Position numbers and translations under genes: made by a program. A model generated the notes under the pieces. It saw nothing but the letters and a program-made list of their open reading frames with translations. It searched no databases and was not told where the DNA came from. Below, one piece after another: positions 1-64,000 of a stretch of 64,000 nt of DNA. This DNA is from Nitrospirota bacterium. GTDB taxonomy: Bacteria; Nitrospirota; Nitrospiria; Nitrospirales; Nitrospiraceae. Positions within the stretch are counted from its first letter, which is position 1, and the number at the start of each line of letters is the position of its first letter. Location of the stretch: positions 62,001 through 126,000 of the forward strand of contig JBFMAX010000005.1 in the NCBI GenBank assembly GCA_040755395.1, read 5' to 3'.

Positions 1-325
1 CGTGAAAGTTGTGAAGAAACGTCGCATCGCGGACGGCGAAATATTTTTTCTCGCTTTGAATCTGGCTGTAGAGAGAGGTAAGCAACCGTTTGGTCGTTTC
101 AATCGCGGGATAGTGAAGCGATACCATTTCCGTGCTCAAGACGGTCAACTGCCGAAGCTGAAGAAGCGCATAGAGATTCACTCCTACCATGACGGCAATA
201 ATAACCAGGGAGGTGAGAACCAATCGCCAGAAAATCGAAACACCGGCCACTGACAATCTCTTGCTCTTGGTGGTCAAAATCGTAGTGGAGGAAGCGCTTT
301 CATCGATGTAGGCAAATCCATACAT
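1..325 (-). CDS. Membrane sensor protein, N-terminal part (cut by window edge)
   Basis: Reading leftward from ATG at 323-325, 108 codons stay open to the edge. A short cytoplasmic start (MYGFAYIDES) and a basic stretch (TKSKRL) lead into one membrane helix (about residues 31-55, FWRLVLTSLVIIAVMVGVNL). A helical segment follows (QLRQLTVLSTEMVSLHYPAIE), of the kind found in four-helix-bundle sensor domains of histidine kinases and chemoreceptors. The output domain lies outside the window, so kinase, chemoreceptor or cyclase cannot be told apart. No clear ribosome site precedes the ATG; the upstream stretch is AT-rich. Confidence 0.6.
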   Translation of the reverse strand, partial: MYGFAYIDESASSTTILTTKSKRLSVAGVSIFWRLVLTSLVIIAVMVGVNLYALLQLRQLTVLSTEMVSLHYPAIETTKRLLTSLYSQIQSEKKYFAVRDATFLHNFH

Positions 326-523
326 TATTTTTTATTGAATAACAATCAGTTTTATTGTTCGAAGCATACACACTGAATGGACCATCCACCCCTGGATACT
401 GGAACCTTCACTTTTTCCAAGACACAAAGCCGGCGGATATGGGTGAATTGCTTTGGCAAAACAATCAGATAACGGAGAGGGCGTGGAAAAGTTCTGAGGC
501 AGCGACTGCAGGTCATTAGAACT

Positions 524-560
524 AAAATAAAGCAAAAACGTTGCCCGTCACTGGACGGGT
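524..560 (-). terminator. Rho-independent terminator of the 602-1420 gene
   Basis: On the minus strand CCCGTC-CAGT-GACGGG forms a perfect 6-bp stem with a 4-nt loop, followed by a T-rich run (CAACGTTTTTGC, then TTTATTTT). It lies about 40 bp past the stop codon of the upstream membrane-protein gene. Confidence 0.6.
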
Positions 561-601
561 TCAGAAGGCGAATCAGCGGATGAAAGAAGAAGTCGATACA
601 T

Positions 602-1420
602 CTAGGGAGAGCCGAATCGACGTTTGAAAAGACGCTGTCGACGGGAAGAGCCGTACAGAGAGGCGAAGAGGTGCCCGCGGAAGAACATGATTGCGATTGC
701 CAGCGGTGGAGTCAGGATGAAAACTAGCAACGTGCTGGCGCCTTCGGGCAGACCGAGATAAGCCAGCCAGGCCGTCAAGAGCGTAAACGGAAGAGCCAGC
801 ATCTGAAACAAATCCAGTCCCGCTCCTCTCCCCAGCACACTCGAGAGACCGAAGAAGAAGGACAAGCCTAACGGCGCCAGGACGACCGCCAGAGGCAGAA
901 ACCACTCGATCCAGTTCTCAATGACGAACTCATAGCTCGTTTTGAGCACATCCAAGGGAGAACTGTGTCTGACCTGATAGATCACTTCGGGCGTGGGATT
1001 CAACAGAATGAACAGCAAGAGAAACACGGCGGTGGCCAGAAAGGCCCCGTTGGGGTTGGCCGTCAGTCCCGTGTCCAGCAACATGATCGGGACCCAGAGG
1101 ACAAACCCGACACTGATCACATCCCAAAAATACTGTCCGAAACTCCCGAGAATATCCCGAAGCTCAAGGCGCCGCGCGCTCAGGACCGCCTGTTCGATCA
1201 GACTCAGCATCGCCCCGATCAGCAACGCGTTCACCGCGCCCAACATGAATCCTCCCGCGATACCCAGCGGCGCCGCCAACTTGGTTGCGAACAGCATCAA
1301 CGCGGCGAACGCCACCATCGCCGGCACGGTGACCCACCCTCTGGCGAGCGAGATGATCGTCCCGCGTAACGCGTCCTTATAAAGACTGAGCGTGGCGAAG
1401 AGCAGCTCCGACATCGGCAC
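602..1420 (-). CDS. Polytopic membrane protein of unknown function
   Basis: 272 aa with about seven hydrophobic segments (roughly residues 28-52, 53-77, 98-119, 124-147, 169-196, 204-222, 228-251) and a basic tail (SSRRQRLFKRRFGSP), fitting an inner-membrane protein with a cytoplasmic C terminus. No family was recognised and no catalytic or metal motif stands out. It is followed by a good terminator, and the SDR gene lies just upstream on the same strand (18-bp gap), so the two may be co-transcribed. Coding is well supported by the membrane pattern. Confidence 0.7.
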   Translation of the reverse strand: MPMSELLFATLSLYKDALRGTIISLARGWVTVPAMVAFAALMLFATKLAAPLGIAGGFMLGAVNALLIGAMLSLIEQAVLSARRLELRDILGSFGQYFWDVISVGFVLWVPIMLLDTGLTANPNGAFLATAVFLLLFILLNPTPEVIYQVRHSSPLDVLKTSYEFVIENWIEWFLPLAVVLAPLGLSFFFGLSSVLGRGAGLDLFQMLALPFTLLTAWLAYLGLPEGASTLLVFILTPPLAIAIMFFRGHLFASLYGSSRRQRLFKRRFGSP

Positions 1421-1438
1421 GGGTTCGCAATCGCCGGG

Positions 1439-2281
1439 TTAGACGGGTGACTTCATCCATCGGCCCGCCCCTCGAATCAGGACACGCCGGGGGACACAGC
1501 GGCTCACCAGAGCCAGGAGGACCCCGCTCACACCCACGGTGACCAGCGAGGGACCCTGCTTCAGGGCCGAGAGAGACGCGCGGACGACTTTTTCCGGACG
1601 CTGGGAGCCGAACGGGTTTCGGGGACGGAATCCCGCGGTGCGGTGAAACTCCGTATCGGTCGATCCAGGGCAGCAGACCTGTATGCGCACGCCGGACCGG
1701 CGGACTTCCTCATCCAGGGCCTGGGAGAAATTGATCAGAAACGCTTTGGTCGCGGCATATTCGGCCATATGCGGCACGGCGAACAATCCGGCGATGGAGG
1801 CGACGTTCACGATAGCGCCTGAGCGACGCTCCACCATGCCGGGCAGGAACAACCGCATACTCTCGACGACCGTATTGACGTGCAATCGCAGCATCTGCTG
1901 AATTCTCGCCATCGGCATCTCGGCGAATTCTCCGAACAACCCGAAACCAGCGTTATTCACCAGCAAGTCGGGGAGCCCGCGAAATTGACACGCGGCGACA
2001 TACAGCCGGTGCGCGGCTTCTGGCTCGCTGAGATCGATCAGTTCGTGGCTCACCGACACGGCGTAGGCGCTGAGTTCGACTCTGAGCCGGTCCAGCGCTT
2101 CTTGATCGCGAGCGACCAGGAGCAGATCGTATCCCTTCGACGCCAGCGCATGAGCGTACGCGGCGCCGATCCCGCGCGATGAACCGGTCACCACCGCAAA
2201 CGGCCGCCCGTCCTGCGCCCTAGAATGATGCCCATGACCGATCACAACCGGACAATAGTCTGGATGGTCGGCGGCGGTCAA
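1439..2281 (-). CDS. Short-chain dehydrogenase/reductase
   Basis: Classical SDR fold: cofactor motif TGSSRGIG near residue 32, NNAG near 110, catalytic Ser in NVASIAG and YAATK supplying Tyr and Lys. An NAD(P)-dependent oxidoreductase is expected; the substrate cannot be read from sequence. The coordinates use a TTG start, which leaves an unusually long tail before the Rossmann strand. A GTG at 2243-2245 would give a more typical N terminus, but neither has a clear ribosome site. It is probably transcribed with the downstream membrane protein. Confidence 0.85.
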   Translation of the reverse strand: MTAADHPDYCPVVIGHGHHSRAQDGRPFAVVTGSSRGIGAAYAHALASKGYDLLLVARDQEALDRLRVELSAYAVSVSHELIDLSEPEAAHRLYVAACQFRGLPDLLVNNAGFGLFGEFAEMPMARIQQMLRLHVNTVVESMRLFLPGMVERRSGAIVNVASIAGLFAVPHMAEYAATKAFLINFSQALDEEVRRSGVRIQVCCPGSTDTEFHRTAGFRPRNPFGSQRPEKVVRASLSALKQGPSLVTVGVSGVLLALVSRCVPRRVLIRGAGRWMKSPV

Positions 2282-2384
2282 GTCGGCCGCCGAGACTCTC
2301 GACGAAACCTGTCGGTCCGAGTACAGTGTGGCGAAGCGACCGCCTTATTTTCGATCATCCACCACAGCGACGGGAGAGTACACC

Positions 2385-2600
2385 ATGATCGATCCAGCTT
2401 TCGCAGGACATGCGGGCGAGACAGGCATCGCGCTGCTGATGCCGCACGAAATGATGAGCGGTCTGGCCCTTGTAGCCGGTCTTGCCTTGCTCTCGCTGCT
2501 CCTTATTTCGCTCACGGCGTGGAAAGTCCGTCGGATCGAGCGCCGGCTTCATCGCCTTGAAGAACGGCTTTCAGGAAGTGTGGAAGGGTTTTCGCGCTAG
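2385..2600 (+). CDS. Small single-span membrane protein
   Basis: 71 aa starting at ATG 2385, chosen because a GGGAGAG ribosome site lies 7 nt upstream. One membrane helix (about residues 22-45, MSGLALVAGLALLSLLLISLTAW) is followed by a basic amphipathic helix (KVRRIERRLHRLEERL), a short coiled coil. No family recognised. It sits between the divergent SDR and clpB. The open frame extends further upstream, but that part has no ribosome site. Confidence 0.55.
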   Translation: MIDPAFAGHAGETGIALLMPHEMMSGLALVAGLALLSLLLISLTAWKVRRIERRLHRLEERLSGSVEGFSR

Positions 2601-2716
2601 TCTGCCGCGCGGTCCCATAAAGAAACACGACACACCCGCATATTGACTTGCCCTGTGCCGTGATTACTGCTTGTTCATAGGCGACATCGGCGGCTCAGCC
2701 GCCAAGGAGCGTTTCG

Positions 2717-5326
2717 ATGGATATGAATCGCATGACCATCAAGTTGCAGGAAGCGTTACAAGCCGCCTCGGGCCATGCCATGCGGAGAAGCCATCAAGGC
2801 GTCGACGTCGAACATGTCTTGCTGGCGCTGCTGGAGCAGGAAGGCGGCATCGCCGGCACGCTGCTGGAGTCCGCCGGAGTCGCCGTCTCGGCGGTGAAGG
2901 CCGCCGTCGAGCAGGCTCTCTCGAAGATCCCGCAGGTCCAAGGACCGGGATCCGGGCCGGGACAGATTCACCTCACCGCCCGGTTGGGCCAAGTCCTGAC
3001 GCGGGCGGAAGAGGAAATGAAGGCGCTGCGGGACGACTACCTCAGCGTCGAGCACGTCCTCCTCGCGATGGCCGAGGAAGGCGGCATCCTCCGACGGGTA
3101 GGCCTGACGCGCGACCGGCTCCTGCCCGCGCTTCAAAAAGTCCGAGGCAACCAGCGCGTCACCAGCCAAGATCCTGAAGGCACCTACCAAGCCCTCGAGA
3201 AGTACGGACGCGACCTCACCAGGCTGGCCGGCCAAGGGAAGCTCGATCCGGTGATCGGCCGAGACGATGAAATCCGCCGCGTGATCCAGATCCTCTCCCG
3301 TCGTACCAAGAACAATCCTGTGCTGATCGGCGAGCCAGGCGTCGGCAAAACGGCGATCGTGGAAGGCTTGGCGCAGCGGATCGTGAAAGGCGACGTGCCC
3401 GAAGGGCTCAAACACAAGCGCTTGATCGTCCTGGACATGGGCGCCCTGGTGGCCGGCGCGAAATTCCGAGGCGAATTCGAGGAGCGGTTGAAGGCGGTGT
3501 TGAAGGAGATTCAGGCGGCTCAGGGCCAGATCCTCCTGTTCATCGACGAACTGCACACCGTCGTCGGCGCCGGGGCCGCCGAAGGAGCGATGGACGCCGC
3601 GAACCTGCTGAAACCCATGCTCGCACGCGGCGAGCTCCACCTGATCGGCGCGACGACGCTGGACGAATACCGGAAGCATATCGAGAAGGATGCGGCGCTG
3701 GAACGGCGGTTCCAGACGGTGATGGTCGATCAACCGTCCGTCGAGGACACCATCTCCATTCTTCGAGGGCTCAAGGAGCGTTACGAAGTTCACCATGGCG
3801 TGCGGATCAAGGACGCGGCATTGGTCGCCGCAGCCAAGCTGTCTCACCGTTACATTTCCGACCGGTTCCTCCCCGACAAAGCCATCGACCTGGTGGACGA
3901 AGCGGCGGCGCGGCTGCGCACGGAGATCGACAGCCTGCCGGCCGAACTCGACGAAGTCTCCCGCAAAGTCATGCAACTGGAGATCGAGCGGGAGGCCCTC
4001 CGCAAAGAGCAGGACCCCGGCAGCAAGGCCCGTCTCGACGCGTTGGAGAAAGAACTGGCGGAACTGAACCGTGATCTGCAGGCGCTGAAGGCGCGATGGG
4101 AATCCGAAAAGGCCTCCGTGGCGCGGTTGCGCAAGATTCGTCAGCAGATCGAAGAGGTCAAGCAGCAGATCGAGCAGGCGGAACGGGCCTACGATCTGAA
4201 TCGTGTCGCCGAATTGAGGTACGGCGAACTGCCTCGGTTGGAGCGCGAGCTGGCGTTGGAGGAGCAAGGGTTGACCAAGAAGCAGGGCGAGAGCCGCCTG
4301 CTGAAGGAAGAAGTCGACGAGGACGACATCGCCGAGGTCGTCAGCCGGTGGACCGGCATCCCCGTCAGTCGGTTGATGGAAGGCGAGATGGACAAGTTAC
4401 TCAAGCTGGAGGAGCTTCTGCATCGACGCGTCGTGGGACAGGACGAAGCTGTTCGTGCGGTGGCCGATGCGGTTCTGCGGGCGCGATCAGGGATCAAGGA
4501 CCCCAACCGCCCGATCGGGTCATTCCTGTTTCTCGGTCCGACCGGGGTCGGGAAAACCGAGCTGGCCCGCGCACTGGCGGCGACCTTGTTCGACGATGAG
4601 GCCAACCTCATCCGCATCGATATGTCGGAGTACATGGAGAAGCATACGGTCGCGCGCCTGATCGGCGCGCCCCCCGGCTACGTCGGCTACGAAGAGGGCG
4701 GTCAATTGACGGAGGCCGTCCGGAGGCGTCCGTTCTCCGTGATTCTGTTCGATGAGATCGAAAAAGCGCACCACGATGTTTTCAACATCCTCCTGCAGGT
4801 GCTCGACGACGGCCGGCTGACCGATTCACAGGGCCGAACCGTGGATTTCAAAAACACGGTGCTCATCATGACTTCGAACATCGGCAGTCCTCATATCCTC
4901 GAATCCCAACAGACCGGAGGCTCTTACGAACAGATGCGCGCGCTCGTCATGAACGAGCTGCGCCGACACTTCCGGCCGGAATTCTTAAACCGCGTGGATG
5001 AGGTCGTCGTGTTCCACCCGCTGACGGAGGAACATCTGGTCAAGATCGTGGACATCCAATTGGGCCGGTTGCGCGAGCGCTTGGCCGAGCGGCGGATCTC
5101 GCTCGTCCTCACGCCGGCCGCTCTGGCGAGCATCGGGAAACGGGGGTACGATCCGGTGTACGGAGCCCGGCCGCTGAAGCGCCTCATCCAGCAGGAAATC
5201 GAGACCCCCTTGGCCCGCCAATTGGTCAAGGGAGAATTGCGGGACGGGGATACGGCCTCCGTCGATCTCAAGGAGGGACAGATCGTGATCATTCCGACCC
5301 TCGAGGCGAACCGGGTCGATGCTTAA
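2717..5326 (+). CDS. clpB: ATP-dependent disaggregase ClpB
   Basis: 869 aa, full length for ClpB. Order: N-terminal Clp repeats (residues 1-150), first AAA+ module with Walker A GEPGVGKT near 205 and Walker [10 protein letters not shown], the long coiled-coil middle domain (about 400-525) that separates ClpB from other Clp ATPases, second AAA+ module with GPTGVGKT near 607 and [11 protein letters not shown], then the Clp C-terminal domain ([10 protein letters not shown]). ClpB extracts proteins from aggregates together with DnaK. AAGGAG lies 9 nt before the ATG; a second ATG two codons on is possible. The Hsp20 gene follows after 157 bp, a sensible heat-shock pairing. Confidence 0.97.
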
Positions 5327-5483
5327 GAGAGAACATCCTAAGGAACTGTCCGGCGTAAGAACCTGGAAGGTTTCAGAGAAGAGTCGGCGGGCGCAGAGGG
5401 CTTGACCGGGCGAGCGGCAGTGTTATCTCTTCATCGTACACGGATGGTTCTGGCCGCCTCATTCTTTAAGAAAGGAGGATCCC

Positions 5484-5888
5484 ATGCTGACGACCTACGC
5501 GCCTCTCGATGTCGATCGGTTCCTGGACGACGTGCTCTCCACCGTGGCGGGCAAGGCAGTTTGGGTTCCGGCCTGTAATGCCTACGAGGACGAGCAGGGA
5601 TTTTGGATCCAGGCCGCGTTGCCCGGAATGGATCGACAGGATATTCATCTCATGATGGAGGACGGTGTCCTGACCATCAAAGGCGAGCAGAAACAGGAAG
5701 AAGAAAACGCCAAGCGGGTCTACATGACCCGCGAGTTCCAAGGCGGGGCGTTTTCCCGCGCGTTTCGAGTCCCGGCGAGTGTGGACGCCGACAAGATCTC
5801 TGCAACCTACAAGGACGGGGTCCTGACCGTCGCCCTACCCAAGCGGGAGGAAACGAAACCTCGTCGGATTCTCATCGACCACGCGTGA
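5484..5888 (+). CDS. Hsp20/alpha-crystallin family small heat-shock protein
   Basis: 134 aa with a complete alpha-crystallin domain: ANAYEDEQGFWIQAALPGMDRQDIHLMMEDGVLTIKGE, then the conserved GAFSRAFRVPASVDADKISATYKDGVLTVALPK with the A-x3-DGVL-x3-P signature. It acts as an ATP-independent holdase that keeps unfolding proteins soluble for ClpB/DnaK. A strong AAAGGAGG lies 7 nt before the ATG. Its position right after clpB suggests joint stress control, although the 157-bp gap leaves room for its own promoter. A strong terminator follows. Confidence 0.95.
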   Translation: MLTTYAPLDVDRFLDDVLSTVAGKAVWVPACNAYEDEQGFWIQAALPGMDRQDIHLMMEDGVLTIKGEQKQEEENAKRVYMTREFQGGAFSRAFRVPASVDADKISATYKDGVLTVALPKREETKPRRILIDHA

Positions 5889-5911
5889 GACCACTTCACA
5901 TCGAGACGGAG

Positions 5912-5943
5912 GGGGAGGCGGCTTCTCCAGCCGCCTCCCCTTT
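5912..5943 (+). terminator. Rho-independent terminator after hsp20
   Basis: GGGGAGGCGGCT-TCTCC-AGCCGCCTCCCC is a perfect 12-bp stem with a 5-nt loop followed by TTT. It lies between the convergent hsp20 and the gene at 5950-6375. The weak T-run makes it partly a generic hairpin. Confidence 0.65.
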
Positions 5944-5949
5944 CGTCAT

Positions 5950-6375
5950 TCATCCGATCGCCACGGCACCGCCCTTCATATCGTTGTCCGTGCCGCTCAT
6001 CCGGAGCTTATCGATTTTCCATTCGGTCGGCGACACGACCAACGTATGGCCTTTAATGGTGCGGAACTCGCCTTGAGTCAAGACCACGACGCCTTGCTTT
6101 TTGATCTCCATCTGCAGCACCACTTTTCCGCTTTCCCTGTGTTTGAGCAGCAGGCTGGTCGGAGTCTTCGACAGGTCGTAGGCCCGTTTTTCATTGAACG
6201 CCACGATGCTGTCCACGATTTTCACGGCCACCCGGCTGTTTTCGTCGAACATCGCGAAGTTGACGAGCAACGGACCTTCCGGCTGAGGTAACGAGACGGT
6301 CATCTGCGGGACGCCTTCGATTTCGATCGTGCCGTTGGTATTGCGGTACACGTTTGATCCGATTTCGATATCCAT
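5950..6375 (-). CDS. Conserved-looking beta-rich protein of unknown function
   Basis: 141 aa, no signal peptide or membrane segment, mostly alternating beta-type sequence (VNFAMFDENSRVAVKIVDSIVAF, SLLLKHRESGKVVLQMEIKKQGVVVLTQGEF). A GAGGAG ribosome site precedes the ATG. Family not recognised. The gene is convergent with hsp20 and shares the intervening hairpin. Confidence 0.65.
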   Translation of the reverse strand: MDIEIGSNVYRNTNGTIEIEGVPQMTVSLPQPEGPLLVNFAMFDENSRVAVKIVDSIVAFNEKRAYDLSKTPTSLLLKHRESGKVVLQMEIKKQGVVVLTQGEFRTIKGHTLVVSPTEWKIDKLRMSGTDNDMKGGAVAIG

Positions 6376-6469
6376 GCTCTCCTCTCAGCAGCAGGCTAGG
6401 GGGCGATGAGTTTAGCGGAACCCAGAATCCCCTTTCCGGCTTGTCTCCCGCTCTGCGCCTCCCGTCCGG

Positions 6470-6685
6470 CTACGGTTTTTTGATCCTGTCCAAAATCAGC
6501 GCGATACATCCTCCTAGCAAGCCTCCGCCGATGATGGCGGTGAGCAACTCCACCAACTTGACCTCCCATAACGATCCTTGGGCCTGCATCACTTCGCGGA
6601 TGCCGCCTTGCAACATGATGACCGCCAACGCCATCGTCGCGCCGATCAGGAACCACCAGCCGAAGACTCTGAACGAATGCCACAT
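6470..6685 (-). CDS. Small two-span membrane protein
   Basis: 71 aa from ATG 6683-6685 (MWHSFRVFGWWF), with two hydrophobic helices (about residues 8-25 and 45-64, the second glycine-rich: IIGGGLLGGCIALIL) and a basic end (DRIKKP). A frame starting seven codons earlier (6706) begins inside the terminal repeat of the adjacent MITE-like element (AATAATGCGGG), so that ATG is probably donated by the element and not native. Function unknown. Confidence 0.5.
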   Translation of the reverse strand: MWHSFRVFGWWFLIGATMALAVIMLQGGIREVMQAQGSLWEVKLVELLTAIIGGGLLGGCIALILDRIKKP

Positions 6686-6695
6686 GCGCCGTTCC

Positions 6696-6998
6696 CTAAC
6701 CCGCATTATTCATGAACGCTTCTGCTGCTTCGGCCCATTGCAACAGCAGGGCAATGGGCACCCCGATACGCTGTTGGGCACCCATTGCATTCCCGGAGCA
6801 ATGGGTCCCCGGCGTGCTCGCCACTCAGTCGGTCAACATACTGTTCAAGTATGCTTCCCTCCTTCGCGGCTGTGCTTGGGGGCACCCATTGCTCTTCTTG
6901 CTGCAATGGGTCTAGCACGGCGCGTCTGCCGGGCATCCGTTGCTCTTTCTGGTGCAACGGATGTAATGCGACGAACCGTCATGAATAATGCGGGCTAA
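6696..6998. mobile_element. MITE-like element, copy 1 (with CTAA target duplication)
   Basis: Left end 6700-6715 reads CCCGCATTATTCATGA and the right end is its exact inverse. Both are flanked by CTAA in direct orientation, so CTAA is a 4-bp target duplication. No transposase is encoded. The interior holds several copies of CCCATTGC/GCAATGGG words able to fold back on each other. The right flank supplies the TAG stop of comM (6995-6997). This is the longest of three copies in the window. Confidence 0.75.
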
Positions 6999-8524
6999 AA
7001 CTCGCCGCGCCGATCCAGGCTCCGGTACTGGATCGCTTCGGCGAGGTGCATCGCCTCGATGTCCTCCGAGCCGGCCAGGTCCGCGATCGTCCGCGCCACG
7101 CGCAGAATCCGACCGTACGCCCGGGCCGAGAGCCCGAGCCGCGTCATAGCCTGCTCCAGCAAGTGACGACCGGTTGCGTCGATTCTGCAATAGTTCTTGA
7201 GCTGACGCGGCCTCAACTGGGCGTTGGTGAAGATTTCGTCATGCTTGTATCGATCCGCTTGCCGGGCCCGTGCGGCCATCACCCTGGCGCGGATCGTCGC
7301 CGACGTGTCATGTGGCCGAGTCTCGTCGCCGAGTTCCCGAATATGCACCGGCGGGACCTCGATATGGATGTCCAGCCGGTCCCGGAGCGGTCCGGACAAT
7401 CGGGCCCGGTATCGGCGGATTTGGTGCGGCGTGCACAGACACTCGCGCGTACGGTCGCCGTAATAGCCGCAGGGGCAGGGATTCATCGCCGCCACGAGCA
7501 TGATTCTGGCGGGATAGCGCAACGAGCCGCTGGCGCGCGTCAGCGTGACGGTTTCGTCCTCCAACGGTTGTCTGAGACCGTCGAGCACGTGGCGTTTAAA
7601 TTCCAGGATTTCATCGAGGAATAAGACTCCATTGTGCGCCAGCGAGACTTCACCGGGTCTCGGCACCGCCCCGCCGCCGATCAGGCCGGCGTCCGAAATA
7701 CTATGATGGGGCGACCGGAACGGACGGGTCGTCAGCAGCGGCAGGCCGTCGGTCAGAAGACCCGCCACGCTATGGACTCTCGTGGTCTCGATCGCTTCCT
7801 CCGGCTGCATGAAAGGCAGAATCGTCGGTAGCCGCTTCGCCAACATGGTCTTACCCGATCCGGGCGGACCGACCATCAGGATGTTGTGTCCGCCGGCGGC
7901 AGCCACTTCCAGCGCGCGCTTGGCGTGGTCCTGACCCTTGACGTCGCCGAAGTCTTCGTCTTCCGTCGGCTGCCGACGAAACAAGGCTTCCCGATCCACT
8001 CCAGCCGGAGCGATGTGCTGCGCGCCTTGGAGAAACTCGACGGCTTCCGGCAGGGTATGGACCGGGAAGGCCGCCACGCCGTCCACCAGCGCCGCTTCCG
8101 CCGCATTCCCGGCCGGCAGGAGCAACTCATGAAAGTTTCGACAGGCCATGCCGATGGAAAGGGCGCCAGCGATCGGTTTCACACGCCCGTCCAAGGACAG
8201 CTCGCCCACAAGCACCTTCTTCTGAACCGACTCCGGCGGCAAGATTTCTTCGGCGATAAGAATGCCCACGGCGATCGCGAGATCCAGTCCCGATCCCTCT
8301 TTTTTCAGCCCGGCCGGGGCCAGATTGACGGTGATCTTTTTGACCGGAAAGGAAAAGCCGGTGTTCTTGAGCGCCGCACGGACGCGATCGCGACTCTCGC
8401 GGACCGTGGCGTCGGGAAGACCGACCACGGAAAACTGCGGCAGCCCGCCGCCGATGTCCACCTCGACTTCCACCAGATGGGCGTCTAGACCGACCACTGC
8501 CGCGCTCAGAACCTTTGCCAACAT
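6995..8524 (-). CDS. comM: ComM/YifB family Mg-chelatase-like AAA+ ATPase
   Basis: 509 aa starting at [12 protein letters not shown] (ATG 8522-8524); the longer open frame to 8677 runs through a MITE end and is not credible. Domains: N-terminal ChlI-type domain ([24 protein letters not shown]), AAA+ core with Walker A GPPGSGKT near residue 219, Walker [10 protein letters not shown], a cysteine cluster ([10 protein letters not shown]...CLC), and the Mg_chelatase C-terminal region ([20 protein letters not shown]). In naturally competent bacteria ComM is a branch-migration helicase that helps integrate transforming DNA. Confidence 0.93.
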
Positions 8525-8666
8525 GTCGGTTCCGTAGAAATACAAATGCGCCTGAGGCGCTGCGGGATTATAGGCGGGCCCCGACCTGTTTTCAACAGAA
8601 CCGGCCGTGCGGTGAGCCGGATGTGCGCACGCCGCGCACCGTTTTCGCTCCGTAGGACAGAACGGG

Positions 8667-8911
8667 CTAGCCCACATTATTCATGACCGCTTCTACTGCA
8701 ACCGCCGATACGCCGCTGCGACCAGGCTGGTCGCGACTGGCAGCGACCAGCCGGGCGGGCTCGCCCCTCACGGCCTCAACAGACTGTTTCAAGTATGCCT
8801 CGGCCTCTCGGGGCTCCCCGCGGGGGTGCCCATTGCTCTTCTCGTGCAATGGGTCCAACGCGTGGCGTCTTGGCGGTTTCGTCACGAATCGTCATGAATA
8901 ATGTGGGCTAG
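8667..8911. mobile_element. MITE-like element, copy 2 (CTAG flanks)
   Basis: Ends CCCACATTATTCATGA / TCATGAATAATGTGGG (8671-8686 and 8892-8907) with CTAG on both sides. No coding capacity. The internal module GGTGCCCATTGCTC...GTGCAATGGGTCC matches copies 1 and 3. It sits in the 420-bp divergent region between comM and the kelch gene. Its right edge lies where the -35 region of the kelch promoter would be. Confidence 0.75.
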
Positions 8912-8931
8912 ATTGCGTGAAGCCCCTTCAG

Positions 8932-8937
8932 TATAAT
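8932..8937 (+). promoter_or_regulatory. Perfect -10 box just before the kelch gene
   Basis: TATAAT lies 8 nt before the ATG at 8945, so transcription would begin at or next to the start codon, implying a leaderless or near-leaderless mRNA. The -35 region at 17-bp spacing (TAGATT) straddles the right edge of MITE copy 2. Confidence 0.4.
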
Positions 8938-8944
8938 CCGGTCC

Positions 8945-10528
8945 ATGCGCCCCAGGATTTTGCTCCAGCGGTGCATCTCGTTCGCCCCCGTCGCTTTCAC
9001 CGCCAGCACGACGATATCCCACACCCGTCGACGACAGATACTCTGTATCGGCGTCGCCTTCTGGGCCTGGATGCTGTGTTCAGAGCAGGTCCCGCCCGCC
9101 GGAGGCCAAGAGGACACGCCCCCCGTGGGCACGTGGCGGACGGCGGCGCCGGCCCCCACCAAACGGACAGAAGTCACGGCATCGGCGCTCGGCGGGAAGA
9201 TTTATCTCATCGGCGGGTTCGCGGAGCCGAGTCTGGGCAACCTGACGAGTTTGGCGATCACCGATGCGGTGGAGGTCTATGACCCAGCCACTGATCGTTG
9301 GACGACCATATCGCCGCTGCCCGGCAAGGTACACCATGCAGGGTCGGCCGCCATCGCAAGCAAGCTCTATGTGGTCGGCGGGTTCACCCAATCACTCTTC
9401 TCCGTCTGGCGGCCGATCGCCAGCTTGTACATCTATGACCCGGAGGCCGACGCCTGGTCTGAAGGACCGCCCATGCCGACCCCGCGCGGCGCGCTCGCCG
9501 TCGCCGAATTGGACGGAAAACTCTATGCGATCGGCGGATACGACGGCAACGCCAACTCCGGCGCGGTGGAAGTCTATGACCCGTCGACGAATCGATGGAC
9601 CGTCAAAACACCGCTCCCCACTCCGCGCGATCACCTGGCCGCCGTTGCGGTCCAAAATCGCCTCTACGCCGTCGGCGGACGGCTGAATCGAGACTACGGC
9701 CGGAATCTTGCGGTGGCCGAGGCTTACGATCCCGCCGCCGACCGGTGGGCTACGATCAAGGAGCTGCCGACGCCGCGCAGCGGCATCACCGCGGCGGCGA
9801 TGTTCGACACGATCTACGTCATCGGCGGAGAAGCCCCCCAGGGCACCTTTTCGACGAACGAAGCCTACTTTCCGGACTCCGACCGGTGGCAAACGATGGC
9901 GCCCATGCCCACGGCACGGCACGGTTTAGGGTCGGCAGTGGTCGGCGGTCGTCTCTACGTTGTGGCCGGGGGGCCGAGACCGGGCGGATCGTTCAGCAAT
10001 GCCAACGAGGTCTTCATCCCGTCGAAGAAGGCGGGAGCCACGCCGCACGATGTCATGCCGGCCCGACGAGCCGCTCCCCAACTTGTGGGCGCCGTCATGG
10101 CGCTCTTGGCGACATTCGACGTCGCCGGCGTCCTTCCTCCCGAGTCCAGCCCGGAGGCCAACCGGCTCATCAAGGCCCTCATCCAATTTCAATCCGCTTT
10201 CATGAAAAGCGCCGATGCCGAAGTGCGCCGATGGTTCACCGAGGCGATCGAGGCGAAATTCGGCGCACAAAGCTCCGACGCTTTCGCACGGTTCCGCACG
10301 AACGGCTGGACTTCCGAATCGCTGGAAGCCGTCGTCGATTACGCAGCCGTCCATTCCGTGTGGGACCGTGACGGCCTTGAACAAGGCTTCCGAGAATTCA
10401 ACGTCGGCAAGGCTGACTGGGAACTGCTCACGAGAATTTTCCGCTCCGCCCGCGAGCGTCTCGCGGCGAACGGCAAGGATCTGCACCGGACCTATGCAGC
10501 CAAGCGGCGGGAGATGCCGGGCTCTTAA
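8945..10528 (+). CDS. Exported kelch-repeat beta-propeller protein
   Basis: 527 aa. A hydrophobic segment near residues 32-48 (ILCIGVAFWAWMLC) suggests export or anchoring. About six kelch repeats follow (residues 62-365), each with the GG pair and spaced Tyr/Trp: KIYLIGGF...VYDPATDRWTTISPLP, KLYVVGGF, KLYAIGGYDG, RLYAVGG, TIYVIGG, RLYVVAGG. The last ~150 residues are a separate helical domain with no recognised family. Kelch propellers are binding scaffolds; the partner is unknown. No ribosome site precedes the ATG, which fits the leaderless reading. Confidence 0.85.
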   Translation: MRPRILLQRCISFAPVAFTASTTISHTRRRQILCIGVAFWAWMLCSEQVPPAGGQEDTPPVGTWRTAAPAPTKRTEVTASALGGKIYLIGGFAEPSLGNLTSLAITDAVEVYDPATDRWTTISPLPGKVHHAGSAAIASKLYVVGGFTQSLFSVWRPIASLYIYDPEADAWSEGPPMPTPRGALAVAELDGKLYAIGGYDGNANSGAVEVYDPSTNRWTVKTPLPTPRDHLAAVAVQNRLYAVGGRLNRDYGRNLAVAEAYDPAADRWATIKELPTPRSGITAAAMFDTIYVIGGEAPQGTFSTNEAYFPDSDRWQTMAPMPTARHGLGSAVVGGRLYVVAGGPRPGGSFSNANEVFIPSKKAGATPHDVMPARRAAPQLVGAVMALLATFDVAGVLPPESSPEANRLIKALIQFQSAFMKSADAEVRRWFTEAIEAKFGAQSSDAFARFRTNGWTSESLEAVVDYAAVHSVWDRDGLEQGFREFNVGKADWELLTRIFRSARERLAANGKDLHRTYAAKRREMPGS

Positions 10529-10643
10529 CTCCGGTTCATGTTGCTTGTATCCATTTATTTGGTTTGTTTGGCGCGTTCCGGCTTAACCAGATGAACAAGA
10601 GAAACCAAACGAACCTTGTCCAGCCTAACAGCGGGAGGAGAGC

Positions 10644-10880
10644 ATGTCGACCAAAGCCTATATCCTCATCAAGGTGAAAGCCGGGAAAACCAAGGAGGTG
10701 CTGCACGCGCTGAAAAAGATCAACGGCGTCGAGCAGGCGCACCCCTGTTTCGGCCAGCCGGACATTTTCAGCTTTGTCAACGTGCCGGACGAACGCTCGC
10801 TCTCGGATGTCGTCATCACCAAGATTCATACCATCGAGGGTGTCGAAGAAACCGATACCCACATCGTGGCGGAAACGTGA
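10644..10880 (+). CDS. Stand-alone Lrp/AsnC ligand-sensing (RAM) domain protein
   Basis: 78 aa starting MSTKAYILIKVKAGK, 4 nt after a strong GGGAGGAGAG ribosome site. The whole protein is one AsnC_trans_reg/RAM domain (beta-alpha-beta-beta-alpha-beta) with no helix-turn-helix. Such single-domain members are small-molecule, often amino-acid, sensors that oligomerise or pair with full-length regulators. It sits between an inverted stutter pair upstream (10549-10613) and another downstream. Confidence 0.85.
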   Translation: MSTKAYILIKVKAGKTKEVLHALKKINGVEQAHPCFGQPDIFSFVNVPDERSLSDVVITKIHTIEGVEETDTHIVAET

Positions 10881-10972
10881 CGGAGGCGACGCGTGAAGCG
10901 TGATGCGTAAAACGTGACGGAGTATCACGGATTCCTTTCTCGCAGGGAATCGTCACCTCTCACTCATCACGG
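10874..10972. repeat. Inverted pair of heptad stutter blocks
   Basis: Left block reads in 7-nt steps GCGACGC/GTGAAGC/GTGATGC/GTAAAAC/GTGACGG. Right block reads TCGTCAC/CTCTCAC/TCATCAC. The two are complementary in style (GTGA against TCAC) and enclose a GATTCC...GGAATC hairpin. The right block encodes the last residues and stop codon of the oxidoreductase gene at 10953. Confidence 0.6.
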
Positions 10973-11936
10973 ACAATATCACGGTTCTCCCGGTGTCGGC
11001 TGATTCATAACACGCATCGGCGATTTCTACGGCCCGTTGTCCGTCCTCACCGGAGACGGGCATCGGGGTGCCGCGCATGAGCGCGTCGAGAAAGGCCCGC
11101 AAAACCGCCACGATCGTCGGTCGTGGCTCGAGTTCATGGACGGCGCACGCGCCGTCGGCCGAGTGCACGACGAGCCGATGATGAAACCAGTCGGCCGTCA
11201 GTTGTCCGTCTTCCCCGATCCACTCGGCCCGGCTGGTTCGCACCGGACTCTCGCATGATACATCGATCACGCATGAGAGGCCTCCGGCGGTACGAAGGGT
11301 GACGAAGGCCCTCGTTTCCACGCCCAGGCCGCTGGAATCCGCCAGCTCGCAGCAGACCTCCCGCACGTCTTCTCCGGTCAGAAACCGCACCAAATCCAGC
11401 AAGTGGACACCGACCTCCAACAACACGCCCCGGCCTCCATAGTCGTGGGGATCCTTGCGACTCTGAACCGACCGCTCGATCCGCGTGGTCAGCGTGAAAT
11501 AGCGCCGCCGTCCCACCGTCGGCAATCGAGCCTGCAAGGCCAGCACGGCCGGATCGAATCGGAGGGTCTGCGCGGTCATGAGCGGCACGCCGGCGCGGGC
11601 CGCGGCTTGTACGATTGTTCGCGCCTCGGCTCCCGTCGCCGCCAACGGCTTCTCGATCAGGATGGGCTTCTTCGCCTGCACGGCCTCGAGGCAGATGGAC
11701 CGGGTGAGCGTCGGAGGCGTAACCACGACGACCGCATCGACCTCGGGGTCCGCGACCAGTTGGCGGTAATCTCCATAGCATCTCACTTCGTGTCCGGTAT
11801 CCAGATCATGCCCGCGCTCGACGGTTTTCCGGCAGACCGCCACCAGTTTGGCCTGGGCGATATCCTGGAGCAGATGGCGGGCGTACCGCAACCCATGCCT
11901 GCCCAACCCGATGAGCCCGATTCCGATGCTCGGCAT
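10953..11936 (-). CDS. Gfo/Idh/MocA family NAD(P)-dependent oxidoreductase
   Basis: 327 aa from MPSIGIGLIGLGRHG, chosen because AAGGAGG lies 5 nt upstream. N-terminal Rossmann fold (GLIGLGRHGLRYARHL), the family motif EKPL (LIEKPLAATG near residue 94) whose Lys is catalytic, then the alpha/beta C-terminal domain with a DYGGRGVLLEVGVHLLDL helix. Members act on sugars or related polyols; the substrate is not deducible. The final residues VMSER are encoded by a dispersed stutter repeat, so the C-terminal tail may be variable. Confidence 0.88.
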   Translation of the reverse strand: MPSIGIGLIGLGRHGLRYARHLLQDIAQAKLVAVCRKTVERGHDLDTGHEVRCYGDYRQLVADPEVDAVVVVTPPTLTRSICLEAVQAKKPILIEKPLAATGAEARTIVQAAARAGVPLMTAQTLRFDPAVLALQARLPTVGRRRYFTLTTRIERSVQSRKDPHDYGGRGVLLEVGVHLLDLVRFLTGEDVREVCCELADSSGLGVETRAFVTLRTAGGLSCVIDVSCESPVRTSRAEWIGEDGQLTADWFHHRLVVHSADGACAVHELEPRPTIVAVLRAFLDALMRGTPMPVSGEDGQRAVEIADACYESADTGRTVILSVMSER

Positions 11937-12036
11937 CGATCCTCCTTGGCCGCGCGTCTGTTCAGACAACGCGGACGTCCCGCGCAGATCGACACTCTAC
12001 CGGCGGTCGGTTCGCCGGTCAACCGCGGACGTTGCA

Positions 12037-12066
12037 TTGACAATGTTTCGACCCCGTCGCTATAGT
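12037..12066 (+). promoter_or_regulatory. Sigma-70 promoter for the dienelactone-hydrolase-like gene
   Basis: TTGACA (12037-12042), 18-bp spacer, TATAGT (12061-12066): near-consensus. The start site would be near 12073, giving a leader of about 45 nt before ATG 12118. It lies in the divergent gap with the oxidoreductase gene. Confidence 0.7.
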
Positions 12067-12117
12067 ACGCCGCACAATTGATCGGGCGCGTAAATCGGCG
12101 TAGATCGGGATCTCGCG

Positions 12118-12915
12118 ATGACTGAGCGAACCCCTCCCTTTTCGTTGCAACAGATCGGAACCGGCGCAGTTCGTTTTCCCAGCGGCGCTCCCATTCCCTC
12201 CGCCAGCGATATGGCCGTTGATCCCTACAGCCGGTCGCGCCAACCTAAAGGTCATCAGGTCGAGGCGCTGCAGTTCTGGCCGCAGGAAAAGGGGACCTAT
12301 CCGGGAATCATTCTGTTGCATGAGTGGTGGGGCCTCACGGCGCAGATCAAGGACCTGGGCGCTCGTCTGGCCTGCGAGGGCTACGCCGTCATCATCCCGA
12401 ATCTCTACGGGCGGATCGGCGGCATGGTGACCGCCAGCGATGAAGTCGCGGCGGCGCTGATGGGACGCGTCAAAGAGGCGGACTTGGTTCAGGACATCAA
12501 TTCCTGCTGTGAGTTCCTCAACACCCAGGAATACGTCAAACGGAACACCTACGCGGTGGTGGGATTCGGCATGGGCGGATCGCTGGCGATTCGTTTCGGA
12601 TGTCACCGGAAGCGTTTACGAGCGGTCGTCGCCTTTTACGGGAAGACGGTCAGCCCGGGTGAACTGCTGAAGGATCTGCAGTGCCCCTTGCTGTACCATC
12701 AAGCGGGACGGGACGAGTGGGCTACGCAAGAGGATGTCGATCGGCTCTTGTCCGCCGCTAAGGAATACGGGAAGCGGGTCGAGGTTCGCACGTATCCCGA
12801 TGCGCCTCATGCCTTTTGCAACGATGCCCGGAAAGACTCCTATCGCGCGGATGCGGCCCGAGAGGCCTGGAACTCGAGTATCGACTTCCTGAAATCCAGT
12901 TTCCAAGGCGCGTAA
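12118..12915 (+). CDS. Dienelactone hydrolase family protein lacking the usual nucleophile
   Basis: 265 aa alpha/beta-hydrolase of the DLH type: oxyanion-side motif ILLHEWWGL, nucleophile-elbow region YAVVGFGMGGSLAIRF, Asp region HQAGRDEWAT and His region YPDAPHAFCND. In DLH the elbow is G-F-C-x-G-G with a catalytic Cys; here the position is Gly (GFGMGG). The His and Asp positions are kept. The protein may have another nucleophile, a different reaction, or a binding role. A strong promoter precedes it, and it is divergent from the oxidoreductase. Confidence 0.88.
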   Translation: MTERTPPFSLQQIGTGAVRFPSGAPIPSASDMAVDPYSRSRQPKGHQVEALQFWPQEKGTYPGIILLHEWWGLTAQIKDLGARLACEGYAVIIPNLYGRIGGMVTASDEVAAALMGRVKEADLVQDINSCCEFLNTQEYVKRNTYAVVGFGMGGSLAIRFGCHRKRLRAVVAFYGKTVSPGELLKDLQCPLLYHQAGRDEWATQEDVDRLLSAAKEYGKRVEVRTYPDAPHAFCNDARKDSYRADAAREAWNSSIDFLKSSFQGA

Positions 12916-13023
12916 CCGACTCCGCGCCTTTCCTGCCGCTCTTGCCTCCCCTCACGATCGTCGACCGGCACAGTCGCCCACCTCGATTGCGATTCGTCTC
13001 AGAGACACGCTAGAGTAACGACG

Positions 13024-14190
13024 ATGGCCGCGCTCAGGTCTCCGCAGGTTGCGTTGTTTCTGCTCGGGTTGGGAGTGGCCCTGGCGGCCGCTTCCTTCGC
13101 GCCTGCCGCTCCGCCTCCGGCTTCGACCAGCCCGGCGACGTCCATAGAGTTGCCGGACTTCGAGCAGGTTGTGCGCAACCACGCGGACACGCTCGCCGGC
13201 GTGAATTCCGATGCCGAAGCCCAGACGTTGTTCATCACAAAACTCGGACCGATCCTCGGGCTCAACGACGTCATCGGCGCGCTTGCGACCAAACGGTTGG
13301 CCAGAAAGCCCTTCGCGGAGTCCGTCTATCAGCATCTCAGCGAAGCATCTACTCGGCTCATCGCCGAGCTCGCCGTCTGGAGGGTCGCCCTGTCCGCCGT
13401 TCAGGCTGCGGCCGATCCTTCGCGATGGACGACCTTGGAACAAGAGCTGAGCCGACAACAAACCTGGATCACCCAAGCAACCGGCCGGCAGGCCCTCGCG
13501 TCTCTTGTCACGGTCGCGCAGGTTTTGGCGGCTTTCCCTCTGACCCAAGATCACACCGGGTCGATTCCCGAACGCTTTTCAGACTACGTCGCGCAACTGG
13601 ATCAGCGGTTTCCTGCGCTGGTCGGTCCCTCGTCCTGGCTTTCGCTGGCGGAACAGCACGGGATCGCGGCAATTCGCGAACGCCTCTGGGACGTTCCGGC
13701 CATTCGGGATCGCGAACCAGCCGAACAACGCGCGCTGGCGGCCCGCTACGTCGAGTTTCGACTCCGTCCCGTCCTCATCACCCACCTGATGGCGTTGGCC
13801 AGCCGGGCTCAAGCGGAAGCCGGCCGCGTGGCCTTCGATTATTGGCTGCGTCTCCGTCTGTGGAAGGAGAGCTTGCGCGAGCACCGGGGGCTGGCGCGTC
13901 TGTGCGGCACCTGGCAATGGACCATCCACAATCATCAAAATCATCAGGAACAGAAACTGTCGCTGGTCTTTCCCCCGCCCGGTTCAGCCGCCGGCAACAG
14001 GCCAAGGCCGGCCGAAGTCGTCGTCCTGGGCGACGCCGTGTATTTGCGGTGGGAGTCGGGGGGACATCTCCAAGAAGACAGTTTATTGTTCTCAAAAGAA
14101 GACCAACGCCTGGAGGGGACATTCGTCAATACGGCCGGAGGCTGGGGGTCGATCTCAGGCAAACGGACGGCCGGCTGCCGGGCTCAGTAA
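13024..14190 (+). CDS. Exported protein of unknown function
   Basis: 388 aa. A signal-peptide-like start (residues 8-30, QVALFLLGLGVALAAASFAPAA) is followed by a long helical domain (40-270) and a C-terminal beta-rich part (about 285-388, LCGTWQWTIHNHQNHQEQKLSLVF ... EGTFVNTAGGWGSISGKR). The C-terminal part resembles a small lipocalin-like or sugar-binding barrel, but this is weak. A TTGCGA-18-TAGAGT promoter-like pair (12987-13016) places the start site at the ATG, again suggesting a leaderless mRNA. Family not recognised. Confidence 0.65.
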   Translation: MAALRSPQVALFLLGLGVALAAASFAPAAPPPASTSPATSIELPDFEQVVRNHADTLAGVNSDAEAQTLFITKLGPILGLNDVIGALATKRLARKPFAESVYQHLSEASTRLIAELAVWRVALSAVQAAADPSRWTTLEQELSRQQTWITQATGRQALASLVTVAQVLAAFPLTQDHTGSIPERFSDYVAQLDQRFPALVGPSSWLSLAEQHGIAAIRERLWDVPAIRDREPAEQRALAARYVEFRLRPVLITHLMALASRAQAEAGRVAFDYWLRLRLWKESLREHRGLARLCGTWQWTIHNHQNHQEQKLSLVFPPPGSAAGNRPRPAEVVVLGDAVYLRWESGGHLQEDSLLFSKEDQRLEGTFVNTAGGWGSISGKRTAGCRAQ

Positions 14191-14191
14191 A

Positions 14192-14581
14192 TCAAGATGG
14201 ACGAAGTTTCCAACTCCTCCAGCCGAGTATTCCCCACCCGGCCAGGAACGCAACTCCGCCAAGAGGAGTCAGTGCTCCCAACCACGTGATTTCCGTGAGC
14301 GAGACCGCATAGAGGCTGCCGGAAAAGAGCAGAATTCCCGCCACAAACAACCAACCGGCTGCGGCGAATTTCCCGCTGGGCGATCGGTCGACCGCCCATG
14401 CCACCACAAAAAGTCCGAGCGCATGGTACATTTGATACCGTGCGGCCGTGTCGTAGACCGCCAACAACCCTGGGTCGAGCGTCCGCTTTAGCATGTGCGC
14501 ACCGAAGGCTCCGGCCGCCACCCCGGTGAACGCGAACAGAGATCCGATAAGAAGAAACCGGCGCGCCTCAGTCTTCAACAT
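14192..14581 (-). CDS. DUF423 family membrane protein
   Basis: 129 aa with four membrane helices and the DUF423 hallmarks: GVAAGAFGAHMLKR near the N terminus and the ARYQMYHALGLFVVAW motif. Close to the usual ~125 aa. Function of the family is unknown. It converges with the exported protein at 13024-14190, leaving almost no intergenic space. Confidence 0.85.
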   Translation of the reverse strand: MLKTEARRFLLIGSLFAFTGVAAGAFGAHMLKRTLDPGLLAVYDTAARYQMYHALGLFVVAWAVDRSPSGKFAAAGWLFVAGILLFSGSLYAVSLTEITWLGALTPLGGVAFLAGWGILGWRSWKLRPS

Positions 14582-14719
14582 GACCGATGGCTCCCATACT
14601 CATGCGACCGCGCGACTGCCGAATGACGAATGACCGGAAGGCCTCCTCGAGCACTTCGTCCGCGCCAGGCGGGACCGCCCGATTGTAACACGAGTGGTTG
14701 AATTTCACCGAGCCGACCC

Positions 14720-15268
14720 ATGCCCGTTGAATGTCCCCGCTGCCTGCTGACAAATGACGACGGCGTGTTGCTCTGCGAGTGCGGATACGATTTGGTTCCT
14801 CATATCCGGCGATGCCGGGTCGCGCCGGCGCCGGCGGAGCCGCCCAGGTCCGTGCTGTCCAAAGAAATGCGGAAACGCCACTTTCTGCTCGGCCTTGCGC
14901 TGATCTGGTTGGTCCTTGCGGCAGCGGAGTGGCAGAAGCTCTGGCAGTCCGTCAGCGGACGTGAACCGGTCGAGTTGGCCTGGGACAGTCTCTGGATCGG
15001 GCTGGCCGATCTGGGCGGCGCCTTGGTGATCGGCGCGTTGGGTTGGATCGGCGTCTGGATCGCCCGCGCCTACGAGGAACGCCGGCTGCCGCTCTGTCCC
15101 AAACGGGTGACCTTCGGCGTCACCGTGGCGGCCGCCGCACTCATATTGATCGCACGAATCACGAACCCCGTCGTCGTCGCAGAACAGGCAATCCATGGGT
15201 TGACCATCCTGGCTATTGCCGGCCTGTCGTACTATGCCGGCTGCCGGGGATGGTTCGGGAAATGGTGA
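14720..15268 (+). CDS. Zinc-ribbon membrane protein
   Basis: 182 aa. The N terminus MPVECPRCLLTNDDGVLLCECGYDL carries CxxC...CxC spacing typical of a zinc ribbon. Three to four hydrophobic segments follow (about residues 54-68, 92-115, 129-146, 157-172). No family name recognised. The downstream PilZ gene begins 11 bp after the stop on the same strand, suggesting an operon. Confidence 0.65.
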   Translation: MPVECPRCLLTNDDGVLLCECGYDLVPHIRRCRVAPAPAEPPRSVLSKEMRKRHFLLGLALIWLVLAAAEWQKLWQSVSGREPVELAWDSLWIGLADLGGALVIGALGWIGVWIARAYEERRLPLCPKRVTFGVTVAAAALILIARITNPVVVAEQAIHGLTILAIAGLSYYAGCRGWFGKW

Positions 15269-15278
15269 GGGCTTTCGC

Positions 15279-15620
15279 ATGCTGACGAGCCGCCGCAACG
15301 AAAAAGACAAGACTTCCTTGGATCTTCGCGATCATCCACGGTATGAAGTCAATCTGGCGGTCGCCTATTCCGGCGATCAAGTCGTTGGACGAGGCGTGGT
15401 GGTCAATATCTCCCGTGGAGGGTGCGGGATCAAAGCGGACGCCACCATTCCGATCGGCACGTTTCTCGAGTTGAGCGTCGACCTTCCACCTCCTCGCTCT
15501 CCCCTCCACATTGATCTGGCCATCGTCCGCTGGTCGCTCGGAAAGAACTTCGGGTTGGACTTTTTGCAGGTGCATCCGGATCACGAAACACAGCTCCGCC
15601 GGTTCCTTAAATCTCTGTAG
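15279..15620 (+). CDS. PilZ-domain protein with degenerate c-di-GMP motif
   Basis: 113 aa from MLTSRRNEKDK. The PilZ fold is visible: DLRDHPRYEVNLAVAYSG, VVNISRGGCGIKA, GTFLELSVDLP, LAIVRWSLGKNFGLDFL. The D/NxSxxG half of the c-di-GMP motif is intact (NISRGG), but the RxxxR half reads R-Y-E-V-N, lacking the second Arg, so c-di-GMP binding may be weak or absent. Probably co-transcribed with the zinc-ribbon membrane protein. Confidence 0.85.
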   Translation: MLTSRRNEKDKTSLDLRDHPRYEVNLAVAYSGDQVVGRGVVVNISRGGCGIKADATIPIGTFLELSVDLPPPRSPLHIDLAIVRWSLGKNFGLDFLQVHPDHETQLRRFLKSL

Positions 15621-15670
15621 AACCGCCGCTCCGGTACGAGGAAACACTTCTTCCGAAAATGGCGGATAGA

Positions 15671-16438
15671 TCAGAGGGCTGGTTTGAGCTGGACCGCAAG
15701 GCGGGATTTCCTGATCGACATCAGGCCGCGCTGGGTCTCGGTCGGAACATAGGGCCCGGCATTCCGGTCTTTGTACCGCGACTCGAACTGCCCGATCAGA
15801 TCGACGACTTCCTGGTAACGCCCCTGCCTGGTCAGCATCTCAACAAGGCGAAAGTACGCGGGGACGACGAACGGCAAATGCCGCATCTCTTTGGCTTGCT
15901 CGATGACGTACCGATAATTGAGCATCGCCGTATCCGGTTTGGATTCCTCCGACACCATCGCTTCCAACATGTGGACCGCCACCCGGTCGGCCGCCGCACT
16001 GATACTGCGTTCCCATGGTCCGTTGATGAGCGCGGAAATCTCTTGTCCGGACAACTGGATCGTGCCCGAGATCTTGGCGGCTCGAAGTCGTTCCACCGCG
16101 TGTCGGGCCTCCGGCCACGCGCCGTAGATCCCGACCAACAGACCGCCGCACCCCATCGGATTCGTACATTGGCCCCGCAGCGGGGTGAAATGCTTTTTCG
16201 CAACGACACTCGGAAGAAACGCCTTGCCGTGAGCTTCCCGACAGATCGTACACGTGCTCTTGTCGGCAGGGACCACGAAAAGATACATCCTGACTCCGGA
16301 CCGATCGAAGATATCAACGGCCAGGATGCGGCCCTTCAGAACCTGCATCTGGTGATACTGCCAGACGACTAACAGAGCCAGGACGGCAACCAAATACGGC
16401 AGGAAATCCGGGACGATAATGCCAGCTTGAGTCTCCAT
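15671..16438 (-). CDS. Membrane-anchored protein with Cys motif and TPR-like tail
   Basis: 255 aa. One N-terminal membrane helix (about residues 10-28, DFLPYLVAVLALLVVWQYH) is followed by a soluble part with four cysteines (CTICREAHG ... CTNPMGCGG), which could bind metal, and a helical C-terminal region (YRYVIEQAKEMRHLPFVVPAYFRLVEMLTRQGRYQEVVDLIGQF) resembling TPR repeats. Family not recognised; the role may be scaffold-like. Confidence 0.65.
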   Translation of the reverse strand: METQAGIIVPDFLPYLVAVLALLVVWQYHQMQVLKGRILAVDIFDRSGVRMYLFVVPADKSTCTICREAHGKAFLPSVVAKKHFTPLRGQCTNPMGCGGLLVGIYGAWPEARHAVERLRAAKISGTIQLSGQEISALINGPWERSISAAADRVAVHMLEAMVSEESKPDTAMLNYRYVIEQAKEMRHLPFVVPAYFRLVEMLTRQGRYQEVVDLIGQFESRYKDRNAGPYVPTETQRGLMSIRKSRLAVQLKPAL

Positions 16439-16549
16439 AGAAGAGCCCCCGTGTTCGCCTACGCTTGACAGCCTAGGCGAAGTATAGCATCGCCATGAGA
16501 AAATACCGAATCATACATCAGAACATGACACGGGCGGATAAACGCCCGT

Positions 16550-16858
16550 CTATCGTTCTTGGCCGCTCGGCACGACCATGCCCGTTTGAATTCTCACTCG
16601 GTCTCCATTCACGAAAGCGACAGGACGTCCCCATCGATAAGTGAGCGATCTCGCCCCGTTAGGAACCGGCACAAGCACCCATTTGTCGTTCGACCAGAAC
16701 AGCATCTGTGTCCCTTCCTGCTGCGATTGAATCGTACAGCCGTCTTCCCGAACAAACACCCGACCTTCCGGAAGCCAGTGAAACGATCCCTGGATGAGAC
16801 AATCAGGGCCGTCGGCAAACGCGAGAACGAGCCACGCAAGAGCTTCGACCGCGGTCAT
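16550..16858 (-). CDS. Small possibly exported protein
   Basis: 102 aa starting MTAVEALAWLVLAFADG, a short hydrophobic stretch that may be a signal peptide, followed by a beta-rich sequence (VFVREDGCTIQSQQEGTQMLFWSNDKWVLVPVPNG). No family recognised. Reading-frame composition is consistent with coding, but evidence is limited. Confidence 0.45.
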   Translation of the reverse strand: MTAVEALAWLVLAFADGPDCLIQGSFHWLPEGRVFVREDGCTIQSQQEGTQMLFWSNDKWVLVPVPNGARSLTYRWGRPVAFVNGDRVRIQTGMVVPSGQER

Positions 16859-17176
16859 CGATGGGCCTCATGACAAGCCACAGGAGGACCGCCCGGACGA
16901 GCAAAGCAGAACGGGATATCTCAGACGCTCCGCCTCCGGACACGACACTCAGGTCTAAGCGTAACACTGCTGCGCGGTCTGTAAAGATTTGACAAACGGA
17001 TCGGTGTTTGCTTACTGCGCTGGGGCTGACTCTGGTGCTCCTGGGCGGTTACGAGCGCTTGAACACGGGTGACGGCACAACCAAACTTGCCAGCCGTTAC
17101 GGGCGGTGACGGAACAGGCGCATCGCGCTGGAGTTCTTACGGCGGGTGAAAGGGGGACGCGGCGCGTAGCGGAAAG
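16859..17176. other. Intergenic stretch without a supported gene
   Basis: About 320 bp upstream of the small exported gene and downstream of tRNA-Leu. It contains a TTGACA (16989-16994) without a good -10 partner and a short hydrophobic frame (17008-17109, TTG start) with no ribosome site. Nothing convincing is seen. Confidence 0.4.
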
Positions 17177-17265
17177 TGGTGCCGGAGACCGGGCTCGAAC
17201 CGGTACGGATCTGTGGATCCAAGGGATTTTAAGTCCCTGGCGTCTGCCAATTCCGCCACTCCGGC
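17177..17265 (-). tRNA. tRNA-Leu (anticodon UAA)
   Basis: Minus strand: acceptor GCCGGAG pairs with CTCCGGC, discriminator A and an encoded CCA. The anticodon arm GGGAC-TTAAAA-TCCCT places UAA. A long variable arm and GGTTCGAGCC T-arm are as expected for tRNA-Leu. The 86-nt body is normal for this class. Confidence 0.95.
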
Positions 17266-17423
17266 GTGTCGAGAGAAAGGTTCCTGAACCTGCTCTTTGC
17301 AGCGGCGTGACTCTAACACCGGGGTTGTAGGGGGTCAAGGTAAGGGATGATCACACAGCAACGGCCTGTCGCCGGCATCGGCAGCAGGCCGTTGGTCGAA
17401 AGGCGATGAACCGGGCGTCGGTA

Positions 17424-17684
17424 TTAAGCCGCTTCGACGACGGGTTTCTGGTCACGCTTCTGCACGAGCTGCTTCCCGCGCTCGACGGCTTCGGTCACGC
17501 CGGACTTCACGGCGCGGCTGAAGCGCGTCGCCTGAATGTGAGCGCGCTTGGCATAGCGTCCGAGCGTGCGCCGCGTCTCAGCTCCGGATCGGGGGGCGAA
17601 CAACAGCCCCAAGCCCGCGCCCACTACCGCTCCGCCGGCGACCAACGCGGCCACTTTCGCAATCTGACGTCCTTCGGTTGACAT
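17424..17684 (-). CDS. YtxH-domain protein
   Basis: 86 aa from MSTEGRQIAKVAALVAGG, 8 nt after GGAAGGAGG. A glycine-rich membrane helix (residues 12-31, VAGGAVVGAGLGLLFAP) and the APRSGAETRR motif define YtxH, followed by a basic helical tail. YtxH proteins are stress-associated and of unclear function. A near-consensus sigma-54 promoter lies 77 bp upstream, which would put the gene under an enhancer-binding activator. Confidence 0.85.
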   Translation of the reverse strand: MSTEGRQIAKVAALVAGGAVVGAGLGLLFAPRSGAETRRTLGRYAKRAHIQATRFSRAVKSGVTEAVERGKQLVQKRDQKPVVEAA

Positions 17685-17760
17685 GATACAAACCTCCTTC
17701 CTCGACAAACAGAGTGTGACAGGTGTGATTGATACCGTTGAGCGCTCGGTTTCATCATAC

Positions 17761-17776
17761 AGCACCAACCATGCCA
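17761..17776 (-). promoter_or_regulatory. Candidate sigma-54 promoter upstream of the YtxH gene
   Basis: Minus strand TGGCATGGTTGGTGCT matches the -24/-12 consensus TGGCACG-N4-TTGCW at all but two positions, with GG and GC separated by the required 10 bp. The downstream gene start is 77 bp away. Confidence 0.45.
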
Positions 17777-17933
17777 GAATCGAATTGACCCATCGACCGG
17801 CAAAACCGCACGTTTAACGCCCATCCGATGTACCCTTCGCAAACGAGCTCGTGACTTTTTTAGCACAGGTGTAGCGCGATCAGCTCCAAAAACGCGACAC
17901 ACGGATTGGCGCAGAGCCGCTCTGGACATGGCC

Positions 17934-19043
17934 TCACGGCGAGAGAGATTGCAGCAGAACGATCGCTTTGCCTCGAGTTTCTCGGGCGTCTTCCGGCGCG
18001 CCTTGGGCGTCGTACACAACCGCCAGATTCACGAGGCTTCCAGCCTCCCGCGCCCGGTCCCGTAGCGCCCGATAGAGCGCCAGGGCCCGTTCGTGATGCT
18101 CCGCAGCGCCGGCCAGATCGCCTTGAATTTGATGCAGATACCCCAGCAACGCCAACGTATCGGCTTCCCGCAACCGGTCGCGGAGCGCCTGATAGAGAGC
18201 CAAGGCCTTCTTGGCCATCAGGATTCCGTCTTGATGGAAGCCGAGGGCGGCATCAAGGTGGGCGAGCGCCACCCGGATGCCGACCTCGGCCCGTTGGTCT
18301 CGTTGTTGCTCCGCCAGACGAAGGGCCTGCTCGTACAACCTCCTCGCCTCATCCAAGCGCTCCTGGCGTACCTGCGCGCCGGCGATGATCGCCAGCGCGT
18401 TCAATTCCTGTCCCAGATCCCGGCGCCGGCGCGCCTCCGTCAGCGCCTCGTCCAACAACGCAAGCCCTTGCTCGATTCGTCCATCGTCGATGCGCAGGTT
18501 GCCGAGCAGAGTCGCGCCCTCGGTCCAGGCTTGAAGATCGCGCGCCTGCCGACACAAGGCGAGCGCCTGTTCGTAGGATCGCTCCGCGGCAACCCGGTCG
18601 CCGAGTATTTCCGATAGGCGTCCGAGCCGCAGCAACGAACGGGCATAGGCGCCTTTGTCCGGAAGCGTCTTGAAGATCGCCACGGCGCCTGTCACCGATT
18701 CCATGGCGGCGCGCGTGTGCCCTTGACGTTCCTGGATCGCCCCGATGCGCATCAGGCTCGCCGCTTCTCCCCGCCGGTTCTTCGTGACACGAAACGCCGT
18801 CAAGGCCCGTTGATAGTACGGCATGGCTTCCTGCAGGTGATTCTGCACTTCATGGATGTCGCCGATCCTGAGCAGTTCATCGCCGTCCAGCATGCGCGGC
18901 GAGGAGGCGTCTTTGATCGGGAGGGGATGTACGAGGCGCAGATCCGTGGGGGCGGCGGGGAAGCCGGCCGTTAAATCTGCGGAGTAGGCGACAGCGGCCG
19001 CACCCAACGCGTAGAGCAGGACAAGGCGCCCGATTGCCGACAT
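17934..19043 (-). CDS. Exported TPR-repeat protein
   Basis: 369 aa from MSAIGRLVLLYALGAAAVAYSADL, a signal-peptide-like start; the open frame continues far upstream but antisense to lgt, so that part is rejected. Residues 55-365 are about eight TPR units (RIGDIHEVQNHLQEAMPYYQRALTAF; LGYLHQIQGDLAGAAEHHERALALYRALRD). TPR arrays bind partner proteins; none is indicated here. Divergent from lgt. Confidence 0.85.
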   Translation of the reverse strand: MSAIGRLVLLYALGAAAVAYSADLTAGFPAAPTDLRLVHPLPIKDASSPRMLDGDELLRIGDIHEVQNHLQEAMPYYQRALTAFRVTKNRRGEAASLMRIGAIQERQGHTRAAMESVTGAVAIFKTLPDKGAYARSLLRLGRLSEILGDRVAAERSYEQALALCRQARDLQAWTEGATLLGNLRIDDGRIEQGLALLDEALTEARRRRDLGQELNALAIIAGAQVRQERLDEARRLYEQALRLAEQQRDQRAEVGIRVALAHLDAALGFHQDGILMAKKALALYQALRDRLREADTLALLGYLHQIQGDLAGAAEHHERALALYRALRDRAREAGSLVNLAVVYDAQGAPEDARETRGKAIVLLQSLSP

Positions 19044-19172
19044 AGCGGTATGATACCGCCGCCGGTTTTCGGGCGCATCTGCATTTATCGGCGCTTCACC
19101 TTGCAAACCTTCCCTCTCCTCTTTTATGATCGCCGCGCTTCTGCAAGCCAATGAGCCGCTGCGGTCGTTGAC

Positions 19173-19964
19173 ATGATTCCCTATCCGAACATCGACCCTG
19201 TTTTTCTCCGGCTTGGCCCGCTGCAATTCCGCTGGTACGGGCTCATGTACTTGATCGGGCTGACAGCCGCGTACTTTCTGATCAAAGCCAAAGCGGCTGC
19301 GCAGCAATTGGCGCTGACCAAAGACCAAATCTACGACATGATCGTCTATGCGGCGGCGGGTGTCTTTGTGGGCGGGCGACTCGGCTATACGCTCTTCTAC
19401 AATTTCTCGTACTACCTTGAACACCCGGCGAAAATCATCGCGGTCTGGGAAGGCGGCATGTCCTTCCACGGCGGTCTCATTGGAACGATCGTTGCGCTGT
19501 GGTGGTTCAGCAGACGGCGCGGCATTCCGGTCTATACGGTGGCCGATCTGGCCGCTTCCGCGACCCCGATCGGCTTGGGGTTGGGCCGGATCGGCAACTT
19601 CATCAACGGCGAGTTGTACGGGAGGCCGACGAACGTCGAATGGTGCATGGTCTTTCCCGGCGGCGGGCCCGAGTGCCGCCATCCGTCGCAACTGTACGAG
19701 GCGGCGCTCGAGGGCCTCTTGCTGTTTGTCGTCTTGTGGTGGATCGGGCGACGCCCCACGCCTCCAGGCACCGTCTTCTGGAGCTTTATCACCGGTTACG
19801 GGTTGTGCCGTCTGGTGATCGAGTTCTTCCGCGAGCCGGACCAGCACCTTGGCTTCATCTTCGGCCCCTTCTCGATGGGGCAGGTCCTCTCCGCGCCGAT
19901 GATCCTGCTGGGCGCCTTGATGCTGGCGGTAGGCTATCAAAAGGCCGCGAAACGTAACGAGTAA
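19173..19964 (+). CDS. lgt: Phosphatidylglycerol--prolipoprotein diacylglyceryl transferase
   Basis: 263 aa, normal for Lgt. It carries the family signature GRIGNFINGELYGR, the essential region HGGLIG near the second periplasmic loop, and HPSQLYEA. Seven membrane helices are expected. Lgt adds diacylglycerol to the lipobox Cys of prelipoproteins, the first step of lipoprotein maturation; Lnt, the last step, is encoded at 55.9 kb. The ribosome site is weak. Confidence 0.96.
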   Translation: MIPYPNIDPVFLRLGPLQFRWYGLMYLIGLTAAYFLIKAKAAAQQLALTKDQIYDMIVYAAAGVFVGGRLGYTLFYNFSYYLEHPAKIIAVWEGGMSFHGGLIGTIVALWWFSRRRGIPVYTVADLAASATPIGLGLGRIGNFINGELYGRPTNVEWCMVFPGGGPECRHPSQLYEAALEGLLLFVVLWWIGRRPTPPGTVFWSFITGYGLCRLVIEFFREPDQHLGFIFGPFSMGQVLSAPMILLGALMLAVGYQKAAKRNE

Positions 19965-20056
19965 CGCGTCATGTCTCACCGATTGTCTTCACTTTCGCCC
20001 ACATCACTCAACATTCCTCATTCCTAATTTCTAATTCATAATTCCTAATTTCTTTC
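19951..20056. repeat. Heptad stutter block between lgt and the zincin gene
   Basis: From 20011 the sequence steps in 7s: CATTCCT/CATTCCT/AATTTCT/AATTCAT/AATTCCT/AATTTCT. A weaker inverted partner (AACGAGT/AACGCGT) lies at the end of lgt. It belongs to the dispersed stutter class seen at many gene ends in this window. Confidence 0.5.
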
Positions 20057-20444
20057 AATACGGCATCTCCTCATCGTCCAGCCCGAAGTGGTGGCCGATC
20101 TCGTGGACCACCGTATCCCTGACTTCCTGGACCACCTCGGCTTTCGTGCGACACAGCCGCAGGATCGGCCCGCGATAGATGGAAATGCGCGCCGGCAAGT
20201 GGCCCCCGGCGTGAAAGAACGATTCGCTGTCCAGCGACGCGCCCTGATACAAGCCGAGCAGATCGTCTTCCGACTCCAACTCCAGATCGTCCAGCACCTC
20301 GCGCGGTGGTTCATCTTCCACCACGACCGCCACGTTGGTGAGCAGCTTGGCATAGTCGGCCGGCAGGCTGTCGATCGCCTGTCGCACCAGCGCGGCGAAC
20401 TCTTCGTCTGAGACCGCCAGAGAGCGGCGTCGCCGGGCCATCAT
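20055..20444 (-). CDS. Zincin-like metallopeptidase family protein
   Basis: 129 aa ending in VVHEIGHHFGLDDEEMPY, a complete HExxHxxGxxD zinc site. This places it in the small zincin (Zincin_1-type) family, whose members are about this size. Substrate unknown; no export signal. The last codons run to the edge of a stutter block. The lipoprotein gene lies immediately upstream on the same strand. Confidence 0.88.
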   Translation of the reverse strand: MMARRRRSLAVSDEEFAALVRQAIDSLPADYAKLLTNVAVVVEDEPPREVLDDLELESEDDLLGLYQGASLDSESFFHAGGHLPARISIYRGPILRLCRTKAEVVQEVRDTVVHEIGHHFGLDDEEMPY

Positions 20445-20464
20445 GACACTCGCCGCCCGCCTCC

Positions 20465-20875
20465 CTATCGCGGAGCGGCATCCAGAAAGGATTTGCCCTT
20501 CACCCGATCCTCTTCGAACGAGCCGTGGCTGCGGAGCGGCGGCGCGTCCCAGATCACCTTATTGCCGGGCGCCAGGTTCGCCGCCTCGATGTAATGCTTC
20601 TTGGCGCTTTTGCCGTCTCCCAGCCGATCCAGGACCAGACCCAAATTGTAATGCGCTTCCGCCAACGCGGGGTGCAAGTCAATGGCGGAGACATAGGCTG
20701 CTTTCGCCCCGGCCCAGTCTCGGGCCGCGTAAAGCGTGTTGCCCTCCTCCAGCTTCGCCGCAGCAGCAGGGGGCGTACCGGGCGGCGCATGGAGCGTCCG
20801 CTGTTGAACCTCCTGCCGGCCGGCGCAGCCGCCCAACACGAGTCCGGCCAGGACGATCACCCACCATCGATGCAT
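20465..20875 (-). CDS. TPR-containing lipoprotein
   Basis: 136 aa. Signal peptide with lipobox (VIVLAGLVLGGC, Cys at residue 17) marks it for Lgt processing. Two TPR-like units follow (AKLEEGNTLYAARDWAGAKAAYVSAIDLHPALAEAHYNLGLVLDRLGDGKSAKKHYIEAANLAP). Partner unknown. It is separated from addA by 16 bp and may be the end of the addBA transcript. Confidence 0.85.
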   Translation of the reverse strand: MHRWWVIVLAGLVLGGCAGRQEVQQRTLHAPPGTPPAAAAKLEEGNTLYAARDWAGAKAAYVSAIDLHPALAEAHYNLGLVLDRLGDGKSAKKHYIEAANLAPGNKVIWDAPPLRSHGSFEEDRVKGKSFLDAAPR

Positions 20876-20891
20876 GGCCTCCCTCCTTGAA

Positions 20892-23800
20892 TCACGCCGT
20901 CACGGCGATGCCGTGGCGCAGGAAGAGGAACTGAAACTGCACGCGGCCCTCGCGCAGGCCGCGCGACAGGGCTTCCGTATAAATGCGGGCTTGGTCCCGA
21001 TAGGACTCCGCGCGCGCCCGCACCTCATCGATCCCCACACGGTCGGTCTTATAGTCGGCAACCCAGAGTCGCCCGTCAAGCCGGTACACTAGGTCCATGA
21101 CGCCGTGCATGACGCAGACGTCGCCATCCCCGACCCCCTCGCCCCTCACCCCTCGCCCCTCGCCTACCCATTTCATGGCGAACGGCACTTCCCTCCCCAG
21201 CACGGTGGCGCGACGAAGGGCGGCATAGGGTTCGGACGACACGAACGTCTTGAACATCTCGCGGAGTTCGCCGACAATGGCGGCGGCTTCGCCTTGCCGT
21301 TCGGGCAAAATGCCGGCGCGACAGACGGCATCGATTCGTGCATCAAGACGGGCGGGATCCTCCGTGAAGTCCCAGCCTTCCAACACGCGGTGGGCGAGGA
21401 CGCCGATCAGCGTTCCGAGGTCTCGCTCTGTCTGCGCCCGATCGGCGAAGGACTCCAGACCAAGGCCGTCCGCCTTCACCGTCGAGGGTGTCAGATGGCG
21501 CGGGGTCGCGCGCAGGCTTCGCCATAGCTCTTCCCGATGACGCCAGGTTGTCGCCAAGGCGACGCAGTCCATCGCCGGCCCTGCACCGGGCTCGGAGAAC
21601 GGGCGGCGCGGCCTCATCCGCTCCGGCGGCTCGATCACGTGATGAGGGATCGAGACCGTTCCCACCCGCAGCGTCGGTGTCTTCGCGGACCCGAGTTCGC
21701 CCTCGGCAATTTCGCTCAGGAGCGTCAGCACGTTGTCGCGCCCGGCCCGGGCCGTGATTCCGCCGGACAACACCAGCCAGTCCTTGGCCCTGGTCATGCC
21801 GACATAGAGCACGCGCCGCCGCTCCGCTTCTTCCCTCGCCCGGAGCTTGGCATAGATCGGCACGGCGCCGAGATTCCGCTTCTCCCCGACCGTCAGGCCG
21901 TAGGTTCCGGTGGACCAATCATGCGCCACGTAGGGAGCCGAGCCGCCGGGTCCCGCGCCTTGATGGAGTCCCGGCAGGATCACAACCGGAAACTCCAGCC
22001 CCTTGGCCTTGTGAATAGTCAGGACGCGGACGGCGTCCAGGGACTCTTCCGCCAACGCGCTTTCCGCTTCGTCCGGCTGGTCCTCCAGACGGGCGACCAT
22101 CAACTCGACGAATCCGCTCAACGTCAGATGAGGCCGATCGGCCAGAGCCGCAGACGTCTGCCGGACCTTGGCGAGATTGGCCACCGCCTGTTCGCCATGC
22201 AGCGATGCCGCCGCCAGCTCCAGCACCGGCAGCCGATCAAAGACCGCGTCCACCACATCGGGCAGCGGCAGATGAGCCGCCGCTCGATGCAGGTCGGCCA
22301 GCACTGCATACAGGCGGCGGACCGCGGCCGCCGCGGGGTTGTCCCATCCGGCCAAACGGTCGGGTTGTCGATAATCGAGCGCCTGCCTCTCGCGCAGTTC
22401 ATAGAGCGCCACGTCCGTCACCGCGCCCAAGGGCGACCGCAGCACGCCGGCCATCGCGACGGTGTCGTGCGGATTGTCCAATACGCGAAGCAGGTTCACC
22501 AGGTCGATAACCTCCTGCCGCCGATAGAAATGCTTTTCGCCGTCCGTCAGGTAGGGAATGCCGTGCCGTCGCAAGGCTTCGAGATAGTCTTCCGCCTGCG
22601 TGAGCTTCCGGAACAGTAGGGCGATATGGCCTGGCTTGAGCGGCCCCCGTCGCCCCTGCTCGTCCGTCACCGTCTCGCGTTCCAACACCTCATCCTTCAG
22701 CCAACGGGCCAGGGTCTCGGCCTCCGCGCGCGTGGCGGTCTCGGAATCGAAGGCCGCCTCCTCGTCCGCCTGTTTCACCAGCCGCAGGCTCACACCGGTC
22801 CGCGTCGTCGCCGCCTGCCGGCTCGGCCGAACTTCCAGCCGCACGTTCTCCGGTTGGAGATGCTCCCGCCGCTGAAACAGCCGATCGAACACCTCATTGA
22901 CCACCGCGAGCACGGAGCCATGGCTCCGAAAGTTCGTCCTCAAGGACAATTCCTCCCCGCCGTCATCGCGGATCTTGCGGACGACGCGGTCGAAGGCCTC
23001 AATATCGGCGCGGCGGAAGGCATAGATGGACTGTTTGGGATCGCCGACGATGAACAGCTTGCCCGGTTCCAACTCGATATCCTGCCAGCTTCGCGCGTGG
23101 CGGCCGGGACGTTCCGAGACGTACAAGATGATTTCATACTGGACAGGATCGGTATCCTGAAACTCATCCACCAGCACGGCCCGGTAGTCCCGCTTGATCC
23201 GTTCCCGAACCTGCGGGTGGTCACGGAGCAGGCTGCGGGCTCTCGCCAGCAGCCCGTCGAACGACAGCCACCCGTCCGCCACGAAGGTGTGCCGCACTTC
23301 TTGCACGAACGGCTCGAGCAGGCTGAGCACGTCGAGGAAGAACGCCTGGTCGACCTGCCTGAATCTTTGCGCCAGGCCGATCAAGCCGGCGGCTTCTTCG
23401 AGTTCCTCCTCCCCCCACCCCCCGGCGACGCGTTTGTCCAGGTCACGGTCCAACTCCCGCCGCACATCGACGTCCAAGTCGGCCAAACCGTCCAACCCTC
23501 GGTCAACCAGGGAACGGAACACCGCACCGGCGGCCTCCAGCATCGACTCGATTTTCCGGCGCTTGGGACGGTCATGGGCGGCGAGGAGCTGGGCGGCCCG
23601 GTCTCGCGCGGCGGCCAGCCGATCGCGCAGCGAGGGGTCAAGGTGAGCGGCGGCGAGTTGGCCCCGCAACTCATCCAGATCCACGAGTTCGCTGCAGAGC
23701 GACCGGGCCGTCTCGCGCACCTGCTCGAGCTCCATGTGCGCGAGCAGGCGCCGCCACAGGTCATGGTTGGCACCTCCCTTTCCCAGTTCGCGATCCAACC

Positions 23801-24314
23801 ACAGGTCCCACTGCGCGGTGAAGTGCTCGTCGAACCGCAACCCGTCGTCTTCCTGGAACGCAGGGTCCACGCCGCTCTCCAGCGGATGCAGGCGCAGCAG
23901 ATGCGCGGCAAAGCTGTGAAGGGTCCCGATCTGAGCTTTTTCCAGGTCCTTGAGCGCGGCGTCCGCCCGCGCCGCAATGTCTTGCGACGACAGTCCGTAC
24001 CGTTCACGCAGCGCGGCGACCTGCCAAGAGACATCCGGCCCGGTGGGCCGAGCCGTCTCCACTTGGGCTAGGGCCAAAAGGCGCTCGCGCAGCCGGACCT
24101 TCATCTCCGTCGCCGCCTTGTTGGTAAAGGTCAGCGCGACAAGCTGGGTCACGGCGACCGGCTTGGGTTCCTTCATCAGCAGGTTGACCAGCCGGTTGAC
24201 CAGCAAAGTGGTCTTGCCCGTGCCGGCGCCCGCCACGACGACGACGTTACGGTCGAAGGTCGTCTCCGCCTGCAGGCGGATGTGATGATCGGGAACCGGC
24301 TCCTGCTCATTCAT
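20892..24314 (-). CDS. addA: AddA-type helicase-nuclease subunit (UvrD/RecB family)
   Basis: 1140 aa from MNEQEPVPDHH. Superfamily-1 helicase: Walker A AGAGTGKTT at residues 28-36, motif II LVDEFQDTDPVQ, FRSHGSV, VLTIHKAKGLEFPVV, YVGMTRAK; then a RecB-like nuclease domain with LWVADYKTD. With AddB it resects double-strand breaks and degrades foreign linear DNA. The ATG overlaps the addB stop by 8 nt (ATGAATGA), a sign of translational coupling. A low-complexity stretch WVGEGRGVRGEGVGDGD near residue 1060 matches the dispersed CCCCTC-rich repeat and looks inserted in frame. Confidence 0.92.
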   Translation of the reverse strand: MNEQEPVPDHHIRLQAETTFDRNVVVVAGAGTGKTTLLVNRLVNLLMKEPKPVAVTQLVALTFTNKAATEMKVRLRERLLALAQVETARPTGPDVSWQVAALRERYGLSSQDIAARADAALKDLEKAQIGTLHSFAAHLLRLHPLESGVDPAFQEDDGLRFDEHFTAQWDLWLDRELGKGGANHDLWRRLLAHMELEQVRETARSLCSELVDLDELRGQLAAAHLDPSLRDRLAAARDRAAQLLAAHDRPKRRKIESMLEAAGAVFRSLVDRGLDGLADLDVDVRRELDRDLDKRVAGGWGEEELEEAAGLIGLAQRFRQVDQAFFLDVLSLLEPFVQEVRHTFVADGWLSFDGLLARARSLLRDHPQVRERIKRDYRAVLVDEFQDTDPVQYEIILYVSERPGRHARSWQDIELEPGKLFIVGDPKQSIYAFRRADIEAFDRVVRKIRDDGGEELSLRTNFRSHGSVLAVVNEVFDRLFQRREHLQPENVRLEVRPSRQAATTRTGVSLRLVKQADEEAAFDSETATRAEAETLARWLKDEVLERETVTDEQGRRGPLKPGHIALLFRKLTQAEDYLEALRRHGIPYLTDGEKHFYRRQEVIDLVNLLRVLDNPHDTVAMAGVLRSPLGAVTDVALYELRERQALDYRQPDRLAGWDNPAAAAVRRLYAVLADLHRAAAHLPLPDVVDAVFDRLPVLELAAASLHGEQAVANLAKVRQTSAALADRPHLTLSGFVELMVARLEDQPDEAESALAEESLDAVRVLTIHKAKGLEFPVVILPGLHQGAGPGGSAPYVAHDWSTGTYGLTVGEKRNLGAVPIYAKLRAREEAERRRVLYVGMTRAKDWLVLSGGITARAGRDNVLTLLSEIAEGELGSAKTPTLRVGTVSIPHHVIEPPERMRPRRPFSEPGAGPAMDCVALATTWRHREELWRSLRATPRHLTPSTVKADGLGLESFADRAQTERDLGTLIGVLAHRVLEGWDFTEDPARLDARIDAVCRAGILPERQGEAAAIVGELREMFKTFVSSEPYAALRRATVLGREVPFAMKWVGEGRGVRGEGVGDGDVCVMHGVMDLVYRLDGRLWVADYKTDRVGIDEVRARAESYRDQARIYTEALSRGLREGRVQFQFLFLRHGIAVTA

Positions 24315-27300
24315 CGGGCACCTGTTGTGTGCGGAGTTCCCGGAGGCCCTTCGCCGGCGCCGCGCGAGACGCCCGCCACCAGGTCGGTCCGTGGAAGCGA
24401 CGGCACGCGACGGCATAATCGCAGGAGTCACAATATCCGCCGGGGAGAATGAAGAATCGTCCCGCGGCGATCCCGTCGATCAGGGTGACGATGGTCCCTC
24501 GGAGCTGCGCTCCGGCGCGCGAACGCCACGCGGAGGCGGGAAAGGTCGATCGCTCGATGGGGCGTTTCCATTTCGGGGCGAGAAACACGAAGTCCACGTG
24601 ACTCGGGGCCGGTTGGCCGGGAACCTCGATGAGCGCGTACAGAGGCGGCTGCAGCCGAAAGCCCCTCACGCCTGCCTGGAGCAGTTTGCGGTCTTCCGAT
24701 TTCATGCCGGACCCGACCTTGACCTTATAGTCGATGATGCGCAGCGCGGGGGGATCGTCCCGACGATCCACGCGGTCCAGCCGGCCCTTCACGTTGATCG
24801 CGTTTCGCCCATTCGTCCCCGCGCCTTCCAGTTGGCCCTGCGCTTCCAGCTCAAAGGCGATCGGTTTGAAGCGCGATTGCTTGTAGTCCTCCTGATCGGC
24901 CTCGACACATACCGACACCAGTTTGGTGACGGTCTCGCGGGTCATCTCCCAGAGCAAGGCATACCCCATGCCCCGTTCGGCGGCCAACTCCGCACACGCA
25001 GCTTCCACCGACAGGCGCGCCGCATCTCGAACCGCTGGCGGAGGCAACGCCTCTTCCGGCCATCCGCTTCCGACCAGGTGCTCGTAACACCGGCGCAAGG
25101 CTGCGTGGCAGAGTGTGCCCAAGGCTTGCGGATCAAGGGTATGCTGCGCCGGCCGGCGCACCGGCTCGAGCCGCAGCACCTGCGCGGCGAAATACTGGAA
25201 GGGACAGCGGGCGTACTGCTCTAGCGCCGTCGGCGCGACGCCCTGGCCCGCCACAGTCGCCCAATGGGCGGCCAGCGGGCCGGTCAACCCGTCGTGCGGG
25301 CCCAAGTCCTGCGCTTCGCTTTCAAGCCGCTCCAGGGTTGCTCGGCCGTGAACAAACAGCTCGCTCTCCCGACCGACCGCCTGCAGCCAGGACGACGGGT
25401 CCTGCCCGCGCAAGATCAACCAGAGCGCGACCTCCGCAGGCGGCAGCGCCGACTGAACAACCGCCTGCTGCTCCACCCGCTCCAAGAGCCGACGCGGCAC
25501 AGCCGTCTCCCGAGGATGGTCCGCGGCAAACCAGCGACCGGCCTGGCCGATGAAAGCCGACGGAGCGAGCGCCCGCCCGCCCTCGTCGGCGCGCTGGTAG
25601 AGCAGATACACACGCCGGCCGGCCGCGCGGCAGAGGAGCCGAAACAGGAGTTGCTCCTCGTCGTAGCCGGCCAGTTTTTCGTCGATCTTGAAGCCCAGGG
25701 TCTCGGCCAGCGCCCGGCGGTGTCGATCGCGCAGGAAAGCATCCTCGCGAATGTACCGAGGAAACACCTTTTCATTGAGTCCCAGGATAAACAGCGCTCG
25801 AAACGGCAGGCCGCGGGCCGCCATGGCGTCCAGCACCCTGACCCCGCGGTGGTCCTCGCTTTCGATCGGGATCGTCGTGGCATCGATCGCCTGAGCGAAC
25901 AGACGGATCCATTCCTCCCATGACAGCTCGTCGCCGAGCTCGTCGAGTTGGCGAAGTTTCGCGACGACCGAGGCGAGCGCCTGTTCCACCGGTGCCAATC
26001 GAACGCGCGCCTCCTCGATCGGCTCGTCGCCCTCCGTCGGGCCGGGAAGCACCAGGTGCTTAGCGGCCAGGTCAAAAAACGCGTCGGTCAGTCGGGCCGC
26101 CGACCCGCGTGTCGGCAGCGCGCGGCAATCGGCGATCAGACGCGACGCCGCCTGCCACAGCAACCGCAGTTGTCGCGCATCGATCCCCTGCCGCCCGACC
26201 CCACCTTCTTCGGCCTCCTCGTCGCGGCCGGTGACCAGGGACGCCCCGCTCGCGTGGGCCACCCGCCGCCATTCGTCTTCGCCGCGCGTGATGTTCAACA
26301 CCTGGACCGCCAGCTTCCACAGATCCGGTCGCGCCTCCCCCTGAGCCCCCGCTCCCTCCAAACGGGCCAGCGGGGATGTGAGCACGTCCAACATCGCCGC
26401 CCGATAGAAGCCGTTCACGGGCAGCGTCGCAAGCTGCAACAACACCTTGACGATCGGCTCATGCACGAGCGGACGCCCGCCCGTCGAGGTGAAGGGAATC
26501 CGGTGCCGGTCGAACACCGGCTGCAGGCAGGAGAGATACGGATCGAGGGTCCTGGCCACCACCCCGATCTCGTCGAACCGATACCCGTTCGTCTCGACCA
26601 ATTGGAGAATCTCCCGGCACACGGCCGCCGCTTCTTCTTCCGGCCCGACGACATGAATCACGCGAAGCTGCGGATGGCCGCCGTCCTGTCGATCAGGCTT
26701 CGAGTCGGGCCGGAGAACGCGGGTCACGGCGCCGGGGGCCGGAGCCAGCGGCTGGAGATACCGCTCGAAAAATCGCCTGGCAAACGCGAAGGAGGGGTCG
26801 TCTTCCAGCGGGAAGAAGAGCGTCGTCGCGACCCGATTCACGACGGCTTCGAAGAGCGAAAGCTGCACCTGGGTCAGGTCGTAGAAGCCGTAATACACCG
26901 CGGAGCGAAGGCCCGCAAGAAACCGCGAGTCGCGCGCAAACGGCACGACCGCATCGGCCAGATCATCCGCCGTGCCCACGCCCAGCGCCCGGGCCGTTTC
27001 CGTCACCGCCGCATGCAGCGTAAACAAGGCTTCCAGCCACCGCGTATCGTCGGCTTCAAAGGCTCCCTCGCGGACGCCGCGCAGCGCCTCGGCCGGGTCC
27101 ACCCCGGCGTCTTTGAGATCCTGCACGGTCGCCCAGAGCGCCGCCCAGGTGCCGGCGGACTGCCCCAGCCGTTGGAAAGGCTCCATCGCGGACAGCCGGC
27201 TGCCGACGATGTGGCGGATGAGTTGCTCGAAAAAGAGCCGATCGACGAGCCGACAGGGAGCGGCGACCGATTCAAGCGAGCCGCTCCGGCGTTCGTCCCA

Positions 27301-27519
27301 CAACCGCAGCGCCAACTGATGGAACGTGAGAAAATGGACGTTCAGCAGACAGAGATCGGATTCGACCGCCAACAGATAACGGACACGGTCGAGCAACGGG
27401 CGGGATGGAACAATGACGGCGAGAGGAGCGAACGGATCGCCGGTCTTGATCCGTCGAATCTCGTCGGCGAGGGCGGTTTCCAGGTGGGGATGGAACGGAC
27501 CGGTGACGATCCGAAGCAT
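24307..27519 (-). CDS. addB: AddB-type nuclease subunit (PD-(D/E)XK with Fe-S cysteines)
   Basis: 1070 aa. The N terminus MLRIVTGPFHPHLETALADEI and AVIVPSRPLLDRVRYLLA are AddB-like. The C-terminal nuclease has RIIDYKVKVG and four cysteines for an iron-sulphur cluster: one in YARCPFQYFAAQVLRLEP and three in YCDSCDYAVACRR. Coupled to addA by overlapping stop and start. It forms a complex with AddA for double-strand-break processing. Two stutter blocks lie just upstream of its ATG. Confidence 0.88.
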   Translation of the reverse strand: MLRIVTGPFHPHLETALADEIRRIKTGDPFAPLAVIVPSRPLLDRVRYLLAVESDLCLLNVHFLTFHQLALRLWDERRSGSLESVAAPCRLVDRLFFEQLIRHIVGSRLSAMEPFQRLGQSAGTWAALWATVQDLKDAGVDPAEALRGVREGAFEADDTRWLEALFTLHAAVTETARALGVGTADDLADAVVPFARDSRFLAGLRSAVYYGFYDLTQVQLSLFEAVVNRVATTLFFPLEDDPSFAFARRFFERYLQPLAPAPGAVTRVLRPDSKPDRQDGGHPQLRVIHVVGPEEEAAAVCREILQLVETNGYRFDEIGVVARTLDPYLSCLQPVFDRHRIPFTSTGGRPLVHEPIVKVLLQLATLPVNGFYRAAMLDVLTSPLARLEGAGAQGEARPDLWKLAVQVLNITRGEDEWRRVAHASGASLVTGRDEEAEEGGVGRQGIDARQLRLLWQAASRLIADCRALPTRGSAARLTDAFFDLAAKHLVLPGPTEGDEPIEEARVRLAPVEQALASVVAKLRQLDELGDELSWEEWIRLFAQAIDATTIPIESEDHRGVRVLDAMAARGLPFRALFILGLNEKVFPRYIREDAFLRDRHRRALAETLGFKIDEKLAGYDEEQLLFRLLCRAAGRRVYLLYQRADEGGRALAPSAFIGQAGRWFAADHPRETAVPRRLLERVEQQAVVQSALPPAEVALWLILRGQDPSSWLQAVGRESELFVHGRATLERLESEAQDLGPHDGLTGPLAAHWATVAGQGVAPTALEQYARCPFQYFAAQVLRLEPVRRPAQHTLDPQALGTLCHAALRRCYEHLVGSGWPEEALPPPAVRDAARLSVEAACAELAAERGMGYALLWEMTRETVTKLVSVCVEADQEDYKQSRFKPIAFELEAQGQLEGAGTNGRNAINVKGRLDRVDRRDDPPALRIIDYKVKVGSGMKSEDRKLLQAGVRGFRLQPPLYALIEVPGQPAPSHVDFVFLAPKWKRPIERSTFPASAWRSRAGAQLRGTIVTLIDGIAAGRFFILPGGYCDSCDYAVACRRFHGPTWWRASRAAPAKGLRELRTQQVPDE

Positions 27520-27524
27520 GAGAC

Positions 27525-27599
27525 CGTTAATCGTTATTCGTTAATCGCTCACCGCACATCCGGATCACGTTTAACGCTTCACGTTTCACGATTAACGTG
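27525..27599. repeat. Heptad stutter pair upstream of addB
   Basis: Left part CGTTAAT/CGTTATT/CGTTAAT; right part CACGTTT/AACGCTT/CACGTTT/CACGATT/AACGTG, both strictly in 7-nt steps. The AT-rich composition differs from the flanking genes. Confidence 0.6.
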
Positions 27600-27608
27600 C
27601 GCCAGGCG

Positions 27609-27770
27609 CTAGCCCGTTTCCGGCCCCAGAAGCTCGCCGTTGCAATCCACGCAGGCCCAGTCGCCGTCGATGAAGGCCATCGGGTCTCCGCAAATCGGAC
27701 AGTCCGGCGGAGGGCCTTTATCGATCACCGGCAAAGGAGGCAGCTCGAAATCGTCGTCGTCAGGGGACAT
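27609..27770 (-). CDS. Small zinc-ribbon protein
   Basis: 53 aa from MSPDDDDFELPPLP. Two CxxC knuckles (CPICGDPMAF and CVDCNGEL) 16 residues apart form a zinc ribbon. The acidic N terminus is followed by the ribbon and little else. Directly upstream, 8 bp before the ATG, lies a perfect (TATCTCG)x11 tract, so expression could vary with repeat number. It is probably read with addB but its role is unknown. Confidence 0.6.
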   Translation of the reverse strand: MSPDDDDFELPPLPVIDKGPPPDCPICGDPMAFIDGDWACVDCNGELLGPETG

Positions 27771-27777
27771 GGGAAGG

Positions 27778-27854
<77 letters not shown>

Positions 27855-27868
27855 TCGCTCGTCGTTGG

Positions 27869-27915
27869 CCCCCTCCCTTGCCCTCCCCCTTGAGGGGGAA
27901 GGGGGGTGGGGGTGA
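27869..27915. repeat. REP-like CCCTC/GAGGG palindromic repeat
   Basis: CCCTTGCCCTCCCCCTTGAG followed by GGGGAAGGGGGGTGGG forms an imperfect hairpin. The same style recurs inside four cas3 fragments and at 52597-52678 and 55810-55846. Confidence 0.6.
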
Positions 27916-27928
27916 TGCGCGTCACGTG

Positions 27929-28195
27929 TCACACGCCTCGCTGTTGCATCTTCAACTGCAGCGCCTTTTCGGCGCTCTGGCGGCTGGGCACGCCGACGAA
28001 CGTCAGCCGTCCGTCGATGATCGTCGCGGGCACGGCGCGCACGGCGTGCCGGTTGGCCAGCTCCTGCCCATCCGGCGTCGTGATATCGACCTCGCGATAG
28101 CTGAAGCTGTACTTCACGCGTAACTCCTTCCACAGGCTCTTGGCGGAAGGACAAGCTCCGCAGGTCGGCGAATACAGCAACACGACGTTCGGCAT
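27929..28195 (-). CDS. Small thioredoxin-fold protein
   Basis: 88 aa: VVLLYSPTCGACPSAKSLWKEL carries a CxxC (CGAC) after the first strand, and AVRAVPATIIDG supplies the cis-Pro loop. Glutaredoxin-like size. Predicted cytoplasmic disulfide oxidoreductase; partner unknown. Confidence 0.85.
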   Translation of the reverse strand: MPNVVLLYSPTCGACPSAKSLWKELRVKYSFSYREVDITTPDGQELANRHAVRAVPATIIDGRLTFVGVPSRQSAEKALQLKMQQRGV

Positions 28196-28368
28196 ATCAA
28201 GCGGCCAGGTTCAGGTTGAGGGGACGTTGGTGCCGCATCTTAACACCGCGTCGAAACGGGCCGCAAGCTCGCCCGGTCCGATTGAGGCAAGCGGCTCCGT
28301 CCCGGCCGCTTCATTCGAATTCCCCGGCAAAAACCTCAGGAACGCACGCCGGACAGGGCTTCGTGTCC

Positions 28369-28374
28369 TTGACA
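28369..28374 (+). promoter_or_regulatory. Possible -35 box for the DGQHR gene leader
   Basis: Exact TTGACA; 17 bp downstream is TAGGGT (28392-28397), a weak -10. If used, the transcript has a leader of about 140 nt before the coding start at 28546. Confidence 0.35.
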
Positions 28375-28471
28375 GCTTCAGGCCGGATTGTTAGGGTCGA
28401 ATCCGCATCGCGCCGTCTCGCAATACGCTGTCGAGGCGCGGCACGATGTCCTGACTAGAGGCTATGTTCCT

Positions 28472-28522
28472 GTGGGCCGGAGACCTGCACGGGCAGGAGT
28501 ACTGCCGAAGGGGACGGTCCAC
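28472..28522 (+). ncRNA. Candidate structured 5' leader with alternative hairpins
   Basis: An outer helix GTGGGCCG (28472-28479) pairs with CGGTCCAC (28515-28522). Inside, CCTGC-ACGG-GCAGG (28484-28497) and GGCAG-GAGTA-CTGCC (28492-28506) share the GGCAG arm, so only one can form at a time. The ribosome site (AAGGAGG at 28532-28538) lies about 10 nt downstream. This resembles a riboswitch or protein-bound leader. No known class was recognised. Confidence 0.35.
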
Positions 28523-28545
28523 CCTTGCGAGAAGGAGGCAACGGC

Positions 28546-29691
28546 ATGCTGGCCACGCAAGTTCGTCAGAAGGACGGCGTCTTTTACTTCGTCGCCTATC
28601 CGGCTGAAGATTTGCTGCGGAAAGTCCGCTTCATGAGCCGGTTCTACGGCGAAGGCGAGCAGATCGAACCGGCGGAAGTCGAGGAAGAAGACGAGATCGC
28701 GCATTTCATCGCCAAGATCGAGCGCAGCGACAAGGCGTTCCAGCGGCAGCTCTCGCGAGCCAAGGTGCGGGCCATCACGAATTTTTACGAAACGGCAGTC
28801 AGCCAGCCCCCCATCCCCGGCACGGTGTTGCTCTTCACCCCGGAGCGGCTCCGTTTCGAGCCGGTCGGCTCTTTCGAGCATGCCGGCCATCTGGAGGAAC
28901 CCAGCGGTCCCTATCTGATCATCGACGGCCAGCATCGCCTGGCCGCCCTGCACTTCTACCATCGCGACCGCCCGGACGAGGCCCGGGGCATTCATGTCCC
29001 CTGCGTCATTTTCGACGGCCGGAGCGAAGATTTCGCCACCGAGATGTTCGTCATCATCAACTCGACGCCGACCCGGATCAACAAGAGTCACCTGGTGGAC
29101 CTGTACGAACGGGTGTCCTGGGCCGCTCCCGACAAGAAATTCGCCGCGCGGGTCGTCGAACGCCTCTACAGCGAGCCGGACAGCCCGCTCCGTTACCGGA
29201 TCAATCGGCTGGGCGGCCGCAGCAAGCAAGAAAAATGGATTCTGCAGGCCGAGTTGTTCAACGAACTGCACCGGTGGGTCAGTCGAGATTGGCGAAAACT
29301 GGAAAAGGAGGGCACCGGCGTCACGGAAGCGGCCCGGTTTTATGGGGTCGTCCGCGATTTCTTCAAAGCGGCGGAGCGGGTGTGGGGCGAGACCTGGGGG
29401 CATGCCAACTACATGGTCACCAAACCCGTCACGCTCAAGGCCATGGTGCGGGTCTGCGCCGACCTGGCTGCTCAGGACCGGGGCGGGGCCGGCGACCGTC
29501 TCACCCGCTGGGAACACCGCCTCGCGCCGTGGACAGAATTGACGCGGCAATTTCGCGTGGACGGCTTCTATGAGCGGTTCCCGGCGAAAGGCCAAGTGGA
29601 GCGTGTCGCCCGCATCCACCGCGAACTGGCCAAGGCCATCGGGCTGGAGCCGTCGCGGCTAGGCGGAAAGGAAGGCAAGGGGAAAGAGTGA
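28546..29691 (+). CDS. DGQHR-domain protein (DndB-like family)
   Basis: 381 aa from MLATQVRQKDGVFYFV with AAGGAGG upstream. The defining motif IIDGQHRLAALHFY lies near residue 125, followed by MFVIINSTPTRINKSHLVDLY, which matches the DGQHR family that includes DndB, regulator of DNA phosphorothioation, and several phage-defence-associated relatives. No dnd genes are nearby, so it is an orphan. A long structured leader may regulate it. Confidence 0.8.
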   Translation: MLATQVRQKDGVFYFVAYPAEDLLRKVRFMSRFYGEGEQIEPAEVEEEDEIAHFIAKIERSDKAFQRQLSRAKVRAITNFYETAVSQPPIPGTVLLFTPERLRFEPVGSFEHAGHLEEPSGPYLIIDGQHRLAALHFYHRDRPDEARGIHVPCVIFDGRSEDFATEMFVIINSTPTRINKSHLVDLYERVSWAAPDKKFAARVVERLYSEPDSPLRYRINRLGGRSKQEKWILQAELFNELHRWVSRDWRKLEKEGTGVTEAARFYGVVRDFFKAAERVWGETWGHANYMVTKPVTLKAMVRVCADLAAQDRGGAGDRLTRWEHRLAPWTELTRQFRVDGFYERFPAKGQVERVARIHRELAKAIGLEPSRLGGKEGKGKE

Positions 29692-29762
29692 GCCAACGCT
29701 TGAATCGCGAGGAGGACTCTGGGTAGAGTACCCCACACTCTTGATCTCCCAATGAGGTCCCC

Positions 29763-30341
29763 ATGGCCATGGCGTCGGTGATGCTGCCGCTCGGCACAGC
29801 CGCTCCTCCGTTCGCGTTGCGCGATGTCGTGAGCGGACAGACGTACTCACTCGAGTCGTTTGCGGGAAAGACCGCCCTGCTGGTTATGTTCCTTTGCCGT
29901 CACTGCCCCTACGTGCAGCACGTCCAGCACGAGATCGCCAGGATCGGACGAGACTACACGGATTCGGGACTCGGCATCATCGCGATCAGCAGCAACGATC
30001 CGGCGCAATATCCCGATGACGCACCAGAGCGACTCAAGGACATGGCCCAACGCCTCGGATTCCGATTCCCCTTTTGCTTCGACGAGACCCAAGAGGTCGC
30101 CAAAGCCTACAAAGCCGCCTGCACGCCGGACTTTTATCTGTTCGACGCTCAGCGACGGTTGGTCTACCGGGGGCAACTGGATGACAGCCGCCCGAGCAAT
30201 CGCCTCCCTGTCACGGGCCGCGATCTCCGCGCCGCGCTTGACGCGGCGCTTGCCGGGAAGCCGGTCGGCCCGAACCAGAAGCCCAGCATCGGTTGCAGCA
30301 TTAAATGGAAACCGGGCAACGCTCCCGACTACGCACAATAG
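29763..30341 (+). CDS. Thioredoxin-fold redoxin (AhpC/TSA-like)
   Basis: 192 aa. GTAAPPFALRDVVSGQTYSLESFAGK leads into VMFLCRHCPYVQHVQHEI with a CxxC (CRHC) active site; ACTPDFYLFD supplies the cis-Pro loop. This is a known cytoplasmic redoxin family with C-x-x-C-P-Y; the C-terminal NQKPSIGCSIKWKPGNAPDY is typical. Electron partner unknown. Confidence 0.88.
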   Translation: MAMASVMLPLGTAAPPFALRDVVSGQTYSLESFAGKTALLVMFLCRHCPYVQHVQHEIARIGRDYTDSGLGIIAISSNDPAQYPDDAPERLKDMAQRLGFRFPFCFDETQEVAKAYKAACTPDFYLFDAQRRLVYRGQLDDSRPSNRLPVTGRDLRAALDAALAGKPVGPNQKPSIGCSIKWKPGNAPDYAQ

Positions 30342-30460
30342 ACAGCGATGCCGGCATGAATAGCGCCGTCCTTCGCCAACCGTGATTTATCCTCCGCTTG
30401 CGCGACGGGCGAGCACGGCGAGATAAGCGAGATTCCCATTTCCAAGTCCCGCTCGCACCT

Positions 30461-30500
30461 CTTACGCATCACGCGTCACGTCTTCACCCTCACGGCCTCA
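30461..30500. repeat. Stutter block overlapping the end of the debranching-enzyme gene
   Basis: Steps ACGCATC/ACGCGTC/ACG then CTTCACC/CTCACGG/CCTCACC. It contains the stop codon of the gene at 30490, so the end of that protein is encoded in repeat sequence. Confidence 0.5.
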
Positions 30501-32649
30501 CCTCCACGTGCAAGCCGGCGCTCGCCTCTTCGACGACCACGCTAACCGTCCGCTTGGTCCGGCGAAACTGGAGTGTCAGCTCGCCCCCGAGCACCTTGAG
30601 TCCGCGGATTCTCACCCAGTCGAGAAACCGCGGCAGACACGGACGGGCGAGCACAAGCGTGGAACGGGCATGGTCGATCGCGATCCCGAGCACCGCGCCG
30701 AGCAAGGCCCACGGCACCGCCGCCGCCCACGCTTGCGGCGTACAGGCGACGGGATACAGGGTCGGAGCGGCGTCCCGCCGCCGGCTGAAGCCGCAGTAGA
30801 GTTCCGGCAGACGCCGAAGCTCCATGTGGACGGCGGCCTCGAACATCGATTGGAAGATCGCCAGGGATCCCGCTCGGTGACCTTGCCGCGCGCAGCCCAT
30901 GGCAATGAGGGCGTTGTCGTGCGGCCACACCGACCCGTTATGATAGGACATCGGATTGTACCGCGCTCCCCCCACAGCCACCGTCCGGACCCCCCAACCG
31001 GAAAAGAATCGGGGAGACAACAGTGTGTCGGCCACGGCCCATGCCCGCGCGGGCTCGCAGATATCCGTCAGCAGCAAATGACCCGGGTTGGAGGTGAGAA
31101 CCCGGCAAGGCTGCAACGCGCCGTCCAGCGCGAGCGCGTAAAAGTTCTTGTCCGGAAGCCAGAAATGTCGTTCGAACTGCTGCCGGAGCGCCGTGGCGTG
31201 ACGTTCCTGGGTCTCCGCGAACGCGACATCGCCAAGCGTTCGTGCCAACGCGGCGGCCGCCCGCCGGGCGGCGAATAGGTAACCTTGGACCTCGGAGAGC
31301 GCAATGGGCCCGCGAGCCAATTCCCCATCGGCATGGAACACGGCGTCTTCGGAATCCTTCCATCCTTGGTTGCGCAGCCCGCGCGGGCTCTCGCCGCCGT
31401 AGGTCAAAAACCCCCGGGCGTCAACCGTGCGATCAAACCACTCGACGGCCTGTCGCACGTGGGGGTACAGGCCCTTCACCGTGTCGAGGTCTCCGGTACG
31501 GCGATAGTATTCCGCTGCCAGCCACACGAACAGGGGGGTCGCATCGACGCTGCCGTAGTACCGCCCGAAGGGAATTTCGCCCGTGCGGGCCATCTCGCCC
31601 TGTCGCATTTCATGCAGCACCTTTCCCGGTTCGGCATCGCGCGACAGATCGACGCAGTCCGCTTGGTAGGCGGCGAGCAGGCGCAACACGCCGCGGGCGT
31701 AGTCCGGATTGGCCCACAGGACCAAGTACGCGGTGAGCAGACCGTCGCGTCCGAATACGGTCGAGAACCAGGGGATGCCCGCATAGGGATACGGTCCGTC
31801 CGGTGTATCCGTGGTCAGCATGACGAGATCCGCGGTGGCGCGACACAGCCACTCATTGAACAGCTCGTCCGACGTCTCCACGACAGGAAATCGGCGGCTC
31901 CCCGCGATACGCGCTTGGTGCGCCCGGCGCACACCGACTGCATAGGGCGGCACGGGCCGCTCGTCGTTCCCGTCGCTGTCGCAACGAATCGTCATGGCCA
32001 GCCGGACCCGCTTGCCGGGAGCCAACTGCAAGACAAACCCGGCTCGTTCAACGGTCAGTTCCGCCGGCGCCGGTGAAAACTCGATCCGTGTCGAACGCCG
32101 CAGCCCGTCGAGCCCGTGATAACGGAGCCAGACCCGATGGTTCTCCTCGGTCTCGGCTGAAAAGGTGCCTCGCCGTTCACGCCGAACCCCGCGCGCCTCG
32201 AAGAGATCGCGGAAATCCGCGCCAAATTCGAGTTGCAAAGTCACGGTCAGGGCCTTGCCGGCGAAGTTCCGCACGGTGAAGACATCGTACACGGTATCGT
32301 CCCATGCGAACTTCATGCGGCGAATGTGCACCGAATCTCGCGGGAGCTCGAGTTGCCCGTCGGCCCAGAGGTCGGGATTGGCCAAGTCCACGTTCAAGCG
32401 CGCATTGTTCCGCTGCACGCTCGAACTCAGAAAGAGCGGGGGACGCCCCTGGATGCGCAAGCGCAAGAGACTCAAGTGCCGGGTGTCTCGATAGTACAGC
32501 CCTTCCACCCCTCCGGCGAGACCGGAGAGATCGCCGAGCACATCAAAGACGGCGAACGTGTCTCCGTGCTTGAGAATGCGGCTGCGCTCCAGCCCTGAGC
32601 CCACCGCCGGAATATAGAAGGTGGGGGCCGATGGATCAGTCGTGCTCAT
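30490..32649 (-). CDS. Amylo-alpha-1,6-glucosidase / glycogen-debranching-type enzyme
   Basis: 719 aa. N-terminal debranching beta domain (FAVFDVLGDLSGLAGGVEGLYYRDTRHLSLLRL ... PPLFLSSSVQRNNARLNVDLAN) followed by an (alpha/alpha)6 catalytic-type barrel (PDGPYPYAGIPWFSTVFGRDGLLTAYL; MSYHNGSVWPHDNALIAMG). This matches the GDE_N_bis plus GDE_C architecture. It would trim alpha-1,6 branches of storage glucan; no other glycogen genes are in the window. Confidence 0.88.
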   Translation of the reverse strand: MSTTDPSAPTFYIPAVGSGLERSRILKHGDTFAVFDVLGDLSGLAGGVEGLYYRDTRHLSLLRLRIQGRPPLFLSSSVQRNNARLNVDLANPDLWADGQLELPRDSVHIRRMKFAWDDTVYDVFTVRNFAGKALTVTLQLEFGADFRDLFEARGVRRERRGTFSAETEENHRVWLRYHGLDGLRRSTRIEFSPAPAELTVERAGFVLQLAPGKRVRLAMTIRCDSDGNDERPVPPYAVGVRRAHQARIAGSRRFPVVETSDELFNEWLCRATADLVMLTTDTPDGPYPYAGIPWFSTVFGRDGLLTAYLVLWANPDYARGVLRLLAAYQADCVDLSRDAEPGKVLHEMRQGEMARTGEIPFGRYYGSVDATPLFVWLAAEYYRRTGDLDTVKGLYPHVRQAVEWFDRTVDARGFLTYGGESPRGLRNQGWKDSEDAVFHADGELARGPIALSEVQGYLFAARRAAAALARTLGDVAFAETQERHATALRQQFERHFWLPDKNFYALALDGALQPCRVLTSNPGHLLLTDICEPARAWAVADTLLSPRFFSGWGVRTVAVGGARYNPMSYHNGSVWPHDNALIAMGCARQGHRAGSLAIFQSMFEAAVHMELRRLPELYCGFSRRRDAAPTLYPVACTPQAWAAAVPWALLGAVLGIAIDHARSTLVLARPCLPRFLDWVRIRGLKVLGGELTLQFRRTKRTVSVVVEEASAGLHVEVRP

Positions 32650-33004
32650 GCGGTGACTCCGAGAGAGACACGGGAGTTCCGTGCGGATTGCCGAGGGCCC
32701 ATGGTCACGCCATCCTGGGCCATGCGCTCGGCGAGAAATCGCCGCCCGAACGCGGCCCGAATCATCCGGCGATCAAAAGGCGGTGTGCGGGCTCCTTCCA
32801 GCCATCCGGGCAGGGCCTACGCGAATCCCCGCTCGCAAACCCTCCCGACGCGGCAGCCCGCAGCTTCGCGGGTAGCTAAGGCCTGACACAAATACATGAA
32901 GGCAAAGGTCACACTTGTCAATGCTTCTCTCGGTCCGTGTGAGATTCCGGACCCAGATTGCCATCAGACCATGGTTCGCCCTCCAATCGGCGTCTCAGAT
33001 GAAG
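32650..33004. other. Intergenic region without a supported gene
   Basis: 355 bp with several short open frames in all directions but none with a ribosome site or recognisable sequence. It may include decayed coding DNA. At 32989-33008 a TCGGCGTCTCAGATGAAGTC word recurs near 33527. Confidence 0.4.
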
Positions 33005-33433
33005 TCACTGCGCACGGGGGGCAGTCACACCGTGGCCCACACAGCAGCCGCTCGGGGCAGCGAAGGTGAACACCCGGCTCAGCGCATTCCAACGATTCGC
33101 CTCCTGCGGGGACTTGAAGAAGACGCCGTTCGCGGTCTCCAGTTGGAGTTGCAGGAACTCGCGGTACATCTGACGGGGTCCCTCGGTGGACCTCGGCTGG
33201 GGAGCCGGGAGGATCACAGTCGCAGGCATCGAGGCCACCGGCGGCGCGACGATCGTCGGCGCAGCCGCCGCTTCTGGGCTGGGGACCGTTCCGACAGCCG
33301 CAGCCGGTTCAGAGGACGCGCAGCCAGACCGCGGCCGATTCGCGAAAGAGTCGTCCGCGCAGCGATAGAGAGACTCTGCGTCGGCCGACGCGGCCATGCA
33401 CACGCCCATGAACACTAACAGGATGCGTCACAT
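33005..33433 (-). pseudogene. Small secreted protein gene with stop at codon 2
   Basis: From ATG 33431-33433, well placed after AAGGAG, the second codon is TGA (33428-33430). Without it the frame reads M-x-RILLVFMGVCMAASADAESLYRC, an ideal signal peptide. The remaining ~136 codons are open: Cys- and Ala/Pro-rich (APTIVAPPVASMPATVILPAPQP) with a helical REFLQLQLETANGV. Translation might restart at GTG or ATG (33415) inside the signal peptide. Possibly a single nonsense change (CGA to TGA). Function unknown. Confidence 0.5.
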
Positions 33434-33514
33434 TTTACACTCCTTCCGTTGAGATGAGACTCGCGTCGCGCCGATAACCTCGCGGTTACCATCATGACGA
33501 CAAGCAGATCTTGT

Positions 33515-33695
33515 GCGCAACGCTTTTCGGCATCTCAGATGAACTCGCACGCGAATCGCGCGAGTGGCACGTCTCGCGTGACTTGCCTGCTCAACGCTTT
33601 TCGGCATTCCAGATAGATTCGCCGTCTACTGCAAGGAAGAACGTCGAAACTCTTGCAACACGCTCCCAACGGGGCCGCCGCCGTCCACCAGTTCG
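33515..33695 (-). repeat. Decayed repeat-like motifs beyond the array trailer
   Basis: CAACGCTTTTCGGCAT at 33518 and 33592 (74 nt apart) and CCAACGGGGCCGCCGCCG at 33666 keep parts of the CRISPR repeat (GCTTCAATG, CGGCATT, ATTC) at close to the array period. They may be eroded oldest repeats; similarity is weak. Confidence 0.3.
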
Positions 33696-33708
33696 CTGCG
33701 CTCAATGA

Positions 33709-36062
33709 GACTCAATGGGGCCGCGGCATTGCTGCCGCGGAATCGATCATGCCGCAAGTGACGGTCGCGCCCTGGGATAAGCTTCAATGGGGCCGCGGCA
33801 TTGCTGCCGCGGAATCCGCGTTCGGTTGCACAGGCGCAACATGACTTGCACGTGCTTCAATGGGGCCGCGGCATTGCTGCCGCGGAATCGCAACGGGGGA
33901 ATACGTCAAGATCACGGGGGTAGGTGGCTTCAATGGGGCCGCGGCATTGCTGCCGCGGAATCGAAAGCGCGGCAGGCGATTTACACGGCTATTGCTGGCG
34001 CTTCAATGGGGCCGCGGCATTGCTGCCGCGGAATCATAGGATGCTACCTAGAGCCGCACGCGAGATTGCACGGCTTCAATGGGGCCGCGGCATTGCTGCC
34101 GCGGAATCCCCCACGCGTGCCGTTACGCTGGCGTCACGACCGAGCTTCAATGGGGCCGCGGCATTGCTGCCGCGGAATCCTCAGGAATATCTTGTGCGGC
34201 GTGGCGTCTTCCAGGCGGCTTCAATGGGGCCGCGGCATTGCTGCCGCGGAATCGATGCGGAGCGCCGCCTCCAGGGCGCCGCGGATGGCGTGCTTCAATG
34301 GGGCCGCGGCATTGCTGCCGCGGAATCTACGTTCAGCGCCGGGCGTTCTCCCGCGACCCATACGGCTTCAATGGGGCCGCGGCATTGCTGCCGCGGAATC
34401 GTTTTGGCGCGAACTAGCCGCCGACCTGAAGAAACTGCTTCAATGGGGCCGCGGCATTGCTGCCGCGGAATCTCCCGCCCGGCCGCAACCACAGGAGGGC
34501 AGGTCATGAGCTTCAATGGGGCCGCGGCATTGCTGCCGCGGAATCCGGCGTGACGCGCCGGTGGGGCACGCGGTTCGTGGCTGCTTCAATGGGGCCGCGG
34601 CATTGCTGCCGCGGAATCTGAGTGGCCACGACTGGATGACTGCGACCTCGGATGGCTTCAATGGGGCCGCGGCATTGCTGCCGCGGAATCGGCACGTCGC
34701 CATCCCTGACCGTGAAGCTCCAGCGCGCTTCAATGGGGCCGCGGCATTGCTGCCGCGGAATCGGACAAGGCAAGTATTGCAGTCGCTTGTGTCAAGGCGC
34801 TTCAATGGGGCCGCGGCATTGCTGCCGCGGAATCCAGGAATCTCCGCATATCGGCGGTTCGCCAGCTTATTGCTTCAATGGGGCCGCGGCATTGCTGCCG
34901 CGGAATCCCAGAGCAGATACCAATCGGTCTGCTCGGTCGTCAAGGCTTCAATGGGGCCGCGGCATTGCTGCCGCGGAATCAGCGTCGCCCGCACCTGCTG
35001 CGCTGAAGCAGAAAGCGGCTTCAATGGGGCCGCGGCATTGCTGCCGCGGAATCACGACGGCGGCGGCTCAACCCGTCGTCGGCGACACGCTTCAATGGGG
35101 CCGCGGCATTGCTGCCGCGGAATCTACGTGCCCCGGCACTGCCCGATCCCCCGCTCACGGCTTCAATGGGGCCGCGGCATTGCTGCCGCGGAATCGTGAG
35201 GCAGTAGAGACTCGCACACAAATTCAGTATTTGCTTCAATGGGGCCGCGGCATTGCTGCCGCGGAATCGATCGGCAAGGAGTTTCTGAAAGCGACGACGC
35301 CGGAAGCTTCAATGGGGCCGCGGCATTGCTGCCGCGGAATCTGGGCTGATCGCCAGCACGGCGGGCACGCTCGTCGCGCTTCAATGGGGCCGCGGCATTG
35401 CTGCCGCGGAATCGGGCAACACGTTCCGTGTGGATGGTCGGCAGGTCGCGCTTCAATGGGGCCGCGGCATTGCTGCCGCGGAATCGAACGAAGAGAAGCC
35501 ATATAGTTTGTATTTCCAAGTGCTTCAATGGGGCCGCGGCATTGCTGCCGCGGAATCGGCTTCGATGTCGCCGCAACGAACCCCGTCACGGAGCTTCAAT
35601 GGGGCCGCGGCATTGCTGCCGCGGAATCGCTTGAGTGCTTAACACTCAAGTTGAGCGAATAAACGCTTCAATGGGGCCGCGGCATTGCTGCCGCGGAATC
35701 GCGCCCGCAGTCCGCGACCTGTCCGTGCGCGAATGGGCTTCAATGGGGCCGCGGCATTGCTGCCGCGGAATCTCCGGGGAGACTTTTCTCTCGCAGCGAT
35801 GAACGTCTCGCTTCAATGGGGCCGCGGCATTGCTGCCGCGGAATCACACCCGAACTCCTGTACAACTTCGGCGATGTCCTGGGCTTCAATGGGGCCGCGG
35901 CATTGCTGCCGCGGAATCGGGAGCCAAGCAGCCGGGTTCGCTCGGGACTTCGTTGCTTCAATGGGGCCGCGGCATTGCTGCCGCGGAATCGCCAAGATCA
36001 AAGCGGCCTCGCTCGGCGAATTGGTCGCTTCAATGGGGCCGCGGCATTGCTGCCGCGGAATC
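33709..36062 (-). CRISPR. CRISPR array, 33 repeats and 32 spacers, type I-G
   Basis: 36-bp repeats beginning GCTTCAATGGGGCCGCGG and ending CTGCCGCGGAATC on the plus strand; spacers 35-38 bp. The repeat holds a perfect 8-bp stem CCGCGGCA/TGCCGCGG with TTGC loop. All repeats are identical except the one at 33709-33744, whose end reads GACTCAATG. On the minus strand the repeat ends ATTGAAGC, the classic crRNA 5' handle, so the array is transcribed leftward from the cas2 side and 33709 is the old, decayed end. Newest spacer: 35991-36026. Perfect uniformity suggests a maintained, active array. Confidence 0.98.
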
Positions 36063-36153
36063 AGCTCTCGTTGATGTGCATGTTTTTCTGCACGTCCCGG
36101 CGCACAGTGCGAGCACCTCCGCTTTCAAGCAGTAGTATCTCTACGAATTGCAC
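36061..36153 (-). CDS. Possible 30-residue leader peptide ending at the first repeat
   Basis: GTG start 8 nt after a strong AGGAGG. The peptide begins VQFVEILLLESGG and ends QKNMHINES. Its TGA stop uses the first two bases (GA) of the first repeat, so spacer addition would never change the peptide. Coding is unproven; the ribosome site is the main support. Confidence 0.3.
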   Translation of the reverse strand: MQFVEILLLESGGARTVRRDVQKNMHINES

Positions 36154-36269
36154 TTGTCTCACCTCCTCTCATTGCTGCCGCCCCGACAACTCAAGCGGTT
36201 CCATCGTCGCGAGCGCTTCCAGGGTTTCCACCGGCACACCACCGCTCGCGATGCACGGCAAACAATCTT
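36063..36269 (-). promoter_or_regulatory. CRISPR leader region between cas2 and the first repeat
   Basis: 207 bp adjoining the newest repeat. Leaders drive array transcription and mark the insertion point for new spacers. It carries CATTGCTGCCGC (36170-36181), a 12-nt copy of the centre of the repeat, and two small open frames described separately. No clear promoter box was found, so the array may be read through from the cas operon. Confidence 0.6.
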
Positions 36270-36273
36270 TCAC
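36169..36273 (-). CDS. Possible 34-residue peptide coupled to cas2
   Basis: The GTG overlaps the cas2 stop (GTGA), the pattern of translational coupling. The peptide starts MKDCLPCIASGGVPVE and ends PLELSGRQQ; codon use is GC3-rich like the neighbours. No family recognised. It is followed at once by the ribosome site of the second leader peptide. Confidence 0.3.
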   Translation of the reverse strand: MKDCLPCIASGGVPVETLEALATMEPLELSGRQQ

Positions 36274-36560
36274 ACCACTTGCGCCTGCCGCTCCACCTGC
36301 GTGAAACCTTTGCCCAGCGATTCGATGCTCTTAATCGGTCGTCCCTCCGTCGGACCCAGGTCGACAATGAGCACATGGTCTTCCTGATGATTGATCAGTT
36401 CGACCAGCGCGGCTTTCATCTTGATGACATCTATCTCCGGGAGATCGCACTGAAAGACCGAAAGCTGCACATGCGCGCCGAACCCCTTCATCGTCTTGAA
36501 CACCCGCCTGAGTCGCTTAGGATCGCAGATATCATACGTGACGATGTACAAACGTCGCAT
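36270..36560 (-). CDS. cas2: CRISPR adaptation protein Cas2
   Basis: 96 aa, normal for Cas2. MRRLYIVTYDICDPKRLRRVFKTMKGFG has the conserved first strand with YDI-D; FQCDLPEIDVIKMKAALVELIN and DHVLIVDLGP complete the ferredoxin fold. Cas2 dimers bridge two Cas1 dimers in the integrase complex. It lies 75 bp downstream of cas4-cas1 and 207 bp before the array. Confidence 0.97.
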   Translation of the reverse strand: MRRLYIVTYDICDPKRLRRVFKTMKGFGAHVQLSVFQCDLPEIDVIKMKAALVELINHQEDHVLIVDLGPTEGRPIKSIESLGKGFTQVERQAQVV

Positions 36561-36576
36561 AGCTCACCCACATCTA

Positions 36577-36629
36577 CGGGGACAGACCCCGCGCGCAGAC
36601 GCGGGGAAGGGGGTCAGTCCCCACCCCCG
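36577..36629. repeat. Imperfect long palindrome between cas4-cas1 and cas2
   Basis: GGGGACAGACCCC pairs with GGGGTCAGTCCCC (one mismatch), with a CCCCGCG...CGCGGGG stem inside. It could slow read-through or act as an mRNA processing site between the two adaptation genes. Confidence 0.5.
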
Positions 36630-36635
36630 CGTGGC

Positions 36636-38348
36636 TCACCGGGTCGTGAACGACGGATAGTTCGGGATTTCGCCGAGCAGATAGCGCCCGAACAGACGGG
36701 CCTGCACCTCCAGAATACGACGATAACTCACTTGATAGCCGAAGACCGGATGCGTAATCTCCTGGCTCATCCGCCGCTCGTAGGTCTCAATAAAACGCCG
36801 GCGGCCCTCTGTCGTCAGTGCGACGCTTCCCATGCGCCGAATGAAGTCCGTCGCTTGCACCTCGCCGTTGTTAATCGCCGTCAGTACCACGGAATCCGCG
36901 ATGAGCGGACGAAACTCTTCCATCAGATCCAATGCCAAGGCCGGACGCCCGTAGCGTGACTGATGATAGAACCCGAGAAAGGGGTCCAGCCCCACCGCGT
37001 GGAGGGTCACCGTCCACTCGCGAGTCAGCATCGCATAGGCCAGAGAGAGGAGCGCGTTCACGGGATCCTTCGGCGGTCGGCGGTTCCGCCCCTCGAAATC
37101 GAATTCCGGCGGCGCCCCATCGGCCTTGAGCATGCCCCTGAATTCGGCGAAGTACCGACGCCCGGCGGTTCCTTCAATGCCGAGCAGCTCCTCCAGCGAC
37201 TGCGCTTGGCCGGCATGCTGAAGATCGCGCTTCAGATCTTGCAACACCGTCGCCGGCGCCGCCATGTGATTGCGCCGTAAGATCGTTCGGCAGTTCGCAA
37301 TCTTCGCCTGCACCAACCGGGACGCGAGCCTGAGACAGAACCGCTGATCCATCGCGGCGGCGTACTGGCGTCGCCGCAACTCGACGTTCTTGTGCATCAG
37401 ACCGGTGGTGAGCCCGTAGAACCACCCGCCGCTGGACAGGTACGAAATGGGAATCTCTCGTTTACACAATTCCTGGACGGCTTGAGTGCTGACCTGAACG
37501 TAACCAAACAGCACCAGATGGGAGACTTCTACCAGCCTGGCTTCCGCCAGCACCTCGTCATGATCGACGACTTTCAAACACTCCCCATCCTTCTTCACGC
37601 GCGCGCCGGGCTGTTGCACATACAACGGCAGCGCATCGTCCCGCGCCGGAAGAAGACGCCGCAGCGTCGAGGCCGCCTGTGCGTCGTCCGCATGCTCCTG
37701 CCGCAACCAGCCGATCTCATCCGGCAAACAAATACGGACGAGAGAACAGCGTGGACACTTCGGACTGTCCACGAGCGGAGGCGGCACCGCGCCGCTTCGT
37801 GCCATCCCGCGCATGCCCGCGATCAATTCTAATGTGCGGTCGATCAGGGCCTGATCGAACGTGATCGCTACCCGCTCCCGGGACCCCACAAAGTACAGGA
37901 ATCCACCGTCGCACTCGTACCCGTTGTCGCGGAGGACCAGCCCTTGCGCGCACAACTGCACCTGTTCCGGCTCCCACGCACCCTTGCCCACATGCGGCCG
38001 CTTGCCCCGCTTGTAGTCCACCGGCGCGACGGTCGTCCCCACACCTTCCACCAGATCGATCTTTGCCGTCAGTCCCAGCCGCTCCGAGGACAGCCAGACC
38101 GAGCGCTGATGGATACCCGTCTCGGTATCCGCTGGTGCCTCATCCTCCAACGGCTGCCGTTTGGGGCTCTCATCCACCCGGCGATGGTGGAACCGCCCCT
38201 CCACCGTATCGACGCTGTCGGCAAACTCGCTCTGCACCCATTCCAGATAGGCCAGGCGTGGGCAGTACGCGAACTCGTTCAGCATCCGCACAGGGAGGAG
38301 CGGCTCCTCCGTCACCGAGAGAGGCGTGTCACCGGCTTCCTCGCTCAT
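36636..38348 (-). CDS. cas1: Cas4-Cas1 fusion protein
   Basis: 570 aa. Residues 15-215 are Cas4: RMLNEFAYCPRLAYLEW gives the first cluster Cys, APVDYKRGKRP the PD-(D/E)XK nuclease, CPRCSLVRICLP the other three cysteines. Residues 235-570 are Cas1: EGTAGRRYFAEF carries the metal Glu, DPFLGFYHQSRYGRPALALDLMEEFRPLIAD the metal His and acidic residue. Cas4 selects PAM-containing prespacers and trims them; Cas1 with Cas2 integrates them. A Cas4-Cas1 fusion is characteristic of type I-G (I-U). Confidence 0.96.
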   Translation of the reverse strand: MSEEAGDTPLSVTEEPLLPVRMLNEFAYCPRLAYLEWVQSEFADSVDTVEGRFHHRRVDESPKRQPLEDEAPADTETGIHQRSVWLSSERLGLTAKIDLVEGVGTTVAPVDYKRGKRPHVGKGAWEPEQVQLCAQGLVLRDNGYECDGGFLYFVGSRERVAITFDQALIDRTLELIAGMRGMARSGAVPPPLVDSPKCPRCSLVRICLPDEIGWLRQEHADDAQAASTLRRLLPARDDALPLYVQQPGARVKKDGECLKVVDHDEVLAEARLVEVSHLVLFGYVQVSTQAVQELCKREIPISYLSSGGWFYGLTTGLMHKNVELRRRQYAAAMDQRFCLRLASRLVQAKIANCRTILRRNHMAAPATVLQDLKRDLQHAGQAQSLEELLGIEGTAGRRYFAEFRGMLKADGAPPEFDFEGRNRRPPKDPVNALLSLAYAMLTREWTVTLHAVGLDPFLGFYHQSRYGRPALALDLMEEFRPLIADSVVLTAINNGEVQATDFIRRMGSVALTTEGRRRFIETYERRMSQEITHPVFGYQVSYRRILEVQARLFGRYLLGEIPNYPSFTTR

Positions 38349-38483
38349 ACAGACACTCCTTTCGCTATTCAGTTGTCAAAGAACGCGGCCGTATCGGTCA
38401 GTAGCCCATCAAATTTCGGTGTGTGTTTCTGACCCCACTGACACCGCTCACACCGCCACACCCAGCCCCAGGCCCAAGGGCAA

Positions 38484-38705
38484 TCATTCCTCAAACTCAC
38501 CGCGCGACACACCACTCTGCCGGATAATCGAGAGTAAGGTCCCGATTCTCAGCTCGGCATAATCGGAGACAGGAACCGTGACCGTCCCGGAGACATCACG
38601 ACGTTGCATGACCACCTGACTGCCCCGCCGACGGACTTCGGTGAAGCCGTGGCGCTCCAGAATGCGACAGACTTCTCTTCCAGAAAGAACACGGAGTTTA
38701 CCCAC
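38484..38705 (-). CDS. hicA: HicA-like toxin, catalytic His replaced
   Basis: About 73 aa from GTG 38703-38705, chosen because it overlaps the hicB stop (GTGGGTAA); an in-frame ATG at 38729 is also possible. The HicA fold is clear (VLSGREVCRILERHGFTEVRRRGSQVVM ... TVPVSDYAELRIGTLLSIIRQSGVSR). HicA toxins use the His of G-S-H to cut mRNA; here the position is Gln (GSQ), so the toxin may be inactive or altered. It sits inside the CRISPR-cas locus. Confidence 0.82.
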   Translation of the reverse strand: MGKLRVLSGREVCRILERHGFTEVRRRGSQVVMQRRDVSGTVTVPVSDYAELRIGTLLSIIRQSGVSRGEFEE

Positions 38706-38922
38706 GCGCTGCCTCGAAGCGCGTGACAAAAATCTCCGTGTGCATGCGCCGCCGAATCTCAGCAGGATCGGCGCACTCTAAGAACAGTTCCACCGCTTCT
38801 TTCAGGTTGGCAGCAGCCTCTTCTACCGTCGTGCCCTGACTGGCAACGTCCAACTCCGGGCAAAGGGCCACATACTCCTGCCCCTCCTTCTCGATGATTG
38901 CGGTGTAACTCCCTCTAGTCAT
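38698..38922 (-). CDS. hicB: HicB-like antitoxin
   Basis: 74 aa with the HicB core: YTAIIEKEGQEYVALCPELDVASQGTTVEEAAANLKEAVELFLE. The RNase-H-like partial fold binds HicA. No C-terminal DNA-binding domain is visible, so autoregulation would differ from long HicB forms. A strong GGAGGAGG precedes the ATG. hicB comes before hicA in this orientation. Confidence 0.88.
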   Translation of the reverse strand: MTRGSYTAIIEKEGQEYVALCPELDVASQGTTVEEAAANLKEAVELFLECADPAEIRRRMHTEIFVTRFEAARG

Positions 38923-39242
38923 GTCAGTTCCTCCTCCTTGCAGAGCCTACCCCCTCTGCCTCGCTTTCCACGACCATCGCCCATCTCGCCTCACACCTCA
39001 CTCCTTATCACCCACCACCCTGCCTGTGCTCCGCACGCAGTCAGGCCCAACCCGCACCACGCCGAAGTGGCGGACACGCGCATTCCGCGCGCGCATCCGG
39101 AAAGAACTTGGCGTTCGGCACCCGAGCTTCGGGTCATTCTCAACGATAGAATTCTTCATTCGGGAGAACGGCGCATTGTGATTTTGCGATCCTTCATCAG
39201 GACTTCCCGATGTCGGATCAACACCCGTTCCTGCCTTACCCT

Positions 39243-39482
39243 TCAACGATAGGCTTTACCCCGAGGCAGTACACGGTAGACTCTCAGCTTGCTGTCTTCG
39301 ACTTCAAACCCTTCAACGAGCACCCGAGAATCGCCCACACGCGATCGGGATTCCGGTGTGCGAGCGGTCAGACCTTTGACATCACCAGCAAGATCGGTCC
39401 GCAAAGCCTCGATCGTTGATACAACCCTGGCAGGCTCCCGCTTGGGCCAGGCCTGGAGTTCTTGGCTCGCCCTCGGTTTGAC
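39243..39482 (-). pseudogene. RelE/ParE-type toxin remnant
   Basis: The minus-strand frame reads ARVVSTIEALRTDLAGDVKG, LTARTPESRSRVGDSRVLVE and DSKLRVYRVLPRGKAYR, the typical RelE/ParE pattern (xLxGxxxxYRxRVGDYRVLxE ... VxRVxxRxxAY). There is no start codon or ribosome site, the N-terminal helices are missing, and the YR of the core is replaced. No antitoxin partner remains. It lies between csb3 and hicBA. Confidence 0.5.
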
Positions 39483-39502
39483 TCAACGTCGTAAAATATT
39501 CA

Positions 39503-39580
39503 CCCCCATCGCCGTTTCCTCCCCCGCCGCCACAAACTGCCCCAGGCCGAAGTGGCAGGCATGGCCGAGGGCAAACCTTT
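39503..39580 (-). pseudogene. Possible C-terminal scrap of a Cas6-type RAMP protein
   Basis: Right after the csb3 stop a short frame reads FALGHACHFGLGQFVAAGEE followed by TAMGVNILRR and a stop. The G-rich loop and T-A-M-G ending resemble Cas6 C termini (x-GxGxxTTMGxG). Only about 28 codons remain, so this is tentative. Confidence 0.3.
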
Positions 39581-39584
39581 ATAG

Positions 39585-40514
39585 TTACCCGGCACTCCAC
39601 ACCAAGGCAGACGGCCGCAGGATCGCGTAACCCTGGCCAAATTCCGAGCGGACCGATTCATAGATTGCAGCCACTCCCCGCCTTTCGAGCGACTCCCATT
39701 GATCCAGCCTTCCAAAAAGTTCCGATGTCAGAAGTAATGTTCTAAGCGTGTCGAGGCCAATGGGTTTGCTCCAGATCGGCCATACAAATCGAGCAACACC
39801 GTCCTGCTTGGCGAACGCTGCCGTGTCAAGTCTTCCGCGTGCAACCACTGTCGGGAACAACGGCAAAGCCTCAACCGCGAACCACACGGCAGCTCGAACA
39901 CATACGGGCTGCTCACTTGTTGGGGCTCGGTAGCGCAGTGCATACATACGCTCGGTAATAGGATCCCAACCGAGAGAATGATATTGATCTTGGTAGTGCC
40001 AGGGGCCGAATAAGGCTTCGCGGATCGCATCTTCACTGCCGTTTCGTAACGACTCTGCCACCTCGCGAACGCTTTTAAGAAATTTCTGTTGACCCGAAGT
40101 CATATGAAACGCTGTGGGCTTTACAAGGCCTTTGGACCCGTCGGCCTTCATTTCCGAGCCATAAGCAGCATAGTAATCTGCTTCCAGACGCTCACAGTAG
40201 CGCGCTTTCTGAGCCTGCTCTCGCAGTCGCCGTTTATAAGATTCAGGCCGCTCCCTGATGTCGTCGCTCCAGGTGAAGACTTCCAACCTTCTCGCTCGCA
40301 AATACTCGGCTAACTGTGACACCAGCGATGTCTCGCCTTGACCAGTGGGCAGTGTCAAAACCGCCACCCAGTCATCTTCCAACTGCCAGGACAAGCTAGC
40401 AAAGGCCAAGGCTGAAATCTCGTGACATACGCGTAGTAGACCGAATGCTGCCAGCGCACCCAGAGGATTGCTCCCAATAAGACCAGTTAATTTGATGTCA
40501 GCTTGCCCAATCAT
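39585..40514 (-). CDS. csb3: Csb3-type (Cas8-like) type I-G effector subunit
   Basis: 309 aa. The opening ADIKLTGLIGSNPLGALAAFGLLRVCHEI resembles the xLxGxxxxPLxxLAAxGLLR start common to Csb3/Csx17 and other Cas8-like proteins. The body is helical and basic. Its ATG follows the cas3 stop directly (TGAATG), so it is in the effector operon csb1-csb2-cas3-csb3. It would be the large-subunit equivalent that recognises the PAM and recruits Cas3. Assignment rests on the start motif and context. Confidence 0.65.
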   Translation of the reverse strand: MIGQADIKLTGLIGSNPLGALAAFGLLRVCHEISALAFASLSWQLEDDWVAVLTLPTGQGETSLVSQLAEYLRARRLEVFTWSDDIRERPESYKRRLREQAQKARYCERLEADYYAAYGSEMKADGSKGLVKPTAFHMTSGQQKFLKSVREVAESLRNGSEDAIREALFGPWHYQDQYHSLGWDPITERMYALRYRAPTSEQPVCVRAAVWFAVEALPLFPTVVARGRLDTAAFAKQDGVARFVWPIWSKPIGLDTLRTLLLTSELFGRLDQWESLERRGVAAIYESVRSEFGQGYAILRPSALVWSAG

Positions 40515-43466
40515 TCATTGTCCAAGCTCAGACCGGCGATGGTCTGCCAAACGGACGATGGTCTCAAGGTAGGCGAGCCCCCAATACCCATACCGACGGA
40601 TCAGTCGCCAGAATCGCTCCGACCACCCGCTGTCCAGCCGCTCAAGCTGATGCGTCCCATTAAATTCCAGGTGCAGGCCATCGAATTCGAATTTCAGGCT
40701 TTCGATCCCGTCATCCTCTATAGCTGGCATCAACGGCCGGCCACGTCCGTGATGCGTGCCGATCAAATACAAAACCAGATCCCGATCATGAGACTTGTCG
40801 AGAAGGTGATTGTGGCTACTGACGATCGAAACAGAATAACACTCATGTCGGGCTCCAGCCGGAAACCCAGCTCGCTCCCGGGCGACGCGACGAGCAACAT
40901 GGTCGTTCGGGTCCATAACCCCAGACTTCGCCAAAAGTGTGCCAGACCTTTTTGCGGCCATGCGGTCGCCGCCCCACAGCCAGGCTTGGAACCTGGGATC
41001 GGCCTTGCCGAGGTCATGCAACTTACCGGCTAGAAATACGTCTTCCGCCAGTCCATCAGGAAGTCCTATGTGGGTGGCGAATGTCCGCGCGAGTTCGCCC
41101 ACGCCCTTGCAATGGCTGTCGAGGCCTACCTCGCGCGTCAACGACGCGGCGTCGTCTTCGTCGGTAAATTCCTTTTCGATGAATTGTCGCGATCGCAAGA
41201 GGATCCCTTGGGGATTCTCGGCAGTTGGGTAGACGATCTCTCGGCGACTCTCCTGCAAGGTAAACAGCACATCGCGGATATTCGCTTTGAGGCCTGGCAG
41301 TCGCAAAAGCTGCCCAATCAGTTCATCGCAGAGGGCAGATAAATCCTCGCCGTCTGTATAACGTGCCAACAGATCGTCCACCATGGTCACAACTGTTGAG
41401 ACATCATCAGATGTACTCTCGCTCTCGAACCATTGGGGAATAAGGTTGCGGTGGATTCTCAGGGCATGCTTGCCTCGTCGGAGCCAATTGGCATGGTCTG
41501 CAACGTCCTTCACAGGCGATTGACTTGACGGGCACCACCCAAATCTGTCGTGTCCACCATAGGAAGCCGGGACTACGAGTGTGTCTCCGGATTGAACCTC
41601 GTCGGGACTGACCAGCCGACTATGTTCAGGCCCTCGCCAGCACAAAGCATACCGAGGCTGCTGTCCCTTCCGCGCAGGTTCTTCCTGTTCTGATCGACCC
41701 TCGACATCGGCAATCTCTTCAGGCCAGTTACCTCGAAGCCATGCACGCACACTCCAGACAGGGATGGAAAGAGCCTCAAGGGAATCAGGTGGCAATGCAG
41801 CAACCGTGGCCACCACGTCTTCTTCATCATCAGGCCCCAATGGTTCTTGCAGATCCGCGCGCCAGATGACTTGCACGTCTTCGGGCTGTGTTTCCTTACC
41901 GTGCAGATAAAGCGCGATCTCTGGCTCGACCATTGGAGGTGGGCTAGTCTGCGCTAACAGGTCAACGTGCGCCGGCATCAGCACCGGGGCTGGCGCTGAG
42001 GGCGTGAGCAGCTTGACTAGATCTTCCCCTGCTGGCAGCACCGCCCGCATTCTCTCAATGCCGAAGTCCATAACGTTCATGTACTCTTTGGGCTTCTTTC
42101 CCTTCGACTTAACGGCTACCTTCTCCATCCATTTCCATGTCTCGGTTAAAGCATCCCCATACACTGGATCAGGTTCACCGGCTTTACCGAGGTCCATGTA
42201 AACAATGACGGACGGGCTTTGTTCCCTCAGACCAAGACGATTAAGCCGACCAAAGCGCTGGCGCAGCGCATCCAGGGCCGCGGCTTCCGTGAGCAGTGCA
42301 TCAAAGTCAAGATCGGCTCCTACTTCCACGGTTTGGGTAGCGACGACATAAAGCGGTTTCGGATTTGCGCCGGCAGTCCGACCGGCTTTCATTCGTGGGA
42401 AGTATTCCTTTAGCAGCTCATCGCGCTCGAACGGTCGGATACGGCCAGTGAGCAGGAGTGCGTCACTTCCATCTTCATTGCGAAGCCGTTCAAATACCTC
42501 CCTGGCCGTTGACACACGATTGACGACGACGCCGACCACAGGTGCTGTGCTGGTTTCCAATGTCGTGGTCATCAACGAGCGCGCTTTACCGACGAGGCTC
42601 TCGAGCAGGAGTCTGCGTGTCACCTCCGGGCTGTCCTTGTCACCCGTTAGCTTCAGCAGTTCAGCCTGCTTGGTTCGAGTCAGCCGAGGTCCCAGGATCG
42701 GGTGCCCCCAATCGGCATTGCTGAGCGAGAACACCTCTGCTTCCCCAGGAGGCGGGGTCGCCGTCATTTGCACAACCGTGGACGGTTTGCCGACCACATG
42801 CTCAGCCCAAGCCTCACTTTGGTACCGACGCACCCACTGCAAGGTCTCGACGAAGGGGCGTGACAGATGAGCCTCGTCCAGTATTAAGAGGCTATCAATG
42901 CCGACCAATCCCGCATGAATTGGGCGCATGAATTCTCTGACGCCATATCCCCGAAACAGGAGGCGCGACCCGACTTGATCCACGGTTGTCACGATGATGG
43001 CCGGTTGTAACGGATTGCGAATGAACGCGCGTTCCCGTGGCAACCCTCCGCGCAATCGGATTACCTCAAGAGGCTCGGCTCCGTCTTCCGCTGAGAGTGT
43101 GACAAGCCGCCGCGCGACTTCGGCCAAAATGCCGTGCCCAACGGTAAGCGCAGAACTTAACCGATCTCGAATCCGACAAGCCCGCTCATAGGCTTCGTCC
43201 ACCACCAGCCGACGGTCAACGATAAAAAAGATTCGCCGCGGAGCCTGCCGCTTTGAAGGCGGCTTGTCCACCTCAAGTGCCAGATGAAACAAGGCAATAT
43301 CCATGGCCGCAGTCTTGCCCGCGGATGTCGGTAGATCGAGCACAGCCGTCCAGCCTTGCTCCGCCACACGCTTGGCAAGCCGCTCTTGCCAAGGGAAAGG
43401 CCAAACCTTTTCCTCGTGTGGGGAATGGAGCTCGGAAAAGAAAGCTTTGAAGTCGGCTGCCTTCAT
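40515..43466 (-). CDS. cas3: Cas3 helicase-nuclease, type I-G (HD domain at C terminus)
   Basis: 983 aa from ATG 43464-43466, overlapping the csb2 stop (ATGA). Helicase first: WPFPWQERLAKRVAEQGWTAVLDLPTSAGKTAAMDIA (Q motif and Walker A), LILDEAHLS, MTATPPP, QRFGRLNRLG. The HD nuclease is at the C terminus (LAGKLHDLGKADPRFQAWLWGG, YLIGTHHGRGRP), the order typical of type I-G and opposite to most Cas3. It unwinds and degrades target DNA after Cascade binding. A different Cas3 is represented by fragments at 46-50 kb. Confidence 0.95.
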   Translation of the reverse strand: MKAADFKAFFSELHSPHEEKVWPFPWQERLAKRVAEQGWTAVLDLPTSAGKTAAMDIALFHLALEVDKPPSKRQAPRRIFFIVDRRLVVDEAYERACRIRDRLSSALTVGHGILAEVARRLVTLSAEDGAEPLEVIRLRGGLPRERAFIRNPLQPAIIVTTVDQVGSRLLFRGYGVREFMRPIHAGLVGIDSLLILDEAHLSRPFVETLQWVRRYQSEAWAEHVVGKPSTVVQMTATPPPGEAEVFSLSNADWGHPILGPRLTRTKQAELLKLTGDKDSPEVTRRLLLESLVGKARSLMTTTLETSTAPVVGVVVNRVSTAREVFERLRNEDGSDALLLTGRIRPFERDELLKEYFPRMKAGRTAGANPKPLYVVATQTVEVGADLDFDALLTEAAALDALRQRFGRLNRLGLREQSPSVIVYMDLGKAGEPDPVYGDALTETWKWMEKVAVKSKGKKPKEYMNVMDFGIERMRAVLPAGEDLVKLLTPSAPAPVLMPAHVDLLAQTSPPPMVEPEIALYLHGKETQPEDVQVIWRADLQEPLGPDDEEDVVATVAALPPDSLEALSIPVWSVRAWLRGNWPEEIADVEGRSEQEEPARKGQQPRYALCWRGPEHSRLVSPDEVQSGDTLVVPASYGGHDRFGWCPSSQSPVKDVADHANWLRRGKHALRIHRNLIPQWFESESTSDDVSTVVTMVDDLLARYTDGEDLSALCDELIGQLLRLPGLKANIRDVLFTLQESRREIVYPTAENPQGILLRSRQFIEKEFTDEDDAASLTREVGLDSHCKGVGELARTFATHIGLPDGLAEDVFLAGKLHDLGKADPRFQAWLWGGDRMAAKRSGTLLAKSGVMDPNDHVARRVARERAGFPAGARHECYSVSIVSSHNHLLDKSHDRDLVLYLIGTHHGRGRPLMPAIEDDGIESLKFEFDGLHLEFNGTHQLERLDSGWSERFWRLIRRYGYWGLAYLETIVRLADHRRSELGQ

Positions 43467-44926
43467 GGGTGTTCCCCACAAAACCAAGGACGACAAAGCC
43501 CAAATCCCAAATAGCGCCCCGCTCCAAGAATCACCGGGCCTTGGACAGGTTGGGCAAACCGAACCCAGACGTGTGCTCTAAAACGATCCGAGAGTTTGCT
43601 TGGAGGTACAAAATCCGATGCCTTCGGGACACCGCGAAAGGCACTGACCGGGCCTAACCGGACCTCAGCCGGCCTAGGAAGACCGATCATTTCACAAAGT
43701 TCGGCAAAGACCTTTCCGCCGTCTTTCCCTGGTCCAACGTGGTACCGTTTAGGAAACCTACCAAACACAACCGGCGTAACGCTTGCCCAAGTATCGGCGG
43801 GCTTGGTATAGGTCACTAACCTCAAACCTGCCGGCGTTCGTGTTTCAATGTCAGCATTGACGAGCTTCACCAGCCATACCCCGTGCCGGCCAAGCATCAC
43901 CGACTGGAATTCCTCAAGCCTGTCCTCAAGTACTTCATAAACGTTTTGAGGCGCGCTTGCCGGAAGCCATAGCGCAAAGCCCATGAGATGGCCGTCCGCG
44001 TATCGATGCCCTACGTCCGCCAGCGGAACAATAGCCAGATGCGGCTGTTGCAATCGTGCACCATCTGGCATGTGACCGGAGATTACCTCCGGCACGGGAT
44101 CAGGAAAGAGGGCCATAACGGCCTTGCGGACGGTCGTTGTCAGCTTCGCAATGGATTCCAAGGGCGGGCATGGTCCCCCAACATGTCTAAAGGCTATGGC
44201 CCGTCGAAATACGCTCGCCGGGAATGAAGCTCGCGCTTCTCGCACTACCCGATACCGTGTCACGCGGCCAAGCCGAGGCTGGATCGTCGCGTTCACTTTG
44301 CGCAACTCATAGACTTGTTCCAGATGCCGCAAGCGACCCGGGCTGGTCGTCCGCAGCATGACCGTGCCCTTGGGGTCGGGAATCAAAGTCGGAGCGGGTG
44401 ATGAGTCGTCCACTCGAACTCGAACCCGAACCGGTGACATAGAATGGCCTAGGTAGGTTACGCTTTCCGCGATTCGTTGTAAGGCCGGCCCATGCTGTTT
44501 CACGCCGGATGCTCCCTGCCATATGAACCACACACGCGGGTTTTGAGGAGTGAAAGCTGGAAACCATCGTTCACCTCGATTACGTCGAATGGCAATACCA
44601 TCTGAAACGAGGGGATAAAGGGAGATCTTCCCACCTTTGCCCTTTTTTAACTGGTCATTGCTGTCATTCGCTGGGACAAAGACCTCATGGATATCGCGAA
44701 CGTGGCCATTGTGCAGCGGTGGAAAGGCAGCAATATGCGGCACTGGTAACGCTTCCAGCCATTCTAATGCCGCACGATCATCGGTCCCCAGCTCACACTC
44801 CTTGTACGCAGCGACGAGCGCGGAAAAGAGACGAGATGGGTGCGGTGGCCATTCGACGGTGCGCCGGTCATAGTGTGCGGCAGCGAGCACCCGGCCCATC
44901 AAGTATTCAACTTCCAGCGCAAACAT
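43463..44926 (-). CDS. csb2: Csb2 (GSU0054 family, Cas5-Cas6 type)
   Basis: 487 aa. The start MFALEVEYLMGRVLAAAHYDRRTVEWPPHPSRLFSALVAA is characteristic of Csb2, a Cas5-like domain. The C-terminal part ends HVWVRFAQPVQGPVILGAGRYLGFGLCRPW, a glycine-rich RAMP loop as in Cas6. Csb2 is regarded as a Cas5-Cas6 fusion that processes crRNA and stays on its handle. No separate cas6 is present, in agreement. It overlaps cas3 by 4 nt and follows csb1 by 9 bp. Confidence 0.92.
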   Translation of the reverse strand: MFALEVEYLMGRVLAAAHYDRRTVEWPPHPSRLFSALVAAYKECELGTDDRAALEWLEALPVPHIAAFPPLHNGHVRDIHEVFVPANDSNDQLKKGKGGKISLYPLVSDGIAIRRNRGERWFPAFTPQNPRVWFIWQGASGVKQHGPALQRIAESVTYLGHSMSPVRVRVRVDDSSPAPTLIPDPKGTVMLRTTSPGRLRHLEQVYELRKVNATIQPRLGRVTRYRVVREARASFPASVFRRAIAFRHVGGPCPPLESIAKLTTTVRKAVMALFPDPVPEVISGHMPDGARLQQPHLAIVPLADVGHRYADGHLMGFALWLPASAPQNVYEVLEDRLEEFQSVMLGRHGVWLVKLVNADIETRTPAGLRLVTYTKPADTWASVTPVVFGRFPKRYHVGPGKDGGKVFAELCEMIGLPRPAEVRLGPVSAFRGVPKASDFVPPSKLSDRFRAHVWVRFAQPVQGPVILGAGRYLGFGLCRPWFCGEHP

Positions 44927-44935
44927 GCATCACTC

Positions 44936-46180
44936 TTATTCGGTGCTCTTAGCTTCCCGACTCTTGCGAACCAGTTCTACGAGTCTCTTCTCTGGAGTAA
45001 GAGAAACCGGTTCCTCCTGCCAAGGTAGCAGTTGTGTCGCGAGCTTCACAGCTTCTGCGAAGAGAGCATCGGCTTCGGCTGACTTGAGTGAGAAAGGTTC
45101 GACTGTGCCGTCGTTCGCAATAAGTTCGAATGGCGAGTCGCCTTCGGGAATCAGTAGGCATCGAGACCGGAGATCATAGCCTTGCTCACGTAGATGCGCG
45201 ATCGCTGTCAATGCCAGCGCGGCGAGCACCGTACGTGCAACGGCGTTGCCTTCTTCCGTTTCTTTTCCATTCAGTGGGAAGCGGAGCCGGCGGAGCGCAG
45301 GGAAAGAAAGGACAGTCGTCTGAATCGCATGATCAATTGTGACCCCTCCTGGCAAGACATCACCGTCCCTGATTTCTTTGTACATCGTTCGCAGAGGACC
45401 TTTGTTCTGTTTCTGGTCATACCGCGAAAAATCCGGTGGGATATTCCCGTGAACGAAATCGGACGGTTTGGCCTTCTTTGAGTCTCCCCTCTCGGTCTTT
45501 TTGGCCCTTGCAGAGTCAAGAGTCCAATCCCCATCGTCAGTCTCAAACACCTCGGCGGCTTTTGTGATCCCTAATGGATCAATCCTGGAACTGGTGCGAA
45601 CGCCTTCTTCAGCCCGAATCCCGATAATCTCGGAAGTGACCGCGCGTTGGAATTTGTTGCCAAGGCCGCCCTTCGATCCGGTGGAATCCCACACCCCGAA
45701 GATCAGTGCATGTGGGCAGTGCTGAAACAACGCCGTTGCGTTGCGGATATTGGCTTGAACGAACGCTTGCCCGATATCCGAGTCCCGAAACTTCTTCCCA
45801 TTCAGCATGCTGTCTCGAAAGATCGCGTCTGCGATCCGGTGCGGCGCATCAAGGGTTGTAATGACGCCGATGTCCGGAAACTCTTTGCTGAAATCTACCC
45901 GCAGCATCGGCAGCTTGAGTTTTTTCGCGCGACACGCTTCGAGCAGCGCTTGCTCCATGCGATTGGCCTGAGACTGCACAGAATCGAGGAGCACCGTCTC
46001 GACCACTTCCCCATTGGCAAGTCGCCGTCTTTCCCACGCATACACACCGCCAGAATGGGTTGGTGGAAACACCTTGCTTCCCGGGCCACCAGCCGGCTGG
46101 AGCCGGACGATCAGCCGTATCGCAGCGTGGTTGCCAGCAATAGCCTCCTGAAGCTTGCTCAAAGTCAATGAATTAGCCAT
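44936..46180 (-). CDS. csb1: Csb1 (GSU0053 family, Cas7 type)
   Basis: 414 aa. Features of the Csb1/Cas7 backbone subunit: GSKVFPPTHSGGVYAWERRRLANGEVVETVLLDSVQSQANRMEQALL near the start, LDAPHRIADAIFRDS, and HCPHALIFGVWDSTGSKGGLGNKFQRAVTSEIIG. Cas7 subunits polymerise along the spacer part of crRNA. A GGGAGG ribosome site precedes the ATG; a truncated Cas3-like fragment ends 30 bp upstream. First gene of the effector operon. Confidence 0.93.
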   Translation of the reverse strand: MANSLTLSKLQEAIAGNHAAIRLIVRLQPAGGPGSKVFPPTHSGGVYAWERRRLANGEVVETVLLDSVQSQANRMEQALLEACRAKKLKLPMLRVDFSKEFPDIGVITTLDAPHRIADAIFRDSMLNGKKFRDSDIGQAFVQANIRNATALFQHCPHALIFGVWDSTGSKGGLGNKFQRAVTSEIIGIRAEEGVRTSSRIDPLGITKAAEVFETDDGDWTLDSARAKKTERGDSKKAKPSDFVHGNIPPDFSRYDQKQNKGPLRTMYKEIRDGDVLPGGVTIDHAIQTTVLSFPALRRLRFPLNGKETEEGNAVARTVLAALALTAIAHLREQGYDLRSRCLLIPEGDSPFELIANDGTVEPFSLKSAEADALFAEAVKLATQLLPWQEEPVSLTPEKRLVELVRKSREAKSTE

Positions 46181-46210
46181 GTGCGCCTCCCTCGTCTTTA
46201 CGAAAGCTGT

Positions 46211-46402
46211 TCAATGTCCCCGCCGCCATAACCAGCCCAAAACTGCCATCGCCGTTTTGCCCAAGCCCGTCGGCACGTCCACTAATTCGGGCAAGGCCGC
46301 ATCGCAGGCGAAGCGGATTTGAAATGGATACGGCTCATGTCCCGTGGCCTGCTTGAACCAGCGAGAGAACTGTTCCCCGTTGCCGACCTTCATAGTCTTC
46401 AT
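46211..46402 (-). pseudogene. Cas3-like helicase 5' fragment, copy A
   Basis: 63 codons from MKTMKVGNGEQFSRWFKQ through ATGHEPYPFQIRFACDAALP and ELVDVPTGLGKTAMAVLGWL to WRRGH and a stop. It has the Q-motif and Walker A of a superfamily-2 Cas3-type helicase but nothing beyond. Best preserved of five copies, and the only one without a REP insertion. It breaks off after GWLWRR, exactly where the other copies do. Not derived from the intact cas3 next door, whose equivalent reads DLPTSAGKTAAMDIALFHLA. Confidence 0.75.
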
Positions 46403-46421
46403 ATAGTCCCCGTCTGCTGAA

Positions 46422-46865
46422 TTACCGCCCCTCGATCCGCCAGCCATTGCCGTAGGGATTGTTGGGCGAATCGAACCGGAATGGACTGCCCGCCCCGTAA
46501 GGGTTGTTGATCGAGTCAGGCGAGAACGGCGAGCCGTATCTGCCGAGTGGGTTAGAGGTCGAGTCCGGATCGTAGGGGTTGGCGCTGAGCTTGCCGCGGT
46601 AGTTGCCCTCCTGGTCATAGAGCCGGGGCGCCTGAGTGGCGTATGGATTGGTGGCGGACTGATTACTGAACGGGCTCCCGTAGAGACTGAACGGGTTGTT
46701 GACGCCATTGGGCGCGAAGGGGGACCCTGCCCCGAAAAGGTTAGCGATCGATTCGGGGCGGAAGGGATTGGCGCTCAACTCACCAATGTCAACAGGCTGC
46801 GCTGCGATCGATGCCATGTTTACCAGCACGAGCGCGCATCCAAACATCATCATCCTCGAATGCAT
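46422..46865 (-). CDS. Secreted Asn-Pro repeat protein (long form)
   Basis: 147 aa from MHSRMMMFGCALVLVNMASIAAQ, a signal peptide, with AGGAGG upstream. The mature part is short repeats of the type S-x-F-S-x-x-S-x-x-N-P-Y-G-x-G (YGSPFSPDSINNPYGAGSPF; SANPYDPDSTSNPLGRYGSP). Each repeat joins an S-P-F/Y-x-x-D-S and an N-P-Y/F unit. A family of such secreted proteins exists in bacteria without known function. A relative lies at 52205-52567, the other end of the cassette region. Confidence 0.75.
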   Translation of the reverse strand: MHSRMMMFGCALVLVNMASIAAQPVDIGELSANPFRPESIANLFGAGSPFAPNGVNNPFSLYGSPFSNQSATNPYATQAPRLYDQEGNYRGKLSANPYDPDSTSNPLGRYGSPFSPDSINNPYGAGSPFRFDSPNNPYGNGWRIEGR

Positions 46866-46900
46866 GGCCGACCTCCTCTTCGTTGCGATGTGCCGGTAGG

Positions 46901-47131
46901 TCATTTGCACTTCCCCTGGCCTTCAGAACACCAATGGTTTTCGGGTGTTTCCTCATGGTCGATGGCCGGCGCCGTCCCCAACTGCCGGGACAGGTCTCCC
47001 ATCTCCTCGATCGCCTGAAGGATGACTTCCAACGGCAATTGCGCCCAGCGCCGGAGTTGTTCGCGGCGCGCGCCTTCGAAGCTCGTCAACCGCCAGTTGA
47101 TGGGCGGTGTTTGTGAGTCATGGTCCGGCAT
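46901..47131 (-). CDS. Small antitoxin-like protein
   Basis: 76 aa: PPINWRLTSFEGARREQLRRWAQLPLEVILQAIEEMGDLSRQL. The pattern W-x-L-T-x-x-E-G-x-R-R-x-Q-L-R is seen in small helical proteins near toxins and restriction systems; a specific family cannot be named. No partner toxin is adjacent. It forms the first cassette together with the Asn-Pro repeat protein. Confidence 0.5.
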   Translation of the reverse strand: MPDHDSQTPPINWRLTSFEGARREQLRRWAQLPLEVILQAIEEMGDLSRQLGTAPAIDHEETPENHWCSEGQGKCK

Positions 47132-47489
47132 TGTCTTCCAACCTCATGCGTAGGTGTGAGATGTCGGGGCGATCCCGTTTCCGTCGCCACAGCCACCCCG
47201 GCATCGCTATCGCGATCTTCCCCAAGCCCGTCGGCACGTCCACCAAAAGGCCCGCACTATTCGAATCCCCCTCACCCATCCCCTCTCCCGCCGGGGGCGA
47301 GGGATTCCAAGGAGCCCCCTCACCCACCCCCTCTCCCGCACGGGGAGGGGGATGTAAGAGAAGTCTAGGCTCGCAGGCGACGCGGACCTGGAATGGATAC
47401 GGCTCATAGCCTGTGGCCTGGTGGAACCAGCGGATGAATGCCCCACTGGGACAGATGAAGTCAACTCCTGATTGACTCCTGTTGTACAC
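47118..47489 (-). pseudogene. Cas3-like helicase 5' fragment, copy B, with REP insertion
   Basis: AFIRWFHQATGYEPYPFQVR and VACEPRLL are followed by a low-complexity insert (PPPRAGEGVGEGAPW...), then LVDVPTGLGKIAIAMPGWLW and RR. The insert is a REP-like CCCTCACCC/GGGAGAGGG repeat at 47264-47355. Past WRR the frame is unrelated. The nucleotide sequence over the Walker region is nearly identical to copy D. Confidence 0.75.
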
Positions 47490-47527
47490 CGTTGTACATT
47501 TCCGGTCACATTTTGCCGGAGGCCAGC

Positions 47528-47794
47528 ATGAAGCTCTCGATCAGCGAAGCGCGAAAGCGGCTGCCGGCGCTGGTTCGTCGGGTGCAGCGAGACGCCGGCG
47601 CAAGCGTCCAGATTACTGTGCATGACGAAGTCGTCGCGGAATTGCGTGCGGTCCAGCCGGAACCGGACCCCGGCGCCGCCGCCAAAAAGCTGCTGCAGTT
47701 AATGACGCGGTTGCCTAAACGCCGTGGCCGCAAGACCGACGTGTCGTTGCACGTCAAAGAGCACCTGTACGGACGCAAACGGGTGACCGGCTGA
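47528..47794 (+). CDS. vapB: Type II antitoxin (VapB/Phd-like)
   Basis: 88 aa from MKLSISEARKRLPALVRRVQ after GGAGG. The N-terminal part matches the Phd/YefM-type DNA-binding fold; VHDEVVAELRAVQPEPD follows, and the C-terminal segment would wrap the toxin. Its stop overlaps the toxin start (TGATG). Together with the PIN gene it fills the gap between fragments B and C. Confidence 0.8.
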   Translation: MKLSISEARKRLPALVRRVQRDAGASVQITVHDEVVAELRAVQPEPDPGAAAKKLLQLMTRLPKRRGRKTDVSLHVKEHLYGRKRVTG

Positions 47795-48210
47795 TGGCGC
47801 TGCCGCCGGAAGCGTTCTGCGACACTTCTTTCTTTTACGCTTGCCTCGACCCTAAGGATGTGAACCATTTCCGCGCACAGGCGCTGGTCGCTGAAGCCGC
47901 CTCGTCCGGGACGGTGTTTTGCTCCACCTGGGACATCGTCAGCGAAACCATCACCTTGCTTCGCTACCGTCGCGACTTTCGGGCTGCACTGGTGTTTCTC
48001 GATGAGGTCAAGCCGGGGCTGCGGATCATTCGTTACGGCGACCGCGCCAGGGTGGAAGCCGAGGCCATCTTCAGACAATATGGGCGGGATCATCGGTTGT
48101 CCTTCTGTGATGCGATCTCGTTCGTTGTGGTCACAACGCTCCTGGATGACGTACCCTGTCTGGCCTTCGACGAAGACTTTCGCGGGCTCGGTCTGACAGT
48201 GCTGACCTAA
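47794..48210 (+). CDS. vapC: PIN-domain toxin VapC
   Basis: 138 aa. Four acidic PIN residues are present: FCDTSFFYACLD, DIVSETITLLR, SFCDAISFVV, AFDEDFRGLGL. VapC toxins are Mg-dependent RNases that cut tRNA or rRNA. The active site looks intact. Translationally coupled to the antitoxin. Confidence 0.88.
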   Translation: MALPPEAFCDTSFFYACLDPKDVNHFRAQALVAEAASSGTVFCSTWDIVSETITLLRYRRDFRAALVFLDEVKPGLRIIRYGDRARVEAEAIFRQYGRDHRLSFCDAISFVVVTTLLDDVPCLAFDEDFRGLGLTVLT

Positions 48211-48212
48211 CC

Positions 48213-48456
48213 CGCCGCCGCCACCCCAGCCCCTCCTTACAAAGGCGGGGAGCTTTGCTGGCCCACTCACCCTTGCCCTCTCCCGCAAGGGCAGAGGGAT
48301 TCAGAGGGCCCCCTCACCCCCACCCTCTCCCCTGAGGGGCGAGGGGCATGATAGGAGAGTCGGATCGCAGGCGAAGCGGATTTTGAACGGATAGGGCGCG
48401 TGGCCCGTGGCCCGCTGGAACCAGCTTGCGAACTGTTTGCTCGTGCCGTCGTTCAT
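48213..48456 (-). pseudogene. Cas3-like helicase 5' fragment, copy C, with REP insertion
   Basis: From ATG 48454-48456: MNDGTSKQFASWFQRATGHA then PYPFKIRFACDPTLLS, then a REP-like insert (CPSPLRGEGGGEGAL, stop). Beyond the insert only a collapsed LGWRRRR remains of GWLWRR. The Walker motif is deleted. A 30-bp word (AAAGGCGGGGAGCTT at 48240) is shared with copy E. Confidence 0.65.
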
Positions 48457-48600
48457 AGTTTCCGCTCAGTTTGAGTGCCTCCGCCTACTTGGTCCCTCAC
48501 ACTACCCGCTTCTCCGCGCAGAAATTGACATGCACGACGACCGCTCGATAAGTCAGGGAAAGCACTCGATGATCGCGCCCGTTCCAACCTGGCTTCCCCC

Positions 48601-48813
48601 TTACAGCGGCACAACTTTGCCTGGTTCGGCCGGCGCGGTGATTTTGGTGAGCCGCGCCAAAAACTGGCTGGCATCCAGCACATCCAGCTACACAGGGCGA
48701 TCATCCGGTGAGAAATGAACGATTACGCCATCCGTCTCTTCCGCGTGGTCGATCGTCCCCTCGGACAGATGGATGGTCAGCACATCGTTCTCGCGGTTAT
48801 ACTGCACCTTCAT
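48601..48813 (-). pseudogene. DUF2283 family gene with internal stop
   Basis: MKVQYNRENDVLTIHLSEGT / IDHAEETDGVIVHFSPDDRP / V, stop (TAG 48688-48690), then in the same frame LDVLDASQFLARLTKITAPA. The family sequence normally continues through ...RPVLLEVLDAS, so the TAG is a nonsense change. DUF2283 proteins are often encoded beside DUF4258 toxin-like proteins, as here. Confidence 0.7.
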
Positions 48814-49067
48814 AGGGTGCTCTCCGCACAGGATAGAATGTGACAATGACGAACTCAGTCTCAGTTTCCACAAACACACAGAAGATGATTCAGGCTGAGC
48901 GTCCCTTGAGCAATCCGCCTCCCCTTGTACCCTTCGGCAACGGTGGCAGGATGGCGGAGCGTCTCCAGCACCTGTTCTCGGGTCACCGCACAGCCGTGCG
49001 CCTGCAGAATAGCAAACTTCTCCTCGGCATGGCTTGTGAAGCGGATCGACTTCATCCTACCGACCAT
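48797..49067 (-). pseudogene. DUF4258 family (RelE-like) gene with frameshift
   Basis: MKSIRFTSHAEEKFAILQAH and REQVLETLRHPATVAEGYKG / RRIAQGTLSLNHLL match DUF4258; the frame then ends at CVCGN. Shifting by one nucleotide restores the expected end VFVETETEFVIVTFYPVRRA up to a stop at 48797-48799. One base was lost or gained near 48875. With the DUF2283 gene it forms a dead toxin-antitoxin-like pair. Confidence 0.7.
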
Positions 49068-49142
49068 CCTTGGCTAGCTGCCGACATCCCCGCCACGGCA
49101 TACGGCGTACATGGTACTGCGGCTGAGATTCTTCGCCGGGCT

Positions 49143-49440
49143 CGCCGCCACAGCCACCCCGGCATCGCTATCGCGATCCTCCCCAGCCTCGTCAGCAGGT
49201 CCACAACTAACCTTTCACCTGCCCCCTCTTCCTCACAGGACGAGGGTAAAAAGTTGAAGGGGGCTCCGTTGGCCCCCTCGCCCCCGCCCTCTCCCGCCAG
49301 GGGAGAGGGATTTATGTAACCGGATACAGGCACCACGTCGTGGAGCCAGTCCCCGCAGGCGAAGCGGATCTGAAACGGATAGGGTTCATGGCCGGTGGCG
49401 CGCGTGAACTACTCTTGGAACTCCCACCTCGGACTCATCC
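49143..49440 (-). pseudogene. Cas3-like helicase 5' fragment, copy D, with stop and REP insertion
   Basis: EFQE-stop-FTRATGHEPYP / FQIRFACGDWLHD, a REP-like insert (NPSPLAGEGGGEGAN...), then LVVDLLTRLGRIAIAMPGWL / WRR. The WF of the motif became a stop, and the Walker A P-T-G reads L-T-R. Same 3' break point as the other copies. Confidence 0.7.
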
Positions 49441-49689
49441 AAGAGTCTCCAATGCAGACAAGACCGCTCGGCGCCGGTCTGGACTCAATTCTTGCCCATA
49501 GAAGCGCAAAAATAATTCCCGGCGCAGTTCAGCAGGCGTCGCCTGGGGGTGCCTCGCCAGCACCGACGCCCGCACCAGCAGTTGGGCAAACTGGTGCATC
49601 GAACAGCCCATCTTGAGTCGTTCTTCGCCTGAGCGGGCCAGCAGCATCTCTCGAAATCGTCGCTCGATCTCCGGTGACGTGTCTTTCAT
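49435..49689 (-). CDS. Small partner protein of a nucleotidyltransferase
   Basis: 84 aa from MKDTSPEIERRFREMLLARS; GEERLKMGCSMHQFAQLLVR and ELRRELFLRFYGQELS. Its ATG overlaps the stop of the nucleotidyltransferase gene (ATGA). Small helical proteins with S-G-E-E-R-L-x-M-G-x-S-M are commonly found beside such nucleotidyltransferases; the pair is likely a toxin-antitoxin or defence unit, but function is not proven. Confidence 0.65.
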   Translation of the reverse strand: MKDTSPEIERRFREMLLARSGEERLKMGCSMHQFAQLLVRASVLARHPQATPAELRRELFLRFYGQELSPDRRRAVLSALETLG

Positions 49690-50231
49690 GAACAGACCTC
49701 GCGATACAGCGCTCCCACGCTCAACCGGTCGGCCCATCGCGCCAGATAGTCTTTGTCGAGATCCGGAACGCTCGCCAGGAGGTTGCGCACATCGCCAAGC
49801 TGCACCTCAGACCGGCTGTCTTTGGCCCACTCCAGCTTGGAGAGGACCAGGTCCTCGGGCGCCACGATGAACAACTCTTGGCCTTCCAGCGACACCCGCC
49901 TTTTGCGAGCGAACTCCGTACGCCGGTACTCGGTGTCCTTTCGCACAATCAGGTCTACTTTGACCACAGAGGCCATGTGGATCATGTTGAACATCCCCCT
50001 GGCCTCAACGGCGCTTTGCACCGATTCGCGGTCAACGTAGAACTCGTCCTGAAACAGGGCCACGACGTGATCTGCCACACGCTCGTCTATCTCGACCACC
50101 AGGTCAATGTCCCGGGTCATCCGGGGTACGGCATAGAAGTTGACGGCCATCGAGCCCGTCACCATATAGGGGATGCCCGCATCGGCCAACCGCCGCGTGA
50201 CCAACTTCAACACCTCCAGTTCTTCGCTCAT
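49686..50231 (-). CDS. Nucleotidyltransferase (AbiEii/DUF6036-like)
   Basis: 181 aa from MSEELEVLKLVTRRLADAG. The nucleotidyltransferase core is clear: YMVTGSMAVNFYAVPRMTRDIDLVVEID with G-S and D-I-D; later VDLIVRKD and APEDLVLSKLEWAKDSRS. The upstream-extended start is not supported. Such proteins act as toxins or in phage abortive infection in characterised cases. Forms one cassette between fragments D and E. Confidence 0.78.
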   Translation of the reverse strand: MSEELEVLKLVTRRLADAGIPYMVTGSMAVNFYAVPRMTRDIDLVVEIDERVADHVVALFQDEFYVDRESVQSAVEARGMFNMIHMASVVKVDLIVRKDTEYRRTEFARKRRVSLEGQELFIVAPEDLVLSKLEWAKDSRSEVQLGDVRNLLASVPDLDKDYLARWADRLSVGALYREVCS

Positions 50232-50276
50232 GGGCGCCGACCAGTCCTCATATGCCTTTGCGTAGACGTGCCCTCT

Positions 50277-50402
50277 CGCCGCCACAGCCACCCCGGCCCC
50301 GCCATGGCGGTTTTGCCGAGGCCCTTGGCACGTCCCCCCTCACCCCCACCCTCTCCATCACCCGTTGCAGCCGGCGGAGCAACGGGTACCCGGGGAGAGG
50401 GA
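50277..50402 (-). pseudogene. Cas3-like helicase fragment, copy E (3' half only)
   Basis: Only AKGLGKTAMAGPGWLWRR remains, preceded directly by a REP-like repeat (50331-50402) where the WFxxATGHEPYP half should be. Nucleotides match copies A, B and D (GCCGCCACAGCCACCCCGG on the plus strand). Same 3' end at WLWRR. Confidence 0.65.
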
Positions 50403-50528
50403 TTATTGGTTTGCCCCTGCCTGACCAAGGCGGGGAGCTTCGCTCTCCCACCCGTCCCTTTCGACTGCGCTCATGGCAAACCCCACCCCCTCCTAAGTTC
50501 CGACTCCACCCGATTTCCGGCAAGGCAA

Positions 50529-50566
50529 TTGACATCTGCATGCCCTATGCATACGATGCATGCATA
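50529..50566 (+). promoter_or_regulatory. Promoter and operator of the second vapBC pair
   Basis: TTGACA (50529-50534), 17 bp, TACGAT (50552-50557). An inverted repeat TATGCAT-N7-ATGCATA (50546-50566) covers the -10, as expected for autorepression by a VapBC complex. Confidence 0.55.
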
Positions 50567-50577
50567 TCACGAAGGGG

Positions 50578-50823
50578 ATGCTCTTGCGGACGACCCTGGA
50601 TCTCAACGAGAAACTCATTCGTGAACTGATGGAGGCGACATCCGCCAAGACCAAGACCGAGGCGATCCATCGGGCGGCAGCGGAATTGATCCGCAGGAAG
50701 AAGCTGGATCAGCTCAAGGCCTTGAGCGGCAAGATCCGTCTCGACCTGGATTGGAAACAACTGGAACAGGCCGAGATCCGCCATCAAGCCTCCTTGAAAC
50801 GCCGCCGGCATGGTCATCGCTGA
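50578..50823 (+). CDS. vapB: VapB-type antitoxin
   Basis: 81 aa: LRTTLDLNEKLIRELMEATSAKTKTEAIHRAAAELIRRKK is a ribbon-helix-helix antitoxin of the VapB type. The true start may be the ATG 50578 or the TTG at 50584, which has GAAGGGG 6 nt upstream; an earlier ATG (50560) lies in the operator. The C-terminal region would neutralise VapC. Overlaps the toxin gene by 14 nt. Confidence 0.85.
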   Translation: MLLRTTLDLNEKLIRELMEATSAKTKTEAIHRAAAELIRRKKLDQLKALSGKIRLDLDWKQLEQAEIRHQASLKRRRHGHR

Positions 50824-51193
50824 TACCTCCGTCCGGATTCCCTTCTTTAATCGCCCGGATTCGCCGGAGAAAGCGGTCCTCGACTTACTCATCGACGCTG
50901 ACGAGATTGCTCTCGTCGGCGTGGTCTTGGCCGAATTGCTCCAGGGCTGCCGAACTTCGTCCGAACGCCATTCGCTCTCCGATGCCTTGCTTGCCCTGCC
51001 GTATTATGAAGTGACTCAATCCACTTGGTTGCAGGCCGGCACTCTTTCGGCGTCGCTGCTCCGCAGAGGGGTGACCTTGCCGCTCTCGGACCTGATCATC
51101 GCCGCCTTAGCCATCGAGCGGGACTGCCCTGTGCATAGTCTGGACGCCCACTTCAAAAAGATTCCAGGGCTCCATCTCTACTCTCCCGCGTAG
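50810..51193 (+). CDS. vapC: PIN-domain toxin VapC
   Basis: 127 aa, complete PIN domain: MVIADTSVRIPFF, VVLAELLQGCR, LSDLIIAALAIERD, SLDAHFKKIPGL. All four acidic residues are in place. The coupling with the RHH antitoxin, plus its promoter with operator, marks this as the best-preserved TA pair of the region. Confidence 0.9.
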   Translation: MVIADTSVRIPFFNRPDSPEKAVLDLLIDADEIALVGVVLAELLQGCRTSSERHSLSDALLALPYYEVTQSTWLQAGTLSASLLRRGVTLPLSDLIIAALAIERDCPVHSLDAHFKKIPGLHLYSPA

Positions 51194-51296
51194 ATGCCGG
51201 CACAGACACCGGCCTTCGCGACGCCACGACCGGAGCCAGTCTAGGCCGGCGTCGGCCGGCTTTGCCTTTCCGTCCGGGTGCGGTACAATCGCCGCC

Positions 51297-51503
51297 ATGG
51301 CCTTCGACCCCGCGAATCCTCCCATCTGGCTGCGCAAGCTTCATGTGACCGCGGCGCAGATCAGCCCCTCGGACTATCCTTCCACGCCGGAGGAAGGCAT
51401 TCTCCTATGTTGCCGCCTGTCGGATGAACATCTTGCTTTAGCCAAAGCCTTTGCGGCCGCGCTCTATTCCCACACACCAGAGGCCGAGTCCGAGAAGCCA
51501 TGA
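51297..51503 (+). CDS. Small protein of unknown function
   Basis: 68 aa: MAFDPANPPIWLRKLHVTAA followed by an acidic, alanine-rich sequence. No ribosome site is obvious and no family is recognised. It precedes the nucleotidyltransferase gene by 24 bp and could be its partner. Confidence 0.45.
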   Translation: MAFDPANPPIWLRKLHVTAAQISPSDYPSTPEEGILLCCRLSDEHLALAKAFAAALYSHTPEAESEKP

Positions 51504-51527
51504 TCCTCCTCCTGCCTTGGTAACGGC

Positions 51528-52130
51528 GTGAAGACCGACGATCTCCGTGAAGAGCCAGCGTCACCCCTTCCACCCGGCCTGCAGTCTCTTTTGACCAACG
51601 TCCTGGCTGATCTCTCCACACTGTCCGTTCCGCATTGTCTCATCGGAGCTGCGGCTCTCGGAGCCTGGGGCCGGCCCAGAGCCACGCACGATCTTGATCT
51701 GCTCATCCTTGTCGATCAGGATGCCAAGGAACGGCTCATCGCTCGGCTGTCATCGTCTGGTATCACCGTCAATCAGCAGTGGCAGGCGGCCAATCCGATG
51801 GCCGAAACCAGGGTCACTCGTTTTGTCTCGCAGCGTCATCCCGACTACCCGCTCGATCTTATCCATGCCTCAGACCGACATGAACGCGAGGCGTTGACAC
51901 GGACACGGACGATCCAGCTTCATGGGCTCTCGCTCTCCGTCGTAAGCCCGGAAGACCTGATGATCCTCAAACTTAAAGCCGGCCGCCCGACAGATTTTGA
52001 CGACGTGATTAGCATCGTCCAGAACCCGCGTCTGCACCTCGATCTCAGCTACCTGTGGAACTGGGCCGACCAGTTGGGCTTGCAGGGCGAACTGCACTAC
52101 GTCCTCCGAGCGGCCGGGGCTGAAGGCTAA
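51528..52130 (+). CDS. Nucleotidyltransferase-fold protein
   Basis: 200 aa with a GTG start. HCLIGAAALGAWGRPRATHDLDLLILVD matches the nucleotidyltransferase core with D-L-D; VVSPEDLMILKLKAGRPTDFDDV is the typical second block. Distinct from the 49686 protein. Predicted to be a toxin-like or defence nucleotidyltransferase; no catalytic data. Confidence 0.78.
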   Translation: MKTDDLREEPASPLPPGLQSLLTNVLADLSTLSVPHCLIGAAALGAWGRPRATHDLDLLILVDQDAKERLIARLSSSGITVNQQWQAANPMAETRVTRFVSQRHPDYPLDLIHASDRHEREALTRTRTIQLHGLSLSVVSPEDLMILKLKAGRPTDFDDVISIVQNPRLHLDLSYLWNWADQLGLQGELHYVLRAAGAEG

Positions 52131-52204
52131 CCCACCGGTGCCGGCCGTCGCTTCCCGCCGAGCCCGTCCTTCTTTCGCCGTCCCGCACGCCGTTCTCCCG
52201 CCCC

Positions 52205-52567
52205 TCATCGCGTGCTCCGCCGACCGGCGCCTCCGTCCAACGGTGCAAAGGGCACGTTGGGGTTGAACTGATTCGCCGGATTCAGCGGATTGTCCGGATG
52301 ATAGCGGTTCATCGGATTGAAGGGGTTGTTCGGGCTGTATTTGTTGATGGGATTGGCGGGGTTGCCGGGATCGTATCGGTTCGCAGGATTGAACGGACTA
52401 TCCGGATGATAGGCGTTGGCGGGATTGAGCGGATTGTCAGGCGCATACCGGCTGGCCGGGTTGAAGATGTTGTAGTCCCGCTCGTACTTCGGATCGAATC
52501 CCATCTCGGCCCAGGCCGACGCGACGCACAACAAGAGAATCGTCACCGTCAGTGCAGCGTCTCGCAT
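52205..52567 (-). CDS. Secreted Asn-Pro repeat protein (short form)
   Basis: 120 aa with signal peptide (MRDAALTVTILLLCVASAWA). Mature part: about six copies of N-P-x-N-x-Y-x-P-D/G-N/S-P (PLNPANAYHPDSPFNPANRY; SPNNPFNPMNRYHPDNPLNP). The unit of about 11-12 residues is regular. Relative of the protein at 46422. Strikingly both lie at the borders of the cas3-fragment region. Function unknown. Confidence 0.75.
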   Translation of the reverse strand: MRDAALTVTILLLCVASAWAEMGFDPKYERDYNIFNPASRYAPDNPLNPANAYHPDSPFNPANRYDPGNPANPINKYSPNNPFNPMNRYHPDNPLNPANQFNPNVPFAPLDGGAGRRSTR

Positions 52568-52938
52568 AGCCGCCTCCTTTCTGCCATCGCTCCGCTTCCC
52601 CTCACCCTCCCCTCTCCCGCAAGGGGAGAGGGGGGATGATGAAGACCCTCACCCTGCCCTCCCCATGGGGAGAGGGATATTTGACTAGCGACGAGCGTCG
52701 CATGCGTCCGTGACAAGCGAGGTCATCTTCGCTGACATTTTTTACGCGGAGAATTCTCCTTCGCCCACCGGCACTTACCCGCGCCGGCCGGGGAGTCGGC
52801 AGCCACACACTGTGACATCCGAGGTCACTCTCCGAAGAAAGTTGTGCGGTCTCTCTGGTCTCTCTGGTCCCACGCACGAAACAAACGAGATAGACCACGC
52901 ACGAGAGAGACCAGATCGACCGATTCAGAGGACCAACT
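52568..52938. other. Intergenic region rich in repeats
   Basis: Holds a REP-like pair (52597-52678), two GTGAC-N7-GTCA/T sites 100 bp apart (52708 and 52808), and a GGTCTCTCT/GGTCTCTCT stutter (about 52848) with an inverted partner GAGAGAGACCAGA. No gene supported. Confidence 0.5.
52597..52678. repeat. REP-like CCCTC/GAGGG repeat pair
   Basis: CCCCTCACCCTCCCCTCTCC with GGGGAGAGGG, then CCCTCACCCTGCCCTCCCC with GGGGAGAGGG. Same class as the inserts in the cas3 fragments. Confidence 0.6.
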
Positions 52939-53922
52939 TTATGACCCCTCTAGAATGTTCTTGGCTTCCTTCTTGACCGCCCCGCGCAAGGAGTCCGGCC
53001 GCACAACCGTGACGCCGCTGCCGAAGCTCAACACCCAGCCGACCAGTTCCCGCGTATCCGCCACCTGCAACGCCATGCGGAGCCGGCCTCCTTTGAGCGG
53101 AGTCAGTTTCTGGCTCGGATGCCAGATCCGGTCCTTGGCCCAGGCGGCCGTCGCCTTGTCAAACAGCAGTTCCACATCGATGCGCTTTCCCCGCATGACG
53201 GTCAGGGCGTCCTGCACATAGGCGTCCAAATCGAACCCCAGCGGCATTTGATACGGATGGTCCGTCAGAGTGACGGATCGAATGCGCTCGACGGCGAACA
53301 TCCGTACGTCTTTCCGCAGATGGCAATGGCCGACCAGATACAGCCCGCCCGACGCATACCACAGCCGATACGGATCGACTTCGCGGCGTGTCATGCGGCT
53401 CCGAGACGCCGAGTAGTAGCGCATTTGGACCGTGCGGTGCTTGTCGATGGCCTGGGTCAGACGATCGATAGTCTCGCGGTGCCGCTGGTACCGCTTATGC
53501 GGACCGATGCCGACGGACAAGATGTCCCGCATCTGGCCGAGATAGTGGTGGCTGCTCGGCGGCAACACGGCTGCGGCCTTGCTCATTGCAGAGTCCAACG
53601 CGGACCAGATGTGGGTGCCTTGGAGGGGTTTCAGCAGATGCCGGCTGATCAGCAGCGCCATCAGCTCGGTCGGCGAGAAGGTCAGCGGCAGGTTCCGATA
53701 GCCGTCCATGAGGCGCCAGCGGACGCGGCCGTCCGCGCGCTCGTTGAGCAGCGGGACGCCGGCGGCCTCCAGCGCCTCGAGATCGCGGCGGAGCGTCCGC
53801 GGATGTTTCAGATAGTCCGACAGCAGCGCCTCGCGCAACTCTTCCAGGGTCAAACCGGCGCGCGAGGCTGCCAGCTTGTGCACGATGAGCCACTGGCGGG
53901 TGAATTGCTCGTTGCGCGGCAT
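52939..53922 (-). CDS. HTH-WYL transcriptional regulator
   Basis: 327 aa. The N-terminal HTH (AASRAGLTLEELREALLSDYLKHPRTLRRDLEALEAAGVP) precedes a WYL domain (TVQMRYYSASRSRMTRREVDPYRLWYASGGLYLVGHCHLRKDVRMF) and the WCX extension. WYL regulators sense nucleic acids or nucleotides and often control defence loci. Here it flanks a toxin/defence-type region, which fits. MITE copy 3 lies upstream of its start. Confidence 0.9.
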   Translation of the reverse strand: MPRNEQFTRQWLIVHKLAASRAGLTLEELREALLSDYLKHPRTLRRDLEALEAAGVPLLNERADGRVRWRLMDGYRNLPLTFSPTELMALLISRHLLKPLQGTHIWSALDSAMSKAAAVLPPSSHHYLGQMRDILSVGIGPHKRYQRHRETIDRLTQAIDKHRTVQMRYYSASRSRMTRREVDPYRLWYASGGLYLVGHCHLRKDVRMFAVERIRSVTLTDHPYQMPLGFDLDAYVQDALTVMRGKRIDVELLFDKATAAWAKDRIWHPSQKLTPLKGGRLRMALQVADTRELVGWVLSFGSGVTVVRPDSLRGAVKKEAKNILEGS

Positions 53923-53946
53923 CGCGACGTTCCCGTACGAAGAGAC

Positions 53947-54161
53947 CTAGCCCGCATTAAACATGAACGTTTCTGCTGCAAACGCGGATACGCTGTTCCG
54001 ACAGGCGTGCTCGCCCCTCAGTCGGTCACCATCCTGTTGCAAGTCTGCCTCCCTCCCTCGTGGCTGCGCGTGCCTGTCTCACGACGCGTCTACCGGGTAC
54101 CCGTTGCTCTTTCGGTGCAATGGGTGCAGCGCGACGAACCGTCATAAATAATGCGCGCTAG
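53947..54161. mobile_element. MITE-like element, copy 3 (CTAG flanks)
   Basis: Left end CCCGCATTAAACATGA and right end inverse of CGCGCATTATTTATGA, with CTAG on both sides; more diverged than copies 1 and 2. The interior again contains CCCGTTGCTC...GTGCAATGGG. No coding capacity. It sits between the divergent WYL and ACT-domain genes. Confidence 0.72.
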
Positions 54162-54281
54162 AATACTCAGTTCTCTTTGACCGGACAAGGTGCCGACGGG
54201 ATCGACTCGCCTTGACTCGCTCCTCACCCCCCTGTTAGTTTGGCGCCGCTTTCCCGTTCCATTGCGCCGGAGAGGTTGAGC

Positions 54282-54830
54282 GTGCCCGACTTCGCCATGA
54301 TCACCGCGTTCGGTCAGGATCGGCCGGGCATCGTCGCGGGCCTGGCTGAAGGGCTCTACCGGCTCGGCTGCAACATCGAAGATACCTGCATGACCAGGCT
54401 GCGCGGCGAATTCTCGATGATGGTCATGGTGCGGTTGCCGGAAGGGCTTTCAGCAGATCGCCTCTCCGAGCGCCTGGCTCCCTACATTTTCCACATGGAG
54501 TTGACGGTGCTCTGCCGGGAGCTTCCGGCTCAGGCGGCGGAACGGACGCCGGTTTCCGACGCGCCGCTCTTCATGTTGTCGGTCTACGGCGCCGATCACC
54601 CCGGCATCGTCGCGCAGGTCGCGCGGGCCGTGGCCGATCACGGCGGCAACATCACGGACATGAACACCCGGGTGATCGGCTCGGAGGACCGGCCGGTGTA
54701 TGTCATGATCTTGGAAATCCAGCTTCCTGAAAGTTCCCCGCCGGCCGAACTCGAACAGGCCCTCGAACGGCTGAAGCCGGCGCTGGGCGTGGATTTGACG
54801 TTTCGCCCTATCGAACAGGTTCGGTTGTAG
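54282..54830 (+). CDS. Two-ACT-domain regulatory protein (GcvR-like)
   Basis: 182 aa from GTG 54282, picked because GGAGAGG lies just upstream. Two ACT domains: MITAFGQDRPGIVAGLAEGLYRLGCNIEDTCM (residues 5-85) and LSVYGADHPGIVAQVARAVADHGGNITDMNTRV (90-175). This is the arrangement of the glycine-cleavage regulator GcvR. ACT domains bind amino acids. The def gene starts 7 bp later. Confidence 0.83.
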   Translation: MPDFAMITAFGQDRPGIVAGLAEGLYRLGCNIEDTCMTRLRGEFSMMVMVRLPEGLSADRLSERLAPYIFHMELTVLCRELPAQAAERTPVSDAPLFMLSVYGADHPGIVAQVARAVADHGGNITDMNTRVIGSEDRPVYVMILEIQLPESSPPAELEQALERLKPALGVDLTFRPIEQVRL

Positions 54831-54836
54831 CCGCTC

Positions 54837-55337
54837 GTGGCTGTCCGTCCAATCCTGCTCTACCCCGATCCGATCCTCAAAGGCGTGGCGAAGCCGGTCT
54901 CGTTGGACGATCCGGCATTGCCGGGCCTCATCCGGGACATGCTCGACACTCTGGAGGCGTCGCCCGGCGTCGCGCTCGCCGCCCCGCAGATCGGGTCTTT
55001 GCTCCAAGTCATCGTGGTCGATGTGACGCGCAAGAAAGGCGAGACCGGCCACGGGCTGGTAGTGCTGCTGAACCCGCGGATCGTGGATCAGGATGACCGA
55101 CGCATCATCCGGGAGGGCTGTTTGAGCGTCCCCGACTATACCGGCAATGTCCTGCGGTACGGACGGACGGTCGTGGAAGGCGTGACCCCGGAGGGCCGTA
55201 CGAGAACGCTCATTACGTCAGGCCTGGAAGCCCTCGCCTTTCAACACGAGGTGGATCACTTGAACGGCACGCTGTTTCTGGACCGCATCCAGTCGTTGAG
55301 CACGGACTTGTTCAGGAGAAGAAACCGCTCCTCTTGA
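54837..55337 (+). CDS. def: Peptide deformylase
   Basis: 166 aa, GTG start. All three catalytic motifs: GVALAAPQIG, EGCLSVP, QHEVDHLNG. Fe/Zn enzyme that removes the formyl group from new proteins. Operon with the ACT protein. Confidence 0.96.
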   Translation: MAVRPILLYPDPILKGVAKPVSLDDPALPGLIRDMLDTLEASPGVALAAPQIGSLLQVIVVDVTRKKGETGHGLVVLLNPRIVDQDDRRIIREGCLSVPDYTGNVLRYGRTVVEGVTPEGRTRTLITSGLEALAFQHEVDHLNGTLFLDRIQSLSTDLFRRRNRSS

Positions 55338-55375
55338 GGACCAAGGTGACGGGGCAGATCCTTTGCGAAGAGCAG

Positions 55376-55762
55376 TTAGGGAAGGGAAGAAGATGAGGAG
55401 GGACCATCGGCGGCAGTCACCTCATCCTGCTCCCAGACAAAACTCGGCTCGAACATGGGCCGGTACTGCGGCGGAACGGGAAACGGAAACGTCAGCACTT
55501 CATACGCGCCGGCGACCGTGCGGACGACGAACATGCCCAGTCCGTCAATCGGGCCCCGGAGGGCGCCGGTCACCCAACCCTCTGCTTGGCTTATCAGATA
55601 GATTTGCTTGGGCAACTCGATCCAGCCGGTGCTGAAGTTGATCGCACCGCGCGCGAGCTTCATCCCGGCTTGCCGCCAAATCGGAGGCTCTTCGGCACGG
55701 GCGACGGAGGCGCCTCCCACCAGCAGAAACACAAACAACCCGAGTAACCGGCATTTGATCAT
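55376..55762 (-). CDS. TIGR04073-type exported protein
   Basis: 128 aa: signal peptide (LGLFVFLLVGGASVARAEE) then KLARGAINFSTGWIELPKQIY and GALRGPIDGLGMFVVRTVAGAYEVLTFPFPVP, the pattern of the exosortase-associated TIGR04073 family. Function unknown. Convergent with def. Confidence 0.75.
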   Translation of the reverse strand: MIKCRLLGLFVFLLVGGASVARAEEPPIWRQAGMKLARGAINFSTGWIELPKQIYLISQAEGWVTGALRGPIDGLGMFVVRTVAGAYEVLTFPFPVPPQYRPMFEPSFVWEQDEVTAADGPSSSSSLP

Positions 55763-55776
55763 GGCCGCCTCATGAG

Positions 55777-55878
55777 CTTTCAGCGATCAGCTATCAGCAC
55801 TCAGTTTCACCCCCACCCTTGCCCTCCCCCATGAAAGGGGGAGGAAAGCTGATTCCTGACGGCTGAAAGCTGACAGCC
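55777..55878. repeat. Inverted heptad stutter pair around a REP hairpin
   Basis: Left CAGCGAT/CAGCTAT/CAGCACT/CAG; right CTGATTC/CTGACGG/CTGAAAG/CTGACAG. The two arms are complementary in style, and a CCCCC-ATGAAA-GGGGG REP-like hairpin (55810-55846) sits between them. A clear example of the stutter module. Confidence 0.65.
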
Positions 55879-55926
55879 ACAATAGCGAAGTTGCATCGGC
55901 AAGTCCATTTCGCTAAGGTACGCCCG

Positions 55927-57531
55927 ATGGACAAAGCCCTCGCGCGTCAGATTCTCCTGGCCTGCGCGAGCGGGTTTCTTTCTCCCCTGTGCTTTCCCGA
56001 TTTCGATCTCGGCGCCCTCGCCTGGATCGCCCTGATCCCGCTCCATCTTGCCGTTGAGTCGACGACCCCGCGCCAGGCATTCCAAATCGGCTGGCTCGCC
56101 GGCCTGATCGGATTCACCGGCACCATGTCCTGGGTGGTCACGGCCATGCATCTCTACGGCAAGATGCCTCTGGCGGCCAGCTATGCCGTGATGGTCCTGC
56201 TGACCGCTTACCTCGGATCATACGTCGCGCTGTACGCAGTGGGGTATGCGAAGCTCAGACGGGCGGCTCCGTCTCTCCTCTTTCTCACGGCTCCCAGCCT
56301 CTGGGTGTCGCTCGAGCTGCTGCGCACCTATTTCCTGTCCGGCTTGCCCTGGGCCCTGCTCGGGTATTCGCAGTACCAATGGCTGCCGATCATCCAGATC
56401 GCGGACCATACCGGCGTCTACGGCGTGTCGTTCCTGATCGTGCTCGTGAACCTTGCGTTGACCGAGCTGATGATCTGGCTCCTCGCCCGCGTCCACCGCC
56501 AGGGTTGGGTGCGGTTTGCCTGGCAGGCGCCGGCCGCCGCCGTCCTCGCCGTGACGATCGCATGGGCATATGGACAGAATGTGTTGGACGCGCACGCGGC
56601 CTCCCGCGACACCCGAAGACTGTCCATCGGACTGGTGCAAGCCAATATCGACCAGGCCCACAAGTGGGACGTAGCGTACCGTCAGGAGACGCTGGAGCGC
56701 TACCGTCGTCTGACGGCGCAGGTGGCCGATCGGTCCGATTTGATCATCTGGCCGGAAGCGGCGACCCCTTTTTTCTTTGAGCTGGAACCGCAGTACCGGC
56801 TCGAAGTGACCGCCATGGCGCGAGAGGCGCGCGCACCCATTCTGTTCGGCAGCCCGGCGCTTCGATACAGCCTGGAACGCCGTCCGTACCTGCTGAACAG
56901 CGCGTATCTGCTCTCGCCCGACGGCCAGATCATGGGCCGCTACGACAAGCAGCATCTGGTTCCCTTCGGCGAGTACATTCCGCTGCATTCTTCGCTGCTG
57001 TTCTTTCTCGACAAACTCGTGGAGGGCATCGGCGACTTCGAGGCCGGAACGACGCCCACCATTCTGACCATACGCCCGCAAGTCGCCCCTCATCCACAAG
57101 GGGGAGAGGGAAGACCGGAAGTCAAGTTCGGCGTCGTGATCTGCTACGAAGTGATTTTCCCCGACCTGGTTCGCGAATTCGCCGCCAACGGCGCCGAGTT
57201 CATGGCGACCATCACCAACGACGCCTGGTTCGGCCGCTCGGCCGCTCCCTATCAGCATTTCGGGATGGTGGTGTTCCGTTCGGTGGAGAACCGCGTGGCC
57301 TTCGCCCGAGCGGCCAATACGGGGATCTCCGGTTTCATCGATCCCTCCGGGCGCATCCTCCAGGCCACGCCGATCTTCACGGAGGACGCGGTGACGGGCG
57401 CAATTCCCGTTCAACGCCGCCCGACGTTTTACACGCGATACGGTGATGTGTTCGCGTACGGGTGTGTTATAATCACCGGACTTTTAGCCGTCGCCGCAGA
57501 GCGGCGACGGCGGCGCGCGGCGAGAGGCTAG
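55927..57531 (+). CDS. lnt: Apolipoprotein N-acyltransferase
   Basis: 534 aa from MDKALARQILLACASG. Six to eight membrane helices then a nitrilase-like domain with the catalytic Glu (IIWPEAATPFFF), Lys (YDKQHLVPFGEY) and Cys (VVICYEVIFPDLVR). Adds the third acyl chain to lipoproteins. An in-frame REP-like insert, APHPQGGEGRPE, precedes the Cys strand. The tail (AAERRRRRAARG) is encoded by a stutter block. Heads the lnt-prfB-lysS-lolCD run. Confidence 0.94.
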   Translation: MDKALARQILLACASGFLSPLCFPDFDLGALAWIALIPLHLAVESTTPRQAFQIGWLAGLIGFTGTMSWVVTAMHLYGKMPLAASYAVMVLLTAYLGSYVALYAVGYAKLRRAAPSLLFLTAPSLWVSLELLRTYFLSGLPWALLGYSQYQWLPIIQIADHTGVYGVSFLIVLVNLALTELMIWLLARVHRQGWVRFAWQAPAAAVLAVTIAWAYGQNVLDAHAASRDTRRLSIGLVQANIDQAHKWDVAYRQETLERYRRLTAQVADRSDLIIWPEAATPFFFELEPQYRLEVTAMAREARAPILFGSPALRYSLERRPYLLNSAYLLSPDGQIMGRYDKQHLVPFGEYIPLHSSLLFFLDKLVEGIGDFEAGTTPTILTIRPQVAPHPQGGEGRPEVKFGVVICYEVIFPDLVREFAANGAEFMATITNDAWFGRSAAPYQHFGMVVFRSVENRVAFARAANTGISGFIDPSGRILQATPIFTEDAVTGAIPVQRRPTFYTRYGDVFAYGCVIITGLLAVAAERRRRRAARG

Positions 57532-57583
57532 CGGCGAGCGATCCCCTAGTCCCTTGCCCCTTGGCTCTCGCCCCTTGCCATTG
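57500..57583. repeat. Stutter pair between lnt and prfB
   Basis: Left GCGGCGACGGCGGCGCGCGG style, right TCCCTTG/CCCCTTG/GCTCTCG/CCCCTTG in exact 7-nt steps, ending just before the prfB ribosome site. Confidence 0.55.
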
Positions 57584-57591
57584 GAGAACAT

Positions 57592-58699
57592 ATGCTTGAC
57601 GAAGTCCGTGCGCGAGTCCGAACCATCGGGGAACAGGTGAGCGAACTGCGGGGGCATCTTTGACCTCCCTCGATTGACCTCCGAGTTGAAAGCCCTGGAC
57701 GAGCAATCGGCGCATCCGGACTTCTGGAAAGATCCGCAGGCCGCCGCGCGACTCAGCCGGAAAAAAGCCACCATCGAGCGGGAGATCAACCGCTGGCGCG
57801 AGATCGAACGCCGGCATAGCGACCTCTGCGCCATGGTGGAACTGGCCGAGGAAACGGGCGACGCCGAGCTGGAACGGGAGCTCTCCGCCGAATTGAATCA
57901 ATTTGAAGCGGCGGTCAACGCATTGCGCATCGAGCTGCTGTTGGCCGGGGAACGGGACGCCAGCAACGCCATCCTGGCGATCCATCCCGGCGCCGGCGGC
58001 ACCGAATCGCAGGATTGGGCCCAGATGCTCTTGCGGATGTATGTCCGCTGGGCGGAGCGCAAAGGGTTCAAGGTCGAAACGCTGGACCTGCAGGCGGGCG
58101 ACGAAGCGGGCATCAAAAGCGCGACCCTCTCGATCACCGGTCCGTACGCCTACGGTTACCTTAAGGCCGAAGCCGGCGTGCATCGCCTGGTGCGGATTTC
58201 GCCGTTCGACGCCAACAAGCGGCGGCATACGTCGTTCGCCTCCGTGTTCGTGTATCCGGAGATCGAAGAGGACGTGGAGGTCGTGATCGACGAGAAGGAC
58301 CTGCGGATCGACACCTTTCGCTCCGGCGGCGCCGGTGGGCAGAACGTCAACAAAGTGGAAACGGCCATCCGCATCACGCACATCCCCACCGGCATCGTCG
58401 TGCAATGCCAGAACGAACGATCGCAACTGCAGAACCGGATGGGCGCCATGAAGATTCTGAAAGCGCGCCTCTATGAGCTCGAGCAACAGAAAAAGCAGGC
58501 GGAGTTCCAGGCGATCGTCGGCGAGAAAAAGGAAATCGCCTGGGGAAGCCAGATCCGTTCCTATGTGTTCCAACCCTATCAGATGGTGAAAGACCACCGG
58601 ACGAACGTCGAGGTCGGCAACGTCACGGCCGTCATGGACGGCGATCTGGACGAATTCATCGAAGCGTATCTGAAGAAACAGATGACAAGCGCAAAGTAA
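57592..58699 (+). CDS. prfB: Peptide chain release factor 2 with programmed +1 frameshift
   Basis: Frame 0 runs from ATG 57592 for 23 codons ([23 protein letters not shown]) to an in-frame UGA (57661-57663). The site GGGGGCATCTTTGAC carries the internal ribosome-site-like purines and CTT-TGA-C slippery context; shifting +1 continues as [15 protein letters not shown]. The main part has the GGQ motif ([14 protein letters not shown]) that enters the peptidyl centre. RF2 recognises UGA/UAA and autoregulates by this frameshift. Confidence 0.95.
57655..57664 (+). promoter_or_regulatory. prfB autoregulatory frameshift site
   Basis: CAT-CTT-TGA-C with GCGGGGG 3-9 nt upstream. When RF2 is scarce the ribosome pauses at UGA and slips +1. 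Confidence 0.85.
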
Positions 58700-58779
58700 C
58701 GTGACGCGTGACACGTCACGCGCAAGACACAACCTTCTTCATCTCCGATCCGTCACGCGTCACGCATCACCTCTCACGG
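58696..58779. repeat. Stutter pair between prfB and lysS
   Basis: Left AACGTGA/CGCGTGA/CACGTCA; right CGTCACG/CGTCACG/CATCACC/TCTCACG, 7-nt steps. The right arm ends 8 bp before the lysS ATG. Confidence 0.6.
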
Positions 58780-58787
58780 TTGTATTG

Positions 58788-60269
58788 ATGGACGAACTCA
58801 ACGAACAGCGACTCCAGCGGATCAAGAAACTCGACACGCTCCGCCGGCTCGGGGTGCAACCCTACGGCTCGCGGTTCGAGGTGAAGGACCGCGCCGGCGA
58901 CCTGATTCGTCGCCACGGACGGAAATCCAAGGAGGCGCTGGAGCAGGAGCGCATCGACTGTACGCTGGCCGGCCGCATCGTGGCCCTGCGCCGCTTCGGG
59001 AAGGCCGCCTTCGCCGTGCTCCAGGACGGCGCGGACCGCTTGCAGGTCTATCTCAAGAAGGATCTCCTCGGCGAACACACCTACCGGATCTGCGAGGAGT
59101 TGGATCTCGGCGACTGGATCGGTGTCACCGGCAGGTTGTTTCGCACCAAGACCGACGAATTCACCGTCGAAGTCCGTTCGTTGGCCTTTCTCAGCAAGGC
59201 GCTGCGGCCCCTGCCGGAAAAGTGGCACGGGCTCACCGACGTGGAGACCCGCTACCGCCAGCGGTACGTGGACTTGATCGCCAACCCGTCCGTCCATGAG
59301 ATCTTCGCCGCCCGCAGCCGCATCATCGCCGGCGTCCGCTCGTTCCTCATCGAACGGGGATTCCTGGAAGTCGAGACGCCGATGATGCACCCGATCCCCG
59401 GCGGCGCAATGGCCAAGCCGTTCGTCACCCATCACAACGCGCTGGGGGTGGACCTCTATCTGCGGATCGCGCCGGAGCTTTATCTGAAGCGACTCATCGT
59501 CGGCGGCTTCCCGCGGGTGTTTGAGATCAATCGCAACTTCAGGAACGAGGGCATCTCGACGATTCATAATCCGGAATTCACGATGTTGGAATTCTATGTC
59601 GCCTACGCCGACTACACCGACTTGATGGCGCTGACCGAGGAATTGGTGGTCCGCCTCGCGCGGGAGGTGCTGGGCAAGACCGCGATCGAGTACCAGGGCC
59701 GGCAGATCGACTTGTCGCCCCCGTGGAGGCGTTGGTCGTACCACCAGGCGATCCTGGAGGTGAACAAGCTGGACCAGTCCGTCCTGCGCGATCGGGCGGC
59801 CGCGCTGGCCGCCGCGAAGCGGCTGGGCGTCGAGGTCGATCCGAACGCGCCGTTGGTGACGGTCCTGAACGAGATGTTCGAGGAGACGGTCGAACCCCAT
59901 CTCCAGCAACCGACCCTCATCACCGATTACCCGATCGACATTTCGCCGCTCGCCCGCCGCAAGGATTCCGATCCGACCTTGACCGATCGGTTCGAGCTGT
60001 ACATCGCCGGCCGGGAAATCGCGAACGCCTTCTCCGAGTTGAACGATCCGCTCGAGCAGCGCCAACGGTTCGAGGCGCAACTCGCCCAGCGGGAGGCCGG
60101 CGACGAAGAGGCGCACCTGTTGGACGAGGATTTTCTGCGCGCGCTCGAATACGGCATGCCCCCCACCGCGGGAGAGGGAATCGGGATCGACCGGCTCGTC
60201 ATGCTGTTCACCGACCAGGCGTCGATCCGCGACGTGGTGCTGTTCCCCCAACTCAGGCCGGAGAAGTGA
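58788..60269 (+). CDS. lysS: Lysyl-tRNA synthetase, class II
   Basis: 493 aa from MDELNEQRLQRIKKLDTLRRLG; the open frame starting at 58701 runs through repeat DNA. OB-fold anticodon domain (TLAGRIVALRRFGKAAFAVLQDG) then class II core: motif 1 FLEVETPMMHPIPGGAMAKPF, motif 2 FEINRNFRNEGISTIHNPEF, motif 3 GEGIGIDRLVMLF. Standard size. Confidence 0.96.
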   Translation: MDELNEQRLQRIKKLDTLRRLGVQPYGSRFEVKDRAGDLIRRHGRKSKEALEQERIDCTLAGRIVALRRFGKAAFAVLQDGADRLQVYLKKDLLGEHTYRICEELDLGDWIGVTGRLFRTKTDEFTVEVRSLAFLSKALRPLPEKWHGLTDVETRYRQRYVDLIANPSVHEIFAARSRIIAGVRSFLIERGFLEVETPMMHPIPGGAMAKPFVTHHNALGVDLYLRIAPELYLKRLIVGGFPRVFEINRNFRNEGISTIHNPEFTMLEFYVAYADYTDLMALTEELVVRLAREVLGKTAIEYQGRQIDLSPPWRRWSYHQAILEVNKLDQSVLRDRAAALAAAKRLGVEVDPNAPLVTVLNEMFEETVEPHLQQPTLITDYPIDISPLARRKDSDPTLTDRFELYIAGREIANAFSELNDPLEQRQRFEAQLAQREAGDEEAHLLDEDFLRALEYGMPPTAGEGIGIDRLVMLFTDQASIRDVVLFPQLRPEK

Positions 60270-60271
60270 CG

Positions 60272-61549
60272 ATGGCGCTCCCCTACGAGATCTTCATCGG
60301 CCTGCGGTACCTTCGGGCCAAGCGCCGCCACCGAACCATCTCGCTGAACACCGTTGTCTCGGTCGCCGGCATCACGCTCGGGGTGGCGGCGCTCATCGGC
60401 ACGCTCGGCATCATGACCGGGTTCAAGGAGGACCTGCAGGCCAAGATCCTGGGCACGACCGCCCACATCATCGTCCAGGACCGGACCAAAGATGGGATCG
60501 CCGACTACGATGCGCAGGTGAAACGCATCGAAGAAGTCCCGCAGGTCGTCGCCGCGACGCCGTTCGTGCTGCGGCAGGTGCTGCTGACCTCGCAGACCGG
60601 CGTGCAAGGCATCATCTTGCGGGGAATCGACCCCGAGCGGGAGGCCCGTGTGACCGATCTGGCCAAGAACCTCCGAGGCGGCAACCTGCTCGATCTGAAC
60701 ACCCCGGTCAAGGTGACGCAGCCGATGGAAGGCAGCCGGACCGGCGACACCGAGGTGGCGGCCAGGCCCGGCATCATTCTGGGCAAGGAGCTGTCGCTCC
60801 GCTTGGGCGCGTTCATCGGCGACACGGTCAACGTGGTCTCGCCGGTCGGCTCGATCAGCGCGGTCGGCATGATTCCGAAGATCCGCACCTTCGCCGTCGT
60901 CGGGATCTTCGAATCGGGCATGTACGAATACGACTCATCCCTCGCCTACATCGCGCTGGACGAGGCCCAGAAATTCTTCAACATGGGGCCGACGGTCAGC
61001 GGGATCGAAGTCAAGGTCACCGAGATCTTTCGGGCCGGCGAGATCGCCCGCAATATCGAGCACGCGCTCGGCTTCCCCTACTGGGCCCGCGACTGGATGC
61101 AACTCAACCGCAATCTGTTCTCCGCGCTGAAGCTCGAGAAGACCATGATGTTCCTGCTGCTGGTCCTCATCACCATCGTGGCCTCTTTCAACATCGTCAG
61201 CACCCTCACGATGATCGTGACCGAGAAGCAGCGGGAAATCGCGATCCTGAAAGCGATGGGGGCGACCCGCAAGGCGATCATGCGCATCTTCATGCTGAAC
61301 GGCCTGATCATCGGATTGACCGGCACCGTCATCGGCGTTCCGCTGGGTTATGCGTTTCTCTGGCTCATCCAGACGTACTGGACCTTCGACCCGACGGTCT
61401 ATTACATCTCCCGCATCCCGGTTCACGTGCAGGCGGTGGATGTGATCCTCGTGGCGGGCTCGGCCATTCTGATCAGTTTCGCCGCCACGCTGTACCCGTC
61501 GTGGCAAGCCGGCAAACTCGATCCGGCGGCGGCGCTGCGGTATGAATAG
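60272..61549 (+). CDS. lolC: Lipoprotein-releasing ABC transporter permease (LolC/E type)
   Basis: 425 aa from MALPYEIFIGLRYLRAKRRH, starting 2 bp after lysS. Four membrane helices (one at the N terminus, three at the C terminus) with a large periplasmic domain, and the FtsX-like signature MIVTEKQREIAILKAMGATRKAIMRIF. With LolD it extracts mature lipoproteins from the inner membrane. Only one permease, as in LolF-type homodimer systems. Confidence 0.92.
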   Translation: MALPYEIFIGLRYLRAKRRHRTISLNTVVSVAGITLGVAALIGTLGIMTGFKEDLQAKILGTTAHIIVQDRTKDGIADYDAQVKRIEEVPQVVAATPFVLRQVLLTSQTGVQGIILRGIDPEREARVTDLAKNLRGGNLLDLNTPVKVTQPMEGSRTGDTEVAARPGIILGKELSLRLGAFIGDTVNVVSPVGSISAVGMIPKIRTFAVVGIFESGMYEYDSSLAYIALDEAQKFFNMGPTVSGIEVKVTEIFRAGEIARNIEHALGFPYWARDWMQLNRNLFSALKLEKTMMFLLLVLITIVASFNIVSTLTMIVTEKQREIAILKAMGATRKAIMRIFMLNGLIIGLTGTVIGVPLGYAFLWLIQTYWTFDPTVYYISRIPVHVQAVDVILVAGSAILISFAATLYPSWQAGKLDPAAALRYE

Positions 61550-61550
61550 C

Positions 61551-61664
61551 CAGTGATTCAGTAACTAAGTGATTGAGTGATTGTGAAGCAGTGCTCCCAA
61601 GAGGACGCCGGACTGCGCCGTCGATCTGATCAATCACTTAATCACTGAATCACTCAATTACTCA
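61551..61664. repeat. Inverted octad stutter pair between lolC and lolD
   Basis: Left GTGATTCA/GTAACTAA/GTGATTGA/GTGATTG; right CAATCACT/TAATCACT/GAATCACT/CAATTACT, in 8-nt steps; the right arm runs into the lolD ATG. The two arms can pair. Confidence 0.65.
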
Positions 61665-62326
61665 TGTTACGAGTCGTCGATCTTCACAAATCCTTCCCCA
61701 TGGCCGGGCGCGAGTTGAAGGTGTTGAAAGGCATCAATCTCGACCTGCGCCGGGGCGAGTTGGTGGCGATCGTCGGCGCGTCCGGCGCGGGCAAGAGCAC
61801 CCTGCTGCACATCATGGGGACGTTGGAGCGGCCGACCCGAGGCACGGTGCTGTTCGAAGGCGAAGATGTGTTTCGCCTCTCGGAACAAGAGCAAGCCGAG
61901 TTCCGGAACCGGCGCATCGGGTTCGTGTTTCAATTTCATCACCTGCTGCCTGAATTCACCGCATTGGAAAACGCGTACCTGCCCGCGCTCATCCAGAAGC
62001 GGCCCAAGACCGAGGTCGTCGCCGACGCGACGACGCTGCTCAAGGACGTCGGCCTGGGCGATCGCTTGCACCACAAACCCGGCGAGCTTTCCGGAGGCGA
62101 ACAACAGCGCGTGGCGGTGGCCCGCGCGCTGATGCAGCGACCGGACCTGGTGCTGGCGGACGAACCGACCGGCAACCTGGACACGCATACCGGCGAGGCG
62201 CTGTTCGCCCTGTTGCGGGAACTGAACCGGGCCCGCGGCACGACGTTCGTGATCGTCACCCACAATGAAAAACTGTCCGCGCAGGCGGACCGGATCATTC
62301 ACATGGAAGACGGGATGATTATTTAG
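61664..62326 (+). CDS. lolD: Lipoprotein-releasing ABC transporter ATPase LolD
   Basis: 220 aa. Walker A GASGAGKST, signature LSGGEQQRVAVARAL, Walker B LVLADEPTGNLD, H-loop VTHNEKL. Standard LolD. Drives the permease encoded upstream. The ATG directly follows a repeat arm without a clear ribosome site. Confidence 0.94.
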   Translation: MLRVVDLHKSFPMAGRELKVLKGINLDLRRGELVAIVGASGAGKSTLLHIMGTLERPTRGTVLFEGEDVFRLSEQEQAEFRNRRIGFVFQFHHLLPEFTALENAYLPALIQKRPKTEVVADATTLLKDVGLGDRLHHKPGELSGGEQQRVAVARALMQRPDLVLADEPTGNLDTHTGEALFALLRELNRARGTTFVIVTHNEKLSAQADRIIHMEDGMII

Positions 62327-62341
62327 GCGAAAGAGGGTTGA

Positions 62342-63490
62342 ATGGTCATGAAGCGGACCTTCCTTACTCTCGGAGCTATCGTGCTCTTGCTTGCGGCGAT
62401 TCCGCTGCGCGCACCCGCCGTGGAATTCGCGATTGTCGGGCCGAGAGCCGTCGGGATGGGCGGCGCCGGCGTCGCCGTGACCACCGATGCGTTGGCGACG
62501 TATTGGAACCCGGCCGGATTGGCGATGAGCAAGACGTTCGACATTCGCGTCCAAGGGAGCGCCCAAGGTATCGATCGGCTGGGTGTCATCGACACGGCCA
62601 AGGACATCAACGACATCAATCTCAACGACACATCAGCAAGCAACCAGGCCAGGTTGCAAAGCCTTGCGGACCGGATCAACAAACCGGGCTCGACCGTTTC
62701 GGGGATCGGAGCCGGGGGAGTGTATGTCAAGGGCAACTTGGGTAATCACGCCTTCGGATTCAACGTGTCGGATGTGGCCACGGGAGGCGCGTTCGTCTCA
62801 ACGCCGGCCTCGATCAGCGGTGGAGGAGGAACTCCCTTCACCGTTAACGGCCAGTTCGCCCTCCACGGCCTCGAAGCCCGCCAGGCGGCCTTCTCCTATG
62901 CTTATGCGTTCGCCGACAAGACGTTCGCCATCGGCGTGACCGGCAAACTCATTCAAGGCGCGGCCTACGCCGCCGTCACCAACATCCGCGGGGCCGAGAC
63001 GGATTTCGATGTCCTCGAGGACTTCGGTAGGGCGAAGATCTCGACGGCCTACGCCATCGACGTGGGGGCCATCTATCGTCCCGCGTCCTGGTTGCGGTTG
63101 GGCGTGGTCGCAAAGGACATCAACGAACCGGGTTTCGACGCGCCGAACGGGCAGGAATTCAAGCTGGCCCGGCAGGTCCGCGGCGGCCTGGCGGTGAATC
63201 CGTATCCCTCTTTGACGATCAGCTTCGACGGCGATATTCTCTCCAATACGACTCTTCTGCCGGGAGTCAAAAGTCGCGTACTCAGTCTGGGCGCCGAACA
63301 GACGCTGTTCTCGGAATTTCTTTCGCTCCGCGTGGGCGCCCTGAAAAACGTGGAGGACGCGGCATCCCCGATCACGCCCACCGCCGGCTTCGGCCTGAAG
63401 ATCTTCGCCTTGCGGGTGGACATCGGCGGCGGATATGATTTTCGCGAGCGCGGCGCACTGGCTTCTGGCTCGCTGTCGCTGACGTTTTAA
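62342..63490 (+). CDS. TraF-type (PF13729-like) outer-membrane beta-barrel protein
   Basis: 382 aa. Signal peptide (FLTLGAIVLLLAAIPLRAPAVEF) then GPRAVGMGGAGVAVTTDALATYWNPAGLAM, the start typical of FadL/TraF-like barrels, and a C terminus ending in Phe (ALASGSLSLTF) as in outer-membrane proteins. Annotated in relatives as conjugal transfer TraF, although no conjugation genes are near. Probably a transporter or structural barrel. Confidence 0.78.
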   Translation: MVMKRTFLTLGAIVLLLAAIPLRAPAVEFAIVGPRAVGMGGAGVAVTTDALATYWNPAGLAMSKTFDIRVQGSAQGIDRLGVIDTAKDINDINLNDTSASNQARLQSLADRINKPGSTVSGIGAGGVYVKGNLGNHAFGFNVSDVATGGAFVSTPASISGGGGTPFTVNGQFALHGLEARQAAFSYAYAFADKTFAIGVTGKLIQGAAYAAVTNIRGAETDFDVLEDFGRAKISTAYAIDVGAIYRPASWLRLGVVAKDINEPGFDAPNGQEFKLARQVRGGLAVNPYPSLTISFDGDILSNTTLLPGVKSRVLSLGAEQTLFSEFLSLRVGALKNVEDAASPITPTAGFGLKIFALRVDIGGGYDFRERGALASGSLSLTF

Positions 63491-63506
63491 CGGACTTGAT
63501 AGAGTG

Positions 63507-64000
63507 ATGCTCATGAATAGGAACGGACGGAGGTCGCATCGGCTCGGTTTGAGCCTGCTGCTGGCGATCATGACGCTCGCCGGATGCGGCGGATTGCAGG
63601 AAGTGTGGGAAGGCCCGGCCGCAAAAGGGTTTCATCCGAAGTCGATCGCGATCCTGCAACTTGCCGGTCCATACGATGCCGCCCGGGAGGACGTGGAGGA
63701 AGTGCTCGCCGCCGCGCTGATGAGAAGCAACAAATTCGAGCGGGTGGTTCCGCCCGAGGATGTCACGGATATTTTCCAGGCGACCAAGGACGCGTTCGAC
63801 GCGCTCGTGGTGTACTTCACCAAGATGGAGACTACCGGGCAGTCGGACAAGCAGGCGGCGGTCAAGATCGGCCAGGCGTTGAAAGCGGACGCGTTGCTCG
63901 TGGTGAAGGTCAACGCGTGGGAATACACCCGCCAGGACGGCGACAACATCGCCAAAGTCGGACTGGGGCTCCGCCTGGTCGATGCCGCCACCGGCGCCAT
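63507..64000 (+). CDS. Lipoprotein, N-terminal part (cut by window edge)
   Basis: From ATG 63507 (or ATG 63513): signal peptide with lipobox LAGC (Cys near residue 27). The mature part AAKGFHPKSIAILQLAGPYD ... ALMRSNKFERVVPPEDV ... KIGQALKADALLVVKVNAWE resembles the nucleotide-sensing-like fold of CsgG/DUF799-type lipoproteins. No stop before 64000. It follows the TraF-like barrel, so an outer-membrane partnership is possible. Confidence 0.7.
   Translation, partial: MLMNRNGRRSHRLGLSLLLAIMTLAGCGGLQEVWEGPAAKGFHPKSIAILQLAGPYDAAREDVEEVLAAALMRSNKFERVVPPEDVTDIFQATKDAFDALVVYFTKMETTGQSDKQAAVKIGQALKADALLVVKVNAWEYTRQDGDNIAKVGLGLRLVDAATGA

Follow-up and report, generated by a model that had tools for sequence, protein, structure and literature searches.

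An open frame running up to the first repeat in type I-G and type I-C CRISPR leaders of one family, and its possible role in array transcription

CRISPR arrays are transcribed as long untranslated RNAs, and boxA is the known bacterial answer to the passage of polymerase through them. In trp-type leader peptides and attenuators, ribosomes translate a short frame that precedes the regulated transcript. Stringer et al. (eLife, 2020) reportedly described boxA/Nus antitermination of bacterial CRISPR arrays. According to passages of PMC7862264, which cite Stringer et al. 2020 for boxA in natural arrays, addition of boxA to a synthetic leader increased precursor crRNA about tenfold. For type I-G, passages of PMC10504553 document integration at the leader/repeat junction; translation of the leader does not figure in those passages. 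A search of titles and abstract openings in the open-access full-text literature found no report of a translated CRISPR leader. The type I-G locus described here has a leader in which a Shine-Dalgarno sequence is followed by a reading frame that stays open to the edge of the array.

The type I-G locus and the leaders compared

The minus strand of the window, the whole 64,000-nucleotide stretch of DNA that was analysed, contains a type I-G CRISPR locus that consists of a cas4/cas1 fusion, cas2, a 207-nt leader and an array. The Cas4g/Cas1g fusion scores 832 bits, relative to a curated cut-off of 560, and adjoins both cas2 and the array, as expected for type I-G. The array runs downwards from position 36062 and has 33 repeat matches. 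The features are, in the order of transcription:

36636..38348, minus strand: cas4/cas1 fusion of type I-G (NF049935, E 1.7e-250)
36270..36560, minus strand: cas2
36169..36273, minus strand: frame 1, 34 aa, GTG start, with a GTGA overlap with the cas2 stop; not conserved, attributed to chance and placed outside the system
36063..36269, minus strand: CRISPR leader, 207 nt, from cas2 to the first repeat
36241..36249, minus strand: first arm of the leader inverted repeat, GCGAGCGGT
36209..36217, minus strand: second arm of the leader inverted repeat, AGCGCTCGC
36159..36167, minus strand: Shine-Dalgarno of frame 2, AGGAGGTGA
36061..36153, minus strand: frame 2, 30 codons, GTG start, TGA stop; open in 19/19 same-family type I-G leaders
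36108..36116, minus strand: DNA motif GTGCTCGCA, at a fixed position, -52 relative to the array; shared by type I-G leaders and read as codons within frame 2
36027..36062, minus strand: first repeat (RF01330, CRISPR-DR16), bases 1-2 of which complete the stop codon of frame 2

A promoter scan of positions 36020-38500 revealed no sigma-70-like promoter. Twelve nucleotides of repeat sequence, GCGGCAGCAATG, are present in the leader at 36171-36182, just 5' of the Shine-Dalgarno, and are absent from the alignment of relatives. Another gene of this genome (L230:697-2370) codes for a TIGR02710-family protein with a CARF domain; it lies near a further cas1-like gene, and no array was found within 7 kb.

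Leaders, defined as the DNA between the cas2 stop and the first repeat, were collected by searching with the I-G Cas4/Cas1 model in 197, 175 and 269 genomes around the window (overlapping sets), and one scan with this model among named genomes gave 80 loci. Nineteen type I-G leaders from the same family were readable whole and have lengths of 207-218 nt, with L120 at 243 nt. Excluded from the counts were L039, L040 and L041 (the same contigs as L019, L015 and L023), L044 and L093 (considered duplicates of L042 and L092), L058, L068 and L108 (no repeat anchor), L109 (odd repeat), L121 (no repeat match), L064, L089, L090 and L094 (array not adjoining cas2), L020 and L030 (contig end), and loci with no detected array. 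For the type I-C controls from other phyla, 66 of 82 loci were kept and 60 of these were used. A held-out I-C set of 39, which is part of the match list (30 loci and 14 stretches), lost six members with leaders that could not be parsed (L247, L249, L250, L257 and L281 from other classes, and L267 from the window's class).

The frames of the leader and the stop in the first repeat

A preliminary description of this DNA had proposed that two small frames fill the leader and that ribosomes would travel from cas2 to the edge of the array. The first of these, with 34 residues and a 4-nt GTGA overlap with the cas2 stop, is present in the sequence, but at chance level and with no conservation. An overlapping start occurs at the cas2 stop in 13 of the 19 same-family leaders, with the frame ending anywhere between leader positions 17 and 242, and such an overlap is trivial because any gene with xxA, xxG or xxT before its TGA yields an ATGA, GTGA or TTGA. 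No frame is kept open across the first 100 nt of the leader (17/29/13 stops in the 19 leaders) and frame 1, as it is not conserved, was rejected both as a real gene and as a relay from cas2. Of the proposed path, the stretch through frame 2 to the array edge therefore stands whereas the relay via frame 1 does not; frame 2 has a full Shine-Dalgarno of its own.

The second frame, described as having 30 residues, an AGGAGG and a TGA that uses the first two bases of the repeat, is indeed present and exceeds chance. With GGATCACCTCCTTT at the 3' end of 16S RNA in a family member, the motif in the leader qualifies as a full Shine-Dalgarno. In the window, the GTG is 8 nt 3' of the GGAGG within AGGAGGTGA, and the TGA is formed by the last base of the leader with bases 1-2 of the repeat. 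Over the last 91 nt of the leader, frame 2 has no stop codon in 19/19 leaders, compared with 13.2 +/- 2.6 after column shuffling, and none of 2000 shuffles reached zero, although neither these nor the dinucleotide shuffles model kinship among leaders. In the same region, 22 and 28 stops fall in the remaining two sense frames (19.4 and 30.8 when shuffled), and stops are partly depleted in the antisense frames too. When the region is extended to 100 nt, five leaders have a frame 2 stop, each at or before -97 and so 5' of the start. Thinning to <50% identity left eight leaders, with frame 2 open in all eight, and the frame-disrupting indels in relatives that the preliminary description had named as a test occur in none of the 19 close leaders.

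In 13 of the 19 family leaders, the window's included, an in-frame ATG, GTG or TTG is positioned 8-13 nt 3' of GGAGG, and no start is present 4-19 nt 3' of GGAGG in either of the other two frames in the 19 leaders. The combination of a Shine-Dalgarno, a start and a frame open to the edge is found in 13/19 leaders; 100 dinucleotide-shuffled sets averaged 1.35 such leaders, and no set had more than 4. In L013, this combination is provided by a second Shine-Dalgarno at -62. L120 has its only in-frame start 17 nt from GGAGG, and five leaders of one clade (L012, L014, L018, L021, L026) have the Shine-Dalgarno with no usual start 8-13 nt further on.

Type I-C loci of the same class (Cas1c, TIGR03640) have leaders with the same plan and a different sequence. 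In a first set, all 20 were open, with no stops when 12.8 were expected (0/2000 shuffles) and with 48 and 18 stops in the other frames. Of six held-out leaders from the class, four were open (stops 2/17/9); the two that are closed are L256, whose stop at -89 is close to the start, and L272, which is from another family and has an in-frame stop. For the family alone, 21/22 are open, with one stop versus 12.2 (0/2000 shuffles), and the frame is open in 8/8 class-level leaders thinned to <50% identity. AAGGAG is present at -110 to -118 in 13 of the 22 family leaders and absent from nine; L130 and L271 have AAGGGAG at -94. In each of three genomes (G024, G060, G076), an I-G leader and an I-C leader, both with the open frame, occur together. 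Family genomes also have a third CRISPR system (L224-L228; cas1, cas2, cas4; repeat GTTGAA..GAACTGAAAG) with a conserved leader end; in these five close sequences, a frame ends either immediately ahead of the first repeat or inside it, and there is no clear Shine-Dalgarno.

The stop is supplied, in whole or in part, by the repeat. In 14 of the 19 I-G leaders, the stop is a TGA or TAA split across the leader/repeat junction, with the T in the leader. The remaining five (L010, L013, L024, L119, L120) have no such edge stop and instead have an in-frame TGA at repeat bases 12-14. The two forms are mutually exclusive, with no leader having both and none having neither, and when placed on the Cas4/1 tree they require four changes, two of which are forced by strongly supported branches. 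In type I-C, the stop is a TAG from repeat bases 2-4 in 19/20 leaders of the first set; L136 has TCG at these bases and would stop at a TGA of the repeat end. In two I-G leaders from another family of the order, L031 and L139, the leader frame is shifted and reads past the first repeat. Both look decayed: a single repeat was seen for L031, and in L139 the match to the Cas4/1 gene is broken into two pieces. The read-through fits with decay, yet it breaks the stop rule.

The frame ends no further than 14 nt into the first repeat in 19/19 I-G leaders and at bases 2-4 of it in 19/20 I-C leaders, as would also be expected if the halted ribosome acted as a gate, covering the hairpin of the first repeat and so delaying its folding or its cleavage by the Cas nuclease. 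The stop varies in position, however, being at the edge, in the loop or at the repeat end, and a stop placed simply before the spacer fits these positions equally well; such a gate seems very unlikely.

The conserved frame with its ribosome-binding site, and the look-alike peptides within close clades, could be accounted for by a small protein that functions in its own right. We consider this extremely improbable. The preliminary description had called for a dN/dS comparison, and frame 2 has no excess of synonymous change (synonymous fraction 0.126 vs 0.177 and 0.127 in the other frames), and selection on the peptide was rejected; nor is there a clear synonymous excess for the type I-C frame. 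Codon usage does not favour frame 2, but is uninformative as a coding test. The frame 2 peptide matches no protein family, is not conserved outside the -52 motif and has no conserved control codons, and the residues that frame 2 peptides do have in common fall on this DNA motif, which is read in a different frame in another family of the order (L029, L032).

As a DNA element, the -52 motif extends well beyond the frame. CTCG[CA] is present at -50 to -54 in 33 of 44 I-G leaders outside the family, when 2.1 would be expected, and the frame is not open there. The fixed blocks of the family leaders are GCGAGCG.., AGCGCTCGC, AAAGGAGGTG, a GCTCG that begins exactly 52 nt from the repeat, and the leader/repeat junction, with variable sequence between them. 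An inverted pair, GCGAG..CTCGC, occurs in I-G leaders of many phyla, in 36/44 outside the family and 17/19 within it. Type I-C leaders have the same three-part plan, with GCGCGAACC..GGATCGCGC followed by TTCGC near -54, in 19/20 leaders of the class (L033-L038, L124-L138). In type I-G, the inverted pair together with the third copy at -50 to -54 is probably a binding site for the integration complex or for a host factor. The suggestion in the preliminary description that the frame is tied to adaptation found no supporting evidence, the likely adaptation element being the separate DNA motif at -52.

boxA-like sites and the distribution of the open frame

None of the 19 family I-G leaders, the window's included, contains a boxA-like site, which sets them apart from boxA/Nus leaders. 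In the same phylum, 24 of 27 I-C leaders from other classes do have such a site, mostly at -93 to -98, and in these leaders all frames are closed (stops 68/53/75). In the window's class, one of 26 I-C leaders has a boxA-like site (Fisher p 9e-11 versus 24/27, with kinship ignored). That leader, L137, has the boxA-like site and the open frame together. boxA is present 5' of 16S in two family members, indicating that the host lineage still has the boxA signal. Outside the family, a boxA-like site was identified in 10 of the 44 I-G leaders.

The possibility that an open frame is general to all type I-G leaders was rejected, as these 44 non-family leaders have 38, 33 and 26 stops in the three frames; 6/39 I-G leaders outside the family combine a Shine-Dalgarno, a start and an open frame, versus 1.7 by shuffling. 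An open frame general to type I-C was rejected likewise, on the basis of the 60 leaders from three other phyla: stops were 61/36/51 in 24 leaders from the phylum of the Desulfobacterales genome G270 (with a boxA-like site in 8/24, most at -95 to -98), 15/16/10 in 12 leaders from the phylum of the Rubrivivax genome G269, and 39/55/38 in 24 leaders from the phylum of the Bacillota genome G272.

These distributions bear on whether anything is translated at all, since the open frame might be a by-product of constraint on the DNA, imposed by binding motifs, spacing and relatedness. The leader motifs and their spacing are fixed, the shuffles ignore relatedness and the antisense frames are partly depleted of stops, which speaks for this reading. 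But the complete absence of stops is confined to the one frame in which a Shine-Dalgarno, a start and an edge stop all occur, with the other sense frames behaving as shuffled; the open frame survives thinning in two unrelated leader sequences (8/8 I-G, 8/8 I-C) and is absent from the 60 I-C leaders of the three other phyla. DNA-level constraint with no translation is judged to be quite unlikely.

A translated leader with no conserved peptide would also be the anatomy of a translation-sensing attenuator, in which the leader frame lowers array transcription when translation fails, through starvation or phage shut-off, with no given peptide required. The leader, however, has no terminator-like stem-loop with a T run, the sole such site found being inside cas4/1, and an attenuator appears unlikely.

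Leader translation and comparison with known systems

Judged from these sequence comparisons, the leader RNA is very probably translated. Given the conserved Shine-Dalgarno and start, an open frame with no conserved peptide and its end in the repeat, what selection seems to keep is the passage of the ribosome, not the peptide. The best inference is that frame 2 is coupled to transcription of the array, as the preliminary description had raised. A ribosome would bind the full Shine-Dalgarno ~105 nt 5' of the array, start at the GTG, cross the remainder of the leader and halt at the beginning of the first repeat. In doing so, it would shield the nascent leader RNA from Rho-dependent termination, and perhaps from RNases, with the result that RNA polymerase reaches the array, and the stop in the first repeat would keep ribosomes off the spacers. 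The released ribosome by itself would not protect the array; as speculation, this protection may come from repeat hairpins and bound Cas proteins.

Given translation, a role in antitermination is reasonably probable, because boxA is located at nearly the same place in leaders from other classes of the phylum. That leader translation substitutes for boxA/Nus antitermination of the array is a reading towards which the leader sequences incline us slightly. The broadest formulation is offered tentatively, as plausible but somewhat short of probable: that in two CRISPR types within one family boxA/Nus has been exchanged for ribosome escort, with the repeat stop dismissing the ribosome, expression tied to translation and the repeat shaped accordingly. 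If true, there would be a second way, beside boxA, for polymerase to get through CRISPR arrays; the supply of crRNA would be linked to translation, and hence to phage shut-off; and CRISPR repeats would be subject to a coding-type constraint, seen as the TAG at the repeat start in type I-C and as the edge or loop stop in type I-G. As the exchange would have occurred within one phylum and one CRISPR subtype, it is directly testable.

Three described systems come closest. The type I-G acquisition leaders of Cas4/1-Cas2, as presented in passages of PMC10504553, share with the window the same Cas4/Cas1 fusion family and a leader directly before the array. As in trp-type attenuators, the window leader has a short frame ahead of a regulated transcript; unlike them, it has no conserved peptide, control codons or terminator-like site, and its stop codon is supplied by the CRISPR repeat. 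In the boxA/Nus system, as in the window leader, an element ~100 nt before the first repeat would assist polymerase through a long untranslated array, but in the family I-G leaders the place of boxA is taken by a Shine-Dalgarno, a start and an open frame.
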